64,000 bases of DNA. Origin: Deltaproteobacteria bacterium. GTDB lineage: Bacteria; Desulfobacterota; Desulfobacteria; Desulfobacterales; SpSt-501. Made by a program: the position numbers and the translations under genes. The stretch's first letter is position 1; each line of letters opens with the position of its first letter. The DNA is taken from positions 1 through 64,000 of the forward strand of contig JACRCN010000085.1 in assembly GCA_016219005.1 (NCBI GenBank), given 5' to 3'. A model generated the notes under the pieces. It made no database searches, had not been told where the DNA came from, and was given only the letters and a program-made list of their open reading frames with translations. This document shows positions 1 through 64,000 of the stretch, piece by piece.

Positions 1-122
1 ACACCTCTACCAACCCCGCCGAGATCGCCTCGCCTTGAGGCCCTGATGCGTTTCGACAGGTTTTTACGGAATGGAGCTACATTTGTATCTCCAAAATTGG
101 CAATGCAGTCAGCTTATACGAT

Positions 123-210
123 AAAAAAAACCCTGTTAGGGGGGGGTGTCCCTAACAGGGTCAGTCGGAGGTGGGAATGAAGGAAAGGAGGTAACTTCAT
201 TCCGTTTGGC
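123..210 (-). ncRNA. Putative sigma-54-dependent small RNA with anti-Shine-Dalgarno loop
   Basis: Read on the minus strand, the predicted ~88-nt transcript runs from about 210 to 123. Its first hairpin has a perfect 9-bp stem (203-195 with 182-174) and a 12-nt loop, UUACCUCCUUUC, which contains the sequence of the 16S rRNA 3' tail (anti-SD). A single-stranded linker carries a second CCUCC (about 173-161). A perfect 11-bp stem (160-150 with 141-131) followed by eight U residues (130-123) is a textbook Rho-independent terminator. A near-perfect sigma-54 promoter lies at the right distance upstream. No minus-strand protein gene lies to the right to explain the terminator. Inference: the loop can pair with strong SD sequences (AAAGGAGGU) and repress translation, or bind another target. 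No known family was recognised. Confidence 0.7.
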
Positions 211-219
211 AATGTACAC

Positions 220-235
220 TGCAAATCTGGTGCCA
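220..235 (-). promoter_or_regulatory. Sigma-54 promoter of the small RNA
   Basis: On the minus strand the sequence reads TGGCAC-CAGAT-TTGCA, a full match to the consensus TGGCAC-N5-TTGCA with correct GG-N10-GC spacing. The predicted start is at 209-210, just 5' of the first small-RNA hairpin. Sigma-54 promoters need an enhancer-binding activator; which one acts here is unknown. Confidence 0.8.
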
Positions 236-330
236 GTTTTTAAAATTCGGGCGAAAAGTCGGGTTCATCCGGCCGGAAAGATAAAAATATATAATTATAT
301 TTAAATGTTAAAAGCAAGACACAACTCTCG

Positions 331-371
331 CGTGGTTTGATGACCGGCTGGCATCCGGTCATCAAACCACG
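331..371. repeat. Perfect 17-bp inverted repeat with 7-nt spacer
   Basis: Arms 331-347 and 355-371 are exact reverse complements, separated by CTGGCAT. Only a short T run (GCTTTTG) follows on the plus strand, so it is a mediocre terminator. It lies about 120-160 bp upstream of the predicted small-RNA start, the usual distance of an enhancer for sigma-54 activators, so an activator site is an alternative. Confidence 0.6.
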
Positions 372-502
372 GCTTTTGAGCAAGGATTCCGTCAAAAATC
401 CGTCATCCGTTTAATCTTCCGGTCAAAACTTGCCAATGTGGCATTATCCGGACGATCGGTTCGCCTATGTGCAACCGGCCGCCGCATCGAGTTAAAACGG
501 TC

Positions 503-529
503 TCAAGTTTTGGCCGTTACGGCCGATAT
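503..529 (+). promoter_or_regulatory. Distal sigma-28 (FliA)-like promoter
   Basis: TCAAGTTT-N11-GCCGATAT resembles the flagellar sigma-28 consensus TAAAGTTT-N11-GCCGATAA, with one mismatch in each box and exact spacing. It lies 150 bp upstream of a better copy with the same -35 box, so the pair may be a duplication or two start points for the CheW operon. Confidence 0.5.
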
Positions 530-652
530 ATGGAACAGTCCCGCACGGACGCTTCGCACCCGGTGTAATCTGCCCGGCCAGGCTGGGCCGATAGGCACGA
601 CTCTGGCCGTTGCCTGCGCTGGCAGGTTCCGCGCTCGCCGGCCCAAATAGGG

Positions 653-679
653 TCAAGTTTTCCCGGCAACTGCCGATAA
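653..679 (+). promoter_or_regulatory. Proximal sigma-28 (FliA)-like promoter
   Basis: TCAAGTTT, exactly 11 nt, then GCCGATAA: the -10 box is a perfect match and the -35 box has one mismatch to the flagellar/chemotaxis sigma-28 consensus. Transcription would begin near 687, about 20 nt before the first start codon, placing the HTH/PAS, CheW and GGDEF genes in the late flagellar regulon. Confidence 0.7.
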
Positions 680-708
680 CCGGGTATACGAGGAGTTGTC
701 AAGTTCGC

Positions 709-1467
709 ATGATGAACGCACCGAAAACATTGAGCGTTTCCCAGGCCGCCGCCATCTGCAAGGTCGGACGCACGACGGTGGGCTATTGGGTCCGTTCCAA
801 GAAGGTCTTTGCGCAGCGGATGGGCCGGAACTACGCCATCCCGGTGGAAGACCTGTTGCATTTTCTTAAATCATCGGGCCAGTCGATTCCACCCGGTTTG
901 GGCAACGGGGGTTCGGAGGGGCCGGTTTTCAAGAGTTTTCAAACCTGCTGGCAGTTCTGGCAGGGCACGGGCGACGGGCACCAATGCCAGCAGTGCGCGG
1001 CGTTCAGACACCAGGTGGAGGCATGCTTCAGCGTCCGCGACAACGGCAACTCGGGCTGCCCGGACACCTGCCGGCAGTGCCGGTACTACCAGGACATGTT
1101 CGTCGCACGCTTCCGGTTCATCCACCAGATCGATTTCCCGGCCGCCGTGTTCAAGGGACTGAGCGTGTGGGGCGGCAACGCCGGCTGGGCGGAAATGTGC
1201 GCGGTGTCCGAAAACGCGCTGATCGGGCTGGGGATCGAAAAGATCATCCATCCGTTTTCGTTGCCCAACGTGATCTCGTCGCTCAAGCGCATCGCGTTGG
1301 AGGAGAAGCCCGGCTTTGTTGCCGGAGATGTCTTCATCAACACCCGGAGGCGGGAGAAACTGGCGGTCAGCGCATGGGTCTTTCCCCTGCGTGCGCCCGC
1401 AGGCACCTTTCTGATGCTGGCCGGACCTGCGGGATCGAAAGATGCCCGACACCCTGACAACCCCTAA
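709..1467 (+). CDS. HTH / Cys-rich / PAS-like regulatory protein
   Basis: This 252-residue protein starts with an excisionase/MerR-type helix-turn-helix (about residues 6-60, with SVSQAAAICKVGRTTVGYWV). A Cys-rich segment (about 85-130) holds spaced CxxC pairs and could bind zinc or an Fe-S cluster. The last 120 residues look like a PAS-type sensor fold. The start was set at 709, 13 nt after AGGAG and directly behind a sigma-28-like promoter; a longer frame upstream lacks a ribosome site. It lies 24 nt ahead of cheW and probably shares its transcript. What it senses and binds is unknown. The Cys cluster suggests redox or metal input, which is inference. The name is descriptive only. Confidence 0.65.
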   Translation: MMNAPKTLSVSQAAAICKVGRTTVGYWVRSKKVFAQRMGRNYAIPVEDLLHFLKSSGQSIPPGLGNGGSEGPVFKSFQTCWQFWQGTGDGHQCQQCAAFRHQVEACFSVRDNGNSGCPDTCRQCRYYQDMFVARFRFIHQIDFPAAVFKGLSVWGGNAGWAEMCAVSENALIGLGIEKIIHPFSLPNVISSLKRIALEEKPGFVAGDVFINTRRREKLAVSAWVFPLRAPAGTFLMLAGPAGSKDARHPDNP

Positions 1468-1491
1468 TCCACCCTATCGAAGGAGATGGCA

Positions 1492-2004
1492 ATGATTGAG
1501 GAAAAGGAAAAGATGTTTCAAGCCGTGGAAGCCATGGCCGACAAGGAAGGCAAGTACCTCACCTTCAGCCTGGCGAGTGAGGAGTACGGGATCAGCATCC
1601 TGAGGATCAAGGAAATTATCGGCATGATGCCGATCACCTCCGTGCCCCAGACACCCGAGTATATCAAGGGCGTCGTCAATCTGCGCGGGAAAGTGATCCC
1701 GGTCATGGATCTGCGCCTGAGGTTCGGCATGCCCGTCATGGGCTACACCGAGCGGACCTGCATCATCGTCGTCGAGATTTCCGGGCAGGCCGGCATGCTG
1801 CAGGTCGGGGTCGTGGTCGATGCGGTCTCGGAGGTGCTCAACGTCAAGTCCGAGGACATCGCGCCCACGCCTTCCTTCGGAACCCAGCTCAACACGGATT
1901 ACATCCTGGGCATGGCCAAGATGGACGGCGGCATTAAGATCCTGCTGGACATCACGCGGGTCTTGAGCAGCGAAGACGCGATGCTGCTGGCCGAGGCCGC
2001 TTGA
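1492..2004 (+). CDS. cheW: CheW-like chemotaxis coupling protein
   Basis: CheW proteins bridge chemoreceptors and the CheA kinase in membrane-associated arrays. This 170-residue protein is a single CheW domain: GKYLTFSLASEEYGISILRI near the N-terminus, then the typical VVNLRGKVIPVMDLRLRFGM core and VGVVVDAVSEVL. The start is set at 1492, because AGGAG (1481-1485) is 6 nt upstream; the in-frame ATG at 1486 abuts AGGAG and is unlikely. No CheA, receptor or CheR/B gene is nearby, so it either serves an array encoded elsewhere or acts with the GGDEF protein 27 nt downstream. Confidence 0.9.
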   Translation: MIEEKEKMFQAVEAMADKEGKYLTFSLASEEYGISILRIKEIIGMMPITSVPQTPEYIKGVVNLRGKVIPVMDLRLRFGMPVMGYTERTCIIVVEISGQAGMLQVGVVVDAVSEVLNVKSEDIAPTPSFGTQLNTDYILGMAKMDGGIKILLDITRVLSSEDAMLLAEAA

Positions 2005-2031
2005 TCGGTTCGGCTTGAATGGAGCGAATCC

Positions 2032-3132
2032 ATGTTTTTGAACTTCATGAAGAAAGAGGAAGACGGCCGCGACACCGTCGATCTCACGTCCGAGCTCGAC
2101 CGTAGCGATAGAAAACGCGCGTTTTTACTGCTGGCGGTGCGGGCCCTGCTGCAGTGCACCCGGGAGTTCGTCCTCGATGTCAAGGAGCTGGACACACAGG
2201 CTTTTAAGGCGGGCCTTGCGGAACTCGCGGAGAGGCTGGCCGCCGAAGAGAAGCTCAGCCGCGTCGAGGCACTGTTTGAGTCGCGCAAGAGCGGAATCAG
2301 CTCGTTCGCCCAGCGTCAGAAGGACTACTTGCGCGAGCGTGAAACGGAGTTTAAAGATATCATCGACATCCTGTCCAAGGCGATGGTGGCCATGGACTCC
2401 GAGAACCGCGACTACAACCACAGCATCCTCGAGCAGAGCACACGCATCGAAGCTATCACCCACCTGGACGACATCAAGCGGATCAAACAGACCCTCCTGC
2501 AGGAAGTCGAAAACATGCGCGAGGCGGTGCGCGATAAGGAATCCCGCGACGTCGCCAAGATCGAGTCCCTGTCGAAGCAGGTTGCGGTCCTGAACACCGA
2601 GCTCGAGAGCGCACGCACCGAGTCCGAACGCGACGGGTTGACCGGGGTCTTAAACCGCCGCACGTTTGACCGCTTTCTCGGCGAACTGGTGGAGAAGAAC
2701 ACGGTGAAAGAGCAGAATTTCGCGCTGCTGCTGATCGACATCGACGACTTCAAGCGCATCAACGACAGCTACGGCCACCCCGTCGGCGACAGCGTGCTGA
2801 CGGCGGTGGCCAACAAGTGCCGCCAGTCGATCCGTGGCGAGGACTTCCTGGCACGCTACGGTGGCGAGGAATTCGCCATCATCCTGCCAGGCGCCTCGCT
2901 TCGGAATGCCGTCAAAAAGGGCCGGCATATCTGTCAGACCATCGCCGCCACGCGGTATCTGTTGGAAGGGGTGGATTCCGGAGATCCTCTCGGACTGACC
3001 GTCAGCATTGGTGTCAGTGTCTGCGGCAAGGCCGATACGGCGGCGGCGATGGTCAATCGCGCCGACAAGGCGCTCTACGCGGCCAAGGGCTCTGGCAAGA
3101 ACCGGACGTGCTCGGAGAAGGACGTCCGGTGA
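2032..3132 (+). CDS. GGDEF diguanylate cyclase with helical N-terminal region
   Basis: The C-terminal half (about residues 200-360) is a GGDEF domain that makes cyclic di-GMP from GTP. The active-site signature is GGEEF at about 277-281. An RxxD inhibitory site (RGED) lies five residues before it, so product inhibition is expected. The N-terminal ~190 residues are charged and helical, with likely coiled coil at about 100-195, which may mediate dimerisation or input. No membrane segment is seen. It follows cheW by 27 nt, consistent with chemotaxis-linked cyclic di-GMP signalling. A 247-nt gap follows before the next gene. Confidence 0.9.
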   Translation: MFLNFMKKEEDGRDTVDLTSELDRSDRKRAFLLLAVRALLQCTREFVLDVKELDTQAFKAGLAELAERLAAEEKLSRVEALFESRKSGISSFAQRQKDYLRERETEFKDIIDILSKAMVAMDSENRDYNHSILEQSTRIEAITHLDDIKRIKQTLLQEVENMREAVRDKESRDVAKIESLSKQVAVLNTELESARTESERDGLTGVLNRRTFDRFLGELVEKNTVKEQNFALLLIDIDDFKRINDSYGHPVGDSVLTAVANKCRQSIRGEDFLARYGGEEFAIILPGASLRNAVKKGRHICQTIAATRYLLEGVDSGDPLGLTVSIGVSVCGKADTAAAMVNRADKALYAAKGSGKNRTCSEKDVR

Positions 3133-3379
3133 AGGTCGGCCGGTTGGCGCGTGAAGCCGGACCGGCCCGCCGCTGGGAAAATTTTGCCGGGTCACCGTCG
3201 AGCCTGACCGGTGCCCGGGTTGCGGGAGCCTTCAGCGCCCACCTTCAGGCAGGGTCCTCACGCGAGCGGCGGGTTGTGCACGGTTCTTGCTTCTTCTTAG
3301 ATATTTTAGATTTCAAACCGATCTCAGGGGCTCCGGCAACAGCCGAGTTTTTATGTCCGTAGACGAAGGGAGCAGCCAG

Positions 3380-3832
3380 ATGAAAATCAACGGGTTCGAT
3401 CATGGGTTAACCCGGGTTCACGCGGACAAACCCGCCCGCCCGGCCGTCCCGGATTCGGGCGGTTTCGGGGATATTCTCAAGGAGAAGCTCGCCCCGGCGG
3501 CGGGTGCGGCCGCCTCCGGCATCGGTCTGAGCCTTGTGGCTCCCACCCAGATCCAGTCCGTAGCGGAGGCACCTGCGAGCCGCCTGGCCGGGCGCGTGGA
3601 GTGCTATCTCGACCTGCTTGATGACTATCGCCGGCAACTGGCGGATCCCCGCGTCAGCCTGAAGGGGCTCGATGCAGTGGTCCAGGAGATGGAAGCAGGC
3701 AAAGACGCCCTCGCACCGGCCCTCGGTGCGCTGCCGGAAGGCGACGGGATTAAAGACATTCTCAACCGGACCCTGGTCACCGCCTCCCTTGAAATCATAA
3801 AATTTCGACGGGGGGATTACGTGACGGCATGA
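3380..3832 (+). CDS. Uncharacterised small protein in signalling operon
   Basis: A 150-residue protein I cannot assign. The start at 3380 is chosen because GAAGGGAG lies about 8 nt upstream. The first 60 residues are Ala/Pro/Gly-rich and probably disordered. Residues 70-145 are amphipathic and helical (CYLDLLDDYRRQLADPRVSL, later ILNRTLVTASLEIIKF), suggesting a helical bundle used for protein contacts. It ends 10 nt before the HDOD gene, so the two are probably co-translated partners. No signal peptide or membrane segment is visible. Its setting suggests a flagellar or chemotaxis accessory role, which is inference only. Confidence 0.6.
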   Translation: MKINGFDHGLTRVHADKPARPAVPDSGGFGDILKEKLAPAAGAAASGIGLSLVAPTQIQSVAEAPASRLAGRVECYLDLLDDYRRQLADPRVSLKGLDAVVQEMEAGKDALAPALGALPEGDGIKDILNRTLVTASLEIIKFRRGDYVTA

Positions 3833-3842
3833 CGGCGCCGCC

Positions 3843-4733
3843 ATGGCCACGACGGACCCCATCCCCTCGAAACCGCTCGGAAAAGTTCGGGCCTACATCC
3901 TTCGGATTGCCGGGCTGTCCACCACGGCCCAAAAAGCGTTGCGGATCTGCAATGAGCCCAACACGTGTGCCAACGATCTGAACCGGGTGATATCCCTTGA
4001 CCCCGTGCTCACCGGCCGGGTGCTGCAGCTCATCAACTCCGCCTATTACTCGCTGCCGAGCAAGGTCAACTCGCTTACCCGCGCGATCATCCTCCTGGGC
4101 TTGAACACGGTGAAGAACCTTGTCCTGAGCTTCGCTCTTTTCGAAAGTTTCTCCAAGCGCGATACCTTTCGGGTTTTTTCGGCGGACGACTTCTGGACGC
4201 ATTCCCTGAGTGTCGCGGCGGCCGCCAAGCTGCTATCCATCCAGAGCGGGGTGCCGCCCGCGGAGCGGGAGGACTTTTTCGTCGCGGGTCTGATGCATGA
4301 CATCGGAAAAATCCCGCTGAACCATCTGTTCCCCGACGAATACCGCCAGGCGGTCGAGCTGGCGCTGGGGTCGGGCCGAGCCACGCGGTTCGGGGAGGTG
4401 GCCATGATCGGCGTCGACCACTGCGAGGTCGGCAACCTCATCGCCCGGAAATGGCAGCTGAGCCCCGCGCTTGTCGCCTCCCTCGGCTGCCATCACGATC
4501 TGCCGGGAGAGGCGGAGGCAGGCATGCGCATGGTCGGCGTTGTCGGGCTCGCCGACGTCCTGGCGCATGGCATGGGGGCGGGGGTCCCCGGCGGCAGCAG
4601 CCTGGATGAGAACGAGCGGCAGCGCGCGCTTGCCGCCTGGAACCTGACAGCTGAAGCCTTGGCGACGCTCACGGCCGCGGTGGCGGTCGAAATCGAGAAG
4701 GCGAGGGTGTTCCTGGAAATCGCCCGAAGGTAA
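3843..4733 (+). CDS. HDOD-domain signalling protein
   Basis: This 296-residue protein is an HDOD domain: an N-terminal five-helix part (LDPVLTGRVLQLINSAYYSL, then ITRAI/LGL-type helices) and an HD-like half with GLMHDIGKIPL retained. HDOD proteins are non-enzymatic or weakly enzymatic signalling modules often found with chemotaxis and cyclic di-GMP genes. Here it sits between the small unknown protein and the metallo-beta-lactamase-fold gene (4-nt gap), so it is in an operon. Retention of the HD pair leaves phosphohydrolase activity possible, but most of the family lacks it. Confidence 0.88.
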   Translation: MATTDPIPSKPLGKVRAYILRIAGLSTTAQKALRICNEPNTCANDLNRVISLDPVLTGRVLQLINSAYYSLPSKVNSLTRAIILLGLNTVKNLVLSFALFESFSKRDTFRVFSADDFWTHSLSVAAAAKLLSIQSGVPPAEREDFFVAGLMHDIGKIPLNHLFPDEYRQAVELALGSGRATRFGEVAMIGVDHCEVGNLIARKWQLSPALVASLGCHHDLPGEAEAGMRMVGVVGLADVLAHGMGAGVPGGSSLDENERQRALAAWNLTAEALATLTAAVAVEIEKARVFLEIARR

Positions 4734-4737
4734 CGAC

Positions 4738-5655
4738 ATGAAAGTCACATTTTGGGGAGTGCGGGGGTCGATTCCGACCCCGGGCCACGAGACGGCCCGA
4801 TACGGCGGGAACACGTTGTGTGTGGAGGTCTCGCTCGGCGAATGCGGCCGCACGATCGTGATCGATGCCGGGTCGGGGATCCGGCGCCTGGGCTACGACC
4901 TGATGGCGCGCCCGGGGCGGGCGCCCCGGGTGGCACTCGACCTGTTTCTGACCCACACCCACCTCGATCACATTTTGGGGCTGCCCTTTTTCCAGCCCCT
5001 TTACCGGTCTGACACGCAGGTCAGCCTCTACGGCCCGGTCACCTCGTCCGAAGGCGATCTGAAGAAAGTGATCGGGGGGCAGCTCTCCTACCAGTATTTT
5101 CCGGTGCGTCCGGTGGAGCTTGCCGCCGAGATCCGCTACGTGGACTTGGCCGAGGGCGTTTACGACATCGGTGACGGGATCCGCATCTCTGCAACCTATC
5201 TGAACCACCCGCTGCTGTGTATGGGCTATCGCCTGGAATGCCGTGGCAAAGTCCTCTGCACCGCCTTCGATACCGAGCCCTTTCACAACATTTTCAGCAC
5301 CGCCCCTTCCGATCCGGCCTATGACGAGAGCATGGCCCGGGAAGGCAGACAGGCGGCGTGCGAAGCCAACCTGCGGATCCAGGAGTTCTTGCGCGGGGCG
5401 GACCTACTGATCCACGACGGCCAGTTCACCGCGGTCGAATATGCCGCCGGACGCGCCGGATGGGGGCATTCGTCCATTGAACACGCGATGGCGGTGGCGG
5501 AGGCGTGCGGCGCCCGGCGGCTGGCCCTGGTTCATCACGACCCCATGCGGACGGACTCGGAACTGGACCGGCTGGCCGAGGTGCATGGCGGTCTCCGGCC
5601 GGGCTCGGGGCTGGAGGTCTGCTTCGCGCGCGAAGGGCTATCCGTCACGCTATAG
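4738..5655 (+). CDS. Metallo-beta-lactamase-fold hydrolase
   Basis: A 305-residue MBL-fold protein related to cyclic phosphodiesterases and PhnP-like enzymes. It begins with MKVTFWGVRGSIPTPG, typical of a family often found beside HDOD or response-regulator genes. The metal site is intact: HTHLDH at about residues 78-83, an acidic residue in IHDGQF, and late His residues in GWGHS and VHHDP. It starts 4 nt after the HDOD stop and is probably co-translated. The substrate is unknown; a nucleotide or cyclic-nucleotide phosphodiester fits the fold. Confidence 0.8.
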   Translation: MKVTFWGVRGSIPTPGHETARYGGNTLCVEVSLGECGRTIVIDAGSGIRRLGYDLMARPGRAPRVALDLFLTHTHLDHILGLPFFQPLYRSDTQVSLYGPVTSSEGDLKKVIGGQLSYQYFPVRPVELAAEIRYVDLAEGVYDIGDGIRISATYLNHPLLCMGYRLECRGKVLCTAFDTEPFHNIFSTAPSDPAYDESMAREGRQAACEANLRIQEFLRGADLLIHDGQFTAVEYAAGRAGWGHSSIEHAMAVAEACGARRLALVHHDPMRTDSELDRLAEVHGGLRPGSGLEVCFAREGLSVTL

Positions 5656-5885
5656 TGATTTGTTCTGTAAATCACGCGTATGAACAGAACAAGGCAGTGC
5701 CGCCGGATGCGTCGGAATGGCTATCCGAATAAATCGAAGTATATTTTGCATGCCTCAATGCCCCACTTTTTCCGCGAATGCCGCTTTTCCCCGCTCAACA
5801 TTTTAAAACAGAAGCATTACTCCATCAGGCTTGATTTGGAAAACATACTGTCTCGGAAAAAAAACCTCAAGACTCCACGAGGTGC

Positions 5886-5914
5886 TTGACAAAAATCTCC
5901 AAATGGGCTATTTT
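5886..5914 (+). promoter_or_regulatory. Sigma-70 promoter for riboswitch transcript
   Basis: TTGACA at 5886-5891, a 17-bp spacer, and TATTTT at 5909-5914. The predicted start, near 5921, falls exactly at the 5' edge of the riboswitch. Confidence 0.8.
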
Positions 5915-5920
5915 TCTAGT

Positions 5921-6051
5921 AATGCTTAATCCCGGCAACCGTCGGGAGCGGGGGACCCAGGTTTTTGGGGCGCATCGCCAATCGGCGAGGGATAACCTCT
6001 TCGGTCCTAGCCCATCAGCTAACCTCGTAGGCTTCGATGAGGAAAACCTTC
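5921..6051 (+). promoter_or_regulatory. Cyclic di-AMP riboswitch (ydaO-yuaA class)
   Basis: The class hallmarks appear in order: GCTTAATCC, GAGCGGGGGACCCA, TTGGGGCGCATC, AGGGATAACC, then TCAGCTAACCTCGTAGGC. These match the conserved blocks of the B. subtilis ydaO element. Known members bind cyclic di-AMP, usually switch genes off, and govern potassium and osmolyte genes. The downstream genes make a compatible solute, which fits. The expression platform is unclear: GAGGAAA (near 6040) can pair with TTTCCTC (near 6071), and a weak U-tailed hairpin lies near 6280. Confidence 0.93.
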
Positions 6052-6362
6052 GGAATTGAGCGGGGGGCTTTCCTCCACAATTTCGATTCCGGAGGTTCAC
6101 ACTATGTTCGCTCAGAATTCCGCTGCAACAGACCTGCCGTTCTGCTTTGTCCCAATCCGGCAAAGAGTTCAAAACGGTTTTTCTTTTCAACCGGTCTTGA
6201 AACTCGTCCCGTTAACCGATTAGCGGCCCTGCGATTTTTCTGCTGCTCCCATGACGTTGTTTTTGGGGGGCGCCGTTGCATATACGGTTTTTTCGATCGG
6301 CATGCCCTTGACCTCAATCAGCTGAAGCTCAATAAGGGACCCGGCCGCTAAAGGAGAGAAAA

Positions 6363-7574
6363 ATGTCAGACTTTTTCCAAAACGGAGAGATTACAACTTT
6401 TCACAAACTCAAGCATCGAAACCTCGAAGAATTGGAAAGAGACCTGGAGGAAGCCGCTCGACATCGGCCCATTTCCCTTGTGCTTCCTTACATACCCATC
6501 GAATTAAAGGGTGCCGGGCTTCCAAGGATCGCCGAAGAGCTCCACCAGGTAAGATATCTTAAGAACGTGATTGTGCCCGTGGGCCGGGCCACCGTCGAAG
6601 ATTTCAAGGATGCCCGAAACTTTTTTTCTTCATTTCATCAAAACCCAAAATTGATCTGGTGCACCGGTCCGAGGATTCAAGCGATCTACGACCTTTTAAA
6701 CCAGAAAGGCATTGATGTGGGCGAGGACGGGAAAGGCCGATCCGCCTGGACCGCCTACGGTTACATTCTCGCCCTTGAAAACAGCCATGTCATCGCCCTG
6801 CACGATTGCGACATTGTCACCTATGACCGGGAGCTTCTCGCCCGGCTGTGCTATCCCGTGACCCATCCCAACATTGGCTTCGAGTTCTGCAAGGGATATT
6901 ACAGCCGGGTTACGGATCAAATGCACGGGCGGGTTACACGCCTCTTCGTTTCGCCGCTCATCCGTTCTTTGAAAGCAACGTTGGGATCCAATCAATTCCT
7001 GGATTATCTTGACAGCTTCCGCTACATCCTGGCCGGCGAGTTCGCGATGGACACCGAGGTGGCCCGTCGGCTTCGAATCCCAGGCGACTGGGGCATCGAG
7101 GTGGGCGTCTTGGCGGAGGTGCATCGCAACTGTGTTCTCAGCCGCGTGTGTCAGGTGGATCTCTCCGACAACTACGAGCACAAGCATCAGCCGCTCACCC
7201 TGGAAGACCCCAACCAAGGTCTTTTGAAAATGGGGACCGACATCGCCAAGTGCATCTTCCGGAACATGGCCAGTCGAGGGCATACGTTGAGCAACGAGTT
7301 CTTCATATCCCTCAAATCATGCTATCTGCGCATCGCCCAGGATTTCATCGCACGTTACGAATTCGATTCCGCGATCAATGGATTGAAGTACGATCGCCAC
7401 CGGGAAGTTAGTCAATCCGAAGCCTTTCTGAGGTGCATCGAGAGCGCTTCCCAGCAGTTCCTTACAACCCCGCTGGAAGTGCCCTATATCGCCAACTGGA
7501 ATAGAGTCGCCTCCGCGGTCCCCTCCATCTTCAATCTGCTGTTGGAGGCCGTCGAGGCGGACAGCAAGCTGTAG
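6363..7574 (+). CDS. Glucosyl/mannosyl-3-phosphoglycerate synthase-like glycosyltransferase
   Basis: A 403-residue retaining glycosyltransferase of the GT-A fold, resembling glucosyl-3-phosphoglycerate synthase (GT81). Visible marks are the donor-metal motif HDCDI (about residue 141-145), a GEFAMDTEVARRLRIP segment and DWGIEVGVLAEV, all typical of this family. It would transfer a sugar from a nucleotide donor to 3-phosphoglycerate. The next gene, 9 nt downstream, encodes the matching phosphatase, so the pair should make glucosylglycerate or mannosylglycerate, compatible solutes for osmotic stress. The sugar cannot be decided from sequence alone. Expression is probably set by the cyclic di-AMP riboswitch upstream. 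Confidence 0.82.
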   Translation: MSDFFQNGEITTFHKLKHRNLEELERDLEEAARHRPISLVLPYIPIELKGAGLPRIAEELHQVRYLKNVIVPVGRATVEDFKDARNFFSSFHQNPKLIWCTGPRIQAIYDLLNQKGIDVGEDGKGRSAWTAYGYILALENSHVIALHDCDIVTYDRELLARLCYPVTHPNIGFEFCKGYYSRVTDQMHGRVTRLFVSPLIRSLKATLGSNQFLDYLDSFRYILAGEFAMDTEVARRLRIPGDWGIEVGVLAEVHRNCVLSRVCQVDLSDNYEHKHQPLTLEDPNQGLLKMGTDIAKCIFRNMASRGHTLSNEFFISLKSCYLRIAQDFIARYEFDSAINGLKYDRHREVSQSEAFLRCIESASQQFLTTPLEVPYIANWNRVASAVPSIFNLLLEAVEADSKL

Positions 7575-7583
7575 GCGCAAAAA

Positions 7584-8441
7584 ATGATTATGAATGAATC
7601 GACGGCCAACGAGGATGGAAGGCTGCAACTTGCCGTGTTCACGGACCTGGACGGCAGTCTGCTGGACCACTATACCTATTCGTTGGAAAACGCCCGACCG
7701 GCGCTGGAACGTATCCGGGAACAACGGATTCCTCTGGTGTTCATCACCAGCAAGACCAGACCCGAAGTCGAGATGCTGCAGGCGGCCATGGGAATCCGGG
7801 AGCCCTTCATCGTTGAAAACGGCGCTGCGATTTTTTTCCCCGACCGGTACCGGGAATGGCGAATCGATACCGGCTTCCGTCAACCGCCCTACACGGTGAT
7901 TCAACTTGGAGCGAGCTACTCCGAGATTCGCAGATTTGTTCGGAGCGTGAAGCCGGGTTTCAACATCCAGGGGTTCGGCGACCTGAGCGCTGAAGACATC
8001 GGGCGTCTCACCGGTCTTTCGCCAAAACAGGCAATTCTAGCAAGACAACGGGAGTTCACGGAACCGTTTCTTATGGAAGACGATGCGCACCTCATCGATC
8101 TGCAGCGCGTTGCCGAAGCGAGCGGGTTCAAGGTCACCCGCGGGGGGCGCTTTTATCATCTCATGGGGTCGGGGCAGGATAAGGGCATCGCTCTCAGGCG
8201 GACCGTATCGCTTTTCCTTCAAAACACGCATCGGCGGCTTCTCACCATCGGCCTCGGTGACAGCGCAAACGACTTGGGCATACTGGAGAGCGTTGACATT
8301 CCCATACTCATTCCTCACCCGGACGGATCTTATGAGAAACTGGACTTGCCGAATATAAGAAGGGCTCGCCACCCGGGCAGCAGCGGCTGGAGCGAAACGA
8401 TCCTGGATGTGCTGAACACCATTGAAGAAGGGGCAGCATGA
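7584..8441 (+). CDS. HAD-type mannosyl/glucosyl-3-phosphoglycerate phosphatase
   Basis: A 285-residue HAD phosphatase of the MPGP/Cof type. Motif I is FTDLDGSLLD (nucleophile Asp), motif II is the ITSK segment, and the late acidic motif is GLGDSANDLG. The IVENGAAIFFP stretch is characteristic of mannosyl-3-phosphoglycerate phosphatases. It removes the phosphate left by the upstream synthase to give the neutral osmolyte. The frame begins M-I-M; the second ATG, two codons in, is an equally good start. Confidence 0.85.
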   Translation: MIMNESTANEDGRLQLAVFTDLDGSLLDHYTYSLENARPALERIREQRIPLVFITSKTRPEVEMLQAAMGIREPFIVENGAAIFFPDRYREWRIDTGFRQPPYTVIQLGASYSEIRRFVRSVKPGFNIQGFGDLSAEDIGRLTGLSPKQAILARQREFTEPFLMEDDAHLIDLQRVAEASGFKVTRGGRFYHLMGSGQDKGIALRRTVSLFLQNTHRRLLTIGLGDSANDLGILESVDIPILIPHPDGSYEKLDLPNIRRARHPGSSGWSETILDVLNTIEEGAA

Positions 8442-8616
8442 ACCCGATTGGGTTTAACGCGCTGAAAGCTAAAAACCCGGAACGGCGCATGCGGCCCCAT
8501 GCGATTCGGGCCCCATTGGTATCGACGCCGCCGGTTCCGGACCGCGATCCCTTTTTGCCCGTATCGGATGCAGGTTTCCAAAAACGTCCAATACTTTTTC
8601 CAGAAGCAGGCCGAAA

Positions 8617-8976
8617 ATGACTAGTTCCGAAAGTATCGACCAAACGGGTCAACCCATCAACAGAAGACTCGAGTCACGGACCACCAAGTTATCCAATCAC
8701 GGGGCAGAATTTAAGCTCGTCGGTGTCCCTATCTATCAACTCAAAGTGCGAGATCTGTCCGCTAAAGGGGCGGGCATCGTCGCGCGGGCGGATTCCGTTT
8801 TTTTGAAAATGATCCGGATCGGACAGGAACTGGATGTCAAGCTGGTTTCATTTGGAGAGGCAAAAGGCCCATCGGGCTATTATCGATCTAGAATAGAGCA
8901 TATATCCGAACTCAAGGAAGGTCGATTCAAAGGACACATGGTCGTTGGGATATCGATCCTCGCAAAGCGGAGCTGA
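8617..8976 (+). CDS. PilZ-like cyclic di-GMP receptor protein
   Basis: A 119-residue protein with the two-part PilZ signature: RxxxR (RLESR, about residues 17-21) and DxSxxG (DLSAKGAG, about 46-53). PilZ domains bind cyclic di-GMP dimers and pass the signal to motility, polysaccharide or transcription targets. It is the only domain here. It lies 176 nt after the phosphatase and just before a receiver-domain protein, which may be its partner. The nearby diguanylate cyclase is a possible signal source, which is inference. Confidence 0.75.
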   Translation: MTSSESIDQTGQPINRRLESRTTKLSNHGAEFKLVGVPIYQLKVRDLSAKGAGIVARADSVFLKMIRIGQELDVKLVSFGEAKGPSGYYRSRIEHISELKEGRFKGHMVVGISILAKRS

Positions 8977-9044
8977 TGGCTTCCAATAGCAATTGGGACG
9001 CTACGCAGTTTCGCGCGGACCCTATCCGGCAGGGAGAATTGAAG

Positions 9045-9422
9045 ATGGAGACTGGCGAAAAAATCTTGGTCGTTGATGATAATAATTTCCTTCGCATGGT
9101 CGTTTCCAAAATGCTGGCCCGGCTTGGCTACGAAGTGTCATCCGCCGATAGCGGCGAAAACGGATTAAGGATTTTTCTTAAGAACGAATTCGACATTGTC
9201 TTGTCGGATTATGAAATGCCCGGGATGGATGGGGTCGCTCTCGCTTGCAGCGTTAAAAAAAGCTCCCCCCGTACGCGGGTCGTCATCATGACGGGTGCCG
9301 GAAAGGAAAGCGTTTTTTCCAGAAAGAGTACCGCGGTGGATGAGGTGATCTCAAAGCCATTTACCTTGGCAGAGATAGATGCAACGATCCAGAACTTGTC
9401 AGGCAAAGCGTTCTGCGCATAA
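9045..9422 (+). CDS. Stand-alone response-regulator receiver protein (CheY-like)
   Basis: A 125-residue single receiver domain. It shows the acidic pair in LVVDDNN, the phospho-acceptor Asp in VLSDYEMPGMDG, the Thr of MTGAG, and the Lys in VISKPF. The start is set at 9045 because AGGGAG lies 8 nt upstream; a 23-residue longer frame begins at 8976 and would overlap the PilZ stop. With no output domain it probably acts by protein contact, as CheY does. The partner kinase is not encoded nearby. Confidence 0.85.
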   Translation: METGEKILVVDDNNFLRMVVSKMLARLGYEVSSADSGENGLRIFLKNEFDIVLSDYEMPGMDGVALACSVKKSSPRTRVVIMTGAGKESVFSRKSTAVDEVISKPFTLAEIDATIQNLSGKAFCA

Positions 9423-9624
9423 CCTTATCCACCATCCGCGTCCGTGACCTGCCTTTAGTATCATTAGAATTCCTTATATTGATTTCAAAAATAATTAGTT
9501 TGATTTTTATTGCGGAGGGTGTTTAACTTTTTAAAGCTATTGCTGGAGGTAGAAGCCCGGAAGATACTCTTTCCTGCATCATATCCCTTTCGCTCCTGCG
9601 AGCTACAATCAGAGAGGAGGCACC

Positions 9625-10605
9625 ATGCATCACACCACGTCCCGGTACCTGATCGTAATCCTCGTCGCGGTTGCAACCGTCACACTGCTTTTCAGCAACG
9701 TAGCCCTCGCCCAGCAGAATTATCCCAACAAACCGATCACAATGATTGTGCCGTTCAACGCAGGGGGTGCTGTCGATGTCACCATACGGATCATCTGCGA
9801 AGAGGCAGAGAAGACCTTGGGGCAGAAGATACTCGTAATCAACAAGGCGGGGGGAGGGGCTACCGAAGGGCAGGGCTTCGTGGCCCGATCCAAGCCGGAT
9901 GGCTACGCTCTTCTGGCGGGCAGTTCTTCCCTGGTGACCAACACGCTGACCAAAGAAGTCGACTACACCGTTGGCTCCTTCGATGCCATCGTTCTTTACA
10001 ACTTCGATCCCGAGGTAATGTTCGTCTACGCTGGAGAGCCATACAAGTCCATTGAAGAACTGATCGATCACACCAAGAAGGAGCCGCTGACCAGCGCTAC
10101 CTCAGGGCACTCTACCTCTCACCACCTGGCCTCGCTCATCTTGGAGAATATTTCGGGAGCCAAGTTCAAGTATATTCACACCAAGGGAGGAACAGAGGCC
10201 GTGCCGATGGTGGCCGGAGGACATGCGAAGGTACTCCTGGGGGTCTGGGGAGAATCGCGCAACATGGTGGATCAGGGTAAATTGAGGCCCTTGGCGGTGA
10301 TGTCCAAGATGAGAGACCCGCGGTTTGCCGAAGTACCAACTTTTAAAGAAAAGGGATGGGATATTGAGTACGGAGCCTGGCGCGGCATCGTTGCTCCCAA
10401 AGGCACGCCGCCCGATATCAGAGAAAAACTTTTTCAGGCATTCAAAAAAGCGCTGGAATCATCCCAGGTCAAAGAGAAATTCGCCAAAGCCGACTACACC
10501 ATTATGATCAAGGGGCCAAATGACTTTGAATCGTTCCTCAAGAACGATTATGAGGGTGTGAAGAAAATTCTGGATCAGCTCAAAGCCGAGAGCTCCAAAC
10601 AGTAA
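9625..10605 (+). CDS. tctC: TTT transporter periplasmic receptor (TctC/Bug family)
   Basis: Extracytoplasmic solute receptor of a tripartite tricarboxylate transporter; it captures an organic acid in the periplasm. An N-terminal signal peptide (hydrophobic about 9-25, ending ALAQQ) precedes the family core: ITMIVPFNAGGAVDV, then the KPDGYALL segment. At 326 residues it is normal length. GAGAGG (about 9612-9617) is the ribosome site. It heads a tctC-tctB-tctA set and closely resembles the second receptor at 19387 (shared AEKTLGQKI, HTKG, PTFKE and YGAWRGI blocks), which suggests duplication with related ligands. Confidence 0.92.
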   Translation: MHHTTSRYLIVILVAVATVTLLFSNVALAQQNYPNKPITMIVPFNAGGAVDVTIRIICEEAEKTLGQKILVINKAGGGATEGQGFVARSKPDGYALLAGSSSLVTNTLTKEVDYTVGSFDAIVLYNFDPEVMFVYAGEPYKSIEELIDHTKKEPLTSATSGHSTSHHLASLILENISGAKFKYIHTKGGTEAVPMVAGGHAKVLLGVWGESRNMVDQGKLRPLAVMSKMRDPRFAEVPTFKEKGWDIEYGAWRGIVAPKGTPPDIREKLFQAFKKALESSQVKEKFAKADYTIMIKGPNDFESFLKNDYEGVKKILDQLKAESSKQ

Positions 10606-10692
10606 CAGACGCATCATCGCTCCGGAGGCATTCAAGCACCCCGGGCGCAGACGGATCTTTGCTCTGACCCTGGCAAGGAAAGGCTGGCCGAA

Positions 10693-11190
10693 ATGAAAGG
10701 GCCGAGTTTTTTCGGTTACCGTATTCCCATAAAACAGCTGGTGGGAGGGCTGTTTCTTTGGTCCATGGTCGCCATCGTGTTTTGGTCCACCCGAAAAATG
10801 ACGTTTTACGCCGAGGGTGCGCCCGGTCCGCGGTTCATGCCTGTCGTGCTGTCCGTTTGCCTGGGAATCTTAAACCTGTTGTACTGGGTTGAATCCGCAA
10901 CCAAGGAGAGCGTTGCGAAGCCTCAGTTCGCGGAAAGGAACCTTGTCCGACCGGCGGGCTTCTTGGCAATAATAATTCTGCTTGTGCTTTGCTGGGAACC
11001 GCTGGGAGCAATGTCGGCGGTGTCGTTGTGCGCCATCCTTGAGCTCAGATTCTTGGAGCGCTACTCCTGGAGCAGATCCATCCTCGCCAGTTTCGTCATC
11101 AGCGGGGCGACCCTGGTCCTCTTCCAATTCGTTCTCGGTGTTCCCCTGCCCGGTGGACTATTCGAAATGCTGTCCTACGTGAGACTATAG
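10693..11190 (+). CDS. tctB: TTT transporter small membrane subunit (TctB)
   Basis: A 165-residue integral membrane protein with four predicted hydrophobic helices (about 15-33, 48-66, 90-110, 130-155). The order tctC, tctB, tctA and the size identify it as TctB, the small subunit of the symporter; TctB proteins are poorly conserved in sequence. It lies 87 nt after tctC and 12 nt before tctA. Confidence 0.85.
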   Translation: MKGPSFFGYRIPIKQLVGGLFLWSMVAIVFWSTRKMTFYAEGAPGPRFMPVVLSVCLGILNLLYWVESATKESVAKPQFAERNLVRPAGFLAIIILLVLCWEPLGAMSAVSLCAILELRFLERYSWSRSILASFVISGATLVLFQFVLGVPLPGGLFEMLSYVRL

Positions 11191-11202
11191 AGAGGCGATC
11201 AC

Positions 11203-12708
11203 ATGGAAACCCTACATCTCTTGGCTCAGGGGTTTTATGTGGCCTTGACTCCGGAGAACCTTTTCCTTTGTGCGGTGGGCGTCGTTGCGGGGACTCTGGT
11301 GGGCGCCTTGCCCGGCATAGGACCCGCGGGCGCCACCGCCATTCTTTTGCCGGCCACTTTCAAATTGGGGCCTGTGGGGGCATTGATCATGCTGGCCGGG
11401 ATCTACTACGGGACCCAGTACGGGGGGACGATCACCTCCGTGCTCATGAAGATCCCCGGCGAATCGGCCTCAGTGGTTACAATGTTCGACGGCAACCCCC
11501 TGGCCAAGCAGGGCAAGGCTGGGCTGGCGCTGGGGCTTGCCGGCATAGGCTCCTTCGTGGGGGGGACCCTAAGCATAGTGGGCCTGATGATGTTCGGCCC
11601 CCCTTTAGCCAGCTTGGCGTTGATGCTGGGGCCGACCGAGTACTTCTCCCTCATGGTCATGGCGTTGAGCCTGGTCAGCGCCTTCACCGGCCGCTCCTTG
11701 ATCAGAGCCCTTATCTCGATGGTATTCGGTTTGCTCCTGGCGCTCGTGGGTCAGGACGTGATGACGGGAACCCCGAGACTTACTTTCGGCATGACAGGGC
11801 TTCTGGACGGGCTCGACTTCCTGCCGGTGGGGGTGGGCATGTTCGGCCTTTGCGAGATCATCGCAAGCTTCGAAAAGAAGCAAGAATACGAGATAATCAA
11901 AACAAATCTTGGGTTTTTCAGCGTCCTTCCGTCCCTGCGCCACATTCGGGAAACCTTCGGGTCCATGCTGCGGGGGTCGGCGATCGGCTTCCTCGTAGGG
12001 CTTTTCCCCGGTGCAGGGCCGACAGTCTCGTCGTTCCTGGCTTATGGCGTGGAACAACGGATCTCAAAGAAGCCCGAAGAATTCGGCCATGGCGCTCTGG
12101 CGGGTGTGGCCGCCCCGGAGACTGCCAACAACGCGGCGACCGGCGGGCAAATGGTGCCCATGCTCAGCCTGGGTCTTCCTAGCTCGCCGACCACGGCTAT
12201 CCTTCTGGCCTCCCTGATCATGTTCGGATTGAGGCCGGGCCCCACGCTCTTCAGCGAAGCCCCCGACGTGGTCTGGGGGCTGATGGCCAGCATGTACATC
12301 GGCAACATCCTGTTGGTTGTCATCAACCTGGCTTGCATCCCTTTGATTGTCATGCTGATGGACCGTGTGCGCGGGTACCTGGCACTGGTTATCCTGCTTT
12401 TGTCTGTTCTGGGCGTTTACGGATACCGCAATAACGTCCTGGACGTGTGGGTCATGCTGACCTTTGCGCTGGTGGGCTACGCTATGCGCGAACTGGAGAT
12501 TCCGGAAACGCCAGCCATCCTGGGGCTCCTCCTGGGCGGGCAGGCTGAATCCAGCTTGCGGCAGGCCCTCGTCATGTCGGACGGTAGCTTGTCGATACTC
12601 GTAAGCCGCCCCATTTCCGCTGCTTTCCTGTTTTTAACGCTGGTATCCCTAGTTCTGCCTACGATCATTTTGCGCAGGAAGCGGATTGAGACATCGGACG
12701 AAGTATAG
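11203..12708 (+). CDS. tctA: TTT transporter large membrane subunit (TctA)
   Basis: A 501-residue polytopic protein with about 11-12 membrane helices, forming the substrate-translocating subunit of the sodium- or proton-driven TTT symporter. The family signatures are GALPGIGPAGATAILLP near residue 38 and its repeat LVGLFPGAGPTVSSFL near 265, plus YYGTQYGG. It ends 21 nt before the convergent lysR stop. Confidence 0.93.
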   Translation: METLHLLAQGFYVALTPENLFLCAVGVVAGTLVGALPGIGPAGATAILLPATFKLGPVGALIMLAGIYYGTQYGGTITSVLMKIPGESASVVTMFDGNPLAKQGKAGLALGLAGIGSFVGGTLSIVGLMMFGPPLASLALMLGPTEYFSLMVMALSLVSAFTGRSLIRALISMVFGLLLALVGQDVMTGTPRLTFGMTGLLDGLDFLPVGVGMFGLCEIIASFEKKQEYEIIKTNLGFFSVLPSLRHIRETFGSMLRGSAIGFLVGLFPGAGPTVSSFLAYGVEQRISKKPEEFGHGALAGVAAPETANNAATGGQMVPMLSLGLPSSPTTAILLASLIMFGLRPGPTLFSEAPDVVWGLMASMYIGNILLVVINLACIPLIVMLMDRVRGYLALVILLLSVLGVYGYRNNVLDVWVMLTFALVGYAMRELEIPETPAILGLLLGGQAESSLRQALVMSDGSLSILVSRPISAAFLFLTLVSLVLPTIILRRKRIETSDEV

Positions 12709-12729
12709 CGGATCGGTCATCGTCGCGTG

Positions 12730-13620
12730 CTATGCGTTGGACGGCGCGCTGGAGGACAACTCTTTTATCGCTTCCCACAACAGGTCGACGAGATAAAGGT
12801 TCGCACTGTCTTGCCGGACCATGAGGCCCATTTCCCTTGTGAGAGGAGGGGTTCCGAAAGCCACACAATGCAGCTTGGCAAACTTCTGCTTGGGAAGGTA
12901 GGAATCCGGGACGATTCCGATGCCGACATCGTGCTCCACCATGAGCAGGATGCTGTCGTAGGAGTCGAGTTCCATGATGGCCTCCGCCTTGATGCCGCGC
13001 CGTTTCATCTCGCGGTCGATCATGGTCTCCTCCAGGAGACGCGGCTTGTGCCGCAGGTAGGGCCCTCGCAACAGTAATTCCTCGTCCGTCTTGCCCCGCA
13101 ACCGCTTGGAGGCAATCACGTAAAACCGTTCTTGGCGGTAAGGCCGCCACAGCAGTTCTTCCGGTAGCTGGATGGGTCCGACTCCGAAGCTTGCATCAAT
13201 TTTACGGTTGACCACCTCCAGCGCCAGGTGCTTGGTCACCCCGCTGGCGGTGACCAGCTTGATCGTCAGCCTGGGGTGCTTGGCTCTGAGAACCATCAAG
13301 GCATTGGCCACGATGCCGGTGAGCGCGCTGCGCACATGTCCCAGAACCAGCATGCCCCCGAATTCTGTCTTGCGGTGTCTTTCTTTGTATCCGTTCCATT
13401 GCTTCAGCATCTGCCGGGTCACCGCAACTAGGTCCTCACCCTCCTTTGTCAGCGTGACCGGTCGCCGTGAGCGGTCGATTAACGGCAGACCCACCTCTTC
13501 TTCCAAATCCTTCAGGTGCTGGCTGACCGCTGCCTGAGTGAGGTGAACTGCGGCGGATGCAGCAGTTACGCTGCCCAGTTCCGCGACAAACATCAGCGAT
13601 TTCATTTTGTCGATATTCAT
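12730..13620 (-). CDS. LysR-type transcriptional regulator
   Basis: A 296-residue LTTR with an N-terminal winged HTH (about 1-60, with VTAASAAVHLTQAAVSQHLK) and a C-terminal periplasmic-binding-like effector domain. LTTRs usually control the divergent operon when a small-molecule effector binds. Here the divergent neighbour is the aminotransferase-to-dehydrogenase operon (13785-24854), with a T-N11-A type palindrome between them. The effector is probably the compound or an intermediate handled by that operon, which is inference. Confidence 0.92.
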   Translation of the reverse strand: MNIDKMKSLMFVAELGSVTAASAAVHLTQAAVSQHLKDLEEEVGLPLIDRSRRPVTLTKEGEDLVAVTRQMLKQWNGYKERHRKTEFGGMLVLGHVRSALTGIVANALMVLRAKHPRLTIKLVTASGVTKHLALEVVNRKIDASFGVGPIQLPEELLWRPYRQERFYVIASKRLRGKTDEELLLRGPYLRHKPRLLEETMIDREMKRRGIKAEAIMELDSYDSILLMVEHDVGIGIVPDSYLPKQKFAKLHCVAFGTPPLTREMGLMVRQDSANLYLVDLLWEAIKELSSSAPSNA

Positions 13621-13652
13621 ACGGGCTTTGTCTTAACAGTTCAAGTCCGTAC

Positions 13653-13673
13653 ATTATAAGAAAAATTTATAAT
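13653..13673. promoter_or_regulatory. Candidate LysR operator
   Basis: ATTATAA-N7-TTATAAT is a perfect dyad of the LTTR T-N11-A form, 33 bp upstream of the lysR start and 112 bp upstream of the aminotransferase start. Confidence 0.5.
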
Positions 13674-13784
13674 ATCAATAAAATTTTTGAGTTTGCTTTT
13701 TGATAGGGCGGGTGGCTAAATAACATTCAACCACCAATTCCTTCAGCCGCGAACGGGCGAAAAGCAGAGCCAAGGAGGGCGACC

Positions 13785-14987
13785 ATGTCGATAATTGCCG
13801 AACATGTGACCAAGATAAAGGCGTCTGAAGTGTCATTGGTATCGGCGAAGGCCCTGGAACTCGAGCGCCAGGGCAAATCCATCATCCGGTTGTCGGCCGG
13901 GGAGCCGGATTTTCCCACTCCCGACCACATCAAAATGGCCTGTATAAAGGCCCTGTGCGACAACATGACCAAGTATCCACCGGTCATCGGCATACCGGAA
14001 CTCCGCGAGGCCATATGCCTGAAGCTCAAGCGCGACAACGCGCTCGATTATACCCCCAGCCAAACCATTGTTAGCTCCGGCTGCAAGCAGGTGCTCTACA
14101 ACGCCATGACCGCCAGCTTGAACCCCGGCGACGAGGTGATGATGGCGGCACCCTACTGGATGAGTTATGCGGGCATCGTGCAACTCAGCCGGGGGATTCC
14201 GGTGTTTATCCCTACCCGCCAGGAAGACGGCTTTAAGCCGTCGGCCTCGGCCTTGGAAAAAGCGATCACTTCCAGGACCAAATGGCTGTTCCTGAACAGT
14301 CCGGGCAACCCGTCGGGCGCGGTTTACAATGCCGAGGATCTCAAGGCCCTCGCCGACGTCCTGCGGAGGCACCCTCAGGTCTGGATTTTGAGCGACGATA
14401 TTTACGAGTTCCTGGTCTACGACGGCATCAAGTTTCTCAGCCTCCTAAACGTAGCCCCCGATTTGAAGGATCGTTTCCTCGTGGTAAACGGCCTTTCGAA
14501 GGCCTACTGCATGCCGGGCTGGCGCCTGGGCTACGCCGCTGGTCCGGAAGATCTGATCAAGGCCATGTTCAAGATCCAGTCCCAATCCACCAGCGGCGCA
14601 ACCCACTTCTGTCAGTGGGCCGCGGTGACGGCCTTGACCGGGGACCACTCCTTCATACCCATACACAACGCAGAGTATACGGACCGCCGGGATCTTGTGG
14701 TTTCGATGGTCAACCAGATAAACGGGCTGAGCTGTCGCCCGCCTCAGGGGGCCTTTTACTGCTACATCGCATGCGGCACATACATGGGCAAGAAAACGTC
14801 GGGTGGCGCTATCATCTCCACGGACGAAGAGCTGGTCAGCTATCTGCTGACCGAAGCCGGTGTTGCCGCAATCCCCGGCACCCCCTTCGGCATGTCGCCC
14901 TACTTCAGGGTGTCCTTCGCCACCGCTGGGTCCAAAATCAAAAAAGCCTTCGAATGCATCCAGAAGGCCCTCGGCCGTCTGCAATGA
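13785..14987 (+). CDS. PLP-dependent class I/II aminotransferase
   Basis: A 400-residue fold-type I aminotransferase of the aspartate aminotransferase group. The PLP Schiff-base Lys is in NGLSKAYCMPGWRLGY, preceded by the FLNSPGNPSG motif and the Asp/Tyr pair LSDDIYEF. Normal length. It heads a ten-gene operon divergent from lysR. With a C-N lyase and an oxidoreductase downstream, it probably moves the amino group of a dicarboxylic or sulfonated amino acid to 2-oxoglutarate. The substrate cannot be read from sequence. Confidence 0.9.
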   Translation: MSIIAEHVTKIKASEVSLVSAKALELERQGKSIIRLSAGEPDFPTPDHIKMACIKALCDNMTKYPPVIGIPELREAICLKLKRDNALDYTPSQTIVSSGCKQVLYNAMTASLNPGDEVMMAAPYWMSYAGIVQLSRGIPVFIPTRQEDGFKPSASALEKAITSRTKWLFLNSPGNPSGAVYNAEDLKALADVLRRHPQVWILSDDIYEFLVYDGIKFLSLLNVAPDLKDRFLVVNGLSKAYCMPGWRLGYAAGPEDLIKAMFKIQSQSTSGATHFCQWAAVTALTGDHSFIPIHNAEYTDRRDLVVSMVNQINGLSCRPPQGAFYCYIACGTYMGKKTSGGAIISTDEELVSYLLTEAGVAAIPGTPFGMSPYFRVSFATAGSKIKKAFECIQKALGRLQ

Positions 14988-15052
14988 ATTCAAGAACGCG
15001 GCATCGAGAGGCGGTGCCAATTTTAACTATATTAATTCGGAGCGTGTGAAAA

Positions 15053-16426
15053 ATGACCGTGCATCTCATGGACAGCATCGTTTTCGGCGACTCACTCGGG
15101 ACTGCAGGAATGCGGCAGGTGTTTTCTGAGACATCCACCTATCAACGCTGGCTTGACGTCGAAGTGGCCTTGGCAAAGGCTCAAGCTTCCCTGGGGATGA
15201 TCCCCCCGGAAGCGTCTCTGACAATCGCTTCCAAGGCGGATGCGGCTTTGATCGATCTGGAGGCAGTCAAAGCCCATGGAAAACGCACCGGACACAGCCT
15301 GCTCGGCGTCTTGGCCGAGTTCAGACGGGTGATGGCTCATGACGACCATTCCCGGTATGTCCACTTCGGCGCTACGACACAGGACATTATCGATACCGGC
15401 CTGATGCTGATGATCAAGGATGCCTACACGTCGGTGATGCAGGGGATGGCTGGAATCATGCATCTGATGTCCAACATGTTGGATATCCATGCTCACACTA
15501 TTATGGTCGGTCGCACGCATGGCGGACACGCCTTGCCCATCACCTTCGGGTTTAAGGCAGCCATATGGCTCTCTGAGCTTTCTAGACAGTTTGAGCGCTG
15601 GGACATGGCCCGCCACCGAATCCTGGTGGGTAACATGACCGGCGCAGTGGGCACCTTCGCCTCCTGGGGGGATAGGGGCTTCGAGGTGCAAAAACGAGCG
15701 CTCGAGCTGCTGGGGTTAGGCGTACCGGAAACCGTGTGGCATAGCTCACGGGATCGCGTGGCAGAGGTGATGACGCTGTGCGCCCTGCTAGCGGGCACCG
15801 GTGCGCGAATCGGACGTGAGATCTATAATCTGAGCAAGACGGAAGTGGGAGAGTTGCTGGAGCCCTCCGCCGGTAAGATAGGCAGCAGCACGATGCCCCA
15901 TAAGCGTAACCCTATTCACAGCGAATGGATCATGGTCCTGGAGCGGAAAATTAGAGCCAACGCCTCCTTGGCCTTGGAAGTCATGAGCCAGGAAAACGAA
16001 AGGGACGCTTCTCGCTGGAAGAACGAATGGATCGCCGTTCCGGAAAGCTTTGTATATTTGTCCGGTCTCCTCAATCACATGACGGTGCTGATGAAGGGCC
16101 TAACGGCTGATAAAGCCCGCATGCTCCAGAACCTGAACCTTCTGAAAGGGATGCTGCTCTCGGAGCCGGTCATGTTCCTGCTGGAAAAGGATTTCCCATT
16201 ACCGACCGCTCACGAAAAGGTATACCTGGCCTCGGTCCGGGCATTTGAAAAAGGCACCCACTTAGCGGACGAACTCATGTCCGATCCAGAGGTGGCGGCC
16301 AAATTCGAGCGGGCTGACATTGAAAAGGTTTTGGACCCCGCCGCTTATTTGGGTCAGGCCGTCGCGGTGGCGCGTGCGGTAAAATTACGGGTGGATCGAC
16401 AACTGGCCGCCTTTGCTGTGAAATAG
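15053..16426 (+). CDS. Fumarase/adenylosuccinate-lyase superfamily lyase
   Basis: A 457-residue lyase of the fumarase/aspartase superfamily, closest in style to adenylosuccinate lyase and carboxymuconate cycloisomerase. It shows HFGATTQDIIDTG (about 103-115), the GRTHGGHA segment, and the catalytic loop GSSTMPHKRNP (about 281-291). Members eliminate fumarate from succinyl-N or related substrates. The purine pathway is unlikely: no pur genes are near, and the gene sits between an aminotransferase and MmgE/PrpD. An iminodisuccinate-type C-N lyase giving fumarate and aspartate would fit the context. That is inference. Confidence 0.85.
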   Translation: MTVHLMDSIVFGDSLGTAGMRQVFSETSTYQRWLDVEVALAKAQASLGMIPPEASLTIASKADAALIDLEAVKAHGKRTGHSLLGVLAEFRRVMAHDDHSRYVHFGATTQDIIDTGLMLMIKDAYTSVMQGMAGIMHLMSNMLDIHAHTIMVGRTHGGHALPITFGFKAAIWLSELSRQFERWDMARHRILVGNMTGAVGTFASWGDRGFEVQKRALELLGLGVPETVWHSSRDRVAEVMTLCALLAGTGARIGREIYNLSKTEVGELLEPSAGKIGSSTMPHKRNPIHSEWIMVLERKIRANASLALEVMSQENERDASRWKNEWIAVPESFVYLSGLLNHMTVLMKGLTADKARMLQNLNLLKGMLLSEPVMFLLEKDFPLPTAHEKVYLASVRAFEKGTHLADELMSDPEVAAKFERADIEKVLDPAAYLGQAVAVARAVKLRVDRQLAAFAVK

Positions 16427-16465
16427 AGGCGTGATGGAGCATCATATGTCTCAGCGTGAGGCTGC

Positions 16466-17836
16466 ATGACCCTGGCTGAACAATACGCACTCTTTGTGAG
16501 TCAGTTGGAGTGGACTCGCCTGCCAACCGAAGTCAAGCAAATCGCCCTTGAGCTTTTTTCAGATTGGTTTGCGAACGCTGTTGCCGGGTTCGACTCGCCA
16601 TTGGCCCAGGCGCTGCAATCTCTGTCGCCGGTCCATCACGGTCCTGGCCGGGCCATACGTGTGGGTGACCTCGTGCCGGCCGAGCCGCTTTGGGCAGCAT
16701 TGGTGAACGCCAGCGCCGCCCATGCCCAGGAGTTTGACGACTCTTCCCGAGCGGGTCTCTATCACCCGGGTGCCCCAATCCTGTCGGCTGCTTTCTCTGC
16801 GGCTTGCAAGGCGGAAACCTCAGGGCCTGCGCTTTTGGCTGGCATGGTGGCAGGCTACGAAGTTTCTCTGCGCTTGGCTTCGGCAGTGAACCCTTCGCAC
16901 TACAAGCTCTGGCATACCACCGGAACCGTTGGATCCTTTGGCGCTGCCGCCGCCGCCGGTTTCGCGCTAGGGCTTGGCCGAAGAAGGATCGCAGCTGCTT
17001 TTGGAATCGCCGGTACTCAGGCCGCTGGACTGTGGGAGGTCTTGCCGGATGCGCCGCAGGTCAAAAACCTGCATCCGGCCAAGGCGGCCTTCGCAGGCTT
17101 GCTGGCCGCTCTGCTGGCGCAAAAGGGGATCGCAGGGCCCCTTACCATACTGGAAGGATCTCGAGGTTTTTTTGCTGCCACGGTCCCCGAACCGGTGAGC
17201 GCAAAGAAATGCACGGAAGGACTGGACAAAGAGTGGCTGATTCTCGATACTACTTTCAAGGCTTACCCTGTTTGTGGGCATGCCATGACCCCGATCGAGG
17301 CAAGCCTCAAGCTTCACGGGCAGTTTGACATAGAAATGGTGGAGGAAGTGGAGGTGCGAGCCCATCCGGTATCGCTGCAAATCGCCAGCCAGTTTCATCC
17401 TGCGGACGAGCACCAGGCGAAATTCTCAATCCCGTACTGCGTGGCTGTGGCTCTTTTTAAAGGACGCGTGGGGCCGGACGAGTTTTCATCGCAGCTGCGG
17501 CAAAGCGCGAAATTGCAGGGGCTTCTCAAGAAAATCCGGCTGATTCCGGATGACGAGCTTGCGAAGACGCCAAGTTTGCGGCCGGCTCGAATCTGCGTGC
17601 GTTTGGCAGGTGGCAAGACCCTGGTGGCCGTAGCCGAGGTTCGGAAAGGGGATCCCGAACATCCCATGACGGCTAATGAGAAGTACGAAAAATTTCTGAA
17701 GTTGACCGGAAACACCTGGGGCGTCCGGGGCGCTGAGAATGTATTTGAATCAATTGCCATGCTGCCTCGGGCGGAAAGCGTGTTGAAGTGGGCGGAAGGG
17801 CTCCGATCTTTGGTTAAACAGCAACCGACTACATAA
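16466..17836 (+). CDS. MmgE/PrpD family protein
   Basis: A 456-residue member of the MmgE/PrpD superfamily, which includes 2-methylcitrate dehydratase, cis-aconitate decarboxylase and iminodisuccinate epimerase. Typical marks are an EFDDSSRAGLYHPG segment (about 90-103) and FKAYPVCGHAMTPIEASL (about 265-282). It follows the C-N lyase gene by 39 nt. In Agrobacterium an MmgE/PrpD-fold iminodisuccinate epimerase works with a lyase, so an epimerase or dehydratase role on the lyase substrate is a fair guess. The fold alone does not settle the reaction. Confidence 0.85.
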   Translation: MTLAEQYALFVSQLEWTRLPTEVKQIALELFSDWFANAVAGFDSPLAQALQSLSPVHHGPGRAIRVGDLVPAEPLWAALVNASAAHAQEFDDSSRAGLYHPGAPILSAAFSAACKAETSGPALLAGMVAGYEVSLRLASAVNPSHYKLWHTTGTVGSFGAAAAAGFALGLGRRRIAAAFGIAGTQAAGLWEVLPDAPQVKNLHPAKAAFAGLLAALLAQKGIAGPLTILEGSRGFFAATVPEPVSAKKCTEGLDKEWLILDTTFKAYPVCGHAMTPIEASLKLHGQFDIEMVEEVEVRAHPVSLQIASQFHPADEHQAKFSIPYCVAVALFKGRVGPDEFSSQLRQSAKLQGLLKKIRLIPDDELAKTPSLRPARICVRLAGGKTLVAVAEVRKGDPEHPMTANEKYEKFLKLTGNTWGVRGAENVFESIAMLPRAESVLKWAEGLRSLVKQQPTT

Positions 17837-17848
17837 AGTGAGGCGTCT

Positions 17849-18139
17849 ATGCGCAGAGATGCGATTGTAATCAAGCGTCAGGACAACGTGGCCACAGCCA
17901 TTCGAGATATTCCGGCAGGCAGGATGGCGGAGGTAGGAGTCGGAGAACAAAGCGTCAGCGTCACGGTCGGCATGGATATTTCGTTTGGGCACAAACTATC
18001 GTTACGTCATATCAGAAGTGGTGAGGAGATAATCAAGTATGGAACGGTTATCGGCCGGGCGACCCGGGACATTCAGCCGGGTGAGCACGTCCACGTGCAC
18101 AACGTGGAAAGCACGCGCGGCCGCGGGGACTTGGCTTGA
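17849..18139 (+). CDS. UxaA-family dehydratase/lyase small subunit (SAF domain)
   Basis: A 96-residue SAF-domain protein matching the N-terminal part of altronate/galactarate dehydratases and the small subunit of sulfolactate sulfo-lyase. The closing HVHVHNVESTRGRGD is the family signature, and FGHKLSL...IIKYG precedes it. It lies 12 nt after the PrpD-like gene and 32 nt before the large subunit. Split genes occur in SuyAB and some UxaA relatives. Confidence 0.88.
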   Translation: MRRDAIVIKRQDNVATAIRDIPAGRMAEVGVGEQSVSVTVGMDISFGHKLSLRHIRSGEEIIKYGTVIGRATRDIQPGEHVHVHNVESTRGRGDLA

Positions 18140-18171
18140 AAATCATTAAATCATACCATTAGGATGGAACC

Positions 18172-19332
18172 ATGAAATTTTTGGGATATCGAAGACCGGA
18201 TGGCCGCGTGGGTACTCGAAACTATGTCGGGGTGCTATCGACAGTGGTTTGCGCCAATGAGGTGGCACGCGGGATCGCCAGCCAGGTGAAGGGGGCGGTT
18301 GCCTTCAACCATCAGCAGGGCTGTTGCCAGACCCCGCCCGACCTGGAGCGGGTGAACCAGGCCCTCATCGGGCTGGGCAGGAATCCGAACCTTTCGGCTG
18401 TTTTGCTGGTAAGCCTGGGCTGTGAAGGCACGGATGTGGCGCTTGTGGCCAAATCCATCGAGGATTGCGGTAAGCCGGTGCAGGTCGTGGCCATTCAGGA
18501 GGAAGGCGGCGCGGCCAAGACCATCGCCAAGGGTGTGCTGGCGGCACAGCAAATGGCCGTTGCGGCTTCTCGAATCCCGCGCGTGGAATGTCCATCCTCC
18601 GAATTGGTCCTTGGGCTAAAATGCGGCAGTTCGGATACCACCAGCGGGCTGGCGGCGAATCCGGCTTTAGGCGTGGCCGTGGAGCGGTTGGTGGAAGAGG
18701 GCGGATCGGCCATTCTGGGTGAGGTGACAGAGGTCATCGGCGCTGAGCACCTCCTGGCGCGCCAGTGCAAGGATGAAAACGTCGCTCGGGAATTATTGAG
18801 ATTGGTGGAGCGCATGGAGCAAAGGGTCAAGGCGATGGGGGTTGATATGCGCGGCGGCCAACCGACTCCCGGCAACATAAAAGGCGGGCTGACGACCATC
18901 GAGGAGAAATCCTTAGGCGCGATTGCCAAAATAGGCGGAACCGTGATCCAGGCGGTTTACGAGTACGGCCAACGCCCTGAGGCAAAGGGCTTGGTATTTA
19001 TGGATTCCCCGGGCCGGGAACCCGAGCTTCTCACCGGAATGGCGGCTGCAGGAGCAAACGTGATTGTTTTCACTACCGGTCGCGGGGCGCCACAGGGATT
19101 TCCGTTTGTCCCTGTAATCAAGGTGACCGGCAACGAGGTCACTTGGAAGAAGTTGCAGGATCACATGGACCTATCGGTGCACGGGGTCATGGATGGCGAG
19201 GAGTCTCTCGATCAAGCCGGCCGGCGGGTATACGAAAGAATAATAGAAACAGCCTCCGGTGTGGAGACCAAGGCTGAAGTATCCGGCTACGTTCAAGCCA
19301 TGGATATCTATGTCACGGGCCCGGTGATCTGA
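18172..19332 (+). CDS. UxaA-family dehydratase/lyase large subunit
   Basis: A 386-residue protein of the UxaA/GarD C-terminal family: MKFLGYRRPDGRVGTRNYV at the start, NHQQGCCQ, LKCGSSDTTSGLAANPALG, then the TEVIGAEHLL block. These enzymes use a metal or Fe-S site to remove water (altronate, galactarate) or sulfite (sulfolactate). The two Cys in GCCQ and the one in LKCGSSD are likely ligands. With the small subunit just upstream it forms a two-part enzyme. Uronate genes are absent, so a dicarboxylate or sulfonate substrate is more likely than altronate; this is inference. Confidence 0.87.
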   Translation: MKFLGYRRPDGRVGTRNYVGVLSTVVCANEVARGIASQVKGAVAFNHQQGCCQTPPDLERVNQALIGLGRNPNLSAVLLVSLGCEGTDVALVAKSIEDCGKPVQVVAIQEEGGAAKTIAKGVLAAQQMAVAASRIPRVECPSSELVLGLKCGSSDTTSGLAANPALGVAVERLVEEGGSAILGEVTEVIGAEHLLARQCKDENVARELLRLVERMEQRVKAMGVDMRGGQPTPGNIKGGLTTIEEKSLGAIAKIGGTVIQAVYEYGQRPEAKGLVFMDSPGREPELLTGMAAAGANVIVFTTGRGAPQGFPFVPVIKVTGNEVTWKKLQDHMDLSVHGVMDGEESLDQAGRRVYERIIETASGVETKAEVSGYVQAMDIYVTGPVI

Positions 19333-19386
19333 TGTGCGCTTGTCAGCCCCGGGCAAACGAATCAACCGGCAAAAGGAGGAATTTCA

Positions 19387-20349
19387 ATGCGTAGAGAAAA
19401 TTCCCGAACCTTCATCATTTTCTTCGCTCTTGCGATCGTTAACGGCTCTTTAACTTCCGGGGCCCTGGCGGCAGAAAAACAATTTCCCAGCCGTTTTATC
19501 GAAGCCGTAGTGCCCTTTTCGCCCGGCGGCGCGGTGGACAACAGCATTCGTATCATCGGGGCCGAGGCGGAAAAAACACTTGGACAAAAAATAACCGTTT
19601 TGAATAAACCCGCTGGGGGCTCGGTGGAAGGGCAGCGGTACGTGGCCAACGCCAAGCCGGATGGCTACACGCTTCTGGCGATGACCTCCTCCGTCGTGAG
19701 CAACATTCTCACCAAGAACGTCGATTTCACCCTGGGGTCCTTCGACCCCCTGATCATGTACTGCTTCGATCCGTTCGTGTTCGTAGTCAACGCCGATCTG
19801 CCTTACAAGACCCTGGCGGAGGTGATCGCGGCCAGCAAGACAAAACCCATGGCCGCGTCGACCCCCGGCAAGGCAAATTCCAAACATATCGCCGGTATGA
19901 TCATCGAAGAAAAGACAGGCGCGAAGTTCAATTACGTTCACACCAAGGGCGCCAGCGAGGGCGTTCCCATGATCGCCGGCGGGCACGTTCAAGTCGGCTG
20001 CTGGGCGTGGGCCGAGGTGAGACCTCTCGTGGAGCAGAATAAACTCAGACCCATTGCGGTGATGGCTGAGCAGCGCGATCCCGATTTCCCGAATGTACCG
20101 ACCTTCAAGGAGGCGGGATTCGCCATCTATTACGGCGCATGGCGTGGAATCGCAGCCCCCAAAGGCCTTTCCCCGGACGTGAAAGACTTCCTGATCAAAG
20201 CCTTTACCAAGGCGGTGACATCTGCGGAAGTGAAAGAAAGGTTTGATAAAGCGGGGTTCCCGGTAGTTTACAAGGGTGCCGATGATTTCCGAAAGTACAT
20301 AGAAGAGGACTACATAAGCCTGAAGAAAACCCTGGAAGAACTTAAGTAG
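19387..20349 (+). CDS. tctC: TTT transporter periplasmic receptor (second TctC)
   Basis: A 320-residue Bug/TctC receptor with a signal peptide (about 7-29, ending ALAAEK) and the VVPFSPGGAVDNS and KPDGYTLL blocks. AAAGGAGGA precedes the start by about 6 nt. It is a clear paralogue of the receptor at 9625. Lying inside the catabolic operon, it is the best candidate for importing that operon's substrate. Confidence 0.92.
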   Translation: MRRENSRTFIIFFALAIVNGSLTSGALAAEKQFPSRFIEAVVPFSPGGAVDNSIRIIGAEAEKTLGQKITVLNKPAGGSVEGQRYVANAKPDGYTLLAMTSSVVSNILTKNVDFTLGSFDPLIMYCFDPFVFVVNADLPYKTLAEVIAASKTKPMAASTPGKANSKHIAGMIIEEKTGAKFNYVHTKGASEGVPMIAGGHVQVGCWAWAEVRPLVEQNKLRPIAVMAEQRDPDFPNVPTFKEAGFAIYYGAWRGIAAPKGLSPDVKDFLIKAFTKAVTSAEVKERFDKAGFPVVYKGADDFRKYIEEDYISLKKTLEELK

Positions 20350-20397
20350 TTGCGCCGGAGTTCACTCGGGCCGGTTTAATCGCGAGGCCGCACTGCC

Positions 20398-20874
20398 ATG
20401 AAACGGACGATACCCATTCCCATGGGGCAATTGCTGGTTGGACTGTTCTGGATAGGAGTGGCGATTCTCACGTTTATGGGGATTGCCGCGCTGCCGGCCG
20501 CCGACCCCGGCGGCCTTGGGCCGGCGACTTTTCCCAAAATCATCGCTTTCAGCCTGTTAGGGCTAATCGCGCTCTACTGGTTTCAGGCCCGCCGGGACAA
20601 ACCCGTTTCTTTCTTCAAGAGCGAAGCGCGGGGGAGTGTCCTCAAGGCAGCTTCGTTGGTCGCCCTCGCTTATGCATCTGCCATATTGTGGGAACGGGTG
20701 GGGGCATTGCCCGTCCTATCTGCAGTCAGCATAATCGAACTCAAGTGGATCGAGGGTTTCGGGTGGATGAAGTCCCTTGGAGTCGGGATGACGCTTCCAA
20801 TTGGCATGTGGCTCGTCTTCACCCAGTTGCTGGGGGTTACACTGCCGTTGGGCCTGCTGATCTGGTTTTACTAG
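20398..20874 (+). CDS. tctB: TTT transporter small membrane subunit (second TctB)
   Basis: A 158-residue four-helix membrane protein between tctC and tctA, so assigned as TctB. Its LKAASLVALAYASAILWERV and IIELKWIEGFGWMKSL parts match equivalents in the first TctB, supporting duplication of the whole transporter. Confidence 0.83.
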   Translation: MKRTIPIPMGQLLVGLFWIGVAILTFMGIAALPAADPGGLGPATFPKIIAFSLLGLIALYWFQARRDKPVSFFKSEARGSVLKAASLVALAYASAILWERVGALPVLSAVSIIELKWIEGFGWMKSLGVGMTLPIGMWLVFTQLLGVTLPLGLLIWFY

Positions 20875-20919
20875 CACGAGCCTGCTGCCGGCATTTTCAG
20901 GATAGGATGGATTCTGTCT

Positions 20920-22419
20920 GTGGATACTTTCCAAGCTTTGCTGATGGGTTTCCAAACCGCGCTGACGCCAGCCAACCTCTTCGTCTGCATGGTCGGCATA
21001 TTGATTGGCACGCTCGTCGGGGCGCTGCCCGGGATCGGTCCCACGGGAGCCGTAGCGATTCTGCTGCCTGCGTCGTACCAGTTGGGGCCGGCGGCTGCGT
21101 TGATTCTCCTGGCCGGGATCTATTACGGGACTCAGTACGGCGGCACCGTTACTTCGGTCCTGATGAACGTTCCGGGCGAGTCTTCTTCGGTGGTGACGAC
21201 TTTTGACGGCCACCAAATGGCCAAACAGGGTCGAGCCGGAATCGCATTAGGCATCGCGGCGATCGGGTCATTTGTGGGCGGCACCCTGAGTGTCATCGGC
21301 TTGATGGTGCTCGGCCCGATGCTGGCCGACTATGCTCTCGCCTTCGGGCCGCCTGAATATTTTGCTTTGATGGTCCTGGCGTTGAGCCTTATCACCGCCT
21401 TCACCGGGAAATCCTTGACGCGCGGGTTGATTTCCACCGTTTTCGGGCTGCTTATCGGTTGCGTGGGCGACGATGTCATCAGCGGCGACCCTCGTTTGAC
21501 GTTTGGCATCAGCGGGTTGCTCGACGGCATTCAATTCCTCCCGGTGGCAGTGGGGCTTTTTGGTGTCAGTGAAATGATCGAGAGCCTGCTCGAGAAGGAG
21601 GGTCCCAAGATCATCAAGGCCGATGTGGGCTGGCGAAGGGTCCTTCCAGACTGGTCGGACCTACGCCAGTCCACCGGGCCGATTCTTAGGGGCTCCGTAC
21701 TTGGATTTCTGGTGGGGGTGCTGCCGGGGGCCGGCGCCACGATTGCATCTTTCCTTTCCTACGGTCTGGAACAGAAGGTTTCCAAGCATCCTGAACGATT
21801 CGGCCATGGGGCGATCGAGGGAGTGGCGGGCCCGGAGACCGCGAACAACGCTTCCACCGGTGGGGCCTTTGTACCCATGCTGAGCCTGGGGATTCCCGGA
21901 TCCGGGACCACGGCCGTTCTCCTGGGCGGCTTTCTCATGTTTGGCCTGCATCCCGGGCCGGCTCTTTTCAAGGAGGCCCCGGACGTGGTGTGGGGATTGA
22001 TCGCAAGCATGTACATCGGTAACGTGGCGCTGGCGGTGATCAACATCGGGTTTATTCCTCTCATGGTCCTGATCATGGACCGAATCAGCCCTTACCTGCG
22101 GTTGCTTGTCGTGATTCTTGCGGTCATGGGAGTCTACAGTTTTCGCAACACCGTGCTAGATGTGGTGGTCATGCTGACTTTCGCGGTTATTGGGCTTTTC
22201 ATGAAAAAGTACGAGTTTCCGCTGGCCCCGGTCGTTTTGGGCCTGATTCTCGGCGACCGGGCGGAGATCAGCCTGAGGCAGAGCATGACGATTTCACAAA
22301 ACGACATGTCCATTTTTTTGACCCACCCGATCGCTGCGGTGCTGCTTATTGCCGCGGTGGTCTCCTTCTTTCTGCCAGTGATATCAAAGGCGCTGGGCCG
22401 CATGCGCTCGGTCGAATGA
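20920..22419 (+). CDS. tctA: TTT transporter large membrane subunit (second TctA)
   Basis: A 499-residue TctA with GALPGIGPTGAVAILLP near residue 38 and VGVLPGAGATIASFL near 268. It starts with GTG at 20920; GGATAGGATGG just upstream gives a moderate ribosome site. The sequence runs parallel to the first TctA over its whole length, including YYGTQYGG and [13 protein letters not shown], so the two systems are recent relatives. Confidence 0.92.
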   Translation: MDTFQALLMGFQTALTPANLFVCMVGILIGTLVGALPGIGPTGAVAILLPASYQLGPAAALILLAGIYYGTQYGGTVTSVLMNVPGESSSVVTTFDGHQMAKQGRAGIALGIAAIGSFVGGTLSVIGLMVLGPMLADYALAFGPPEYFALMVLALSLITAFTGKSLTRGLISTVFGLLIGCVGDDVISGDPRLTFGISGLLDGIQFLPVAVGLFGVSEMIESLLEKEGPKIIKADVGWRRVLPDWSDLRQSTGPILRGSVLGFLVGVLPGAGATIASFLSYGLEQKVSKHPERFGHGAIEGVAGPETANNASTGGAFVPMLSLGIPGSGTTAVLLGGFLMFGLHPGPALFKEAPDVVWGLIASMYIGNVALAVINIGFIPLMVLIMDRISPYLRLLVVILAVMGVYSFRNTVLDVVVMLTFAVIGLFMKKYEFPLAPVVLGLILGDRAEISLRQSMTISQNDMSIFLTHPIAAVLLIAAVVSFFLPVISKALGRMRSVE

Positions 22420-22480
22420 GTTCAGGGCGCTCACAGTCAGGCCGGTGCTCTCGAGCATACGGTTTCCGGACTTAGGGATT

Positions 22481-23728
22481 ATGAAGCCAGCGGGTTTTGC
22501 ATTTCCAGACCTCTACCGGGTTGATCAGACATTTGCGGACACTGGTATCAAGGACATCCGCGAAGAGGCCATGCGTTTGTTCGAGCGCTTCGACTATCGG
22601 GATAAAGTGAAGGCCGGGCAAAGTGTTGCCGTCTGCGTGGCCTCCCGGGGAACCCATGATCTCAAAGATTTGGTGCTGGCAACGGTAGCGCATCTGAAAA
22701 AAATGGGGCTCAAACCCTTCATCACGCCGGCCATGGGCTCGCACGGCGGGTCTACCGGTGAGGGGCAGGCTGCGATCCTCAGGGGATTGGGAATTACCGA
22801 GGAAGTGGCCGGGGTCGAATTTAAGGCGACCATGCGGGTGATATCCATCGGTCAGGTCGAGGGCGGGCCGGAAGTATTTACAGCTTTGGACGCCCTCGAG
22901 GCCGATCACATCGTCGTCATCAACCGGGTTAAGCCGCACACGGGCTTTCGTTCTGACGTGGAATCAGGGCTATGCAAGATTCTGGCGGTGGGGCTCGGCC
23001 GCCGGATAGGTGCGGCCACCATGCACAAACACGATCTTGCCACTTGCATCGTGCCGGCCGCTCGCCTGATTTTGCAAAAGACGTCGGTCCTTTTCGGCCT
23101 TGCGGTGACCGAGAACGCCCTCGGCGGCACTCAATCCGTTCGGCTCGCTTTCCCTGAAGACTTCGTCAAGACCGACCAGGAACTGCTCATGGAAGCGCGA
23201 GGCCTACTGCCGAGGTTGCCGGTTGATCATCTCGACCTTCTAATAGTTGAGCAGATCGGCAAAAACATAAGCGGCGCCGGAATGGATCCGAATGTGATCG
23301 GGTTCTGGCGCCGGGGAGGCGGTGAACGGAAACCCGACTACCGAGTCTTGCTGGCGTTGGACCTCACTCCCGAATCCCACGGCAATGCCTTGGGTATTGG
23401 ATTGGCTGACGTGACCACCCGGCGCCTGGTGGGCAAAGTCGATTGGGAGGTCACCTATAAGAACGCATTGACTTCGAAGAAGTTTACTGGCGTTCGTATG
23501 CCCATGGTGGTGGAGAACGACCGTCGTGCCCTGGAGGTGGCTCTTGATACGGTTCTGGATCCTATGAAGGCCCGTGTCGGGAGGATCGTTAGTACCGCTG
23601 ATCTGAAGACCTTCTGGGTCAGTAAACCTGTTTTGTTTGATTTCATTCATAAGCCGGGCATGCTCATCCATCAGCAACCCTTGCCGCTAAAGTTCGACGA
23701 AGAAGGCCGATTGCAGCCGTTTGAATGA
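22481..23728 (+). CDS. LarA-like protein (lactate racemase N-terminal family)
   Basis: A 415-residue member of the DUF2088/LarA family. It keeps the His-rich features (SRGTHD, AMGSHGGS, NRVKPHTGFRSDVESGLCKI, MHKH), although the spacing differs from classical LarA. LarA proteins use a nickel-pincer nucleotide to racemise or epimerise 2-hydroxyacids by hydride transfer. The start at 22481 (ATG) is preferred to an in-frame GTG at 22445. It lies between the transporter and a 2-hydroxyacid dehydrogenase, so it may set the stereochemistry of a hydroxyacid intermediate. Cofactor maturation genes (larB, C, E) are not in the window. Confidence 0.72.
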   Translation: MKPAGFAFPDLYRVDQTFADTGIKDIREEAMRLFERFDYRDKVKAGQSVAVCVASRGTHDLKDLVLATVAHLKKMGLKPFITPAMGSHGGSTGEGQAAILRGLGITEEVAGVEFKATMRVISIGQVEGGPEVFTALDALEADHIVVINRVKPHTGFRSDVESGLCKILAVGLGRRIGAATMHKHDLATCIVPAARLILQKTSVLFGLAVTENALGGTQSVRLAFPEDFVKTDQELLMEARGLLPRLPVDHLDLLIVEQIGKNISGAGMDPNVIGFWRRGGGERKPDYRVLLALDLTPESHGNALGIGLADVTTRRLVGKVDWEVTYKNALTSKKFTGVRMPMVVENDRRALEVALDTVLDPMKARVGRIVSTADLKTFWVSKPVLFDFIHKPGMLIHQQPLPLKFDEEGRLQPFE

Positions 23729-23801
23729 TGACGCTAAAATTATTTTTACGGGCGTTTCCAAAAGATGACGAGTCGATGTGCACAGGAAGGGGGGTTCCCG
23801 G

Positions 23802-24854
23802 ATGCCTAAAGTAGTGAACATCCGCTCCAACGAGTTGTGCGGGTTCATCCAGGCCGTGCTTGAACGGTTGAGCGTGCCGGCGGCTGACGCGAAGGTCGTG
23901 TCCGACTGCCTGGTTTTCGCCCACCTGCGCGGCTTCGACACCCACGGGCTTCCGTGCCTTGCCGGATATGTGGAATGCTTGGAGCAGGGGCGGATCAAGC
24001 CCACGCCAACTATTACAGTCGAAAGGCCCATGCCCTGGGCGATTCGACTGGATGCCGACAACGGTCTCGGCCAGATCGCAGCTCACCGTGCCATGACGCT
24101 TGCCATCGAAGCCGCCGATCAACTCGGGGTGGGGGCGGCAGTGGTGCGGCGCAGCAACCATTTCGGCGCTGCCTGTTGTTACTCCATGCTGGCTCTCCCC
24201 AGGGACTGCATCGGACTTGTGACCTCCAATGCAATGGCGGCAGCCGCGCCCTTCGGTGCCTTGGAATCCTTTCTAGGAACCAATCCTCTCTCGGTTGCAG
24301 TACCTGCTCTGACGGCCCCTCCGTTTGTGATCGACATGGCCACGAGCGAGGGCGCACGCAAGAAAGTGCGCCAGGCGCTGTCGCTAGGGACGCCGTTGCC
24401 AGCCGGGTGGGCCTTGGACAAGGATGGCAACCCCACCACGGATCCGAAGGCAGCTCTGGAAGGTGTAATGCTTCCTTTCGGCGGCATGAAGGGATCGGCC
24501 ATTACCCTGCTTTTGGACATTCTTTCCGGAGTGCTTTCCGGAGCTGAGTTCGGCGGACGGGTGCTTAGCGTTCTAACGAATCAGCAGAGGGAATCCGGCA
24601 ACGGCAACTTCATGCTCGTTTTGAAGGTTGCCTCTTTTATGCCGGCTGAGGAATTCAAAGGCCGCATGGACGAGGAACTCGCACGGTTGCGGGCCTTGCG
24701 ACCAGCCAGGGGGCTAAAGGAGGTCATCTACCCCGGGTATAAGGAGCATTTCACGGAAATCAGCCGGAAGGAGCAAGGGATTCCGTTGGCTGCGGCAGTG
24801 GTGGAGGAGGCTCGCTCGATCGGGAAAAGACATGGTGTTGTCTTTCATGGTTAA
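23802..24854 (+). CDS. Malate/L-lactate dehydrogenase family oxidoreductase
   Basis: A 350-residue NAD(P)-dependent dehydrogenase of the Ldh2/MdhC/ComC family, not the Rossmann malate dehydrogenase. It shows RGFDTHGLPCL near residue 45, NGLGQIAAHRAM, RRSNHFGAACCY with the catalytic His, and GTNPLSVAVP. The start at 23802 is backed by AGGAAGGGGGG about 7 nt upstream. The family includes ureidoglycolate, malate and (R)-sulfolactate dehydrogenases. As the last gene of the operon it would interconvert the hydroxy- and ketoacid. Neighbouring UxaA/SuyAB-type genes make sulfolactate one option. Confidence 0.85.
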   Translation: MPKVVNIRSNELCGFIQAVLERLSVPAADAKVVSDCLVFAHLRGFDTHGLPCLAGYVECLEQGRIKPTPTITVERPMPWAIRLDADNGLGQIAAHRAMTLAIEAADQLGVGAAVVRRSNHFGAACCYSMLALPRDCIGLVTSNAMAAAAPFGALESFLGTNPLSVAVPALTAPPFVIDMATSEGARKKVRQALSLGTPLPAGWALDKDGNPTTDPKAALEGVMLPFGGMKGSAITLLLDILSGVLSGAEFGGRVLSVLTNQQRESGNGNFMLVLKVASFMPAEEFKGRMDEELARLRALRPARGLKEVIYPGYKEHFTEISRKEQGIPLAAAVVEEARSIGKRHGVVFHG

Positions 24855-24964
24855 CGATCTTACCCGTGAACAGGCAGGGGAGGGACATCAGCAAACGTCG
24901 CTTCTCTGCAACTGCTATTGATATTCTTAAATGCAGGCCACAAAAATCGGGCGTTGCGATAAAC

Positions 24965-26719
24965 TTATTCTCCTAAGATAATCGCATGCTTTTTCAGTTT
25001 ACGAAAAGCCGTGGCTTGGCTTATTTTCATGGCCTGCGCCAGTTCCAAAGTCGTGCCACAGTTTTTTGCGGCCTTCATGAGCAATCGCTTTTCCAGCGCG
25101 TTGAGCCTGTCTTCAAGGCTAAACGGCATATTTATGGACGGACTTTCCTCGGTACCCGGTTGTTCAGCCTGAGCATTCCGCAGTTTCGCGATAATGAACT
25201 GATCAATAGCACGGTTGTCACACATAACTACCGCTTCCCTGAGAATGTTTACCAATTCTCTGACATTTCCGGGAAAAGGATAATTCTGCAAGGCAGTCAT
25301 TCCTTCCGCCCGGATGACATTTTTCTTTTTATATTTGCGGTTAAAGCTCGCCAAGTAGTTATGGGTTAGTGCAAATATATCCTCCTGCCTTTCCCTAAGA
25401 GGCGAAATTTTAATAGTAAAAGTATTCAACCGGTGAAAAAGATCCTGCCGAAATTGCTTATTCTTAACTAATATACCAAGATCTTGATTAGTCGCTGCCA
25501 CCAATAGACAGTCAATTTTCCTCGATTTGGTTCCTCCAAGGCGCATAATTTCATAGTCATCCAAGTATTTAAGCAGCTTAGCCTGGATCGCAAGAGGTAT
25601 GTCGCCGATTTCATCCAGGAAAAGCGTTCCCTCATTGGCCAACTCGAACAAGCCGACCTTGCCGTGTTCCTTGGCGCCAGTGAAAGCCCCCTTCTCATAA
25701 CCGAAGAGTTCGGCTTCCAAAAGACTTTCCGGCAAGGCCGCGCAGTTAATGGTTATAAAGGGACTCTTAGCTCGTGGACTGTTCTGATGGATAAATTGGC
25801 TCAGCATGCCTTTTCCCGTCCCCGATTCTCCGAGAATGAGGATGTTCGATGCTTCGGCTTTGGAAAGTCTCGTTGCTATGTTATAGACTTGACGCATGGC
25901 CTCGCTTTCGGCCACGATATTTTGATCCTGAAGCCTCTGCAAGCTAAGCTCAGCGAGTTCACTTTTCATCTTTTCCGCTTCCATCTGGACTTCTTCAAGC
26001 TTTTTTTGCAACCAATTCAACTGCGTCATGTCCCGCTCATTGACGACTACCAACAGCAGGTTGCCATCTTCGTCGAATGCCGGTGTGCCCGTCACCAACA
26101 GGTAGCGACCAGTGCGTTTAATGTACTGCATTATGCTAAGGGATTGCCTGGTTCGGATGACCTCTGGTGTAATATTTTGGTCGACGAGATCATTTTTAAG
26201 CATAATCGAAACGTTTTGCCCGAGAACCTCTTCAGATTTGATCCCATTGAGTCTCTCCGAGGCACGATTCAAGGCGATGATTCGACCGGTAGCATCAGTG
26301 ACCCATATGCCGTCGGAAGATGCTTCGAATATGGTACTCAGATGTTTGGCGATTAATTTATAGGAGCTTATCTTCGCGGCGGTTTTTTTAAGCTCTTTCA
26401 TCGGTTGAAAGTTCACGACGGTGCCCTTAGGCCTTCCGTGTCGAGCAGTTATTGGAGTGATATTGACGATGAGGTGACCGTTCTCGCTGGATTCGGAATA
26501 CCCCAGTTCCGCCTGGCTTGTGTCAATGCAGCGCATCACCCGGTCTCCAGCCGAGCGCAGTATGCTGCGAATATGCGTTCCGATAATTGATGCGCTATTC
26601 AATCCCACGAGTTGTGCTGCCCTGCTGTTGATTAAGACTACGATCCCATCGCTATCCGTTACGATTGCACCATTGCTGGTGAAATGTACGACGTCTTGTG
26701 CCGTGATCTCGCTTTCCAT
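24965..26719 (-). CDS. PAS-PAS sigma-54 activator (enhancer-binding protein)
   Basis: A 584-residue cytosolic activator. Two PAS domains (about 10-110 and 125-240) are joined by a short coiled coil to a AAA+ domain (about 280-510) with Walker A GESGTGKG, canonical GAFTGA loop and LFLDEIGD. A TyrR/Fis-like HTH closes the protein (LELAQAMKISQATAFRKLKK). AGGAGG precedes the start. It is divergent from the operon at 27193, whose promoter is of the -24/-12 type, so it almost certainly activates that operon. The PAS domains probably sense the substrate or redox state. There is no receiver domain, so no partner kinase is required. Confidence 0.92.
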   Translation of the reverse strand: MESEITAQDVVHFTSNGAIVTDSDGIVVLINSRAAQLVGLNSASIIGTHIRSILRSAGDRVMRCIDTSQAELGYSESSENGHLIVNITPITARHGRPKGTVVNFQPMKELKKTAAKISSYKLIAKHLSTIFEASSDGIWVTDATGRIIALNRASERLNGIKSEEVLGQNVSIMLKNDLVDQNITPEVIRTRQSLSIMQYIKRTGRYLLVTGTPAFDEDGNLLLVVVNERDMTQLNWLQKKLEEVQMEAEKMKSELAELSLQRLQDQNIVAESEAMRQVYNIATRLSKAEASNILILGESGTGKGMLSQFIHQNSPRAKSPFITINCAALPESLLEAELFGYEKGAFTGAKEHGKVGLFELANEGTLFLDEIGDIPLAIQAKLLKYLDDYEIMRLGGTKSRKIDCLLVAATNQDLGILVKNKQFRQDLFHRLNTFTIKISPLRERQEDIFALTHNYLASFNRKYKKKNVIRAEGMTALQNYPFPGNVRELVNILREAVVMCDNRAIDQFIIAKLRNAQAEQPGTEESPSINMPFSLEDRLNALEKRLLMKAAKNCGTTLELAQAMKISQATAFRKLKKHAIILGE

Positions 26720-26921
26720 TGTTCCTCCTATTCACGTTTGGCTTTGATGTCCGCAAACGGATGCTATGCTGTCGACCTCGCTTTTGGAGGGTCCCGACCC
26801 ATATCAATTTTGATCTTATTTTAGCACCACAATTCATTTTTGAAAAACCAATATAATAAAGCAAAATTTGTATATTAAGTTGATATAACACAAAAAAAGA
26901 TTATTACCATAAAATTATAGA

Positions 26922-26941
26922 AAAACCAGAGTCGAGGTTTT
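26922..26941. promoter_or_regulatory. Candidate enhancer site for the PAS sigma-54 activator
   Basis: AAAACC-N8-GGTTTT is a dyad about 130-150 bp upstream of the predicted start, the usual distance for binding by sigma-54 activators. It is a single copy, so the assignment is tentative. Confidence 0.35.
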
Positions 26942-27043
26942 ATTCAAGAATGAATATTAGATCCAGGGCACAAAAATTTTTCATATTTGAATAATACAAA
27001 GATAACAGTCACATATCTCACTTGCGCCATCTTAACCGGAATA

Positions 27044-27059
27044 GGGCATGCTTATTGCT
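27044..27059 (+). promoter_or_regulatory. Sigma-54 promoter of the TRAP operon
   Basis: GGGCAT-N5-TTGCT keeps the invariant GG and GC with 10 nt between them and a perfect TTGCW box. Transcription should start near 27070, giving a 5' leader of about 123 nt before the gene at 27193. The divergent sigma-54 activator supports the call. Confidence 0.7.
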
Positions 27060-27192
27060 CAAGGTATTAAACTATTAGAGGCCGCGCTATCACTGAAAAA
27101 CTCAGCATCTATTGGCCCGTTAGAGAGGTGTTGGAGGAAATTGAAGCAGACGGAAGGAAGACGAAAACATTGATTAACCGAAAGGAAAAGAA

Positions 27193-28137
27193 ATGACAGC
27201 TATTAAGGAAATACGCAAATTCATGGATGAAATGGGTGTTCCGGGGCGGGATTTGTACGATCTACCAGATTCAACCAAACGGTTTGCCGACGGTGGTCAT
27301 TGCCGCACAGAGATCGCTGGTGTGGAGCGTCTCACGACACTCAAGGCAATGGTCGATGAAATGAAAAAACATAATTTCTTCGTCCACCGAGCGATTTGCA
27401 CCGTCGGGGGTGCGACATATCTGCCTTTTAACGAATTGGTTGATATGGCCCATTTGTCTCGCGAAGAGGGTATCGAAGCGGTAATGACCATAGGCCATCG
27501 CATGGGTTGGGACCCCGGCGCGAAAGCCGCAGCTACATCGGAGGGTCAGCAGAATGGATGGCGCCTGCGGGGGTCCGACAACGTGTCCTACCACATTGCC
27601 GACATCATGCGATGCGTGGAGGCGGGTTTCCGGGGCTTTCTGGTCTACGACGAAGGCATACTCTCGATTCTCAACGAAATGCGCACTAAAGGAGTGCTAC
27701 CCTCCACTGTATTCTTTAAGTTCTCCGTTTTCGGCGGTTACGCAAGCGCTGCCGGCGCTAAGGTGATTGCCGGCATGGGGATCAACAGCTTCAACCCCGC
27801 TCCGGATTTAACCCTCCCGATTTTAGCCGGCATTCGTAAGGTGCTCAATATACCGATGGATGTCTACCTGATTGTTCCGGATTCCTTCGGCGGCATGTTC
27901 AGGGCTTACGAGGCAGCGGAAATTGCCCGCGTCGCCGCGCCGGTATACTTCAAATACGAGCCTGGCGAATCCGAGGGAGCCATGTACAAGCCGTGGATCA
28001 CCGAAGCGTTTCATGAAAATCACATCCGGCAGAAGGTCAAGATGGCTGCCATCGTTCATGAACTCATCAACAAAATGAATCCGGAAATCAAATATTCAGG
28101 GGCGCGCCCTGCAGATCTTACCTTAGCTAAAGGGTAA
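27193..28137 (+). CDS. TIM-barrel-like protein of unknown function (possibly U32-peptidase-like)
   Basis: A 314-residue soluble protein I cannot name with certainty. Alternating beta/alpha segments (VHRAICTVGG, EGIEAVMTIGHRMGW, GFRGFLVYDEGIL, VIAGMGINSFNPAPDLTLP, MDVYLIVPDSFGG) suggest a TIM barrel, and the layout recalls proteins annotated as U32-like. Acidic and His residues at strand ends (GHRMGWDPG, YDEG, EPGESEG) could bind a metal. It is the first gene after the sigma-54 promoter and so is probably central to the operon's catabolic step. AAAGGAA precedes the start. Confidence 0.7.
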   Translation: MTAIKEIRKFMDEMGVPGRDLYDLPDSTKRFADGGHCRTEIAGVERLTTLKAMVDEMKKHNFFVHRAICTVGGATYLPFNELVDMAHLSREEGIEAVMTIGHRMGWDPGAKAAATSEGQQNGWRLRGSDNVSYHIADIMRCVEAGFRGFLVYDEGILSILNEMRTKGVLPSTVFFKFSVFGGYASAAGAKVIAGMGINSFNPAPDLTLPILAGIRKVLNIPMDVYLIVPDSFGGMFRAYEAAEIARVAAPVYFKYEPGESEGAMYKPWITEAFHENHIRQKVKMAAIVHELINKMNPEIKYSGARPADLTLAKG

Positions 28138-28236
28138 GCCGGACAAGAATACCGATAAATACGCGTTTTGAGATCGGTCTATACCGGCGGACCGATTGAT
28201 ATTATAGGGACTTCCAGAAAAACGAAAGATGGGAGA

Positions 28237-29259
28237 ATGAGTCGCGAACCGAAATTCCATGTTGTTTTAACGGACTATGAATGGCCCGATTTGGGCATCG
28301 AACATGGCATCTTTTCTCCATTCGGCATCAACTTCACAGCTGCACGGTGTAAAAATGAAGATGACGTCCTTACAGTGGCTGAGAATGCGGATGCTATTAT
28401 CACTGAATACGCACCATTGTCCGAGAAGGTTATTCACTCTCTGCGACGATGCAAGATCATCTCCATGAACGCCGCCGGTTTCGATAACGTCAATATAGAG
28501 GCTGCTACCGACGAGGGCATACTTCTGGTGAATTGCCCGGACTACTGCTTTGAAGAAGTCGCCGATCACACCATGGCGATGATCCTCTCGTGCGCCAGAG
28601 GCATTTTCCAGTACGATCGCAGGATTAGGAGCGAGATTTGGGATTTTAAGTCGACTGGCCCGCGCCAACGCATTAGGAATTCTGTTTTAGGCCTGATGGG
28701 TTTTGGCCGCATCGCTCAGGCGGTGGCCGCAAGGGCCAAGAGCTTCGGGATGAGGGTTGTTGCCTCGGATCCGTTCATCTCCGATGAGTTTTTCAAAGCC
28801 AGCGGGGTTCAGCCCGCCACCAGGATAGAGACTATCGCTGCGGCGGATTACCTTTCAATCCATGTGCCTCTGACGAAGGATACGCAGAAATCGTTTGGCG
28901 CGGAAGAACTATCATGCATGAAAAGATCAGCCTTTTTGATTAACATGAGTCGCGGAGCCGTGATCGATGAGAGGGCGCTTCATGAAGCATTGAAAAGTGG
29001 CATTATTCGGGGAGCTGCCCTCGATGTTTTGGAGAAAGAACCCCCAGATTTTAAGAATCCGTTGCTGTCCTTGGATAATGTGTTGGTCACCCCCCATGCT
29101 GCTTTCTACTCAGAGGATGCGATGACAGAAGTGCGATCAAGGGCTGCCAAAGAGGTTATCAAGGTATTCAAGGGCGAACTGCCCGATCATATCGTCAACA
29201 CAAGAGTCATAGAAACCGGCAAGCTGAGGATGATCGCTGCCTTAGCTCAACACTCATAG
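28237..29259 (+). CDS. NAD-dependent D-2-hydroxyacid dehydrogenase family protein
   Basis: A 340-residue D-isomer-specific 2-hydroxyacid dehydrogenase of the CtBP/phosphoglycerate dehydrogenase group. The dinucleotide fold has VLGLMGFGRIAQAVAARAKS; the catalytic Arg is in NMSRGAVIDE and the Glu-His pair lies in the segment ending LVTPHAAFYSEDA. It converts a 2-ketoacid and a D-2-hydroxyacid. The start is uncertain: GGGAGA directly abuts the ATG at 28237, and a longer TTG-start frame begins at 28168. Just upstream, ATCGGTC and GACCGAT form an inverted repeat (28172-28195). Confidence 0.87.
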   Translation: MSREPKFHVVLTDYEWPDLGIEHGIFSPFGINFTAARCKNEDDVLTVAENADAIITEYAPLSEKVIHSLRRCKIISMNAAGFDNVNIEAATDEGILLVNCPDYCFEEVADHTMAMILSCARGIFQYDRRIRSEIWDFKSTGPRQRIRNSVLGLMGFGRIAQAVAARAKSFGMRVVASDPFISDEFFKASGVQPATRIETIAAADYLSIHVPLTKDTQKSFGAEELSCMKRSAFLINMSRGAVIDERALHEALKSGIIRGAALDVLEKEPPDFKNPLLSLDNVLVTPHAAFYSEDAMTEVRSRAAKEVIKVFKGELPDHIVNTRVIETGKLRMIAALAQHS

Positions 29260-29356
29260 CTCGAGAGTGCGGCATGCGTTTGGTACCTCTGCCGGGAGTC
29301 GTGTTAGAAATGGTTGCATAGCCGCTTTTAGCAAGTTTATTTCCCTGAGGTGAATA

Positions 29357-30202
29357 ATGAAAAAGAAAATGTCGCGGTTCGATCTCGAAAAGATGAAACA
29401 ATCCAGTCAGATAGTCACATGGGTTACGGCTTATGATTATCCAACAGCCTCGTTTGCCGAGCAGGCCGGCATGGACATGATTCTGGTTGGGGATTCCCTC
29501 GGTATGTGTGTTTATGGATACGAGGGGACCGTCCCGGTTACCATGGATCAGTGTGTCGAGCATTGTAAGGCCGTTAGAAAAGGTGCTTCCAATACTTTCG
29601 TGGTCGGGGACCTACCGTTTTTATCCTACCAGGTCAGCATCGAAGAAGCCGTCAGGAATGCCGGCCGCTTCTACAAGGAGTCAAATGTAGACGCAGTCAA
29701 ATTGGAAGGCGGCATTCGGGTATGCCCGCAAATCAAGGCTATTTCCGATGCCGGCATGCTGGTTATCGGCCACATCGGCCTCACTCCGCAAAGCTCAGGC
29801 CAATTGGGTGGATTCAAAGCTCAGGGACGCACGGCTGAAACGGCCAAGGAAGTGATAGCAGATGCGCGGGCAGTGCAGGAAGCGGGCGCCTTTGCGCTGC
29901 TTGTCGAGGCAGTTCCCCCCGAAGTTACAAAGATCATACGTGATGAACTCAAGATCCCGGTATACAGCATCGGGGCCGGGGTTCATGCCGACGGCCAACT
30001 CACTATTTGCAGTGACCTGCTGGGCATGTTTCAGGCTTTCACGCCAAAATTCGTCAAGAAGTACGAAAACCTCGCGGAGAGAGCGACTCAGGCTTTTTCG
30101 AAATATGTCGAGGAAGTCAGAAACCGCGAGTTCCCCGAGGAACAGCATACGTACAAAATGGTAGATGGCGAGTTCGAAAAGTTGTTGAAACTTTTAAATT
30201 AG
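29357..30202 (+). CDS. panB: Ketopantoate hydroxymethyltransferase family protein (PanB-like)
   Basis: A 281-residue protein matching PanB (3-methyl-2-oxobutanoate hydroxymethyltransferase). It carries MILVGDSLGMCVYGYEGTVP, GDLPFLSYQ, VKLEGG, GHIGLTPQ and the catalytic Glu in LLVEAVPPE. PanB adds a hydroxymethyl group from 5,10-methylene-THF to 2-ketoisovalerate for pantothenate synthesis. It is not with panC or panD here but inside a sigma-54 catabolic operon with a TRAP importer. A related aldol or retro-aldol step on another ketoacid is therefore likely, and the gene symbol marks family only. Confidence 0.85.
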   Translation: MKKKMSRFDLEKMKQSSQIVTWVTAYDYPTASFAEQAGMDMILVGDSLGMCVYGYEGTVPVTMDQCVEHCKAVRKGASNTFVVGDLPFLSYQVSIEEAVRNAGRFYKESNVDAVKLEGGIRVCPQIKAISDAGMLVIGHIGLTPQSSGQLGGFKAQGRTAETAKEVIADARAVQEAGAFALLVEAVPPEVTKIIRDELKIPVYSIGAGVHADGQLTICSDLLGMFQAFTPKFVKKYENLAERATQAFSKYVEEVRNREFPEEQHTYKMVDGEFEKLLKLLN

Positions 30203-30281
30203 GTTACGCACGGTTTATGCCTCGCTTGGACCAGTTTGGGTTTATTCCATGGACCGAGTATGCAAAACGCTCATCATTATT

Positions 30282-30300
30282 AACATTGATCAGTAATGTT
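30282..30300. promoter_or_regulatory. Inverted repeat upstream of the DapA-like gene
   Basis: AACATT-N7-AATGTT lies in the 207-bp gap between the PanB-like gene and the DapA-like gene. It has the size of a GntR- or LysR-type operator, but no regulator of those classes is adjacent. Confidence 0.3.
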
Positions 30301-30409
30301 GTAGCGAGAAAAAGTGTACCTATCCAAAAGATGTTTAGACGTTTAGCTTTTCCATAAATAAAACGAGTAAATGGTATCGTGCAGCAGAAATCATCAGGAG
30401 GCAGAAGAT

Positions 30410-31303
30410 ATGAAAAAGATGAAAGACATCGTGGCACTTATTCCAACCCCTCTCACCGATGAGGGAAAGTTGGATGAAACGGGACTGAGAAAGGTCATTG
30501 ATTTCGAGTTGGAAAATGGTTGCAACGGAGTGGGTGTTTTGGCTGCAATAGGTGAGGCCTATTTGTTTGATCGGGCAGGATGGTCGACTGTTATCAAAGT
30601 AGCAACGAAACACATTAATGGGCATGCGCCCTTGATGGTAGGCTGCCCGGCGATGGGGACGTACCCGGCCATCGATCTATGCAAAGAAGCCGAAAGGTTG
30701 GGAGCCGACGCCATTTTGGCCTTCAATCCACTGGGGTTTCGATCTTTTTCGACAGCTGAATTGATTGATCATTATAGAGCGATCGCGGATTCAGTAAAGA
30801 TTGCCATTGCCCCCTACTGCCGCCTGGAAGATCCCATCCCGTTGGAAGTCTTGACAAAGCTCGTCGATGAAGGGCGTATTCCTTATGTGAAATACGCCTG
30901 GAAAAATCATGCGGCATTACAGGAGGCGGCCGCAAATTTGGGTGACCGGCTTTTGATTTTCTGCGGCGCCGACACACTTACACTTAAATATTTACTCCTG
31001 GGCTGCAAGGGAGTGCTGACGGCAACGGCTGCGATGCTGCCCAAGGAACATGTGGAGCTCCTTTCGATGGTCCGAAGTGGAGATGTTGAAGGCGCCAGGG
31101 CTTTCTACAACGAAAGCATCCTGCCGTGGAATGATATTGGATTCTATGACATGAACGTATGGCACTCACTTCATAAGGCGGCGCTCTACCATATGGGTTT
31201 GATTAGCTCGCCCAAGGTACTGGTCCCGCAGGCCTCAGCAGCTCCCTGGCAGTTGGAAGAAGTCAGATGGCTTCTAAAGCATCAGGGAAAACTCAAGAAA
31301 TAA
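30410..31303 (+). CDS. DapA/NanA-family aldolase or lyase
   Basis: A 297-residue class I aldolase of the dihydrodipicolinate synthase superfamily. The probable Schiff-base Lys is in YVKYAWKN (about 160). The usual YNxP Tyr motif is replaced by IAPYCRLEDP, and the GTTGE loop reads AAIGEAY, so it is unlikely to be a true DapA; the real DapA is at 38467. AGGAGG lies 8 nt before the start at 30410. It probably cleaves or forms a 2-keto-hydroxyacid in the operon's pathway. Confidence 0.82.
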   Translation: MKKMKDIVALIPTPLTDEGKLDETGLRKVIDFELENGCNGVGVLAAIGEAYLFDRAGWSTVIKVATKHINGHAPLMVGCPAMGTYPAIDLCKEAERLGADAILAFNPLGFRSFSTAELIDHYRAIADSVKIAIAPYCRLEDPIPLEVLTKLVDEGRIPYVKYAWKNHAALQEAAANLGDRLLIFCGADTLTLKYLLLGCKGVLTATAAMLPKEHVELLSMVRSGDVEGARAFYNESILPWNDIGFYDMNVWHSLHKAALYHMGLISSPKVLVPQASAAPWQLEEVRWLLKHQGKLKK

Positions 31304-31432
31304 TATAGGTCCAGCTCATGATTTGGTTCTTATAAAGAAGCATCACTTGGAGGCAGGAAAAAATGGGGTTGTAAGCCGTTGGTCGATGAATTTCCGAGGA
31401 CCGTGAATTCAACACTAACAATGGAGGGTGAC

Positions 31433-32503
31433 ATGAAAAAGCAACAAAAGGTCAATTGCATAACTCTCATTCTACTGGCTTTCGGATTCTTTATTTTCTG
31501 CGCCGGAGATGCAAATGCGGCTGAACCAAAGAAACCCGATTTTGTCATCAAGCTTGGGCATTGCGATACCCACATCGGTATTGTCGAGAGCCCTTATTTT
31601 ACGTACACGGAGGTATTTAAATCGATTGTTGAAGGCCGGACTGACGGGAGGGTCAGCGTACGAATTTTTCCGAATTCCCAACTTGGCGACCTGCGTTCGC
31701 AAATGGAGCAAACCTCACGGGGTGAAATGCAGATGCTTGCCGGCATGACTGTCGATCTGCTGGCATCCTACGATCCCAACGTTCAGGTGCTCGGAATCCC
31801 TTATAGTTTTCAAAATATAGAAATTGGAAGAAAAGTCCTAAACGGTTCATTCGGACAGGAAATTACCCAGTTGGTTAGAGAAAAAAGCAAGCTGAGGGTG
31901 CTTTCCTGGCTTCCAACAGCCTTCCGAAACTTCAGCAACAGCGTGCGAGAAATTAGAACGCCGGACGATATGAAGGGCCTCAAGATGAGAGTCATGCAAT
32001 CTCCTGTGCATCTATCCATGGTAAAAGCGCTTGGGGCGAACCCCACTCCCATTCCCTGGGAAGAGCTCTACTCCGCATTGCAGACGGGAGTCGCTGATGG
32101 ACAGGAAAACCCACCTTACTCCGTCGTAATGGCCAAGCTGTACGAAGTTCAAAAATTCTATACCCTTGACAATCACTTGCTTAACATCGCAGTTGTTGTC
32201 ATGAATGACAATTTCTATAATAAGCTGAAGCCCGAGGATCAGAAAATAATTCAATATGCTGCCCGGCAGGCAGAACTTTCCTTGTTAGGGGTCGTATGCG
32301 CAAAGGAGAATCAGGATTTAAAGAAGATTTCAGATGGGGGTGTTAAGATTTACAATCCTACCCCTGCCGAGTTCGCAATGTTCCAGAAGAGAGCTCAAGG
32401 GCCCGTGATAGAGGCATTGGAAGGAAAAGTGAGCAAGGTGTGGGTCGATAAACTGTTCAATGCCATCAAGCAGGCAGAAAAGGAAACAGGCCTGTTGGAT
32501 TAG
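31433..32503 (+). CDS. dctP: TRAP transporter substrate-binding protein (DctP)
   Basis: A 356-residue periplasmic receptor with a signal peptide (about 8-29, ending DANAAE) and the DctP core: FKSIVEGRTDGRVSVRIFPN, LGDLRSQMEQ, the MTVDLLASYDP segment, and MRVMQSPVHLSMVKALGANP with the conserved Arg that binds a carboxylate. GGAGGG is 4-5 nt before the ATG at 31433. It delivers an organic acid to the DctQM permease encoded next. Confidence 0.92.
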   Translation: MKKQQKVNCITLILLAFGFFIFCAGDANAAEPKKPDFVIKLGHCDTHIGIVESPYFTYTEVFKSIVEGRTDGRVSVRIFPNSQLGDLRSQMEQTSRGEMQMLAGMTVDLLASYDPNVQVLGIPYSFQNIEIGRKVLNGSFGQEITQLVREKSKLRVLSWLPTAFRNFSNSVREIRTPDDMKGLKMRVMQSPVHLSMVKALGANPTPIPWEELYSALQTGVADGQENPPYSVVMAKLYEVQKFYTLDNHLLNIAVVVMNDNFYNKLKPEDQKIIQYAARQAELSLLGVVCAKENQDLKKISDGGVKIYNPTPAEFAMFQKRAQGPVIEALEGKVSKVWVDKLFNAIKQAEKETGLLD

Positions 32504-32626
32504 TTTTTGTTCGTGATATCGGAAGGACAAGTACCGGCGCCGACGGAAATGCGAGGCGCCGGTACTCCTGATTCGATTCACATATATGAGTTAGGCATGC
32601 CACGGTCCAAATTGGGAGGAATCACA

Positions 32627-33106
32627 ATGCGATTCTTGGATGCATTGAGCGACTGGATTGCTAAAATTTCCATAAGACTTGGCTGCTTCTTCCTTTTTGT
32701 AATGGCAATCGTGCTGTTTTTGCAAGTCATTCTCAGATACCTATTTAACTCCGGGATAACTGCTTCAGATGAAATTGCCAAATATTCCACAATTTGGGCC
32801 GTTTGCCTGGCAGGCAACGTTTTAATCAAGGAAAGCGCTCTCATTAAAGTTGATTTTCTGGACCACCTATGGCCTGAGAAGTTTATCAAAATGCGAGATT
32901 TCACCTATCAGGTACTCATCATCGTTTTGCTTTTCTTTTTGGTGATTGAAGGCTGGAAGTTGGCTGTTGAAGGGCTCAATTCAAGGATAACAAGCTTGGA
33001 TCTTGCATGGTTTTGGCCTTATCTGGCAGTTCCCGTTGGGACGTTTTTGATGATCATTCAGTCTGTTTACGTTGTGCTCAAGGCTTTTAGCGTGACCAAG
33101 TCATAG
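32627..33106 (+). CDS. dctQ: TRAP transporter small permease (DctQ)
   Basis: A 159-residue protein with four membrane helices (about 15-38, 45-65, 85-107, 125-150), including the ILRYLFNSGITASDEIAKY segment typical of DctQ. The start is set at 32627, 6 nt after GGGAGGA; the frame is open 120 nt further upstream without a ribosome site. Confidence 0.9.
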   Translation: MRFLDALSDWIAKISIRLGCFFLFVMAIVLFLQVILRYLFNSGITASDEIAKYSTIWAVCLAGNVLIKESALIKVDFLDHLWPEKFIKMRDFTYQVLIIVLLFFLVIEGWKLAVEGLNSRITSLDLAWFWPYLAVPVGTFLMIIQSVYVVLKAFSVTKS

Positions 33107-33139
33107 AGAATTATCAACGATCAAATAGGGAGTAATAGC

Positions 33140-34438
33140 ATGTCGTCCTTGTTGGTAATCTTAATTGTTTTGGTCTGCTTGCTTTTAGTCGGCGCCCCGG
33201 TAATGTTCGCTGTGGGATTCGCCGGATTCATTTATTTTATCATCGCGCCGGACATGTGGAGTTCTGTCGGAATATACGCTCATAAGTTTTTTACCGGCAT
33301 GGACAGCTTCGTCTTCCTGTGTATTCCTTTGTTTATGCTGGCTGGGGATCTCATGAGCCAGAGCGGAATGATGAACGATATTGTCAGATTCGCCCAATTG
33401 CTGGTGGGAAGGTTCCGCGGGGGCCTTGCCTACGTAAATGTGGTTAATAGCATGATTTTTGGCGGTATCTCCGGGTCGGCTATGGCGGATATTTCCGGAA
33501 TAGGCAGGATAGAAATCGAGATGATGAAAAAGGCGGGTTACACACCGGAATTCAGTGCTGCACTGACTGCCGTGTCCGCAGTCCAAGGCCCCATCATCCC
33601 CCCAAGTATTCCGATGGTTATTTTTGCCAGTGTGACCAATGTCTCGGTTGGCGCGTTGTTTTTCGGGGGCGCCCTTCCCGGAGTGCTGATAGGCGCGTCC
33701 CAAATGGTTGTTATAGCAATGATGGCCAAAAGGCGCGCTTTTCCGAAAAGTGATGAAAGGTATACTTTTAAGGAAGCAATCCAGATTTTTCTGTCAGCCT
33801 TTTGGTCTTTGCTTATGCCGATCATAGTCCTTGGCGGAATCCTGCTTGGGGCCTTTACAGCTACCGAAGCTGCCGCGATGGCTGCCGGGTATGCATTAAT
33901 CATTTCCTATCTTGTTTACAAAAAAATGTCGTTGGCGAGTTTTTACCAGTGCTTGATGAATTCACTTAAAACAACTGCATCCATATATTTGATAGTGGCT
34001 TTTTCCGTTGTTCTTGGCTGGATATTTGCTGTAGAAGGGGTGCCTCAATTGCTCGGAGACTGGGTGAAAGATTGGAACCTCTCTCCCAACATGGTCCTGT
34101 TAATGATCAATATTTTCCTTCTCATAAACGGCTGCTTCATGTCCGATTCCGTCACGCTTATTCTTTTCGCTCCGATACTTACTCCATTGGTGACGCAATT
34201 GGGCATACACCCAATTCATTTTGGTGTGGTCATGGTCGTAAATGTCATGCTCGGCCTGATAACCCCCCCTTACGGATTTGCTTTTTACTTGGCCGCCAGC
34301 ATAAGCAATACAAAACTTCGAAGCCTGGTTATAGAGGCAGTGCCGTTTATTATTGCAGCAATTGCAGTTCTGTTTCTTATTACATATGTTCCTCAGTTCG
34401 TGCTATTTGTACCGACAATGCTGGGGTTAGTGAAATAG
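33140..34438 (+). CDS. dctM: TRAP transporter large permease (DctM)
   Basis: A 432-residue membrane protein with about 12 helices, the ion-coupled channel of the TRAP system. Marks include FTGMDSFVFLCIPLFMLAGD, IFGGISGSAMADISGIG, VQGPIIPPSIPMVIF and GLITPPYGFAFYLAASIS. It follows dctQ by 33 nt. Confidence 0.93.
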   Translation: MSSLLVILIVLVCLLLVGAPVMFAVGFAGFIYFIIAPDMWSSVGIYAHKFFTGMDSFVFLCIPLFMLAGDLMSQSGMMNDIVRFAQLLVGRFRGGLAYVNVVNSMIFGGISGSAMADISGIGRIEIEMMKKAGYTPEFSAALTAVSAVQGPIIPPSIPMVIFASVTNVSVGALFFGGALPGVLIGASQMVVIAMMAKRRAFPKSDERYTFKEAIQIFLSAFWSLLMPIIVLGGILLGAFTATEAAAMAAGYALIISYLVYKKMSLASFYQCLMNSLKTTASIYLIVAFSVVLGWIFAVEGVPQLLGDWVKDWNLSPNMVLLMINIFLLINGCFMSDSVTLILFAPILTPLVTQLGIHPIHFGVVMVVNVMLGLITPPYGFAFYLAASISNTKLRSLVIEAVPFIIAAIAVLFLITYVPQFVLFVPTMLGLVK

Positions 34439-34558
34439 GGTACATTGATACCAATTTAATTTTTGCTGAAATTGCACCATCGGCTGATCGCGCGCACATA
34501 ATCAGCAGGAGAGGGTACTTAAATCAGTAAGCCTAATATTATGAAGGGGGGCAAACTA

Positions 34559-35308
34559 ATGTCAAAAGAAATGGAGACCCAGCAACTTTCCGATAATTCA
34601 GTTGTGAATCTTAAACAATTCAAAGTGCTGAGCTTCGATGTAGTGGGAACGTTGATCGATTTCGAGCGCGGGATGCTAAATTACTTGCGAGGAAGCGTGC
34701 CCGGTGCTTCGGTTACGGACGAGGCTTTTCTTGAGGCGTACAGACAATCGCGCACCAGCGATGCTGCCGGCCCGTACCCCGACGATTTGGTGCGTGCATG
34801 GGGCGATGTGGCCAAAGCGACCGGCCTGCCAGACACACAGGAATTGGCTGAAGGCTTTCGAAAATCGGTCTCGGAATGGCCGGCGTTCGCAGACTCGGTG
34901 GAGTCCTTGATGCGTCTGCGAAGGCGCTACAAACTGGTGGGAATGACAAATACAAGGCGCTGGGCGGTAAAGTACTTCGAGCGTACGCTGGGTCAACCCT
35001 TTGATGACATGGTCACAGCAGACGAAGCGCTTTGCGAAAAACCAGATCCGCAGTTCTTTGCCTACACGCGGGGACGTCTGAGCACGCGCGGCTTCACGCT
35101 AAACGATACGCTCCACGTGGCACAGAGCCAGTTCCATGATATCGGAGTGGCACGCCGTCTGGGCTATAAAGTATGCTGGATCGAGCGGAGGCAGGGTCAA
35201 GCAGGTTTTGGCGCTACTAAAGCAGTTTCACAGTTGACCAAGCCAGACTATCATTTCCGCACACTTGAGAGCCTATCTGATGCAGTGGATGCTGCTTTCG
35301 CAGGCTGA
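34559..35308 (+). CDS. HAD-superfamily hydrolase, haloacid-dehalogenase-like (type II)
   Basis: A 249-residue HAD protein. Motif I reads LSFDVVGTLID, which keeps the nucleophile Asp but lacks the second Asp of phosphatases, as in 2-haloacid dehalogenases. Motif II is MTNTRR, motif III is CEKPDPQFF, and motif IV lies in HVAQSQFHDIGVARRLG. It could hydrolyse a 2-haloacid or a small activated acid. The start at 34559 has AAGGGGGG 8 nt upstream and is preferred to the ATG at 34541. A terminator follows at 35435. Confidence 0.8.
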   Translation: MSKEMETQQLSDNSVVNLKQFKVLSFDVVGTLIDFERGMLNYLRGSVPGASVTDEAFLEAYRQSRTSDAAGPYPDDLVRAWGDVAKATGLPDTQELAEGFRKSVSEWPAFADSVESLMRLRRRYKLVGMTNTRRWAVKYFERTLGQPFDDMVTADEALCEKPDPQFFAYTRGRLSTRGFTLNDTLHVAQSQFHDIGVARRLGYKVCWIERRQGQAGFGATKAVSQLTKPDYHFRTLESLSDAVDAAFAG

Positions 35309-35434
35309 GTCCACCGTCTCACCCATTCGCACTGTTGAAAAAAATCGGTGGGAGATACCACGCGCAAGAAGGGCAGAGCTACCCCACTATCCAGGCATTG
35401 AAATCGACTGTAATTGATGGTCCTGATATGAACT

Positions 35435-35470
35435 CCCCTCCTCCTTGAACCTTTGGGAAGAGGGGTTTTA
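35435..35470 (+). terminator. Terminator-like hairpin between HAD and oxidase genes
   Basis: CCCCTC (35435-35440) pairs with GAGGGG (35460-35465), with TCC/GGGA as a possible inner stem, followed by TTTTA. It lies only about 30 nt before the next start codon, so it either ends the TRAP operon with partial read-through or acts as an attenuator for the oxidase. Confidence 0.6.
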
Positions 35471-35499
35471 GCATAGGCAATTAGCTATTGGTGGCTGAA

Positions 35500-38343
35500 A
35501 TGATAAATGACAAATATGACAAGCTTTTCCGGCGGCTAAAGCATACCATGGGAGAATCTTGCATAGTAACCGACAAAGCTCGCCTTTTTGCCTATGGTAC
35601 CAGCGCTGGTTTTTATAGTGCAGCTCCACGTTTGGTAGTTCAGGTGAATTCTGAAAATGATATCAGGGAAGTCATGGCTGCCTGTAAGCAGTACGATATT
35701 TCCCTCACCTTCAGAGGAAGTGGCACCAGCGTATCCGGTCAGAGCCTTTCGGATTCAGTTCTCGTTCTAATTCAAGATGGTTGGAAAAAATGTGAGGTTA
35801 CGAACGATGGAGAGAGCATTTCCCTTGGAGTGCAAACAACCGGAGGAGAAGCAAACGATGCGCTTCGTCCCTTCGGAAGAAAGATCGGACCGGATCCAGC
35901 CTCTATTAAAATAGCCACTATCGCAGGTATTGTTTCCAACAATTCATCCGGGCCAACATGCGGAACCGCTCTCAATGCCTGGACCACCATTGAGGGAATA
36001 CGAATACTGCTTGCCGATGGAACTGTTTTGGACACAAGGGATGAAACGAGCAGGCAGAGGTTTCTTAATACCCATGCGATTTTTGTTGAAAAACTCCTCG
36101 AGCTTGCCTGCAAGGCAAAAGAAAACTCAGAGGTCAGACAAAGAATTTTGAAAAAATACAGTATCAAAAATACCATCGGATATAGTGTCAATTCACTGGT
36201 TTCCTACGATGATCCATTCGACATCATTATGCATCTTATGGTCGGGTCTGAGGGGACCTTGGCATTCATATCAGAAGTTACCCTGAAAACCGTTGAAGAT
36301 CTTCCGGAAAAAGCAACTTCACTTATGGCCTTTGAGAATGCAGAGATAGCCTGTGAAGCCCTTCTAATTCTGAAGCAACATCGGGTGGCTGCTGCGGAAT
36401 TCATGGACCGGCGCACTATTGCCGCCATAGAAGACCTCTCGGGAATACCACCTTTTCTTAGGGAGTTAGGCCCCAATGCGGTGACGCTTCTGGTTGAAAC
36501 GCGCGCACAAACCCGAGAACAATTGCAGCTACAAACGCAGGCTATAATTCAAGCTTTGGATCAGCTTCCGAAGCCGGTTCCAATTTCCTTCTGTTTTGAG
36601 GTGGCGGAGTGCAACCGGCTTTGGGAAATTCGTGGAGGATTTGATGCCATAATCAAAGCCAAGGGTGCCCCAGGCACAGTAATGGTTGGGGAGGATGTTG
36701 CTATTCCCATCGAAATGTTGGGATCTGCACTTAAGGATTTCCGACAATTATTCGAGCGATGGGGCTACGACGAAGCCATAATTATGGGGCATGCATTGTC
36801 TGGGAACTGCCATTTTACTCTTCTACAGGATTTCAATTCTCCAGAAAACGTGGAGCGCTTCAAAGGATTTGTAGAGGATTTGGTCAATATTGTGGTTGAA
36901 AAATACGATGGTTCGCTCAAAGCCGAGCATGGCACCGGGCGATGCATGGCCCCTTTTGTTGAAAAGGAATGGGGAAAGGCGATTTTTTCAATAATGAAGG
37001 AAATTAAATCACTCTTCGACCCTGCTGGAATACTTAATCGAGGAGTGATTTTTACTGAAAATCTAAATGCACATATAAGCTATCTTAAACGGTATGCATT
37101 TGTTGACCCAATCGTAGACGCATGCGTCGAGTGCGGGTATTGCGAAAGAGAGTGCGTATCTCATGGACTTACATTATCCGCTCGACAGCGTGTCGCTCTC
37201 ATCAGATACGTTGCATGGCTGAGGAAGAGCGGTGAAGATCAGAATCTTCTAACAAACCTTGAGAAAAATCTTTCATACCTTTTGGTTGACACCTGTGCCG
37301 CATGCGGGCGGTGTGCAGCTATGTGTCCTAGCGGGATCAGTATAGGCAATTATGTCAAAAAACTCCGTGCAGGTAAACTGCGACCTGCTTCCAAATATAT
37401 CGGAAACCAGTTGGCGGACCGGATAGGCGCAATAACATCTATTGCCCGAAGTAGCCTGGCAATTGTCGCGAAATTCAAAGTGCTGAATAATTACATGCGA
37501 ACCCGGATTAAATATCTGCGAAATTTCCATGGGACAAAATCGTTCAGGCTGTTCTCCAAGCTGCCATTACCGGGAAAATGTTTGTCATTTGACAATGACC
37601 CGTTATCGAGCATTGATAAGGGCGAGGTGGTTTATTTCCCCTCTTGTATCAACCGAATTATGGGGGCCAGCACCAAAACTCCTAACCAGGAGGACATAAT
37701 CCAAATAGTCCATAGATTGTGCAATAGGGCCGGCTATAAGGTTCGGTATTGTGATAGTACCGAAAGCCTCTGTTGTGGCCTCGCCTTCGCATCCAAGGGG
37801 CATAAGGATGCAGCACAAAAATGTGAAGAGAGACTGGCCGACGCGCTGCTGAAGATTTCCGGCGGCGGGAAAATTCCTATTCTTTGCGAAATGAGCTCCT
37901 GCCTTCTCCACATGAAGGAAACACTGCCTAAGCTTTTAAGGCTTTATGAACCTGTTGAATTTGCGATGAGTTATCTGGTTCCTCATCTTAATTTCAAAAA
38001 ATCGTCCGAAACAATTGTTGTTCATCCGGTTTGCAGCACAAAGAACATGGGATTGCAAAACATGCTTGTGGAACTAGCTGCAATGTGCGCGGAGAAGGTG
38101 GTGTGTACCAAAACCAGCTGCTGTGGCTTCGCGGGAGACAAAGGGTTCACCCACCCGGAACTTAACCGCCATGGGTTAAGACATCTTGCTGAACAATTGC
38201 CAATTGATGCGAAGCGTGGGTTTTCCACAAACAGAACTTGTGAAATCGGACTTTCTGAGGAGAGTGGTATTCCATTTACGTCGATCCTCTACCTTGTGGA
38301 GGAGCGCACCCGGAGTGAGTGCTCAATCTTCAGGGCCGGGTGA
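35500..38343 (+). CDS. FAD-linked oxidase fused to Fe-S/CCG module (D-2-hydroxyacid dehydrogenase type)
   Basis: A 947-residue fusion. The N-terminal FAD-binding type-4 domain (about 15-230, with GSGTSVSGQSL) and FAD-oxidase C domain (about 260-520, with GHALSGNCHF and KAEHGTGRCMAPF) resemble GlcD and D-lactate dehydrogenase. Two 4Fe-4S motifs follow (CVECGYCEREC; CAACGRCAAMCPSG), then two CCG domains (ESLCCGLAFASKGH; KTSCCGFAGDKGF). Such proteins oxidise a D-2-hydroxyacid and pass electrons to quinone or another carrier. The likely substrate is the acid imported by the TRAP system. The ATG at 35500 is preferred to the TTG at 35488. Confidence 0.9.
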   Translation: MINDKYDKLFRRLKHTMGESCIVTDKARLFAYGTSAGFYSAAPRLVVQVNSENDIREVMAACKQYDISLTFRGSGTSVSGQSLSDSVLVLIQDGWKKCEVTNDGESISLGVQTTGGEANDALRPFGRKIGPDPASIKIATIAGIVSNNSSGPTCGTALNAWTTIEGIRILLADGTVLDTRDETSRQRFLNTHAIFVEKLLELACKAKENSEVRQRILKKYSIKNTIGYSVNSLVSYDDPFDIIMHLMVGSEGTLAFISEVTLKTVEDLPEKATSLMAFENAEIACEALLILKQHRVAAAEFMDRRTIAAIEDLSGIPPFLRELGPNAVTLLVETRAQTREQLQLQTQAIIQALDQLPKPVPISFCFEVAECNRLWEIRGGFDAIIKAKGAPGTVMVGEDVAIPIEMLGSALKDFRQLFERWGYDEAIIMGHALSGNCHFTLLQDFNSPENVERFKGFVEDLVNIVVEKYDGSLKAEHGTGRCMAPFVEKEWGKAIFSIMKEIKSLFDPAGILNRGVIFTENLNAHISYLKRYAFVDPIVDACVECGYCERECVSHGLTLSARQRVALIRYVAWLRKSGEDQNLLTNLEKNLSYLLVDTCAACGRCAAMCPSGISIGNYVKKLRAGKLRPASKYIGNQLADRIGAITSIARSSLAIVAKFKVLNNYMRTRIKYLRNFHGTKSFRLFSKLPLPGKCLSFDNDPLSSIDKGEVVYFPSCINRIMGASTKTPNQEDIIQIVHRLCNRAGYKVRYCDSTESLCCGLAFASKGHKDAAQKCEERLADALLKISGGGKIPILCEMSSCLLHMKETLPKLLRLYEPVEFAMSYLVPHLNFKKSSETIVVHPVCSTKNMGLQNMLVELAAMCAEKVVCTKTSCCGFAGDKGFTHPELNRHGLRHLAEQLPIDAKRGFSTNRTCEIGLSEESGIPFTSILYLVEERTRSECSIFRAG

Positions 38344-38466
38344 ACGACCGCGGCTTTATTTTATTGTATTCAAATGGCGCGCACCTGCGAAATCGGCAGA
38401 TAGCGGCAGTCTATTTTCTATCCCCGCCTGGGGACATCTGCCATACGAAAGAATAGGGAGAAACTC

Positions 38467-39342
38467 ATGTTTAAGGGTGCGCTGGCGGCAATTGTAACAC
38501 CATTTAAAGAAGGCCGGGTAGATGAAGAGACATTTCGAGAATTAATAGAATTTCAGATTGCCAACGGTAGCGATGGGGTTGTTCCCTGTGGAACGACCGG
38601 CGAATCCGCAACGTTAAGCTATTCAGAGCACGAACGTATAATCGAAATCGCTGTGGAGCAAGTCAATAACCGCGTTTCCGTTATTGCAGGAACAGGCTCC
38701 AACAACACGGAAGAAGCCATTCGCCTGACAAAACACGCCAAAACTGCTGGTGCAGACGGTGCTCTCCTGATCAGCCCTTACTATAATAAACCAACTCAAG
38801 AGGGTCTCTATCAGCACTACGAAAAAGTGGCAAAGTCAGTGGATCTCCCCTTGGTGATCTACAATGTCCCGGGCCGGACCGCTGTCAATATCGACCCCGA
38901 TACGCTTGCCAGACTTGCGGAAATCGAAACTATCGTGGCCGTAAAGGAAGCATCCGGCAGCATGAAACAGATTACGGACATTATCGCGCGCTGCGGGGAA
39001 GACCTGGCTGTGCTGTCGGGTGAAGATTTTCTTACGCTTCCGGTGCTGTGCGTCGGGGGTAAGGGAGTTATTTCCGTAGTCTCCAATATCGCGCCGCGAG
39101 ATATGTCCAATCTGTGTAAGTTCTTCTTTGAAGGGAGATTCGAGGAAGCACGGAAGCTCTATTATCGGCTGCTGCCCATTTGCCATGCGGTCTTTTTCGA
39201 AACAAATCCGACGCCGGTAAAGACCGCCCTGGCAATGATGAAAAAGATCGATAGCGACGAGGTGCGTCTGCCGTTGTCACCTATGCTGGGGGCGAACCGC
39301 GAAAAGCTAAGGCAAGAGCTGCAAGCATATGGCCTACTGTAG
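38467..39342 (+). CDS. dapA: 4-hydroxy-tetrahydrodipicolinate synthase
   Basis: A 291-residue DapA with all key features: GTTGESATL (Thr pair), YYNKPTQEGLYQHY, the catalytic Tyr in IYNVPGRTAVN, and the Schiff-base Lys in VAVKEASG. It condenses pyruvate with aspartate semialdehyde in lysine and diaminopimelate synthesis. GGGAG precedes the start. It may be the housekeeping dapA, but its place after a catabolic operon and a second DapA-like gene leaves open a catabolic role. Confidence 0.88.
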   Translation: MFKGALAAIVTPFKEGRVDEETFRELIEFQIANGSDGVVPCGTTGESATLSYSEHERIIEIAVEQVNNRVSVIAGTGSNNTEEAIRLTKHAKTAGADGALLISPYYNKPTQEGLYQHYEKVAKSVDLPLVIYNVPGRTAVNIDPDTLARLAEIETIVAVKEASGSMKQITDIIARCGEDLAVLSGEDFLTLPVLCVGGKGVISVVSNIAPRDMSNLCKFFFEGRFEEARKLYYRLLPICHAVFFETNPTPVKTALAMMKKIDSDEVRLPLSPMLGANREKLRQELQAYGLL

Positions 39343-39650
39343 AGTTCGGTTGATGATGTTCCGGTTTGCCAGCCAGAATTCAACGTTCGTGCCTGCAATT
39401 GTCAAGGTGAATGAAATCGAAGCTATTTTGTAGTTGCAACCGGCTTAGCGCGCCATATATCGGCGATATATGAACTCGGAAAATGTCTCGCCAGGTTGGT
39501 ATCGGCTGACCCGGTTTATTTGCCGGCATGCAGGGGATTCGGCTTTCGAAAGCACGCGGTTTGCAGGGCGGGAAATCTATGCTCGCCGAACGATTACAGA
39601 TCGAAACATGTGGTTTTTACCTGGAGCTTTGAGCCATCGATTCTGGGCGG
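39343..39650. other. Gap between convergent dapA and receiver gene
   Basis: About 308 bp with no gene. It contains a perfect palindrome CATATATC-GGC-GATATATG at 39454-39472 of unknown meaning. I see no clear terminator for either flanking gene. Confidence 0.5.
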
Positions 39651-40100
39651 TTATAGCCTGGAAATGCTTTGGGCGAGGGATGGGTCCCGTAGCAGCTTTT
39701 TGGCGAAGTTCAGATACTTGGACGTGATGGCGCGCACGGCGAGTTGCAGCGCGTAAGGCTTGACGGGCTTTTCCAGAAGGTAGGCCACGTTCGACGCCAG
39801 GCACATGTTCACCACGTCTTCGCTGGCCTTGCCGCTGATCATGATGGCATCCTCATGCACCGATGGAAATTTTTTTTCGATCGAGTCGAGGAAGAAAAAC
39901 CCGCTCATGCCCTTCAGGAAAACGTCAACCACGAAGATGGCCACCCCGGTGTCGCGTTTCAGGCAGTCGTCGATGGCTTTTTCCGCTTTCGAGAAGCAGA
40001 CCACATCGCCCCAGCTGTAAAAGGTTTCGATCAGCTCCTTGAGCACCTGGCTGATGCCCGGGTCATCGTCGAGAACAATCACATCCAGGCCGTCCGACAT
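39651..40100 (-). CDS. Receiver-domain response regulator
   Basis: A 149-residue receiver domain: IVLDDDPG acidic pair, phospho-acceptor Asp in FVVDVFLKGMSG, Ser in MISGKAS, and Lys in LLEKPVKP. The start at 40100 is set by GGGGAGG 7 nt upstream. It follows the NtrC-type regulator by 26 nt on the same strand, so the two form an operon and may answer to the same kinase. A short C-terminal helical tail (about 125-149) follows the receiver fold. Confidence 0.85.
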   Translation of the reverse strand: MSDGLDVIVLDDDPGISQVLKELIETFYSWGDVVCFSKAEKAIDDCLKRDTGVAIFVVDVFLKGMSGFFFLDSIEKKFPSVHEDAIMISGKASEDVVNMCLASNVAYLLEKPVKPYALQLAVRAITSKYLNFAKKLLRDPSLAQSISRL

Positions 40101-40126
40101 TGTCTTGCCTCCCCGCTTACCGCGTG

Positions 40127-41527
40127 TCAATTCAGATCGTATTTTTTATCGATGAGATTGTACTTCTCCAGCTTCCGGTAGATCGTTGATGGGTTGATGC
40201 CGAGAATCTTGGCCGCTTTGGGGCGGTTGCCTCGCGTCACCTCCAGGACCCGCTCGATGTGGTGCCGCTCGAGTTCTTCCAGCGTAAGCAGCTCCACGTT
40301 CCGGCGGCGTTCGGGTCCCTCGTAAGGCAGCAGCATGCGCGCCGCCGCGAGGGAGAGTTGCTTTCCTTTTTCGAGCAGCGCTGCGGACGCGATCATGTTT
40401 TCGAGCTCGCGCACGTTGCCCGGGAACTCGTAGCCGAGTAGGCGCTCTGCCAAATCCGGGGCGATGTCGATGATTTTTTTGCGGTTGGACTTCGAATGTA
40501 TCCTCAGAAAATGCCGGGCCAGCGGCAGGATGTCCCGTTTGCGGTCCCGCAAGGGCGGGATTTTGATGTTGTACATGTTGATGCGGTAGAACAAGTCGGC
40601 GCGAAAGCGTCCGTTGAGGATCTCTTCGCCGATGTCGCGGTTGGTGGCGGCGATGATGCGCACGTCCACGCTGCGTATTTCGGTGCTTCCCAGCCGGTAG
40701 AACTCGCGTTCCTCGATGACGCGCAGCAGCTTGGCCTGCAGCGCGGGGTCCAACTCCGTGATTTCGTCCAGGAACAGCGTCCCGCCGCTGGCGGCTTCGA
40801 AGAAACCGCGGCGGTCGGTGCCCGCATCGGTGTAAGCCCCCTTGGCGTGCCCGAAGAACTCGTCTTCGAAGATGGTTTTGCTGAAGGATGCCATGTTGAC
40901 GGCGCAAAACGGCGCTACGGACCGGTGGCTGAGCCGATGGATCACCCGGGCCAGCATTTCCTTGCCGGTGCCGGACTCCCCGTTGATGACGACACTGTAG
41001 TCGGTGCCGGCGACCGCCTCCACCTGATGAAAGATAAGGGCCATGGCCTCGTCGGCGGCGATGATGGAAGCAAACGCCTCCGGGTGCTTCAAATTCGCGA
41101 ACAGCTTGGTGTGTCCCAGGCGGGCCAGCTCGTCGCGGAAGCGGTGCTTTTCGAGGTTGCCCTGCACCAGGGCCACGAGCCTGTCGCTGTTGAGCGGCTT
41201 GACCAGATAGTCGCTGGCGCCGGAACTCATGGCTTTCACCGCCGTGGAAACGTCGTCGATGGCGCTGACGATGAAACAGTCGACATCGGGAAATTCGTCC
41301 TGGATCTGCTGCAAGACCTCCATCCCGCCCAGATGCGGCATTATGAGGTCCAGAAGGACGATCTGAAATCGGGCGGTGCGGAGCAGATCGAGCACCCGCC
41401 GGCTGTCGGAGAGCAGGGCCGGATCAGGCAGACCCGCACTGATCAGGGTGGCCCGGATGCTGAGCAGGAGCCCCTCATCGTCGTCCACGACCAGTATGGG
41501 TGTATTTTGGGCTGGGATGGATTCCAT
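40127..41527 (-). CDS. NtrC-family sigma-54 response regulator
   Basis: A 466-residue regulator with receiver (about 8-125; Asp in VLLDLIMPHLGG), AAA+ (about 150-390; Walker A GESGTGKE, LFLDEITELD) and Fis-type HTH (RPKAAKILGINPSTIYRKLE). The sigma-54 contact loop reads GAYTDA rather than GAFTGA, a variant also seen in functional members. Its targets are not obvious. With nearby ExeA-like ATPases and a PEP-CTERM gene it could be a PrsR-like regulator, but no -24/-12 site was found at the PEP-CTERM gene. Confidence 0.92.
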   Translation of the reverse strand: MESIPAQNTPILVVDDDEGLLLSIRATLISAGLPDPALLSDSRRVLDLLRTARFQIVLLDLIMPHLGGMEVLQQIQDEFPDVDCFIVSAIDDVSTAVKAMSSGASDYLVKPLNSDRLVALVQGNLEKHRFRDELARLGHTKLFANLKHPEAFASIIAADEAMALIFHQVEAVAGTDYSVVINGESGTGKEMLARVIHRLSHRSVAPFCAVNMASFSKTIFEDEFFGHAKGAYTDAGTDRRGFFEAASGGTLFLDEITELDPALQAKLLRVIEEREFYRLGSTEIRSVDVRIIAATNRDIGEEILNGRFRADLFYRINMYNIKIPPLRDRKRDILPLARHFLRIHSKSNRKKIIDIAPDLAERLLGYEFPGNVRELENMIASAALLEKGKQLSLAAARMLLPYEGPERRRNVELLTLEELERHHIERVLEVTRGNRPKAAKILGINPSTIYRKLEKYNLIDKKYDLN

Positions 41528-41782
41528 AGGAGCGAAGACGAAAAATCACCTCGTCGGGAACGTCGGCCGGACCGCATGGCCTTCGGACCGAATTGGGTGC
41601 CGGTCCGGAGAATCGACGCACCTTAAAGTGAACCCGGCGCTTTTCTGCTATCTTAAATCTAAACCGGAAAACAGTCAAGCATCGGCGCCGGTAAGACCAT
41701 TGAATAGTAATCTGTTATCATGATAGTGCAAAAAATTTTATCTGCGGTGGATCAGGCGGGCGCCGTCTTTTCGGAAGCGGTG

Positions 41783-42661
41783 TCAGGCGAGCAAACGGTC
41801 GATGGTTTGCTCGACGCTCTCCTGCCATGGCTTGAGGTTGATGCCGAAGCCGGCCTGGATGCGGCTGCAATCCAGCGCTGAAAATACCGGCCGGCAGGCG
41901 GCGGTGGGATATTCCCGGGTGGCAATCGGCACCACGCGGTAGGTCTCAATGTGTCGCCGTGCCGTCAGCGTCTGGAGGATGTGGCGGGCGAACCCGAACC
42001 AGGACGTGATGCCCCGGCCGCAGTAATGGTAGGTCCCCCAGGGGATCTCGTCGCCGGAGCGCAGCCGGCCCGCGATCGACAGGAGGGCTTCGGCGAAGTC
42101 TGCCGCGCAGGTGGGGGAGCCGACCTGGTCGTCGACGATGCGCAGCTCTCTTCCCTCCGCGGCCAGCCGCAGGATTGTCCGGACGAAATTGCTGCCATAC
42201 GGGCTGTAGAGCCATGCGGTGCGGACGATGAGGTGCTCTCGCAGCGTGCCGCGTACCGCCGCTTCGCCCTCGGCCTTGCTGCGGCCGTAAACGCCCAGCG
42301 GAGCAACGGGGTCATCCTCGACATAGGGGGTTTGCTTGCGCCCGTCGAACACGTAGTCGGTCGACACCTGGACGAGCGGGATGCCCGCCCGGTGGCAGAG
42401 ACGGGCGAGGTGCGCCGGAGCCGCGGCGTTCACGGCGAACGCCAGATCGCTTTCGGTCTCGGCCCGGTCCACCAGGGTGTAGGCGGCGGCGTTGATGACC
42501 GCCGCCGGCCGAACCGCGGCGAAGACCTCCTCGACCCGGGCGTGATTCGTCAGGTCCATCTCCGCCAGAAGCGGGGCGGTGACGACAACGCCGCATGCGG
42601 GCGCCTGCCGGACCAGTTCGGTTCCCAGTTGGCCCTCGGCACCGGTGACCAGGATGTTCAT
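41783..42661 (-). CDS. rfbD: dTDP-4-dehydrorhamnose reductase
   Basis: A 292-residue extended short-chain dehydrogenase. The Rossmann motif is TGAEGQLGTELV, followed by INAAAYTLVDRAE, STDYVFDG and the catalytic YGRSK. RfbD makes dTDP-L-rhamnose for cell-surface polysaccharide. No rfbA, B or C is adjacent, so the gene is a singleton. Confidence 0.9.
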   Translation of the reverse strand: MNILVTGAEGQLGTELVRQAPACGVVVTAPLLAEMDLTNHARVEEVFAAVRPAAVINAAAYTLVDRAETESDLAFAVNAAAPAHLARLCHRAGIPLVQVSTDYVFDGRKQTPYVEDDPVAPLGVYGRSKAEGEAAVRGTLREHLIVRTAWLYSPYGSNFVRTILRLAAEGRELRIVDDQVGSPTCAADFAEALLSIAGRLRSGDEIPWGTYHYCGRGITSWFGFARHILQTLTARRHIETYRVVPIATREYPTAACRPVFSALDCSRIQAGFGINLKPWQESVEQTIDRLLA

Positions 42662-42785
42662 GATCGGATCTCGCTTTCTTTATACGGGAGGTGAAGCCGG
42701 ACGGAAATAACCTCTCCGCCTCAAGCTGCCGGTCCCACGCTTTCAGTCGTGGCGCTTTTGCGTTCAGCGGTCCATGTCGAGCGCA

Positions 42786-43160
42786 TCAGCTCTCTTCGTT
42801 CAGTTGCTTGTCCTGGTATTCGTCGTGGATGGTCTTGAGCATGTCCACCAGTTCGGCGCGAGTCAGGATCCCCTTGGCCACAAGCAGCCGGGCGAGGGCC
42901 TCCAGGTGTACCGTGGTGGAAAGCAGCAACTTCTCCAGCGCCGCGGTGCGCTCTGCCGGGGAAAGCGCATCCTCCCGCGCCGGCAGGTCTTTGTCGCGCC
43001 GGTCCCGGCCTCTGCGGCGTTCCACCCCCTCGTAGGGGGCTTTGATCCAGCGTCGGTTCAGGCCGGAGCGTCTCTCGGTCACGGACGATTCGGATGTGAA
43101 AATGCGTTTGAAGGTCATCTTTCTGAGGCCATTTTTCGGGAGGCGTGACGATCCGTTCAT
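42786..43160 (-). CDS. Conserved-looking small protein with Arg-rich motifs
   Basis: A 124-residue protein of unknown function. Two Arg-rich motifs (ERRSGLNRR and ERRRGRDRR, about residues 29-56) recall the RRxGxxRR strings found near PilZ domains and in signalling linkers. The last 60 residues (about 65-120) are helical, with ALEKLLLSTTVHLEALARLL and a charged coiled-coil end. Coding is likely from sustained frame and codon bias, but no domain is recognised. A minus-strand terminator-like hairpin lies in its leader at 43191-43220. Confidence 0.6.
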   Translation of the reverse strand: MNGSSRLPKNGLRKMTFKRIFTSESSVTERRSGLNRRWIKAPYEGVERRRGRDRRDKDLPAREDALSPAERTAALEKLLLSTTVHLEALARLLVAKGILTRAELVDMLKTIHDEYQDKQLNEES

Positions 43161-43190
43161 AACAGTTTATTACAAATCGTTCGGGAGGTC

Positions 43191-43220
43191 AAAAAAAAAT
43201 GCCGGAACGCAGGCTTCCGG
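43191..43220 (-). terminator. Minus-strand intrinsic terminator in a divergent gap
   Basis: On the minus strand CCGGAA-N7-TTCCGG is followed by CA and nine T residues. The flanking genes are divergent, so no upstream minus-strand gene explains it. It implies either a short RNA started at about 43230-43350 or attenuation in the leader of the gene at 42786. The preceding minus-strand sequence has TCCTCCTC in a possible loop (about 43243-43250). Confidence 0.7.
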
Positions 43221-43350
43221 TGCCGGCGTGCGCGTCCCGGGCGAGGAGGACCAGCCTGTCGCACCTAGTTTAAAAACCCCTTGAACCCGGTGGGAAACGC
43301 GGCTATTAGGGATGCAAAGCGGACAAAGCTCCGAGCGGAGAGACGGCGAC

Positions 43351-44181
43351 ATGTACCTGTCCCATTATCATTTGGAAAAAGAGCCTTTTAAAAACGGTCC
43401 GGACCCGGCTTTCCTCTGGCGGGGCGGCAAGCACGGCGAGGCCATCGCTACCCTCAGAGAAGGCATTCTGGAGCGGGACGGATGCGTGCTGCTCATCGGC
43501 GATATCGGCACCGGCAAGACGATCCTGATGCGGCATTTTGTCGCGCAGGAGAACGTTGCCGCCATTCCGCTCGCCCTGCCCGATGCCGATCTGAATGTTC
43601 TCGACTTCTACCGCTGGCTGGCCGATGAATTCGAAATGGGCCGGGGCGCGGACAATCGCGCGGGGTTTATCACGCGGTTGAAGCGGTTGCCGCAGGATTC
43701 GTTTGCGGCCTGTCGGAAGGTGCTCATCCTCATCGAAGATGCGCAACAGCTCAACCCTGCAGTTCTCGCGGAAGCGGCGGCGCTTTGCGATTTCGAGTCG
43801 GCCGGCCGAAAGCGGCTGAAGACGGTTTTCGTGGCCCCGCTGGAGTTCGACGAGATGCTGCGGCAGGGGGCAAACCGCGCCGTGCTCGCGGCGATCACAA
43901 CCCGCTGCCGCCTGGAGCCTTTGGCGGAGGAAGAGACCGCGCACTATATCGCCCATCGTCTGAAGGCGGCCGGCGCTGGAGCCCAGATATTCGGGGTCGA
44001 CGCAGTGCACGAGGTCTTCGTCCTGTCCAAGGGGGTCCCCCGGCTGATCAACCTCGTGTGCGACCACGCTTTGCTCTATGGCTATAGCGGCGATCTGAGG
44101 GTGATCGATGCCGGCGTCGTCAGGGACTGCCGCCGCGACCTCGCTGTGGCCCTGGGCTTGGAAGAAGGCTCGCCCGCCTGA
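43351..44181 (+). CDS. ExeA-like AAA ATPase (possibly frameshifted at its C-terminus)
   Basis: A 276-residue AAA ATPase of the ExeA/GspA type, the group that includes PEP-CTERM-locus ATPases. It opens with the typical YLSHYHLEKEPFKNGPDP, has Walker A GDIGTGKT (about 50-57), Walker B VLILIEDAQQL and the RLINLVCDHAL sensor helix. It ends without the usual membrane segment. In the +1 frame a Pro-rich linker and a convincing membrane helix (WITSAVALGAVGLTLVLSL) run to a stop at 44323, so a one-base indel near 44155-44200 seems likely. The paralogue at 47420 keeps the helix. Confidence 0.82.
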   Translation: MYLSHYHLEKEPFKNGPDPAFLWRGGKHGEAIATLREGILERDGCVLLIGDIGTGKTILMRHFVAQENVAAIPLALPDADLNVLDFYRWLADEFEMGRGADNRAGFITRLKRLPQDSFAACRKVLILIEDAQQLNPAVLAEAAALCDFESAGRKRLKTVFVAPLEFDEMLRQGANRAVLAAITTRCRLEPLAEEETAHYIAHRLKAAGAGAQIFGVDAVHEVFVLSKGVPRLINLVCDHALLYGYSGDLRVIDAGVVRDCRRDLAVALGLEEGSPA

Positions 44182-44341
44182 ATGCGGCGGCCCATCCACG
44201 ACTCCGGCGCCGGCTGCCGGTGGCCGGCGGCCGGGACGCCGCTCCAGCGCATTGCGGATGTGGATCACCTCGGCCGTGGCGCTCGGGGCGGTGGGCTTGA
44301 CGCTGGTCTTGAGCCTGCGATAGAAGCGGAACGGGGAGGGG

Positions 44342-45481
44342 CTAGTAGAGTTCGAACCGGGCCAGGCGACCGTCGAGACCGCCGTTTTTTAGAGGTCGTT
44401 TCCAGGACGGCTTCAGGCCGATGTGCTTGAGCATCTCGCGGTTGCCGAAATAGACGTACGCCGTCGAGCCCTGGCAGCGTTGTTTCAGAAAATCCCCGAA
44501 CTCACGGTAGAAATCCCCCAGGTCCGCGTCGCCCGAGAGGCGGATGCCGTAGGGCGGGTTGCACACGATCACCCGGTGGCCGAGTTCCTCCAGGCGTCGG
44601 AAATCGAGCCGGTCCACGCGAATCCGCTCGCCGTGGGGCAGGCGACGGTTGTTGGCCTGGCACACGGCCACCGCTTCGGCCGAGATGTCGCTGCCGGCGA
44701 TCAACCCCTTCGGAAGCGGCCGGATCCGACGGTCTTCGGATTCCCGCACCGAACGCCACAGACGCGGCTCGTAATCCGGCAGCCGTTGGAAACCGAACTT
44801 TTGGCGCAGGCGGCCGGCCGGTATGCGGCAATAGTGCATCAGGGCTTCGGACAGCAGGGTCCCGGAGCCGCACATGGGGTCGTAGAGCGGCTGGGTCCCG
44901 TCCCACCCCGTCCAGCGCATGACGGCGGCCGCCACGGTTTCCTGCATGGGGGCTTCCACGCCTTCCTGGCGATAGCCGCGTCGGTGCAGCGAGCCGCCGG
45001 AAGTGTCGATGCTTATGACGGCGCGGTTGTTCTCGATGAACAGGTTGATCCACACGTCCGGATCGATGCGCTCGACATTCGGCCGACGGCCGCAGTCCTC
45101 CCGGAAGTAATCCACGATGGCGTCCTTCAGGCACAGGGCGGCGTACTGCGAGTGGCGAAGCTTGCTGTTGGACAGATTGGCGAAGACGGCCAATGTGTGG
45201 TCGACGCCGAAGAAATCCTTCCAGGCGATGTCCCTGGCCTTGCGGTAGAGATAGTCCGTGGCGTGGCAGGGAAAGGCGGTGATGGGGGCCAGCACGCGGG
45301 TGATCAGCCGGGACTGGTAGTTGATGCGGTAGAGCACGGCCTGGTCCGCCTCGAAATACAGCCCCCGGTAGGACGGGCGGACGTCAGCGGCCCCCAGCGT
45401 TTTGAGCTCCTCCGCACCCAGTTCCTCCAGGCCTTCGGCGATCTGCGCAAAATAGCGCCGGTGTTGCTGATAGGCGTACAT
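44342..45481 (-). CDS. THUMP-domain class I RNA methyltransferase (RlmL/YpsC-like)
   Basis: A 379-residue SAM-dependent methyltransferase. The N-terminal ~160 residues form a ferredoxin-like/THUMP RNA-binding part (starting YFAQIAEGLEELGAEEL); the C-terminal catalytic domain has motif I DPMCGSGTLLSEALM and catalytic motif VICNPPYGIRL. Relatives make N2-methylguanine in 23S rRNA (RlmL/RlmK). Its length matches the single-domain YpsC type rather than fused RlmKL. It converges with the ExeA-like ATPase. Confidence 0.88.
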   Translation of the reverse strand: MYAYQQHRRYFAQIAEGLEELGAEELKTLGAADVRPSYRGLYFEADQAVLYRINYQSRLITRVLAPITAFPCHATDYLYRKARDIAWKDFFGVDHTLAVFANLSNSKLRHSQYAALCLKDAIVDYFREDCGRRPNVERIDPDVWINLFIENNRAVISIDTSGGSLHRRGYRQEGVEAPMQETVAAAVMRWTGWDGTQPLYDPMCGSGTLLSEALMHYCRIPAGRLRQKFGFQRLPDYEPRLWRSVRESEDRRIRPLPKGLIAGSDISAEAVAVCQANNRRLPHGERIRVDRLDFRRLEELGHRVIVCNPPYGIRLSGDADLGDFYREFGDFLKQRCQGSTAYVYFGNREMLKHIGLKPSWKRPLKNGGLDGRLARFELY

Positions 45482-45611
45482 GTGGAAACCTTTTGCGGCT
45501 AAATTAAATCCCTAGGGGTTGTATTTCCCGCTGCTTGCGGCGTAAATTAGAGGTGTGAGCGAATATATACACTAATGTAACGGTATTGAAATACCATTTC
45601 TGGTTCAGTCT

Positions 45612-45785
45612 GTGCCGACATATATCATGAGCAAGATTGTGAGGATGTTAAAGAGGCTCACAGCGCGAGAAGTGTTCAGGTGCAGTCCCCAAGTCAGAAG
45701 AAAGCTGTGGGGCGGCGAGTTTTGGGCAGAGGGCTATTTTGCAGGTACCGTTGGCAAGCATGGAAATGAAAACACCATCGCCCGC
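45612..45785 (+). pseudogene. IS200/IS605 TnpA-type transposase fragment
   Basis: About 58 codons match the middle of IS200-type Y1 transposases: an ITAREVF-like helix, then RRKLWGGEFWAEGYFAGTVG and KHGNENTIAR. The upstream HUH part is missing, and the match stops just before the expected catalytic Tyr helix; what follows to 45935 does not look coding. It is a decayed scrap of a mobile element or a relative of REP-associated transposases. It sits between the methyltransferase and PEP-CTERM genes. Confidence 0.6.
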
Positions 45786-45875
45786 ACAGGCGCGTCAGGT
45801 TTTTCTGTGATAGATACCAGTTGGGAATCTGAAATTTTTGGAGGCAGAGAAAGTTTCACCTTTGGCAGGAAATTG

Positions 45876-45904
45876 AAAAGGGCCAGACCAGATCGGCCCG
45901 GCCC
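45876..45904 (-). terminator. Terminator of the PEP-CTERM gene
   Basis: On the minus strand a 10-bp stem (GGGCCGGGCC with GGTCTGGCCC, two G-U pairs) and loop GATCT is followed by TTTTC, 23 nt after the PEP-CTERM stop codon. Confidence 0.85.
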
Positions 45905-45927
45905 TCCCTATTTGCTTCGAATCCGGA

Positions 45928-46413
45928 TTACTTGAACTTCTTCCTGCCAAATGCAGCGAGTGCAAACAAACCCATCCCTAAAAGAACCATTGTGGCAGGT
46001 TCAGGAACAGACGTTGGTCCAAAATAGGACACGTGGCTTAGCCCAGTGGTGGGAAGGCCCCAAATATTATTTGATGGAAAGTCAATAAGATTGTTATCAT
46101 TTGAATCATAAATCGCCCAGTGGTCAGGATTATCAAAAGAGGGTTTACCAACTCCATATTTTAGAACTGCATAAGTCCAGCTTGAAGGAATATTGTCCAA
46201 CGGATTGGAATCTTCATCCTTGCTAATAAAATCTACATGGAAACCAAGAAGTCCGTCGAGCCAAGCTCCCTCAGTGGTGGGATCGGAAGGGGTAACCCAT
46301 TGTGGATTCGTGTAAAGGGAATTCACAGGTTCGACCAAAAGGTCTGCTGATACAGAGGTTGCCAATAAAAAAAAACACATCAAAAATGCAATGCCGCATA
46401 ATGGTTTTTTCAT
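45928..46413 (-). CDS. PEP-CTERM sorting-domain protein
   Basis: A 161-residue secreted protein. It has an N-terminal signal peptide (about 5-24, ending SVSAD) and a C-terminal tripartite sorting tag: VPEPATM, a hydrophobic helix (VLLGMGLFALAAF) and basic GRKKFK. Exosortase (XrtA/EpsH type) recognises this tag. The ~110-residue middle is rich in Asn, Asp and Trp and matches no domain I know. AAGGAGAAGG is the ribosome site. No exosortase is encoded in the window, but two ExeA-like ATPases lie on either side. Confidence 0.9.
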   Translation of the reverse strand: MKKPLCGIAFLMCFFLLATSVSADLLVEPVNSLYTNPQWVTPSDPTTEGAWLDGLLGFHVDFISKDEDSNPLDNIPSSWTYAVLKYGVGKPSFDNPDHWAIYDSNDNNLIDFPSNNIWGLPTTGLSHVSYFGPTSVPEPATMVLLGMGLFALAAFGRKKFK

Positions 46414-47419
46414 ATACCTTCTCCTTAATTATTTTAGCAAACCAACTCCTGTTTTAATCTGAACTTTCCTCTTTCCTCGCTCATTCACCCCCTAAGCGGC
46501 AACCGGCCATTTCATTCTGAAACCCTTGGCTTTCCGTCCTCACCTCACGATGAGTTTGGTTTTCCCATAAATTTGAGGCGTTCTGCCAAAGATCGGAAAA
46601 CCATTGAACATTTCATATGCAAATTTTGTACAAATAAGCCCTAAAAAATATTATTATTTAAATCTAAACAGTTAAACAAAATTATCGGATATGACTTGAT
46701 TGGATTTTGTAGACGATTACTCAAATTTGGGTAAGCCATAGGGTTTAATTGTGGGAAATTTTTCCCATTTAAGCCTTGGATGCGAATGCCAGAAAAATCG
46801 AAAACTTTGTTCTATGAGCTTGGATTTCGATGGATCATTTTAACGGGGGAGAGGATGGTGGTTTGTAATGGAATCTCACCGATCAATGGCTGGAGCAACG
46901 CCATAGCGACAGGCTTAGATCACGGATTTAGTGCTTCGGCGGTACGTCGGTCGGATGGTATCAAAGGCTGGAAGAATTCTGCCTTATCGCTCAGCCCGTT
47001 GCAAGAAAAAGGGCGTCTCACTGCACGCCCTCAAATTTGTGACATTTTGTGACGGTCACCATTTCAGATTGGCTATTTTTACATGGGCTTTTCTATTTTC
47101 CGTCTATTGGTTATAGTGCCATTTTCTTCTTTAACGTAAATATCTTAAACCGTTTCAACTGGTTGCCGCGTTTACTGCCATGACGATTAGCGTACATGAT
47201 GAATCCTTCCGCGGTGTCAGTGCGCCCGGAGATTACAGGAGGGTACGGCCCGGGGCAAGGGGCGAATTCGACAATTTCGCTGGGGGCCGGCCCGGTTGCG
47301 CTGCCGCCGCAACTGGCCGGCGTTGACATCGCGTGCGGCATGGGGCATCCTGAACCACAGAAAACGACCCGTGCTCACGCTCATGCGGGCGGTAGCACGG
47401 GGCTTCCAAGGAAAGTATC
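46414..47419. other. One-kilobase AT-rich gap
   Basis: No convincing gene. Contents: the palindrome TGGGAAA-TT-TTTCCCA (46751-46766), a minus-strand terminator (47006-47031), and GTGAC-G-GTCAC (47049-47059) preceded by TTGTGACATTTTGTGAC repeats. The open frame 46780-47052 lacks a ribosome site and recognisable content. Base composition is clearly richer in A+T than the ATPase genes either side, as expected for a decayed or inserted segment beside the IS scrap. Confidence 0.55.
47006..47031 (-). terminator. Minus-strand terminator-like hairpin
   Basis: On the minus strand AGGGCGT-N8-ACGCCCT is followed by TTTTTC. It can also fold on the plus strand but without a T run. No minus-strand gene lies just upstream of it, so it may mark an unannotated transcript or be a remnant. 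Confidence 0.6.
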
Positions 47420-48787
47420 ATGATTTTCCAGTTCTTCGGCTTCAGGGACAACCCCTTCAAGCTCGCCCCGGACTTAACCTACCTCTTTCTCGGCCGGCAC
47501 CACGAGGAAGCGCTCGCGCACCTGCGTTACGCCGTCGCCGAAGGCGAGGGGTTCAGCGCCATCACGGGCGAGCGGGGCATCGGCAAGACGACCATCTGCC
47601 AGGCCTTTCTGGACACCCTGGGGGACGGGACGGCGGCCGCGGTCATCTCAAGCCCGGTGTCGAGCCCGGGGGACCTGCTGCGGCGGATCAATACCGCGCT
47701 CGGGATCCCGGGCAAGGCCGACACGTTGAAGGGCTTGATCGATCCGCTGAACGACTTTCTCATGCGCCAGAAACTGGCCGGGAAGAAAGTGGCCGTGTTC
47801 ATCGACGACGCCCAGGGCCTGGGTTTGGAGGTGCTGGAGCAGATCCGGCTGATCTCGAACCTCGAGACGACGCGCGAGAAACTGATCCAGATCGTGCTCG
47901 TCGGCGAGCCCGGGCTGATGACCAAGCTTAATTCCCACGAGCTGCGGCAGATGGGACAGCGCGTATCGGTTCGCTATGAGATCGGGCCCCTGTCCCCGGT
48001 CGAGACGGCCGCCTACATCCAGCACCGCGTGAGCCTCGCTTCCACGGGATCGCCGGTCCGGTTCGAACCCGCCGCGCTGCGCCACATCTTTAACTATTCT
48101 CGGGGAAACCCGCGTCTGATCCACGCAGCCTGCCAGGCCGCCCTCACCGCGGCGTTTGGCGCCAGGGAGAAAACGATCACCGGCGCGGTCGCGCAGGCTG
48201 CCGTCATGGGTCTCGCCGCTGCGGGCGGAAAGGACTCCAGCCGCCGCCGGTACCGCCAGGCCCTGGGGTGGGCGGCGGCAGGGTGCGGCGCGATCGTGCT
48301 TGCCGCCGCAGCGTTTTTCGCATTGCGGGGCCCTGAAGGGCGGCCGACTCCCGAGTTGGCTGTCCCGGAGCAAGCGGGCCCCGCTGCGCCCGCAGAGACG
48401 CCTGTCCGTCCGCCGGTGCCTGCACCGGCGGAAGCGGTAGCCGCTTCCGCCGGTTCGGATCCGGCGACGGGGCCGGATTCGGCCGGGCCGCCGCCCACGC
48501 CAAGAGAAGAAAGCGTTTCAGCCGCCAATGGCTCCGCACCCCGGATGACCCATTCCGTGCAGGTCGGCGCTTACCTGGTGCCCGAGAACGCCCGCAAACA
48601 GGTGGAACTGCTCGGCGCCAAGGGTTACCCGGCGCGGATTTTCGAAGTGAAGGACTCCCGGGGCCGCAGCTGGTACTCGGTGCGGATCGGCGATTACCCC
48701 AGCAGCGAGGCGGCGCGGCGGAAGGCGGATGAATTCACCCGGCGCGAGCAGGCCCCGAGCGTGGTTCGGCCGGTTGGCGGATTTTAG
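47420..48787 (+). CDS. ExeA-like AAA ATPase with membrane anchor and SPOR domain
   Basis: A 455-residue protein. The AAA domain (about 1-270) starts FFGFRDNPFKLAPDL and has Walker A GERGIGKTT and Walker B VAVFIDDAQGL. A membrane helix (about 287-308, WAAAGCGAIVLAAAAFFAL) is followed by a Pro/Ala-rich linker and a C-terminal SPOR domain (about 375-450, HSVQVGAYLVPENARKQVEL). SPOR domains bind denuded septal peptidoglycan, so the ATPase is probably anchored in the inner membrane with SPOR in the periplasm. ExeA relatives aid secretion through the cell wall or sit in PEP-CTERM/exosortase loci. Confidence 0.88.
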   Translation: MIFQFFGFRDNPFKLAPDLTYLFLGRHHEEALAHLRYAVAEGEGFSAITGERGIGKTTICQAFLDTLGDGTAAAVISSPVSSPGDLLRRINTALGIPGKADTLKGLIDPLNDFLMRQKLAGKKVAVFIDDAQGLGLEVLEQIRLISNLETTREKLIQIVLVGEPGLMTKLNSHELRQMGQRVSVRYEIGPLSPVETAAYIQHRVSLASTGSPVRFEPAALRHIFNYSRGNPRLIHAACQAALTAAFGAREKTITGAVAQAAVMGLAAAGGKDSSRRRYRQALGWAAAGCGAIVLAAAAFFALRGPEGRPTPELAVPEQAGPAAPAETPVRPPVPAPAEAVAASAGSDPATGPDSAGPPPTPREESVSAANGSAPRMTHSVQVGAYLVPENARKQVELLGAKGYPARIFEVKDSRGRSWYSVRIGDYPSSEAARRKADEFTRREQAPSVVRPVGGF

Positions 48788-48885
48788 CTGCAAGGCGGTC
48801 TTATGCTTCGACGGAGGCCGCCATGCGGCGTTGGGCGACGGGATGACGAAGGGATGTTCCGAACATGCCGCCGTGCACCCATGGT

Positions 48886-50148
48886 TCAGTCCTCGGCGTG
48901 GGGCGGTTCCAGGCGGTGCAGGATTTCCCCGGCCGGGTCCACGAAGAGAATTCCCCGGTTTTCCCGGTTCATATAGTCCGCCAGATGGATGCGGCGGGGG
49001 TCCATGTAGCCGACGTTGATCTGGCGGCAGACCGCTTCGGGGATGGCAGTCGCCAGCACCAAGTCGACGTCCGGATGCTCCACGCCGCCCTTGTAGGAGC
49101 CGGTGCCGCGGACATGCGTCAGGTGAGCCAGCACCCCTCGCGGTACATGCTTGAGCTGATCCATGTGGGCCAGCAGGTAGTCGCGGATGTGATATCCGAC
49201 CGACTCGATGTAACGTCCCCACGTCCGTGACACTTCGCGGATGTGCGGGGCGTATAGGATGAGCCGGCCCTGGGGGGCCACGACCTGTTCGAGCTTGTAC
49301 ATCACCTTGCCCGCCGTCCAGATTTCATCGTACATCGTCGGCGCCGCACCCAGGACTACCTGAAACGCTGTCGGCTTGGTCACGATGTGGATGCGGGCGG
49401 ACAGGTCTGCCGCCTGCGACCAGGCGTCGCGCACATGCCCCGCGTACAACCCGCACAGGCCCGTTCCGTGGTTGACGACCATGGCCAGCACGTGGACGGG
49501 CACCGCCACCATCTGCATGGCCCGGTCGATCACGCGGCGGACCGGCGTGTCCTTGATCCCGATGATTTTCTTGCACGTAATGACCGCCGCCAGCCAGTGG
49601 AAGAAATGCAGGAACTCACCGCCCGAAATGCCCGGGAAGAGATACTTGGCTCCGCCCGAGAAGCCGACGACCTCGTGGGGAAAGACCGGGCCGACGATGA
49701 GGACCTGGTCGTATTCGAAGATTTTCCGGTTGATCTCGATCGGGACCTCTTCGCTCAAGATCCCGGCCGAGATGGTTTCGACGTCTCGGACGCTGAGGGT
49801 GCCGATGCGCTGCAGGATGCCCGGCTGCTCCCACGCGTGATTGAAGAAGCTGGAGCGGGCGAAATCCCGCTCCCGGTCGGTGATGCCGTAGAGGGCCAGG
49901 ATGGCCTCCGGGGACATGGGCGTGTGCGTTCCCAGGGCGACCATGAAGTCGAGCCGCGCGCAGCGTTCGCCGATCGTCCGGCGGATGGCCCGGATCATCA
50001 TCGGCAGCGGGCAGGTGCGGGTGGTGTCCGGCGTCAGCACGAGCACCCGCTTGTTTTCGAACTGGCGGACGGGTGTGCCCTGCTCGATGATCGCAGCCAC
50101 GTCCTCTTCGTGCAGCACGGTCTCCGGGCTGCCTCTGCCCATGGTCAT
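48886..50148 (-). CDS. larA: Lactate-racemase-family protein (LarA)
   Basis: A 420-residue LarA-type protein. The nickel-pincer site is well kept: ALGTHTPMS (His), FPHEVVGFSGGAKYLFPG (His and cofactor-linked Lys) and FFHWL (His). TPDTTRTCP near residue 55 is also typical. It should racemise or epimerise a 2-hydroxyacid if supplied with the LarB/C/E-made cofactor, whose genes are not in view. It lies 90 nt downstream of the 6-phosphogluconate dehydrogenase gene on the same strand, which suggests a sugar-acid substrate; that is inference. It is more canonical than the relative at 22481. Confidence 0.85.
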   Translation of the reverse strand: MTMGRGSPETVLHEEDVAAIIEQGTPVRQFENKRVLVLTPDTTRTCPLPMMIRAIRRTIGERCARLDFMVALGTHTPMSPEAILALYGITDRERDFARSSFFNHAWEQPGILQRIGTLSVRDVETISAGILSEEVPIEINRKIFEYDQVLIVGPVFPHEVVGFSGGAKYLFPGISGGEFLHFFHWLAAVITCKKIIGIKDTPVRRVIDRAMQMVAVPVHVLAMVVNHGTGLCGLYAGHVRDAWSQAADLSARIHIVTKPTAFQVVLGAAPTMYDEIWTAGKVMYKLEQVVAPQGRLILYAPHIREVSRTWGRYIESVGYHIRDYLLAHMDQLKHVPRGVLAHLTHVRGTGSYKGGVEHPDVDLVLATAIPEAVCRQINVGYMDPRRIHLADYMNRENRGILFVDPAGEILHRLEPPHAED

Positions 50149-50238
50149 GAAGGTGTCCTTTCGATTAGATTCAGTCCAGGGTTCAAGGTTCGGAAAAAGT
50201 GTTGTGCACCGTGCGCCATATGTATTTTCCCCGAACTC

Positions 50239-51672
50239 CTACTCCACCATCCACTGCGTGTGCAAGAATTCACCCCGCGGGCGGTCGACGCGCTCATACG
50301 TGTGGGCACCGAAGTAATCGCGCTGGGCCTGGATGAGGTTGGCAGGCAGGCGGGCGCTGCGGTATCCGTCGTAGAAGGCGAGGGCGGCTGAGATGGCGGG
50401 CAGCGGGATGCCCAGCCGCACCGCCTCGATCACCACCCGGCGCCAGGAGCCCTGGCACTTCTGGATGATGCGGTTGAAATAATCGTCCAGCAGTAGATTC
50501 GGCAGGCCGGGGCTCCGGGTGAAAGCATCCGTGATTCGTTCCAGGAAGGAGCTGCGGATGATGCATCCCGCGCGCCACAGGAGGGCGATCTTGCCGAAGT
50601 CCAGGTTCCAGCGGTATTCCCGGGCGGCTTCCCGCATCAGCATGAAGCCCTGGGCATATGAGACGAGCTTGGCGGCCAGCAGCGCGTTGCGCAGGTCGGT
50701 CACGAGCGTTTTCGCGTTTCCTTTATACTTCGTCCGGGGGCCGGACAGAGCCGGGGATGCCGCAAGGCGCTCGTCCCTGAGGGCCGACAGGCAGCGGGCG
50801 TAGACCGCCTCGCTGATGAGGGTCACGGGTATGCCCAGGTCCAGGGAATTGATTCCGGTCCATTTGCCCGTGCCTTTCTGGCCCGCGCTGTCGAGGATCT
50901 TCTCCAGCAGCGGCTGGCCGTCTGTGTCCGGGAAGGCCATGATGTCCCGCGTGATCTCGATTAGATAGCTCTGGAGGTCGCCTGCGTTCCAGCGGCCGAA
51001 AATCCGGTGCATCTCGGCATGCGTCAGCGCGAGGCCCTCCCGCATCACGTGGTAGGCCTCGGCGATGATCTGCATGTCGCCGTATTCGATGCCGTTGTGG
51101 ATCATCTTCACGTAGTGGCCGGCGCCGTCCGCGCCCACCCACTCGCAGCACGGCGAGCCGTCGGGCGTTTTGGCAGCGATGGCCTGGAACAGGCCCTTCA
51201 CCAGGGGCCAGGCCTTTGGATTGCCGCCCGGCATGATGGACGGGCCCCGGCGGGCCCCCTCCTCGCCACCGGAGATTCCGGTGCCGATGTAGAGGAGGCC
51301 TTTGTCCTCCATCCATTTCGTGCGGCGGATCGTGTCGGTGAACTGGGAGTTGCCGCCGTCGATGATCACATCACCGGGCACGAGGTGCGACAGGAGCAGG
51401 GCGATGAAATCGTCTACGGGCTTGCCGGCTTTCACCATCAGCATCACCCTGCGCGGCCGCTTTAACCGCGCGACCATCGCTTCCAGCGAGTGGGCGCCGA
51501 TCACACGGCTGCCCCGGGCGGGCCCGGCCATGAACTGGTCGACCCTGGACACCGTCCGGTTGTAGGCTGCTACGGTGTAGCCGTGGTCGTTCATGTTCAG
51601 GATCAGGTTTTGACCCATCACGGCCAACCCGATCACGGCGATGTCCGCCTGTGTTTCGCGTTCCATGGTCAT
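50239..51672 (-). CDS. gnd: 6-phosphogluconate dehydrogenase, decarboxylating
   Basis: A 477-residue full-length Gnd. The N-terminal NADP fold has IGLAVMGQNLILNMNDHGY; the substrate site has GISGGEEGARRGPSIMPGG and the catalytic Lys/Asn segment VKMIHNGIEYGDMQ; the C-terminal tail carries the expected YFGAHTYERVD and FLHTQW. It oxidises 6-phosphogluconate to ribulose 5-phosphate and CO2 in the pentose phosphate pathway. Probably co-transcribed with the LarA gene downstream. Confidence 0.95.
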   Translation of the reverse strand: MTMERETQADIAVIGLAVMGQNLILNMNDHGYTVAAYNRTVSRVDQFMAGPARGSRVIGAHSLEAMVARLKRPRRVMLMVKAGKPVDDFIALLLSHLVPGDVIIDGGNSQFTDTIRRTKWMEDKGLLYIGTGISGGEEGARRGPSIMPGGNPKAWPLVKGLFQAIAAKTPDGSPCCEWVGADGAGHYVKMIHNGIEYGDMQIIAEAYHVMREGLALTHAEMHRIFGRWNAGDLQSYLIEITRDIMAFPDTDGQPLLEKILDSAGQKGTGKWTGINSLDLGIPVTLISEAVYARCLSALRDERLAASPALSGPRTKYKGNAKTLVTDLRNALLAAKLVSYAQGFMLMREAAREYRWNLDFGKIALLWRAGCIIRSSFLERITDAFTRSPGLPNLLLDDYFNRIIQKCQGSWRRVVIEAVRLGIPLPAISAALAFYDGYRSARLPANLIQAQRDYFGAHTYERVDRPRGEFLHTQWMVE

Positions 51673-51775
51673 TGTCAGTTTACCTTTCCTAAGAATCCTC
51701 GCATACCGCCGGCGAACTCGGGCACTTCAGCACGCTTGGCAGTTTATCAGATTTGGTTGAAAGTGCAATTCGGGC

Positions 51776-51805
51776 TTGACAAGGTATAAGGACATTTGTA
51801 TAGAC
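51776..51805 (+). promoter_or_regulatory. Sigma-70 promoter with overlapping HutC/GntR-type operator
   Basis: TTGACA (51776-51781), 17-bp spacer, TATAGA (51799-51804). The -10 box is embedded in GTATAGAC (51798-51805), which fits the GTMTAKAC core bound by HutC-subfamily GntR regulators; a partial second copy, CTATAGAC, follows directly. A UTRA-type GntR regulator is encoded at 58804 in the same cluster, so repression by steric block of the promoter is likely. Confidence 0.65.
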
Positions 51806-51885
51806 CTATAGACAATTATACAGCTTTCTCAACGAAACGATCGATAGCGAGAACAAAACCCTTTCAACTATTGGGGCTTAACCGT

Positions 51886-53274
51886 ATGGACCCGTCTATC
51901 GCCTCCGTGCCTCTCCGTAAAAAGCTTGCGGATTTCATTCACGATACAGCTTTCGAAAAACTCCCCAAGAACGTAATTCATCAAGCCAAGCTCTGCCTCC
52001 TCGATCTGATTGGCGTCAGCATCGCAGGGGGCCGCCAGAACGTCGCATCCATTGCCCAAAGACTTATCCCGGCAATGGGCGGATGCGAGGAGGTCACTCA
52101 CTGGGGCTGCGAGCGCAAGCTGCCGCTGCTGACGGCCACCCTGATGAATGCGGTGCAGGCGCATGCGATCGATATGGACGACGGTCATCGATATGCCAAT
52201 GGCCACCCGGGGGTCGTCACCATCCCGGCTGCGGTGGCTCTCGCCGAAAAAGAAAATCTGACGGGCCGCGAACTGATCGAGGCGATCGTCATCGGTTATG
52301 AATTTTTCATCCGATTGGGATCCGCGATCAATCCCGACCTGCTTCTGCGTGGGTTTCACACGACTTCCACCATCGGCTGTTTCTCTTCCGGAGCGGTTGC
52401 GGCCAGGTTGCTCAAATTGAGCAGGCCTCAGACGGAAAATGCGCTGTCCTTGTCCGGGCTCCAGAGTGCGGGTCTTCTGGAAGTTTTGCACAGTGGTGAA
52501 AGCGGCAAATCCTTTCAGGTGGGAAAAGCCGCTCAAAGCGGTGTCCTGGCAGGCTTGCTGGCCCAACAAGGTGCCGACGGGCCTGAGAGCGTCTTTGAAG
52601 GTGAGAAGGGTTTTTTCAAGGCGTTCGCCGGAAGGCCGTGCGACAGTCAAGCCATCTGCAGGAATCTTGGGAAAGACTTCCATCTGCCCGGCGTTTATTT
52701 CAAAAAGCACGCGGCCTGCCGGCATATTCATTCTGCGTTGGATGCAATAGCGGAAATCGTTGACAGGCACGCCCCATCCCCTGAAAAAATCGGGTCGATC
52801 GACATCGAAACCTACTCGATCGCCAAAAGCCTGACCGGCCACATTGCGACCGAGGATTCCGAGCTCGGCGCCAAATTCAGCACTCCGATCGCCATCGGCT
52901 TGCTGCTGGTGTTCGGGCAGTCGGATTCCTCGATCTACAAAAGGCAATACATATCAGACCCTCTGGTCCAATCCATTGCGAAAAAGGTCACAGTGCGCGT
53001 GAACCCTGAACGCGACAAGGCGTATCCCGGGCAAAGAGGAGCATGCGTCACCGTCAAAAGCGGAGACCAATCCTGCACGCATGAGGTGACATACCCCAGG
53101 GGAGAGCCTGAAAACCCGCTCAGCGACGACGAGATGGCCTCTAAGTTCGAGAAAAACGCTTCCACGCTGTATGCAACGGAGCGAGTGAACAAGATTCGTG
53201 GCATCATTCTGGATATCGAAAACAGAGACGTCCGTGAAATGACATCGATACTGACAGCACCAGGCGCGTCATAG
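51886..53274 (+). CDS. MmgE/PrpD family protein in tricarboxylate cluster
   Basis: A 462-residue MmgE/PrpD protein with DMDDGHRYANGHPGVVTIPA (about 88-107) and FKKHAACRHIHSALDAI (about 270-286). The family includes 2-methylcitrate dehydratase and cis-aconitate decarboxylase, both acting on C6-C7 tricarboxylates. As the first gene of a cluster with TcuAB and aconitase, a tricarboxylate substrate is likely. A frame open to a TTG at 51796 is excluded because that codon lies inside the promoter; the ATG at 51886 is used. It is a distant paralogue of the protein at 16466. Confidence 0.85.
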   Translation: MDPSIASVPLRKKLADFIHDTAFEKLPKNVIHQAKLCLLDLIGVSIAGGRQNVASIAQRLIPAMGGCEEVTHWGCERKLPLLTATLMNAVQAHAIDMDDGHRYANGHPGVVTIPAAVALAEKENLTGRELIEAIVIGYEFFIRLGSAINPDLLLRGFHTTSTIGCFSSGAVAARLLKLSRPQTENALSLSGLQSAGLLEVLHSGESGKSFQVGKAAQSGVLAGLLAQQGADGPESVFEGEKGFFKAFAGRPCDSQAICRNLGKDFHLPGVYFKKHAACRHIHSALDAIAEIVDRHAPSPEKIGSIDIETYSIAKSLTGHIATEDSELGAKFSTPIAIGLLLVFGQSDSSIYKRQYISDPLVQSIAKKVTVRVNPERDKAYPGQRGACVTVKSGDQSCTHEVTYPRGEPENPLSDDEMASKFEKNASTLYATERVNKIRGIILDIENRDVREMTSILTAPGAS

Positions 53275-53340
53275 ATTGCTTCACACTGAACATGAGGGTT
53301 GCAACCACCACGGATACGGAAATGGCGACAGGAGACGGCT

Positions 53341-54756
53341 ATGGATCAGGAAACTTCGAACGAGATTGATGTGTTGGTCGTCGGCGGCGGGGCGGCTGCC
53401 TTGAGCGCAGCCATCACCGCGCGGGAACAGGGCGCAAGCGTGCTGTTGCTGGAATGCGCGCCGAAGCACTTCCGGGGCGGGAACAGTCGGCACACGCGCA
53501 ACATGCGCTTGGCGCACGAGACTCAATTTGCCCCTTACACGGGCTCCTACCCGGAAAAAGAGATGTGGGAAAACTACCTGAAGGCGACGGGTGGCGAGGC
53601 CAACCTCGAGTTGGCCAAAATGGCCGTCAGCGGCTCGGGCTCCATCCTCGACTGGATGCGGGCCCACGGGGTCAAGTTTCAGCCGGCTTTGGCGGGAACC
53701 CTCCACCTGGGCCGCACCAATGCGTGGTTTTTGGGCGGCGGCAAGGCGATGGTGAACGCACTTTACCGAAGTGCCGAGCGCCTGGGCGTGAACGTTCGCT
53801 ATGAGGCCGAAGTGGTCGGCCTGGACGTACGCGACGGCCACTTTCACGGCGCGTCGGTAGTAATGAGCGGAAAGACGGTGGCCATCTCCGCCAAGGCAGT
53901 GGTGGTGGCGGCCGGCGGTTTTCAATCGAATCTGGCCTGGCTGAGACAGGCCTGGGGTCCGGCCGCCGATAACTTCCTGATCCGCGGCGCCCCCTTCGAC
54001 ACGGGTACCCTGCTAAAAATCCTTTTGGATCACGGTGCCGAATCGGTCGGCGAGCCTACCCAGGCGCACATGGTCCCCATCGACGCGCGCTCACCGAGAT
54101 TCGACGGCGGCATCGTCACCCGGCTTGATTGCGTCACTCTCGGAATCGTCGTGAACAAGAACGGGGAACGCTATTACGACGAGGGCGAGGACTTCTGGCC
54201 CATGCGCTACGCCATCTGGGGTCGCCTGGTGGCGCAGCAGCCCGACCAGATCTCATACGTGCTCATCGATTCCAAGACCCTCGACCGCTTTATGCCCTCG
54301 GTGTTCCCGCCGGTCAAGGGAAACACCATCGCCGAAGTGGCGGAGCAGTTCAATCTTTCGGTGGACAAGGTGCGGGCCACCGTGGACGAATACAACCGTG
54401 CGGTGCAGCCCGGAAAATTCGACCACACCATCCAGGACGATTGCAGGACTGCCGGCCTGACGCCGCCCAAGACGCACTGGGCGCTGCGCATCGATCAGCC
54501 GCCTTTCTACGGCTACCCGCTGCGGCCCGGCCTGACCTTCACCTACTTCAGCGTAAAGATCGACAAGCAGGCGGCGGTGATCATGAAAGGCGGAAGGCCG
54601 GCCTCCAACATTTTTGCAGCCGGTGAAATCATGTCGGGGAACATCCTGCCCAAGGGCTACATCGGGGGTTTTGGGCTGGTCATCGGCAATGTTTTCGGGA
54701 GAACCGCCGGCAGCAAAGCGGCGGCCCTTGCGCGCACCATGCGGAAAGCTGCTTAG
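53341..54756 (+). CDS. tcuA: FAD-dependent tricarballylate dehydrogenase TcuA
   Basis: A 471-residue flavoprotein of the fumarate-reductase/succinate-dehydrogenase flavoprotein group. The FAD motif is VLVVGGGAAALSAAI, followed by RGGNSRHTRNMR, GTLHLGRTNAWFLGGGKAMV and a C-terminal GYIGGFGLVIGNVFGR, all close to TcuA of Salmonella. TcuA oxidises tricarballylate to cis-aconitate. The next gene encodes its electron-accepting partner TcuB, 14 nt downstream. Confidence 0.9.
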   Translation: MDQETSNEIDVLVVGGGAAALSAAITAREQGASVLLLECAPKHFRGGNSRHTRNMRLAHETQFAPYTGSYPEKEMWENYLKATGGEANLELAKMAVSGSGSILDWMRAHGVKFQPALAGTLHLGRTNAWFLGGGKAMVNALYRSAERLGVNVRYEAEVVGLDVRDGHFHGASVVMSGKTVAISAKAVVVAAGGFQSNLAWLRQAWGPAADNFLIRGAPFDTGTLLKILLDHGAESVGEPTQAHMVPIDARSPRFDGGIVTRLDCVTLGIVVNKNGERYYDEGEDFWPMRYAIWGRLVAQQPDQISYVLIDSKTLDRFMPSVFPPVKGNTIAEVAEQFNLSVDKVRATVDEYNRAVQPGKFDHTIQDDCRTAGLTPPKTHWALRIDQPPFYGYPLRPGLTFTYFSVKIDKQAAVIMKGGRPASNIFAAGEIMSGNILPKGYIGGFGLVIGNVFGRTAGSKAAALARTMRKAA

Positions 54757-54770
54757 GAGGCACGATCATC

Positions 54771-55877
54771 ATGCAAACAGAACTGTTGGCACAAGGCGAA
54801 CAATTGATGCGGATCTGCAATTCATGCCGCTATTGTGAAGGCTTCTGCGCGGTCTGGCGCGCGATGGAATACCGCCGCGAGTTTCCGGCCGGGGACCTCA
54901 ACTATCTCGCCAATTTATGTCATGACTGCAGTGAGTGCTATTACGCCTGCCAGTACGCACCGCCGCACGAGTGGAACATCAACCCGCCGCTGACATTCGC
55001 CAGGATACGCGCCCGGTCGTATGAGCAGTACGCCTGGCCGAAAGCGTTGGCGTCCGCTTTTCGCGTCAACGGTCTGGTGGTTGCGTTGACCTCGGTTCTG
55101 GCCATCATGGCGCTCATGTTCGGGGTGGTTCAGATGCAGGGGGGGAGCGCGCTGTCCAAAGCGGTTCCCGGCGGAGATTTCTACCAGATTACCTCCCATG
55201 GGTTTCTGGTGACCGTCTTCGGCATCGTTGCGCTTTTCAGCGCCCTGGCCCTGGTCATCGGATTGCTCCGGTTTTGCCGCGACATCGGCGAAAAGGTGTC
55301 GGATTTGTTCACCCCCGCGACCCTGGCGTTGGCCGTCAAAGAGACGTTGCAGCTCGAATACTTGGACGGCGGCGGCTGGGGCTGTGCCTACCCGGGCGAA
55401 GAGAGCTCGCCGGTGCGGCGCTGGTTCCACCATTTTACGTTTTACGGATTCCTGCTCAGCTTTGCGTCGACCAGTGTGGCGGCAATTTACGATTATGTGT
55501 TTCACTGGCCGGCCCCATACAGTTACACCAGCCTGCCCGTCTTACTGGGGATGCTGGGCGGTCTCGGCTTGCTGATAGGGCCGGTCGGGCTGCTGGTGCT
55601 CAAGCAAGGACGCAACTGGGACATCACCGATGAGGAGCAGGGCGGGATGGATGTCGCTTTTCTGGTGCTCCTGATCCTTACCAGCGCATCGGGCCTGCTC
55701 CTGCTTGCTTTGCGGGAGACGGCTGCCATGGGCGCGCTGCTGGTCGTTCACCTGGGCATCGTCATGGGGTTGTTCCTCACAATACCTTACGGCAAATTCG
55801 TGCACGGGATTTACCGTTTTGTAGCGATAGCGAAATTTGCCCTGGAGCGGAAACGAAAACGAGTGCTGGGGGCCTGA
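54771..55877 (+). CDS. tcuB: TcuB: Fe-S/heme membrane partner of tricarballylate dehydrogenase
   Basis: A 368-residue protein. The N-terminus has two cluster motifs, ICNSCRYCEGFCAVW (about 15-29) and LCHDCSECYYACQYAPPHEW (about 46-65). About six membrane helices follow (from about 100 to 350) with His residues suited to heme binding. TcuB re-oxidises the FADH2 of TcuA and sends electrons to the quinone pool. Adjacent tcuA and normal length support the call. Confidence 0.9.
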   Translation: MQTELLAQGEQLMRICNSCRYCEGFCAVWRAMEYRREFPAGDLNYLANLCHDCSECYYACQYAPPHEWNINPPLTFARIRARSYEQYAWPKALASAFRVNGLVVALTSVLAIMALMFGVVQMQGGSALSKAVPGGDFYQITSHGFLVTVFGIVALFSALALVIGLLRFCRDIGEKVSDLFTPATLALAVKETLQLEYLDGGGWGCAYPGEESSPVRRWFHHFTFYGFLLSFASTSVAAIYDYVFHWPAPYSYTSLPVLLGMLGGLGLLIGPVGLLVLKQGRNWDITDEEQGGMDVAFLVLLILTSASGLLLLALRETAAMGALLVVHLGIVMGLFLTIPYGKFVHGIYRFVAIAKFALERKRKRVLGA

Positions 55878-55921
55878 AGGGTCCCGGCTGCGATCCTGTG
55901 CGAACATAGACGGAGGTATTC

Positions 55922-56800
55922 ATGGTTAAGCTTGGTTTCATCGGCTTCGGCGAGGCGGCCTTCAACATCGCAAAAGGTCTGAAGGGCGAAGGTCTGGACG
56001 GGATCATGGCCTATGACAAGTTCTGGCAGGGCGCCCCCGGTTCGGAACTGGTTTGCAGGCGCGCTGCCGAGGCACATGTCAAACTGCTTCCAGGCTTGCA
56101 GGAACTGGTGCGGGGCAGCGAGATGGTCGTGTCGGCCGTGAGTGCCGACATGGCCGTTTCGCTGGCTCTGGACGCCAGCCCCTTTTTGAAACCTGGCAAG
56201 ATCTACGTCGACATCAACGCCACATCCCCCATGACCAAGGAGGAAATCGATAAAATTATCTCCCCGATCGCCCTGTTCGTGGATTGTGCGGTCATGGGGC
56301 CGGTCCCGACTTACAAGCACAAGGTTCCGGTCTCGGTTTCGGGGAAGGGCGCCAAGGCATTTTCCGAGGCCATGGCGCCTTTTGGGATGAACATCACTTA
56401 CATGGATGCCCCGGCGGGGAGCGCGTCGGCCTCGAAGATGTTCCGAAGCATTTTCATGAAGGGCTTTGTCACCCTGCTGCTGGAAATGATCGTGGCGGCT
56501 CATAAATACAAAGTGGAAGACGACGTCCTGCTGTCGGTGAAGGAAACGCTGACCGCGGGCCCGCTGCTGGAAGTGGTCAACGGCCTGGTCGGCCGCGGCG
56601 TCATCCATTCCGAGCGGCGCGAGCACGAGATGGATGAGGTCATTGCCACCCTGGAGACGTTGAAGGTGGACGGCACGATGTCCAAAGCCACCAAGGCCAA
56701 GCTGCGATGGTGCACCCAGCTTGGTCTCAAGGGGCACTTCAAGGGCGTTCCTCCGAAGGATTTTCACGAGATATTTGCAGCCATCGACAAAATCAAATAG
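55922..56800 (+). CDS. NAD(P)-binding beta-hydroxyacid dehydrogenase-like protein (DUF1932 type)
   Basis: A 292-residue protein of the 6-phosphogluconate/3-hydroxyisobutyrate dehydrogenase superfamily. The Rossmann motif GFIGFGEAAFNIAKGL is at the N-terminus, VDINATSPMTKEEID marks the substrate segment, and GSASASKMFRSIFMKG carries the probable catalytic Lys. The helical C-terminus resembles DUF1932. GGAGG precedes the start. In this cluster it may oxidise a hydroxylated tricarboxylate or downstream C4-C5 acid. The substrate is unknown. Confidence 0.82.
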   Translation: MVKLGFIGFGEAAFNIAKGLKGEGLDGIMAYDKFWQGAPGSELVCRRAAEAHVKLLPGLQELVRGSEMVVSAVSADMAVSLALDASPFLKPGKIYVDINATSPMTKEEIDKIISPIALFVDCAVMGPVPTYKHKVPVSVSGKGAKAFSEAMAPFGMNITYMDAPAGSASASKMFRSIFMKGFVTLLLEMIVAAHKYKVEDDVLLSVKETLTAGPLLEVVNGLVGRGVIHSERREHEMDEVIATLETLKVDGTMSKATKAKLRWCTQLGLKGHFKGVPPKDFHEIFAAIDKIK

Positions 56801-56821
56801 ACCCTATCAAGGCGGCTTGCC

Positions 56822-58744
56822 ATGAGTCAAAATTTGACGGAAAAACTGATCGCCTCCCACCTGGTTTCCGGTGAAATGGTCAAGGGAAACGAGATCAGCA
56901 TCAAAATCGATCAGACCCTGACGCAAGATGCGCTCGGGACCATGGCCTATCTCGAGTTCGAGGCCATGGGTGTCGAACGAGTCAAAACGAAGCTTTCCGT
57001 TTCATACGTCGACCACCTCATGCTGCAGGAAGGCTTCGAGAACTCCGACGACCATAAATACTTGAGTACGGTCGCGGCGAAATACGGGGTCCTCTTTTCG
57101 AAGCCGGGAAACGGCATATGCCACCAAGTGCACCTGGAGCGATTGACCCGCCCGGGCTGGACTTTGCTCGGCACCGACAGCCACACGCCCACGGCAGGTG
57201 CCGTGGGGATGCTGGCGATAGGCGCCGGGGGCTTGGATGTCGCGGTGGCCATGGCCGGCGGGGCTTTTTTTCTGACCTACCCAAAGATCGTTCGGGTGAA
57301 CCTGCAAAGCAAACTGCACCCGTGGGTGACGGCCAAGGATGTCATCCTCGAACTGCTGAAAAAGCTGACCGCCAAGGGCAATGTCGGGTCGGTTCTCGAA
57401 TACGGAGGCCCGGGGATTCTCACCCTCTCGGTCCCTGAAAGGGCCACCATCACGAACATGGGGGCCGAACTGGGTGTAACCACTTCCTTGTTCCCAAGCG
57501 ATCAGATCACGCGCGCGTTCTTCCGCGCCCAGGGGCGTGATGCGGATTGGGCGGCATTCCAGCCCGACCCGGACGCCCGGTATGACCACACGATCGAGAT
57601 GGATCTGGATGGCATCGAGCCGAACATCGCCCTGCCGCATTCACCGGATAAAGTTAAAAGAATAAGAGAGGTCGAAGGCACACCGGTCGATCAGGTGCTG
57701 ATCGGAAGCTGCACGAACTCCTCCTTCCGAGACCTGATGACGGCGGCTGCCATGCTGAAAGGGAAAAAAGCCCACCCCGCCGTGAGCTTCGGAGTCGCTC
57801 CCGGGACCCGGCAGGTCCTGAGGATGATCAGCGCGAACGGCGCCCTGACCGACATCGTGGACTCCGGCGCGCGTATACTCGAACCGGCCTGCGGCTTTTG
57901 TGTCGGAAATGGGCAGTCACCGCACAGCGGAGCTGTTTCGGTCCGCACCAACAATAGGAATTTCGAGGGGAGGTCCGGGACACAGAACGCCAGGGTCTAC
58001 CTGGTGAGCCCCGAAAGTGCCGTCGCGGCGGCGCTCACAGGCAAAATCACCGATCCGCGCGACCTGGGGATGGACTACCCGTCCATTCAACAGCCCCAAC
58101 ACTTTTTTTCGGACAGTAGCATGTTTGTGCCTCCGACCTATACCGACGGAGTCTTTCGCGGTCCGAACATGGGGACGCCCCCCTGTAACACTCCCATGCC
58201 GCAACGCCTGAACGCCGTTGTGACCATCAAGTTGGGCGATCAGATCACCACCGACCATATCATCCCCGCCGGCTCGGTAGGCCGTTACCGATCCAACATC
58301 CAAAAATCGAGTGAGTTCGTCTTCAAAAACATTGCTCCCGATTTTGCGGAATCCTGTGAAACCGCGAAGGCGCGGGGACTCTCATCCGTTATTGTCGCGG
58401 GGGTGAGTTACGGGCAAGGCTCATCGCGCGAACATGCAGCCCTATGCCCCATGTATCTCGGCGTTCGCGCCGTGATCGCCAAGAGCATTGAACGCATCCA
58501 TATGGCCAACCTGATCAACTTCGGAATCATGCCCCTGATCTTCAAGAACGCAGAGGATTACGAACGCATTCAATCCGGGGATGAACTGCAGATCTCGGAG
58601 ACCCATGGCCAATTGCGAAAGCCCGAGATGGTCGTAGAGAACAGGACCGGGCAACTGACGTTTGCCGTCTGCCACAGCCTGACACCGCGACAGGTGGAAA
58701 TAGTGCTGAGCGGGGGGCTGCTGAACCATGTCGGTCAGAGTTAG
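56822..58744 (+). CDS. Aconitate hydratase (aconitase)
   Basis: A 640-residue aconitase of the short, mitochondrial-like type. The 4Fe-4S ligands are in IGSCTNSS and ACGFCVGNG; active-site parts include GTDSHTPTAGAVG, DQITTDHIIPAG and YGQGSSREHAA. It isomerises citrate, cis-aconitate and isocitrate. Placed after tcuAB it would take the cis-aconitate made from tricarballylate. It starts 21 nt after the dehydrogenase gene. Confidence 0.95.
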   Translation: MSQNLTEKLIASHLVSGEMVKGNEISIKIDQTLTQDALGTMAYLEFEAMGVERVKTKLSVSYVDHLMLQEGFENSDDHKYLSTVAAKYGVLFSKPGNGICHQVHLERLTRPGWTLLGTDSHTPTAGAVGMLAIGAGGLDVAVAMAGGAFFLTYPKIVRVNLQSKLHPWVTAKDVILELLKKLTAKGNVGSVLEYGGPGILTLSVPERATITNMGAELGVTTSLFPSDQITRAFFRAQGRDADWAAFQPDPDARYDHTIEMDLDGIEPNIALPHSPDKVKRIREVEGTPVDQVLIGSCTNSSFRDLMTAAAMLKGKKAHPAVSFGVAPGTRQVLRMISANGALTDIVDSGARILEPACGFCVGNGQSPHSGAVSVRTNNRNFEGRSGTQNARVYLVSPESAVAAALTGKITDPRDLGMDYPSIQQPQHFFSDSSMFVPPTYTDGVFRGPNMGTPPCNTPMPQRLNAVVTIKLGDQITTDHIIPAGSVGRYRSNIQKSSEFVFKNIAPDFAESCETAKARGLSSVIVAGVSYGQGSSREHAALCPMYLGVRAVIAKSIERIHMANLINFGIMPLIFKNAEDYERIQSGDELQISETHGQLRKPEMVVENRTGQLTFAVCHSLTPRQVEIVLSGGLLNHVGQS

Positions 58745-58803
58745 GACTTGGAGCGTGGTCGCATTTTCGCTCCAGGCTATTGTTCGTCGATGAGGATTTG
58801 AAA

Positions 58804-59574
58804 ATGGAACCTGTCCTTCCCGTTTACCATCAAATTCGCCGAACCATAAAATACTGGATACTCGATCAACGCTATGGCGCCAATGACAAGATCCCTCCCG
58901 AGCATGAATTGGCCAATCAGTTCAATGTAAATCGCATGACCGTACGTCAGGCACTGTCTTCACTGGTAGATGAGGGGTTGCTGATTCGTAAGCGGGGGGA
59001 GGGTACATTTGTCACCCATAACGAGGACCTGATCCAGGGGATGAGCCTCAAGCACATTAATATGACGAATGTGCTTTTTTTGCCGTTGATGAAATCCAAG
59101 ACGCTGACCGTTTTCAAAACGGAAATAGAGCCGACCCCTTTGATCAGGAAAAAGCTGGAGTTGAATGAAGACGAGCATCTCGTGGTCATGATCAAAAGAG
59201 ACCGGCTGGTGCCGGAAGGGTTTCGCGCGTTCACCATCAATTACCTCCCGCTTGAGCTCGGCAGACGACTGCATGAAGAGGAGCTTTTAAAGAGGCCTCT
59301 GCTGAAAATAATGGAAGACGATCTTAAAATTGATTTTATCGAAGCATACGAGACCATAGAAGCTTCTTTTGCCGATGAAGAAACGGCAGCGCATTTAGGG
59401 ATCGCCCCTGGAGTCCCAACACTGCTAACGGAGAGAATCATGTACGCTGAAAAGGGCAAACCGGTTGAACTCGTCAATACGATTTATGATGCCAACCTCT
59501 ACAAATGTTGTTTGCATTTGAAAAAGGTCAAACGTGGGCGTTCTTTCGACTGGATCTGCCAAATTACAAAATAA
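58804..59574 (+). CDS. GntR-family (HutC/UTRA) transcriptional regulator
   Basis: A 256-residue GntR regulator: winged HTH (about 5-70, with YGANDKIPPEHELANQFNVN and MTVRQALSSLVDEGLL) followed by a UTRA ligand-binding domain (about 90-245). The start at 58804 has GAGGA 7-8 nt upstream. A hairpin GGAGCG-N12-CGCTCC (58750-58773) separates it from aconitase. It probably represses the cluster through the GTATAGAC site at 51798, with a tricarboxylate or its product as inducer. Confidence 0.9.
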   Translation: MEPVLPVYHQIRRTIKYWILDQRYGANDKIPPEHELANQFNVNRMTVRQALSSLVDEGLLIRKRGEGTFVTHNEDLIQGMSLKHINMTNVLFLPLMKSKTLTVFKTEIEPTPLIRKKLELNEDEHLVVMIKRDRLVPEGFRAFTINYLPLELGRRLHEEELLKRPLLKIMEDDLKIDFIEAYETIEASFADEETAAHLGIAPGVPTLLTERIMYAEKGKPVELVNTIYDANLYKCCLHLKKVKRGRSFDWICQITK

Positions 59575-59666
59575 GAAAAATCAAAAGGAAATTTTGACCG
59601 CAACCCGTGAAACGATCTTGGTTCCGCTGCAGCTAATAGACTAAACCTTTCAAAAGGATTTTACGC

Positions 59667-60371
59667 ATGCGCACACAGGAAATTGGGAAACCCGGGTTTC
59701 GTTACCGAGTGGACTTTGACCGGCCGGCCACGCATTTGATCGAGCCCTATCGAAATTTGATGAATAAAGCGGGGTGTCTCACCGGGAACGTAGGCGATTG
59801 TATCGGAAGAGCGGCGGCCATGGATGCCCGGATCAAGAATTTGGCCGAAGGCATGAAAGTGGTGGGGCCGGCCCTCACGGTCCGTGTCCCACCCACGGAC
59901 AATCTCATGATCCACAAGGCGCTGACCCTAATCAAGCCGGGCGACGTCTTGGTGATCGAAGGCGGAGGCAATCATTCCTGGGCACTGCTGGGGTTCCTAA
60001 TGGTGAGCACGGCTCAGAAGCTCGGGGTTGCCGGGATCGTGGCCGACGGCTGTGTCCGAGATGCGCAAGAAATTCGCAAATCGGGCTTTCCCGTTTTCTC
60101 CGCCGGTTTGTCGCCCAACGGCCCCTTCAAGGAAGGCCCCGGCGAAATCAATTACCCCATCAGCTGCGGCGGTCAGGTCGTTCGACCGGGCGATATCATC
60201 ATCGGCGACGATGACGGTGTCGTGGTCCTGAAACAGGAGTTGGCGAAGACTGCGATCGAAGAGGTGGACAAGATCATTCAACGGGAAGACAAACGACTGA
60301 AGGAGATAGAGGCCGGGATGGTCATAAGACCCGGGATTGATGAAATTCTGGCACAAAAAGGGATTAAATAG
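59667..60371 (+). CDS. RraA-family protein (HMG/CHA aldolase-like)
   Basis: A 234-residue RraA-fold protein. GDCIGRAAAMDARIKNLAEG, DNLMIHKAL, GDVLVIEGGGN and GIVADGCVRDAQEI include the Asp and Arg of the class II pyruvate aldolases in this family (4-hydroxy-4-methyl-2-oxoglutarate or 4-carboxy-4-hydroxy-2-oxoadipate aldolase, with oxaloacetate decarboxylase activity). In this tricarboxylate cluster an aldolase or decarboxylase role fits better than RNase E inhibition. AAAGGA precedes the start. Confidence 0.85.
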   Translation: MRTQEIGKPGFRYRVDFDRPATHLIEPYRNLMNKAGCLTGNVGDCIGRAAAMDARIKNLAEGMKVVGPALTVRVPPTDNLMIHKALTLIKPGDVLVIEGGGNHSWALLGFLMVSTAQKLGVAGIVADGCVRDAQEIRKSGFPVFSAGLSPNGPFKEGPGEINYPISCGGQVVRPGDIIIGDDDGVVVLKQELAKTAIEEVDKIIQREDKRLKEIEAGMVIRPGIDEILAQKGIK

Positions 60372-60440
60372 TCAGTGCCCGTTGTTCACCGAGAAGGCGC
60401 AGCCGGAAATATGAATTGCCGCGGCCGGGGACGGTAAACC

Positions 60441-61952
60441 ATGGATACACTCCAGAGTCTCATGTTGGGTTTTTCAGTCGTTACCACTCCGATGAATCTT
60501 TTTTATTGCTTTATCGGGGTGCTCACCGGCACACTCGTCGGTGTTCTGCCGGGAATTGGAACCGCCGGCAGCGTTGCCGTCCTCCTGCCGTTCACCTTCG
60601 GCCTGCCGCCGGCGACGGCCATCATCCTGTTGGCCGGCATTTGGTATGGCGCGATGTACGGCGGGTCTACCACTTCCATCCTGGTGAACATTCCCGGCGA
60701 GTCCTCTTCGGTGGTCACCTGCCTTGATGGCTATCAAATGGCCCGGCAGGGCCGGGCGGGTAGGGCTTTGGGGATCTCAGCCATAGGGTCCTTCATCGCA
60801 GGCACTTTGAGCGTCTGCCTCTTGATGCTGCTGGCGCCCGTCGTGGCCCGATATGCCGTGAAGATCGGTCCGCCGGAGCTGTTTGCCCTCATTCTTTTCG
60901 GTTTGACATTGTCCGCTTACCTGTCATCCGGCCCCGTGATCAAATCCTTCATCATGGTCGCGCTGGGGATGATTCTTGGCACCCAGGGCATTGACACCGT
61001 CTCCGGGGTTCAGCGTTTCACTTTCAGCATAAATGAATTCTACGAAGGGGTCGGCATCCTTCCGGTCATCATGGGAATTTACGGTGTGGGGGAAATCCTT
61101 ATCAACCTGGAGGAGACCATCAAACGAGACGTGTTCAAGGTCTCGATCAAGGGCCTGCTCCCGGATTGGAATGACGGGAAGGCCTCGTTCGGCCCGATCA
61201 TGCGCGGCACGTTCCTGGGTTTTTTCCTCGGGATACTCCCGGCCTCCGGCACATTGATTTCGACCTTTGTTTCGTACATCGTTGAAAAGCGGCTCTCCAA
61301 GCACCCCGAGCGGTTCGGTAAGGGCGCGATCGAAGGGGTGGCCGGCCCGGAGGCCGCAAACAACGCGGCTTCATCGGGTACCTTCGTGCCGCTTCTAACG
61401 TTTGGAATTCCCACCACCGCAACCATGGCCCTCATTCTGGGGGCGCTTCTGATTCATGGAATCACTCCGGGTCCCCTGCTCATACGGAATCACCCCGACG
61501 TTTTCTGGGGGGTCATTGTAAGCATGTACATCGGCAATAGCATGCTGCTGGTTCTGAACCTGCCCTTGATCGGAATCTGGGTGCGTCTGCTGAAAGTCCC
61601 CTACAGCATTCTCTTTCCCTTGATTCTGGTCTTCTGCGTGATCGGGGTTTATTCCAACCAAAACAGTTTGCTGGATATCACCTCGATGATCTTTTTCGGT
61701 GTGATCGGTTACCTCGCACGGAAGACGGGTTTTGAATGCGCGCCCCTGATCTTCGCCTACATCCTGTCGCCGATCTTGGAAGAAGCGTTCCGGCAGTCGC
61801 TCCTCATGTCGCAGGGGGATTTGACCATCTTCATCACCCGGCCCTTTCCGGCCGTTTTCATGTTTCTGACAGTGCTCTTTGTGGCTTCTTCCGTTATTTT
61901 TTCGAAGAAGCGGAGCAAGCTGCTGGATCAGATCGGGAGCGCTGATTCCTAA
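60441..61952 (+). CDS. tctA: TTT transporter large membrane subunit (third TctA)
   Basis: A 503-residue TctA with the [17 protein letters not shown] and [15 protein letters not shown] signatures and about 12 helices. [16 protein letters not shown] replaces the YYGTQYGG form of the first two, so it is a more distant paralogue. It is followed, not preceded, by its receptor gene, and no tctB is adjacent. It is expected to import the tricarboxylate used by TcuAB. Confidence 0.92.
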
Positions 61953-62010
61953 AGGCAATGGCGGTGCAACGCCCTGCCTTAACTCACAGCCCAGGAAAAG
62001 GAGTAAAAGC
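60441..62010 (+). other. TTT transporter genes lacking a tctB between aldolase and receptor
   Basis: From 60372 to 62011 only one gene (tctA) is present. The 69-nt gap before it and the 59-nt gap after it cannot hold a tctB, unlike the two complete tctCBA sets earlier in the window. Confidence 0.7.
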
Positions 62011-62011
62011 C

Positions 62012-62980
62012 ATGCGAAAAACATCTTCGTTCCTAATGGCAGGCTTGATCATGTTTGGCGTGCTGTCCGTCAACTCGGCCGTCGCTCAGGAGAAATACCC
62101 CAAGGACCCCATTTCGATTGTCGTCCCCTATGCCGCCGGGGGCAGTCATGACCTGGTGGCCCGGGCCCTTCAACCGCAGCTCGAAAAGGCGCTGGGAGTT
62201 TCCGTTCTGGTTGAGAATAAGCCGGGGGGTGGTTCCACTATCGCGTGTAACCTTGTAAAAGCGGCTCCTCCGAATGGGTATATGCTGGTAACGGTTTCCC
62301 CGACACTGAGCATCATTAAATACACCCTGCCTGAATCGAACGTGACATTTGACCAATTCGAGCCGGTTGCCTACGTGGGTTACACCCCTCAGGGTGTCTT
62401 CACGCGCATGGATGCCCCTTGGAATAACCTGAAAGAGCTCCTGGATTATGCCAGAGCCAACCCGGGAAAGGTCAAGTGTGGCAATGCGGGACACGGTGGG
62501 AATTTCCACATGGGCGCGGTCGGCATTGAGCAAGCTACGGGAGTCAAGTTCACTCACATTCCGTTCAAAGGGGCCGCCCCGGCGGTTCCGGCGGTCATGG
62601 GCGGACATGTGGATATCATCGTCTCCACGATTGCCGACACCCTCCATATGGTCAAAGGGGGCAGCCTCAAGGTCTTGGGGCTGGCAGCGCCCGAAAGGAA
62701 TAAATTCGCCCCCGACGTCCAGACGTTCAAGGAGTTGGGGTATGACATCGAGTTTTCGACCTACTGGTCCTACCTCGGTCCCAAAGGAATGCCCAAAGAT
62801 CGAGTGAAGATTCTCTACGACGCGTTCAGGAAAAGCACGGAAACAAAAGAGGTAAAGGAGTTTTTTGACATGCAGGGGGTCACCCCTTCATTGAAGAGCC
62901 CGGAGGAGTTGGGGGAGTACTATAAAAAGGAAGACGTCAAATGGGGGCGATTGATCAAAGAGGGCGGGCTGATGCCCTGA
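62012..62980 (+). CDS. tctC: TTT transporter periplasmic receptor (third TctC)
   Basis: A 322-residue Bug/TctC receptor. A signal peptide (about 6-26, ending SAVAQE) precedes ISIVVPYAAGGSHDLVARAL. The start at 62012 has AAAAGGAG 8 nt upstream. The binding-site loop AGGSHD differs from GGAVD in the other two receptors of the window, so a different ligand is likely. Confidence 0.92.
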   Translation: MRKTSSFLMAGLIMFGVLSVNSAVAQEKYPKDPISIVVPYAAGGSHDLVARALQPQLEKALGVSVLVENKPGGGSTIACNLVKAAPPNGYMLVTVSPTLSIIKYTLPESNVTFDQFEPVAYVGYTPQGVFTRMDAPWNNLKELLDYARANPGKVKCGNAGHGGNFHMGAVGIEQATGVKFTHIPFKGAAPAVPAVMGGHVDIIVSTIADTLHMVKGGSLKVLGLAAPERNKFAPDVQTFKELGYDIEFSTYWSYLGPKGMPKDRVKILYDAFRKSTETKEVKEFFDMQGVTPSLKSPEELGEYYKKEDVKWGRLIKEGGLMP

Positions 62981-63062
62981 CAGGCTTCAACTTTCACTTG
63001 AGCTTCTCACTGACAGCGGGGCGAAGAACGACGGATAGAAGATAGCTCGGGGAAATCTCAAA

Positions 63063-64000
63063 ATGCCCATACTCTCTACGCTGCAACGGTATGAGACCAA
63101 ATTCGCCAAATCGAAAGCCCTTTTCGAAAGGGCCCGGAAGGTCATGCCGCGGGGTGTGTCCCATGACCAGTGGTTTGCGGACCCGTTTCCGATTTACATG
63201 AGCCGTGCCAAAGGGTCGCATCTCTGGGACGTCGATGGAAACGAATATGTCGATTATTACGGGGGCCATGGAGGCAAGATGCTGGGCCATGCCCCTGGCG
63301 CTGTCGTTGCGGCCGTGCAGGATCAGATCGAAAAGGGAACTCAATACGGGGCGGTATGCGACCTGGCGGTCGAATGGGCCGAACTCATCCAGCAACTTGT
63401 CCCCTCTGCGGAATTGATCGAGTTCATGAACTCCGGCACCGAGGCGATCATGTATGGGATCCGCCTGGCCCGGGCGTATACAAGAAGGGACAAGGTGGTC
63501 CGGTTCCAATTTCACTTCGCGGGGGCGTACGATGCCGTCAGCGTGGGGAATAAAAAACCGTTTGACGTCCCCGTCAGCGCGGGCATTCTGCCGTCCACGG
63601 TCAAGGACACGGTGGTCATCCCCATGAACAGCGAAGAGGCCCTGGAGAACGCCCTGAAAAACAGAGATGTCGGCGTGGTGATCGCAGAAGCGGCCGGGAG
63701 CAGTTCCGGGGTGGTCGGGATCAAACCTTCTTTTTATGAGAGCATGCGGAAGCTGACCACCCAGTATGGAACCCTGCTTTTTTTCGATGAAGTCGTGACC
63801 GGTTTCCGTTACTCTCCCGGGGGAGTGCAGGCAGCGGTGGGGGTGACTCCGGATCTGACGGCCCTGGGAAAAGGGGTCAGCGGGGTCATGCCGGGCGCCG
63901 GGGCCATTGCGGGCCGGAAAGATATCATGGATCTGCTCCTGCTAAAAGATGAGGAGTGGAATCGATTCAAACGGGTTTCCCATTCCGGGACCTTTAACGC
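63063..64000 (+). CDS. Class III aminotransferase, glutamate-1-semialdehyde aminomutase-like (partial)
   Basis: An open frame from ATG at 63063 runs to the window end; 312 residues are visible. It resembles glutamate-1-semialdehyde aminomutase: KALFERARKVMPRGVSH, LWDVDGNEYVDYYGGHG, EFMNSGTEAIMYGIRLAR, LLFFDEVVTGFRY with the PLP-binding Asp, and the Schiff-base Lys in TALGKGVSG. GSAM-like class III enzymes in catabolic clusters often act on beta-amino or keto-acids rather than in heme synthesis. The ribosome site upstream is weak (GGGGAAATCTC). Confidence 0.85.
   Translation, partial: MPILSTLQRYETKFAKSKALFERARKVMPRGVSHDQWFADPFPIYMSRAKGSHLWDVDGNEYVDYYGGHGGKMLGHAPGAVVAAVQDQIEKGTQYGAVCDLAVEWAELIQQLVPSAELIEFMNSGTEAIMYGIRLARAYTRRDKVVRFQFHFAGAYDAVSVGNKKPFDVPVSAGILPSTVKDTVVIPMNSEEALENALKNRDVGVVIAEAAGSSSGVVGIKPSFYESMRKLTTQYGTLLFFDEVVTGFRYSPGGVQAAVGVTPDLTALGKGVSGVMPGAGAIAGRKDIMDLLLLKDEEWNRFKRVSHSGTFN

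Follow-up and report, generated by a model that had tools for sequence, protein, structure and literature searches.

The first nucleotides of the window, by which we mean the whole 64-kb stretch of DNA that was analyzed, raise the question of whether they harbor a gene for a small RNA (sRNA) that is transcribed from a sigma-54 promoter and mimics the 3' tail of 16S rRNA, and if so, which regulon it belongs to and how it acts. The original prediction placed a sigma-54 promoter, a hairpin, a second CCUCC and a terminator on the minus strand, and each of these parts was found where it had been placed (Table 1). Also in agreement with it, no open reading frame (ORF) of at least 60 aa on either strand overlapped positions 1 to 437. 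The terminator was followed by the predicted run of eight U, but its stem arms measured 12 nt each (100% complementary) and not 11 nt. The loop was said to equal the rRNA anti-Shine-Dalgarno (anti-SD) sequence plus its flanks; ten of its bases (ACCUCCUUUC) are indeed common with the 16S tail used for comparison (GGATCACCTCCTTTCT), but the flanks do not match. This comparison sequence was found exactly in 3 of the 12 genomes searched and had no match in the window's own genome.

Table 1. Features of the sRNA locus and of its neighborhood in the window
Feature	Position	Strand	Remarks
Sigma-54 promoter TGGCAC-N5-TTGCA	220-235	minus	Sole exact TGGCAYN5TTGCW match in the 64-kb window
Predicted sRNA, ~86 nt	123-209	minus	Start set by -24/-12 spacing
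Hairpin 1, 9-bp stem GGAATGAAG (203-195) / CTTCATTCC (182-174)	174-203	minus	Predicted fold
12-nt loop, DNA TTACCTCCTTTC / RNA UUACCUCCUUUC, anti-SD motif 1	183-194	minus	Inside hairpin 1
Linker CCUCC, anti-SD motif 2	167-171	minus	Unpaired in the window's predicted fold
Intrinsic terminator, C-rich loop, eight U	123-162	minus	Stem arms 161-150 and 141-130
Candidate enhancer, decayed FleQ-like palindrome GACGGATTTTTGAC	391-404	minus	169 bp upstream of the sigma-54 promoter
HTH_17 DNA-binding protein, divergent neighbor	712-1467	plus	Pfam PF12728
CheW chemotaxis protein	1486-2004	plus	Pfam PF01584, E 3.5e-37
GGDEF diguanylate cyclase	2032-3132	plus	Pfam PF00990
HDOD protein	3843-4733	plus	Pfam PF08668

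The predicted transcription start and the RNA length follow arithmetically from taking the GC of the promoter as positions -13/-12. When one mismatch to TGGCAYN5TTGCW was allowed, the window contained 3 matches, and since this number is below the 4.45 expected, such matches are uninformative. The predicted RNA fold had an energy of -34 kcal/mol, compared to a mean of -15.7 for shuffled sequences (z = -7.1). No Rfam family reached its gathering threshold on the element. The two matches above gathering elsewhere in the window were a c-di-AMP (ydaO) riboswitch (5913-6048, plus strand) and a c-di-GMP-I riboswitch (46495-46570, minus strand). Between the sRNA promoter and the candidate enhancer lies a 20-nt inverted repeat with a 1-nt gap and 95% complementarity (331-371), and by eye none was seen at the corresponding place in the relatives compared.

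A covariance search of related genomes had been proposed as a check, and a lack of homologues with conserved promoter, stem, and loop as one outcome that would refute the element; such homologues were found. In a DNA search of 58 genomes, including that of the window, the element turned up in each of the remaining six members of the genus and in four genomes from other families. A covariance model of 11 RNA sequences from which the promoter was excluded (R1) detected it at E <= 1e-6 in nine families of the order (29 of 291 genomes); at E <= 0.1, the number rose to 45, and the weaker matches were excluded from the counts. A broader model (R2, 29 sequences) gave 24 matches at E <= 0.01 among 291 genomes drawn for the class, four of them weak and lacking a clear promoter. 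The same model gave 12 matches at this threshold among 297 genomes of the phylum, namely, the window's genome, three convincing homologues outside the class (G413, G546, and G588; E <= 4e-7), and eight unconvincing ones. Throughout, model matches with E values above 1e-6 were excluded, and those inspected (L050, L052-L055, and L060-L068) had no clear promoter. The set of 37 homologues compared below leaves out G277:C124 (E 3.6e-7). Three loci of family f109, outside the class (L060, L063, and L065), contain another hairpin-linker-terminator element with CCCUCC motifs, as in GGUGUUAGG...CCUAACCCCUCC of L060, and have no recognizable sigma-54 promoter.

The promoter was also left out of a pattern scan for the hairpin and CCTCC in one genome each of 84,980 species. 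The 36 matches comprised 22 from Deltaproteobacteria (records titled Desulfobacterales, Desulfobacteraceae, Desulfatibacillum, Deltaproteobacteria, or Olavius Delta 1 symbiont) and 14 from other phyla. A sigma-54 promoter 15 to 20 nt upstream of the stem core was present in 21 of the 22 deltaproteobacterial matches and in none of the 14 others. The exception (L096; CP070704.1) is a second sRNA copy in one chromosome, in which hairpin and terminator are kept and the sigma-54 promoter is absent. Because its parts recur in other genera, in other families, and outside the class, the combination of promoter, hairpin, linker CCUCC, and terminator is, judged by sequence comparison, more than a chance arrangement. 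The predicted gene, an sRNA with anti-SD motifs behind a sigma-54 promoter, is thus kept in related genomes and has no coding potential, and we consider it almost certain that the element is real and conserved.

In an alignment of 29 sequences, hairpin 1 was almost invariant, with 95.4% of the cells paired and a single pair changed on both sides (G-C to C-G, in 4 sequences), and the terminator had five pairs changed on both sides and 98.0% of the cells paired. The covariation score of these sequences exceeded that of all 500 shuffles, and the count of pairs changed on both sides was reached by 39 of the 500. At least one anti-SD motif was present in every one of the 37 homologues, and the longest match to the 16S tail ranged from 7 to 11 nt. 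The loop had been regarded as the key motif; the linker CCUCC turned out to be more constant (35/37 homologues) than the loop CUCC, which was recorded in 28 homologues by an automatic parse and in 31 by eye, the parse having misread L024, L073, and L074, where the loop copy is present. In the predicted folds, however, it is the loop copy that remains free in those homologues that have it. In these folds, at least one CUCC was fully unpaired in all 33 homologues considered (L073, L074, L093, and L096 lie outside this set), and the linker CUCC was partly paired in 10 of the 31 homologues carrying it. The loop of most relatives starts with UUUC, and the stretch common with 16S rRNA is CCUCCUUUC. 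In one family (L043-L046 and L056), no such motif is left in the loop, and the linker has the 16S-tail sequence CACCUCCUUU.

A promoter of the form TGGCAY-N5-TTGCW, with its GG and GC spaced by ten bases, preceded 36 of the 37 homologues at a conserved position, although it was absent from the RNA search models, and U-rich tails were found 3' of the terminator stem on the strand equivalent to the minus strand of the window. RpoN (TIGR02395 above its cut-off) was detected in all 12 genomes searched, including that of the window. We therefore regard it as very likely that the sRNA is driven by sigma-54. Hfq was detected in none of these 12 genomes, in which the controls were detected. The literature searched contained little on sRNA regulation in Desulfobacterota.

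The setting of the gene among flagellar and chemotaxis genes is an addition to the original account. The window starts at a contig end, so that the downstream side of the sRNA lies outside the view; on the other side, the neighbors are those listed in Table 1. Relatives of the HTH_17 protein also adjoin the sRNA in L105, L106, L109, and L111 (identified by Pfam in L111 and by BLAST clustering in the others). Flagellar or chemotaxis genes were found within 10 kb in seven of nine neighborhoods, i.e., the window and L105 to L112. These include FlgK and FlgL in L107, L108, L109, and L111 (named in L107 to L109 by BLAST clustering with the Pfam-tested L111 proteins), CheB, CheD, and CheX in L111, FlgN in L109, MotA/MotB in L108, and a series of FliR-FlhB-FlhA-FlhF-FlhG-like proteins with a sigma factor in L106. 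L110 has a MotA/ExbB-OmpA pair, which may alternatively represent a Tol/Exb-type system. No flagellar gene was recognized in L112 or in L105, where the neighbors are HDOD, response-regulator, and HTH proteins, and no flgE was recognized among the genes adjoining the sRNA, the names being assigned partly by eye. FliF was present in 24 of the 29 sRNA-bearing genomes and in 129 of the 262 others (Fisher p = 6e-4, with shared ancestry ignored and on the assumption that both searches drew the same 291 genomes); the five sRNA-bearing genomes without FliF (G080, G122, G136, G223, and G259) are 73 to 89% complete. Most FliF-positive genomes (129 of 153) are without the sRNA, so it does not belong to the general equipment of flagellar control. 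We judge a tie of the sRNA to the flagellar regulon to be likely.

A candidate for the regulator site emerged upstream of the promoter. The palindrome in the window (Table 1) has three mismatches to GYCAA-N4-TTGRC, so that it was missed when up to two mismatches were allowed, and it aligns by position with GTCGGAATTTTGAC (L036), GACGGAATTTTGAC (L004), and GTCGGAAATTTGAC (L005). This box motif was first noticed by eye in the same loci in which it was later counted. Out of 35 loci tried, L006, L042, L046, and L048 could not be parsed by the promoter/hairpin expression; the remaining 31 contained 11 exact matches, compared to 0.1 expected, and 39 sites with at most one mismatch, compared to 2.3 expected. 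The latter were distributed over 23 loci, leaving 8 without a box. The excess occurred with a spacer of 4 only, ten other spacers being near background. At 11 of the 31 loci, a box with at most one mismatch was located at -167 to -181 from the promoter, and other loci had downstream box pairs that were 20 to 23 bp apart. In L107 and L109, an HDOD gene is preceded by a further sigma-54 promoter, located on the sRNA strand approximately 270 to 350 nt downstream of the sRNA start, and FleQ-like boxes lie between it and the sRNA promoter; the downstream box pairs in these two loci may serve this second promoter instead. An earlier form of the motif, TTGRCA-N5-TGYCAA, gave six sites with at most one mismatch, in two families only. 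The box matches the form of the FleQ consensus GTCaNTAAAtTGAC given in the available part of PMC6120874, where the FleQ motif is also described as unreliable in P. fluorescens, and that of a 14-bp inverted repeat, GTCAAT/ATTGAC, in the excerpt of PMC10723142.

In a partly separate assessment, we inspected five contig sets in which flagellar genes are present and which contain 22 strict sigma-54 sites. Fifteen of these sites had a box within 300 bp, compared to 11% of random positions. After removal of the five sRNA promoters, three of which have boxes, 12 of 17 sites retained a box, one of them sharing the boxes of the sRNA. Boxes were found at sites before motA-like genes (G034 and G211), a fliL-like gene (G022), and a flgF/flgG-like gene (G054), whereas none was found at the fliL-like site of G054, at the G034 site that precedes a pilin-like gene, or at two of the five sRNA promoters (the motA-, fliL-, flgF/flgG-, and pilin-like names were read from protein starts). 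GTCAA-N4-TTGAC-like boxes in G034:C10, G211:C666, G022:C59, and G054:C1 represent a candidate flagellar enhancer motif for Desulfobacterales, and the box offers a handle on flagellar regulation in this order. Possible activators are encoded beside fliF in G034 and G211: in each genome, an NtrC-type regulator is accompanied by a sigma-54 activator that has no receiver domain, and in G034 there is a PAS kinase as well. Sigma54_activat and HTH_8 domains were identified in the activators adjoining fliF, and the receiver-less activator of G034 matched ZraR best in the PDB (E 2e-88), followed by FleQ chains (E 1.5e-82). In the genome of the window, the FleQ domain PF06490 gave weak matches only, and we therefore name no FleQ there.

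Target searches were less conclusive. The original prediction recommended target prediction from the loop sequence, which proved of little use: in the seven genomes of the genus, with sRNA loci excluded, we found 25 loop-complementary sites with one mismatch, hardly in excess of the 20 sites of the reversed pattern. Among 23 loop-complementary loci besides the sRNA itself, 15 precede an ORF start, and four of these 15, picked by eye, correspond to the solute-binding families DctP, Peripla_BP_6, SBP_bac_6/8, and SBP_bac_3. When 53 ortholog groups from five contig sets were ranked by duplex energy, flgC came first (uncorrected p = 0.0075), followed by flgB, flgE, fliL, and flgG (names assigned by eye); none of the 53 groups survived correction. 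In 12 genomes, with the sRNA loci excluded, the complement of the 3' stem arm and linker was found at 71 sites when two mismatches were allowed, and the reversed pattern at 26, an excess that is ambiguous, as any pattern of SD plus ATG is expected to outnumber its reverse.

Comparison with known sRNAs was based on Rfam and on published reports, parts of which were available. Membership of a known Rfam family was rejected. On the window element, alpha-r14/NfeR1 (RF02344) scored 31.7 bits, compared to a gathering cut-off of 58.8 bits; in 11 relatives, ar14 gave no match at E <= 1, and other matches below threshold appeared, such as rnk_pseudo and FsrA. NfeR1 of Sinorhizobium and other alphaproteobacteria is described as an Hfq-independent, trans-acting RNA that silences mRNAs, including those of periplasmic ABC transporter components (PMC10746234, in part). 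It resembles the present RNA in being small and displaying unpaired anti-SD motifs, but it is built of three hairpins that each carry CCUCCUCCC and has a promoter of the sigma-70/LsrB kind, whereas here there are one hairpin and a linker behind a sigma-54 promoter. FlmE (CJnc230) of Campylobacter jejuni is, in the part of PMC11187230 available, an RpoN-dependent flagellar sRNA that represses flgM and Cj1387c at the ribosome-binding site, and the single-stranded region between its two stem-loops contains a potential anti-SD sequence. It is located downstream of flgE, is processed from the flgE mRNA, and also has an RpoD promoter; the element reported here is a stand-alone gene from another phylum, with its own sigma-54 promoter and terminator and a longer copy of the 16S tail.

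Two further sRNAs were set apart by their descriptions, not by sequence. Pxr (PMC5684412, in part) comes from Myxococcus xanthus, which lacks Hfq and was formerly counted among the Deltaproteobacteria. Its predicted promoter is of the sigma-54 type with an upstream enhancer region, and one of its loops is needed for function, but it forms three stem-loops, adjoins the NtrC-like pxrR, and is reported exclusively in myxobacteria. Dv_sRNA2 of the sulfate reducer Desulfovibrio vulgaris (PMC3333781, in part) is a target of the response regulator DVU0679 with expression on tiling arrays; it lies downstream of the gene of its regulator, and the part available says nothing on whether it depends on sigma-54. 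The available parts of both reports make no mention of an anti-SD sRNA. In the literature searched, which covers few subscription journals, there was no earlier description of the sRNA reported here.

Together, these data lead us to favor, with some reservation, an sRNA with a gene of its own in the flagellar sigma-54 regulon, which would act independently of Hfq and repress mRNAs by masking their SD sequences. This joint estimate was set where it is because the estimates for its components are not independent. The first step in the action of this sRNA gene would be the opening of the sigma-54 promoter by a FleQ- or FlrC-type activator bound at the GTCAA-N4-TTGAC-like box, presumably timed with the switching-on of the middle flagellar genes, as the sequences suggest. 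The resulting RNA of approximately 86 nt is predicted to fold into a conserved arrangement in which an exposed hairpin is joined by a short linker to the terminator. Its sequence shows that the hairpin loop and the linker present between them one or two stretches that copy part of the 16S 3' tail. Without Hfq, undetected in the genomes searched, the C-rich seeds could anneal to the strong SD sequences of a group of mRNAs and keep ribosomes from binding there, as deduced from similar characterized sRNAs. Masking of SD sequences is to be expected from the precedents of NfeR1, which has anti-SD seeds and does without Hfq, and of the RpoN-dependent FlmE with its anti-SD sequence, as both are described in the available texts, and by this analogy we hold it to be fairly likely. 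As leads only, we name two likely target classes, namely, solute-binding proteins that are highly translated and, for reasons of timing, the genes of the flagellar rod and hook.

If correct, this reading would add another phylum, and a different design, to the post-transcriptional flagellar control known from Campylobacter (FlmE) and E. coli, and mimicry of the 16S tail would be used by unrelated sRNAs under sigma-54. As the sRNA family is defined and conserved, with a recognizable promoter, a candidate regulator box, and a seed, its regulon is directly testable. A broader version, which we put forward tentatively and consider rather unlikely, would see a flagellar checkpoint RNA acting as a translational governor, that is, an Hfq-independent mimic of the 16S tail made when the sigma-54 flagellar class is on. 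The mRNAs with the strongest SD sequences would then be held back, those of rod and hook for timing and those of abundant solute-binding proteins to free resources, and flagellum building would be coupled to a reshaped translation via one conserved 16S-like sequence.

Several alternatives were weighed against the flagellar SD-masking sRNA. The gene may belong to another sigma-54 regulon (nitrogen, carbon, or stress), be merely located beside flagellar genes, and repress transporter and other mRNAs via the same anti-SD motifs. The presence of four solute-binding families among the loop-complementary start regions, reminiscent of the confirmed NfeR1 targets (PMC10746234, available part), would fit this possibility, as would the non-flagellar neighborhoods of L105 and L112 and the recognition of biofilm-gene promoters by FleQ in Pseudomonas (PMC10723142, excerpt). 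However, the four transporter proteins were chosen by eye from 15 in a search with almost as many sites for the reversed pattern, and both the flagellar neighbors and the box common to motA-, fliL-, and rod-type promoters argue against another regulon, which we consider unlikely. We judge it improbable that the RNA is a decoy or sponge whose 16S-like sequence captures SD-bearing RNAs or other sRNAs and that has no defined mRNA targets. While every homologue counted carries one or two 16S-like copies, and in three families a conserved element that is unrelated to the sRNA and lies near hisB-like genes contains the partly complementary GAAAGGAGGTCAGAATGAAG, a search of the window's genus (seven genomes) did not find this element, and NfeR1 and FlmE act on defined mRNAs according to the available parts of their descriptions (PMC10746234 and PMC11187230).

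The remaining alternatives dispense with the regulatory RNA. A functional plus strand, either a leader or a small gene whose hairpin hides the SD-like AAGGAGGTAAC, would account for the perfect SD sequence on the plus strand of the loop. Nevertheless, in the seven genomes of the genus, no start codon of an ORF of at least 60 aa followed this sequence within approximately 20 nt, and the consistent location of promoter and U-rich tails on the strand of the sRNA makes this option highly improbable. The ATG that GGAATGAAG carries in 29 of the 37 homologues may be taken to start a small peptide encoded from the stem, but it is absent in the other eight (L043-L049 and L056), and loop lengths of, for example, 12, 13, and 16 nt shift the frame; this is the least probable reading of all. 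That chance promoter-like and hairpin sequences form an artefact that is not transcribed is likewise highly improbable in view of the joint conservation of promoter, hairpin, motif, and terminator in nine families and outside the class.

The element near hisB-like genes came to our attention through a complementary site common to four genomes of three families, which proved to form part of this separate RNA-like element. It occurs in L233 to L245 (e.g., G120:C254:250-332 in L234) near hisB/hisA-like genes, named by eye, and consists of a GGGTGG hairpin followed by a near-invariant GAAAGGAGGTCAGAATGAAGCACTATGACG; an apparent short ORF is not conserved. There was no Rfam match in the four loci checked. 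This element, which is partly complementary to the sRNA, was detected in 13 of 291 genomes at E < 1e-15, belonging to families f8, f29, and f54.
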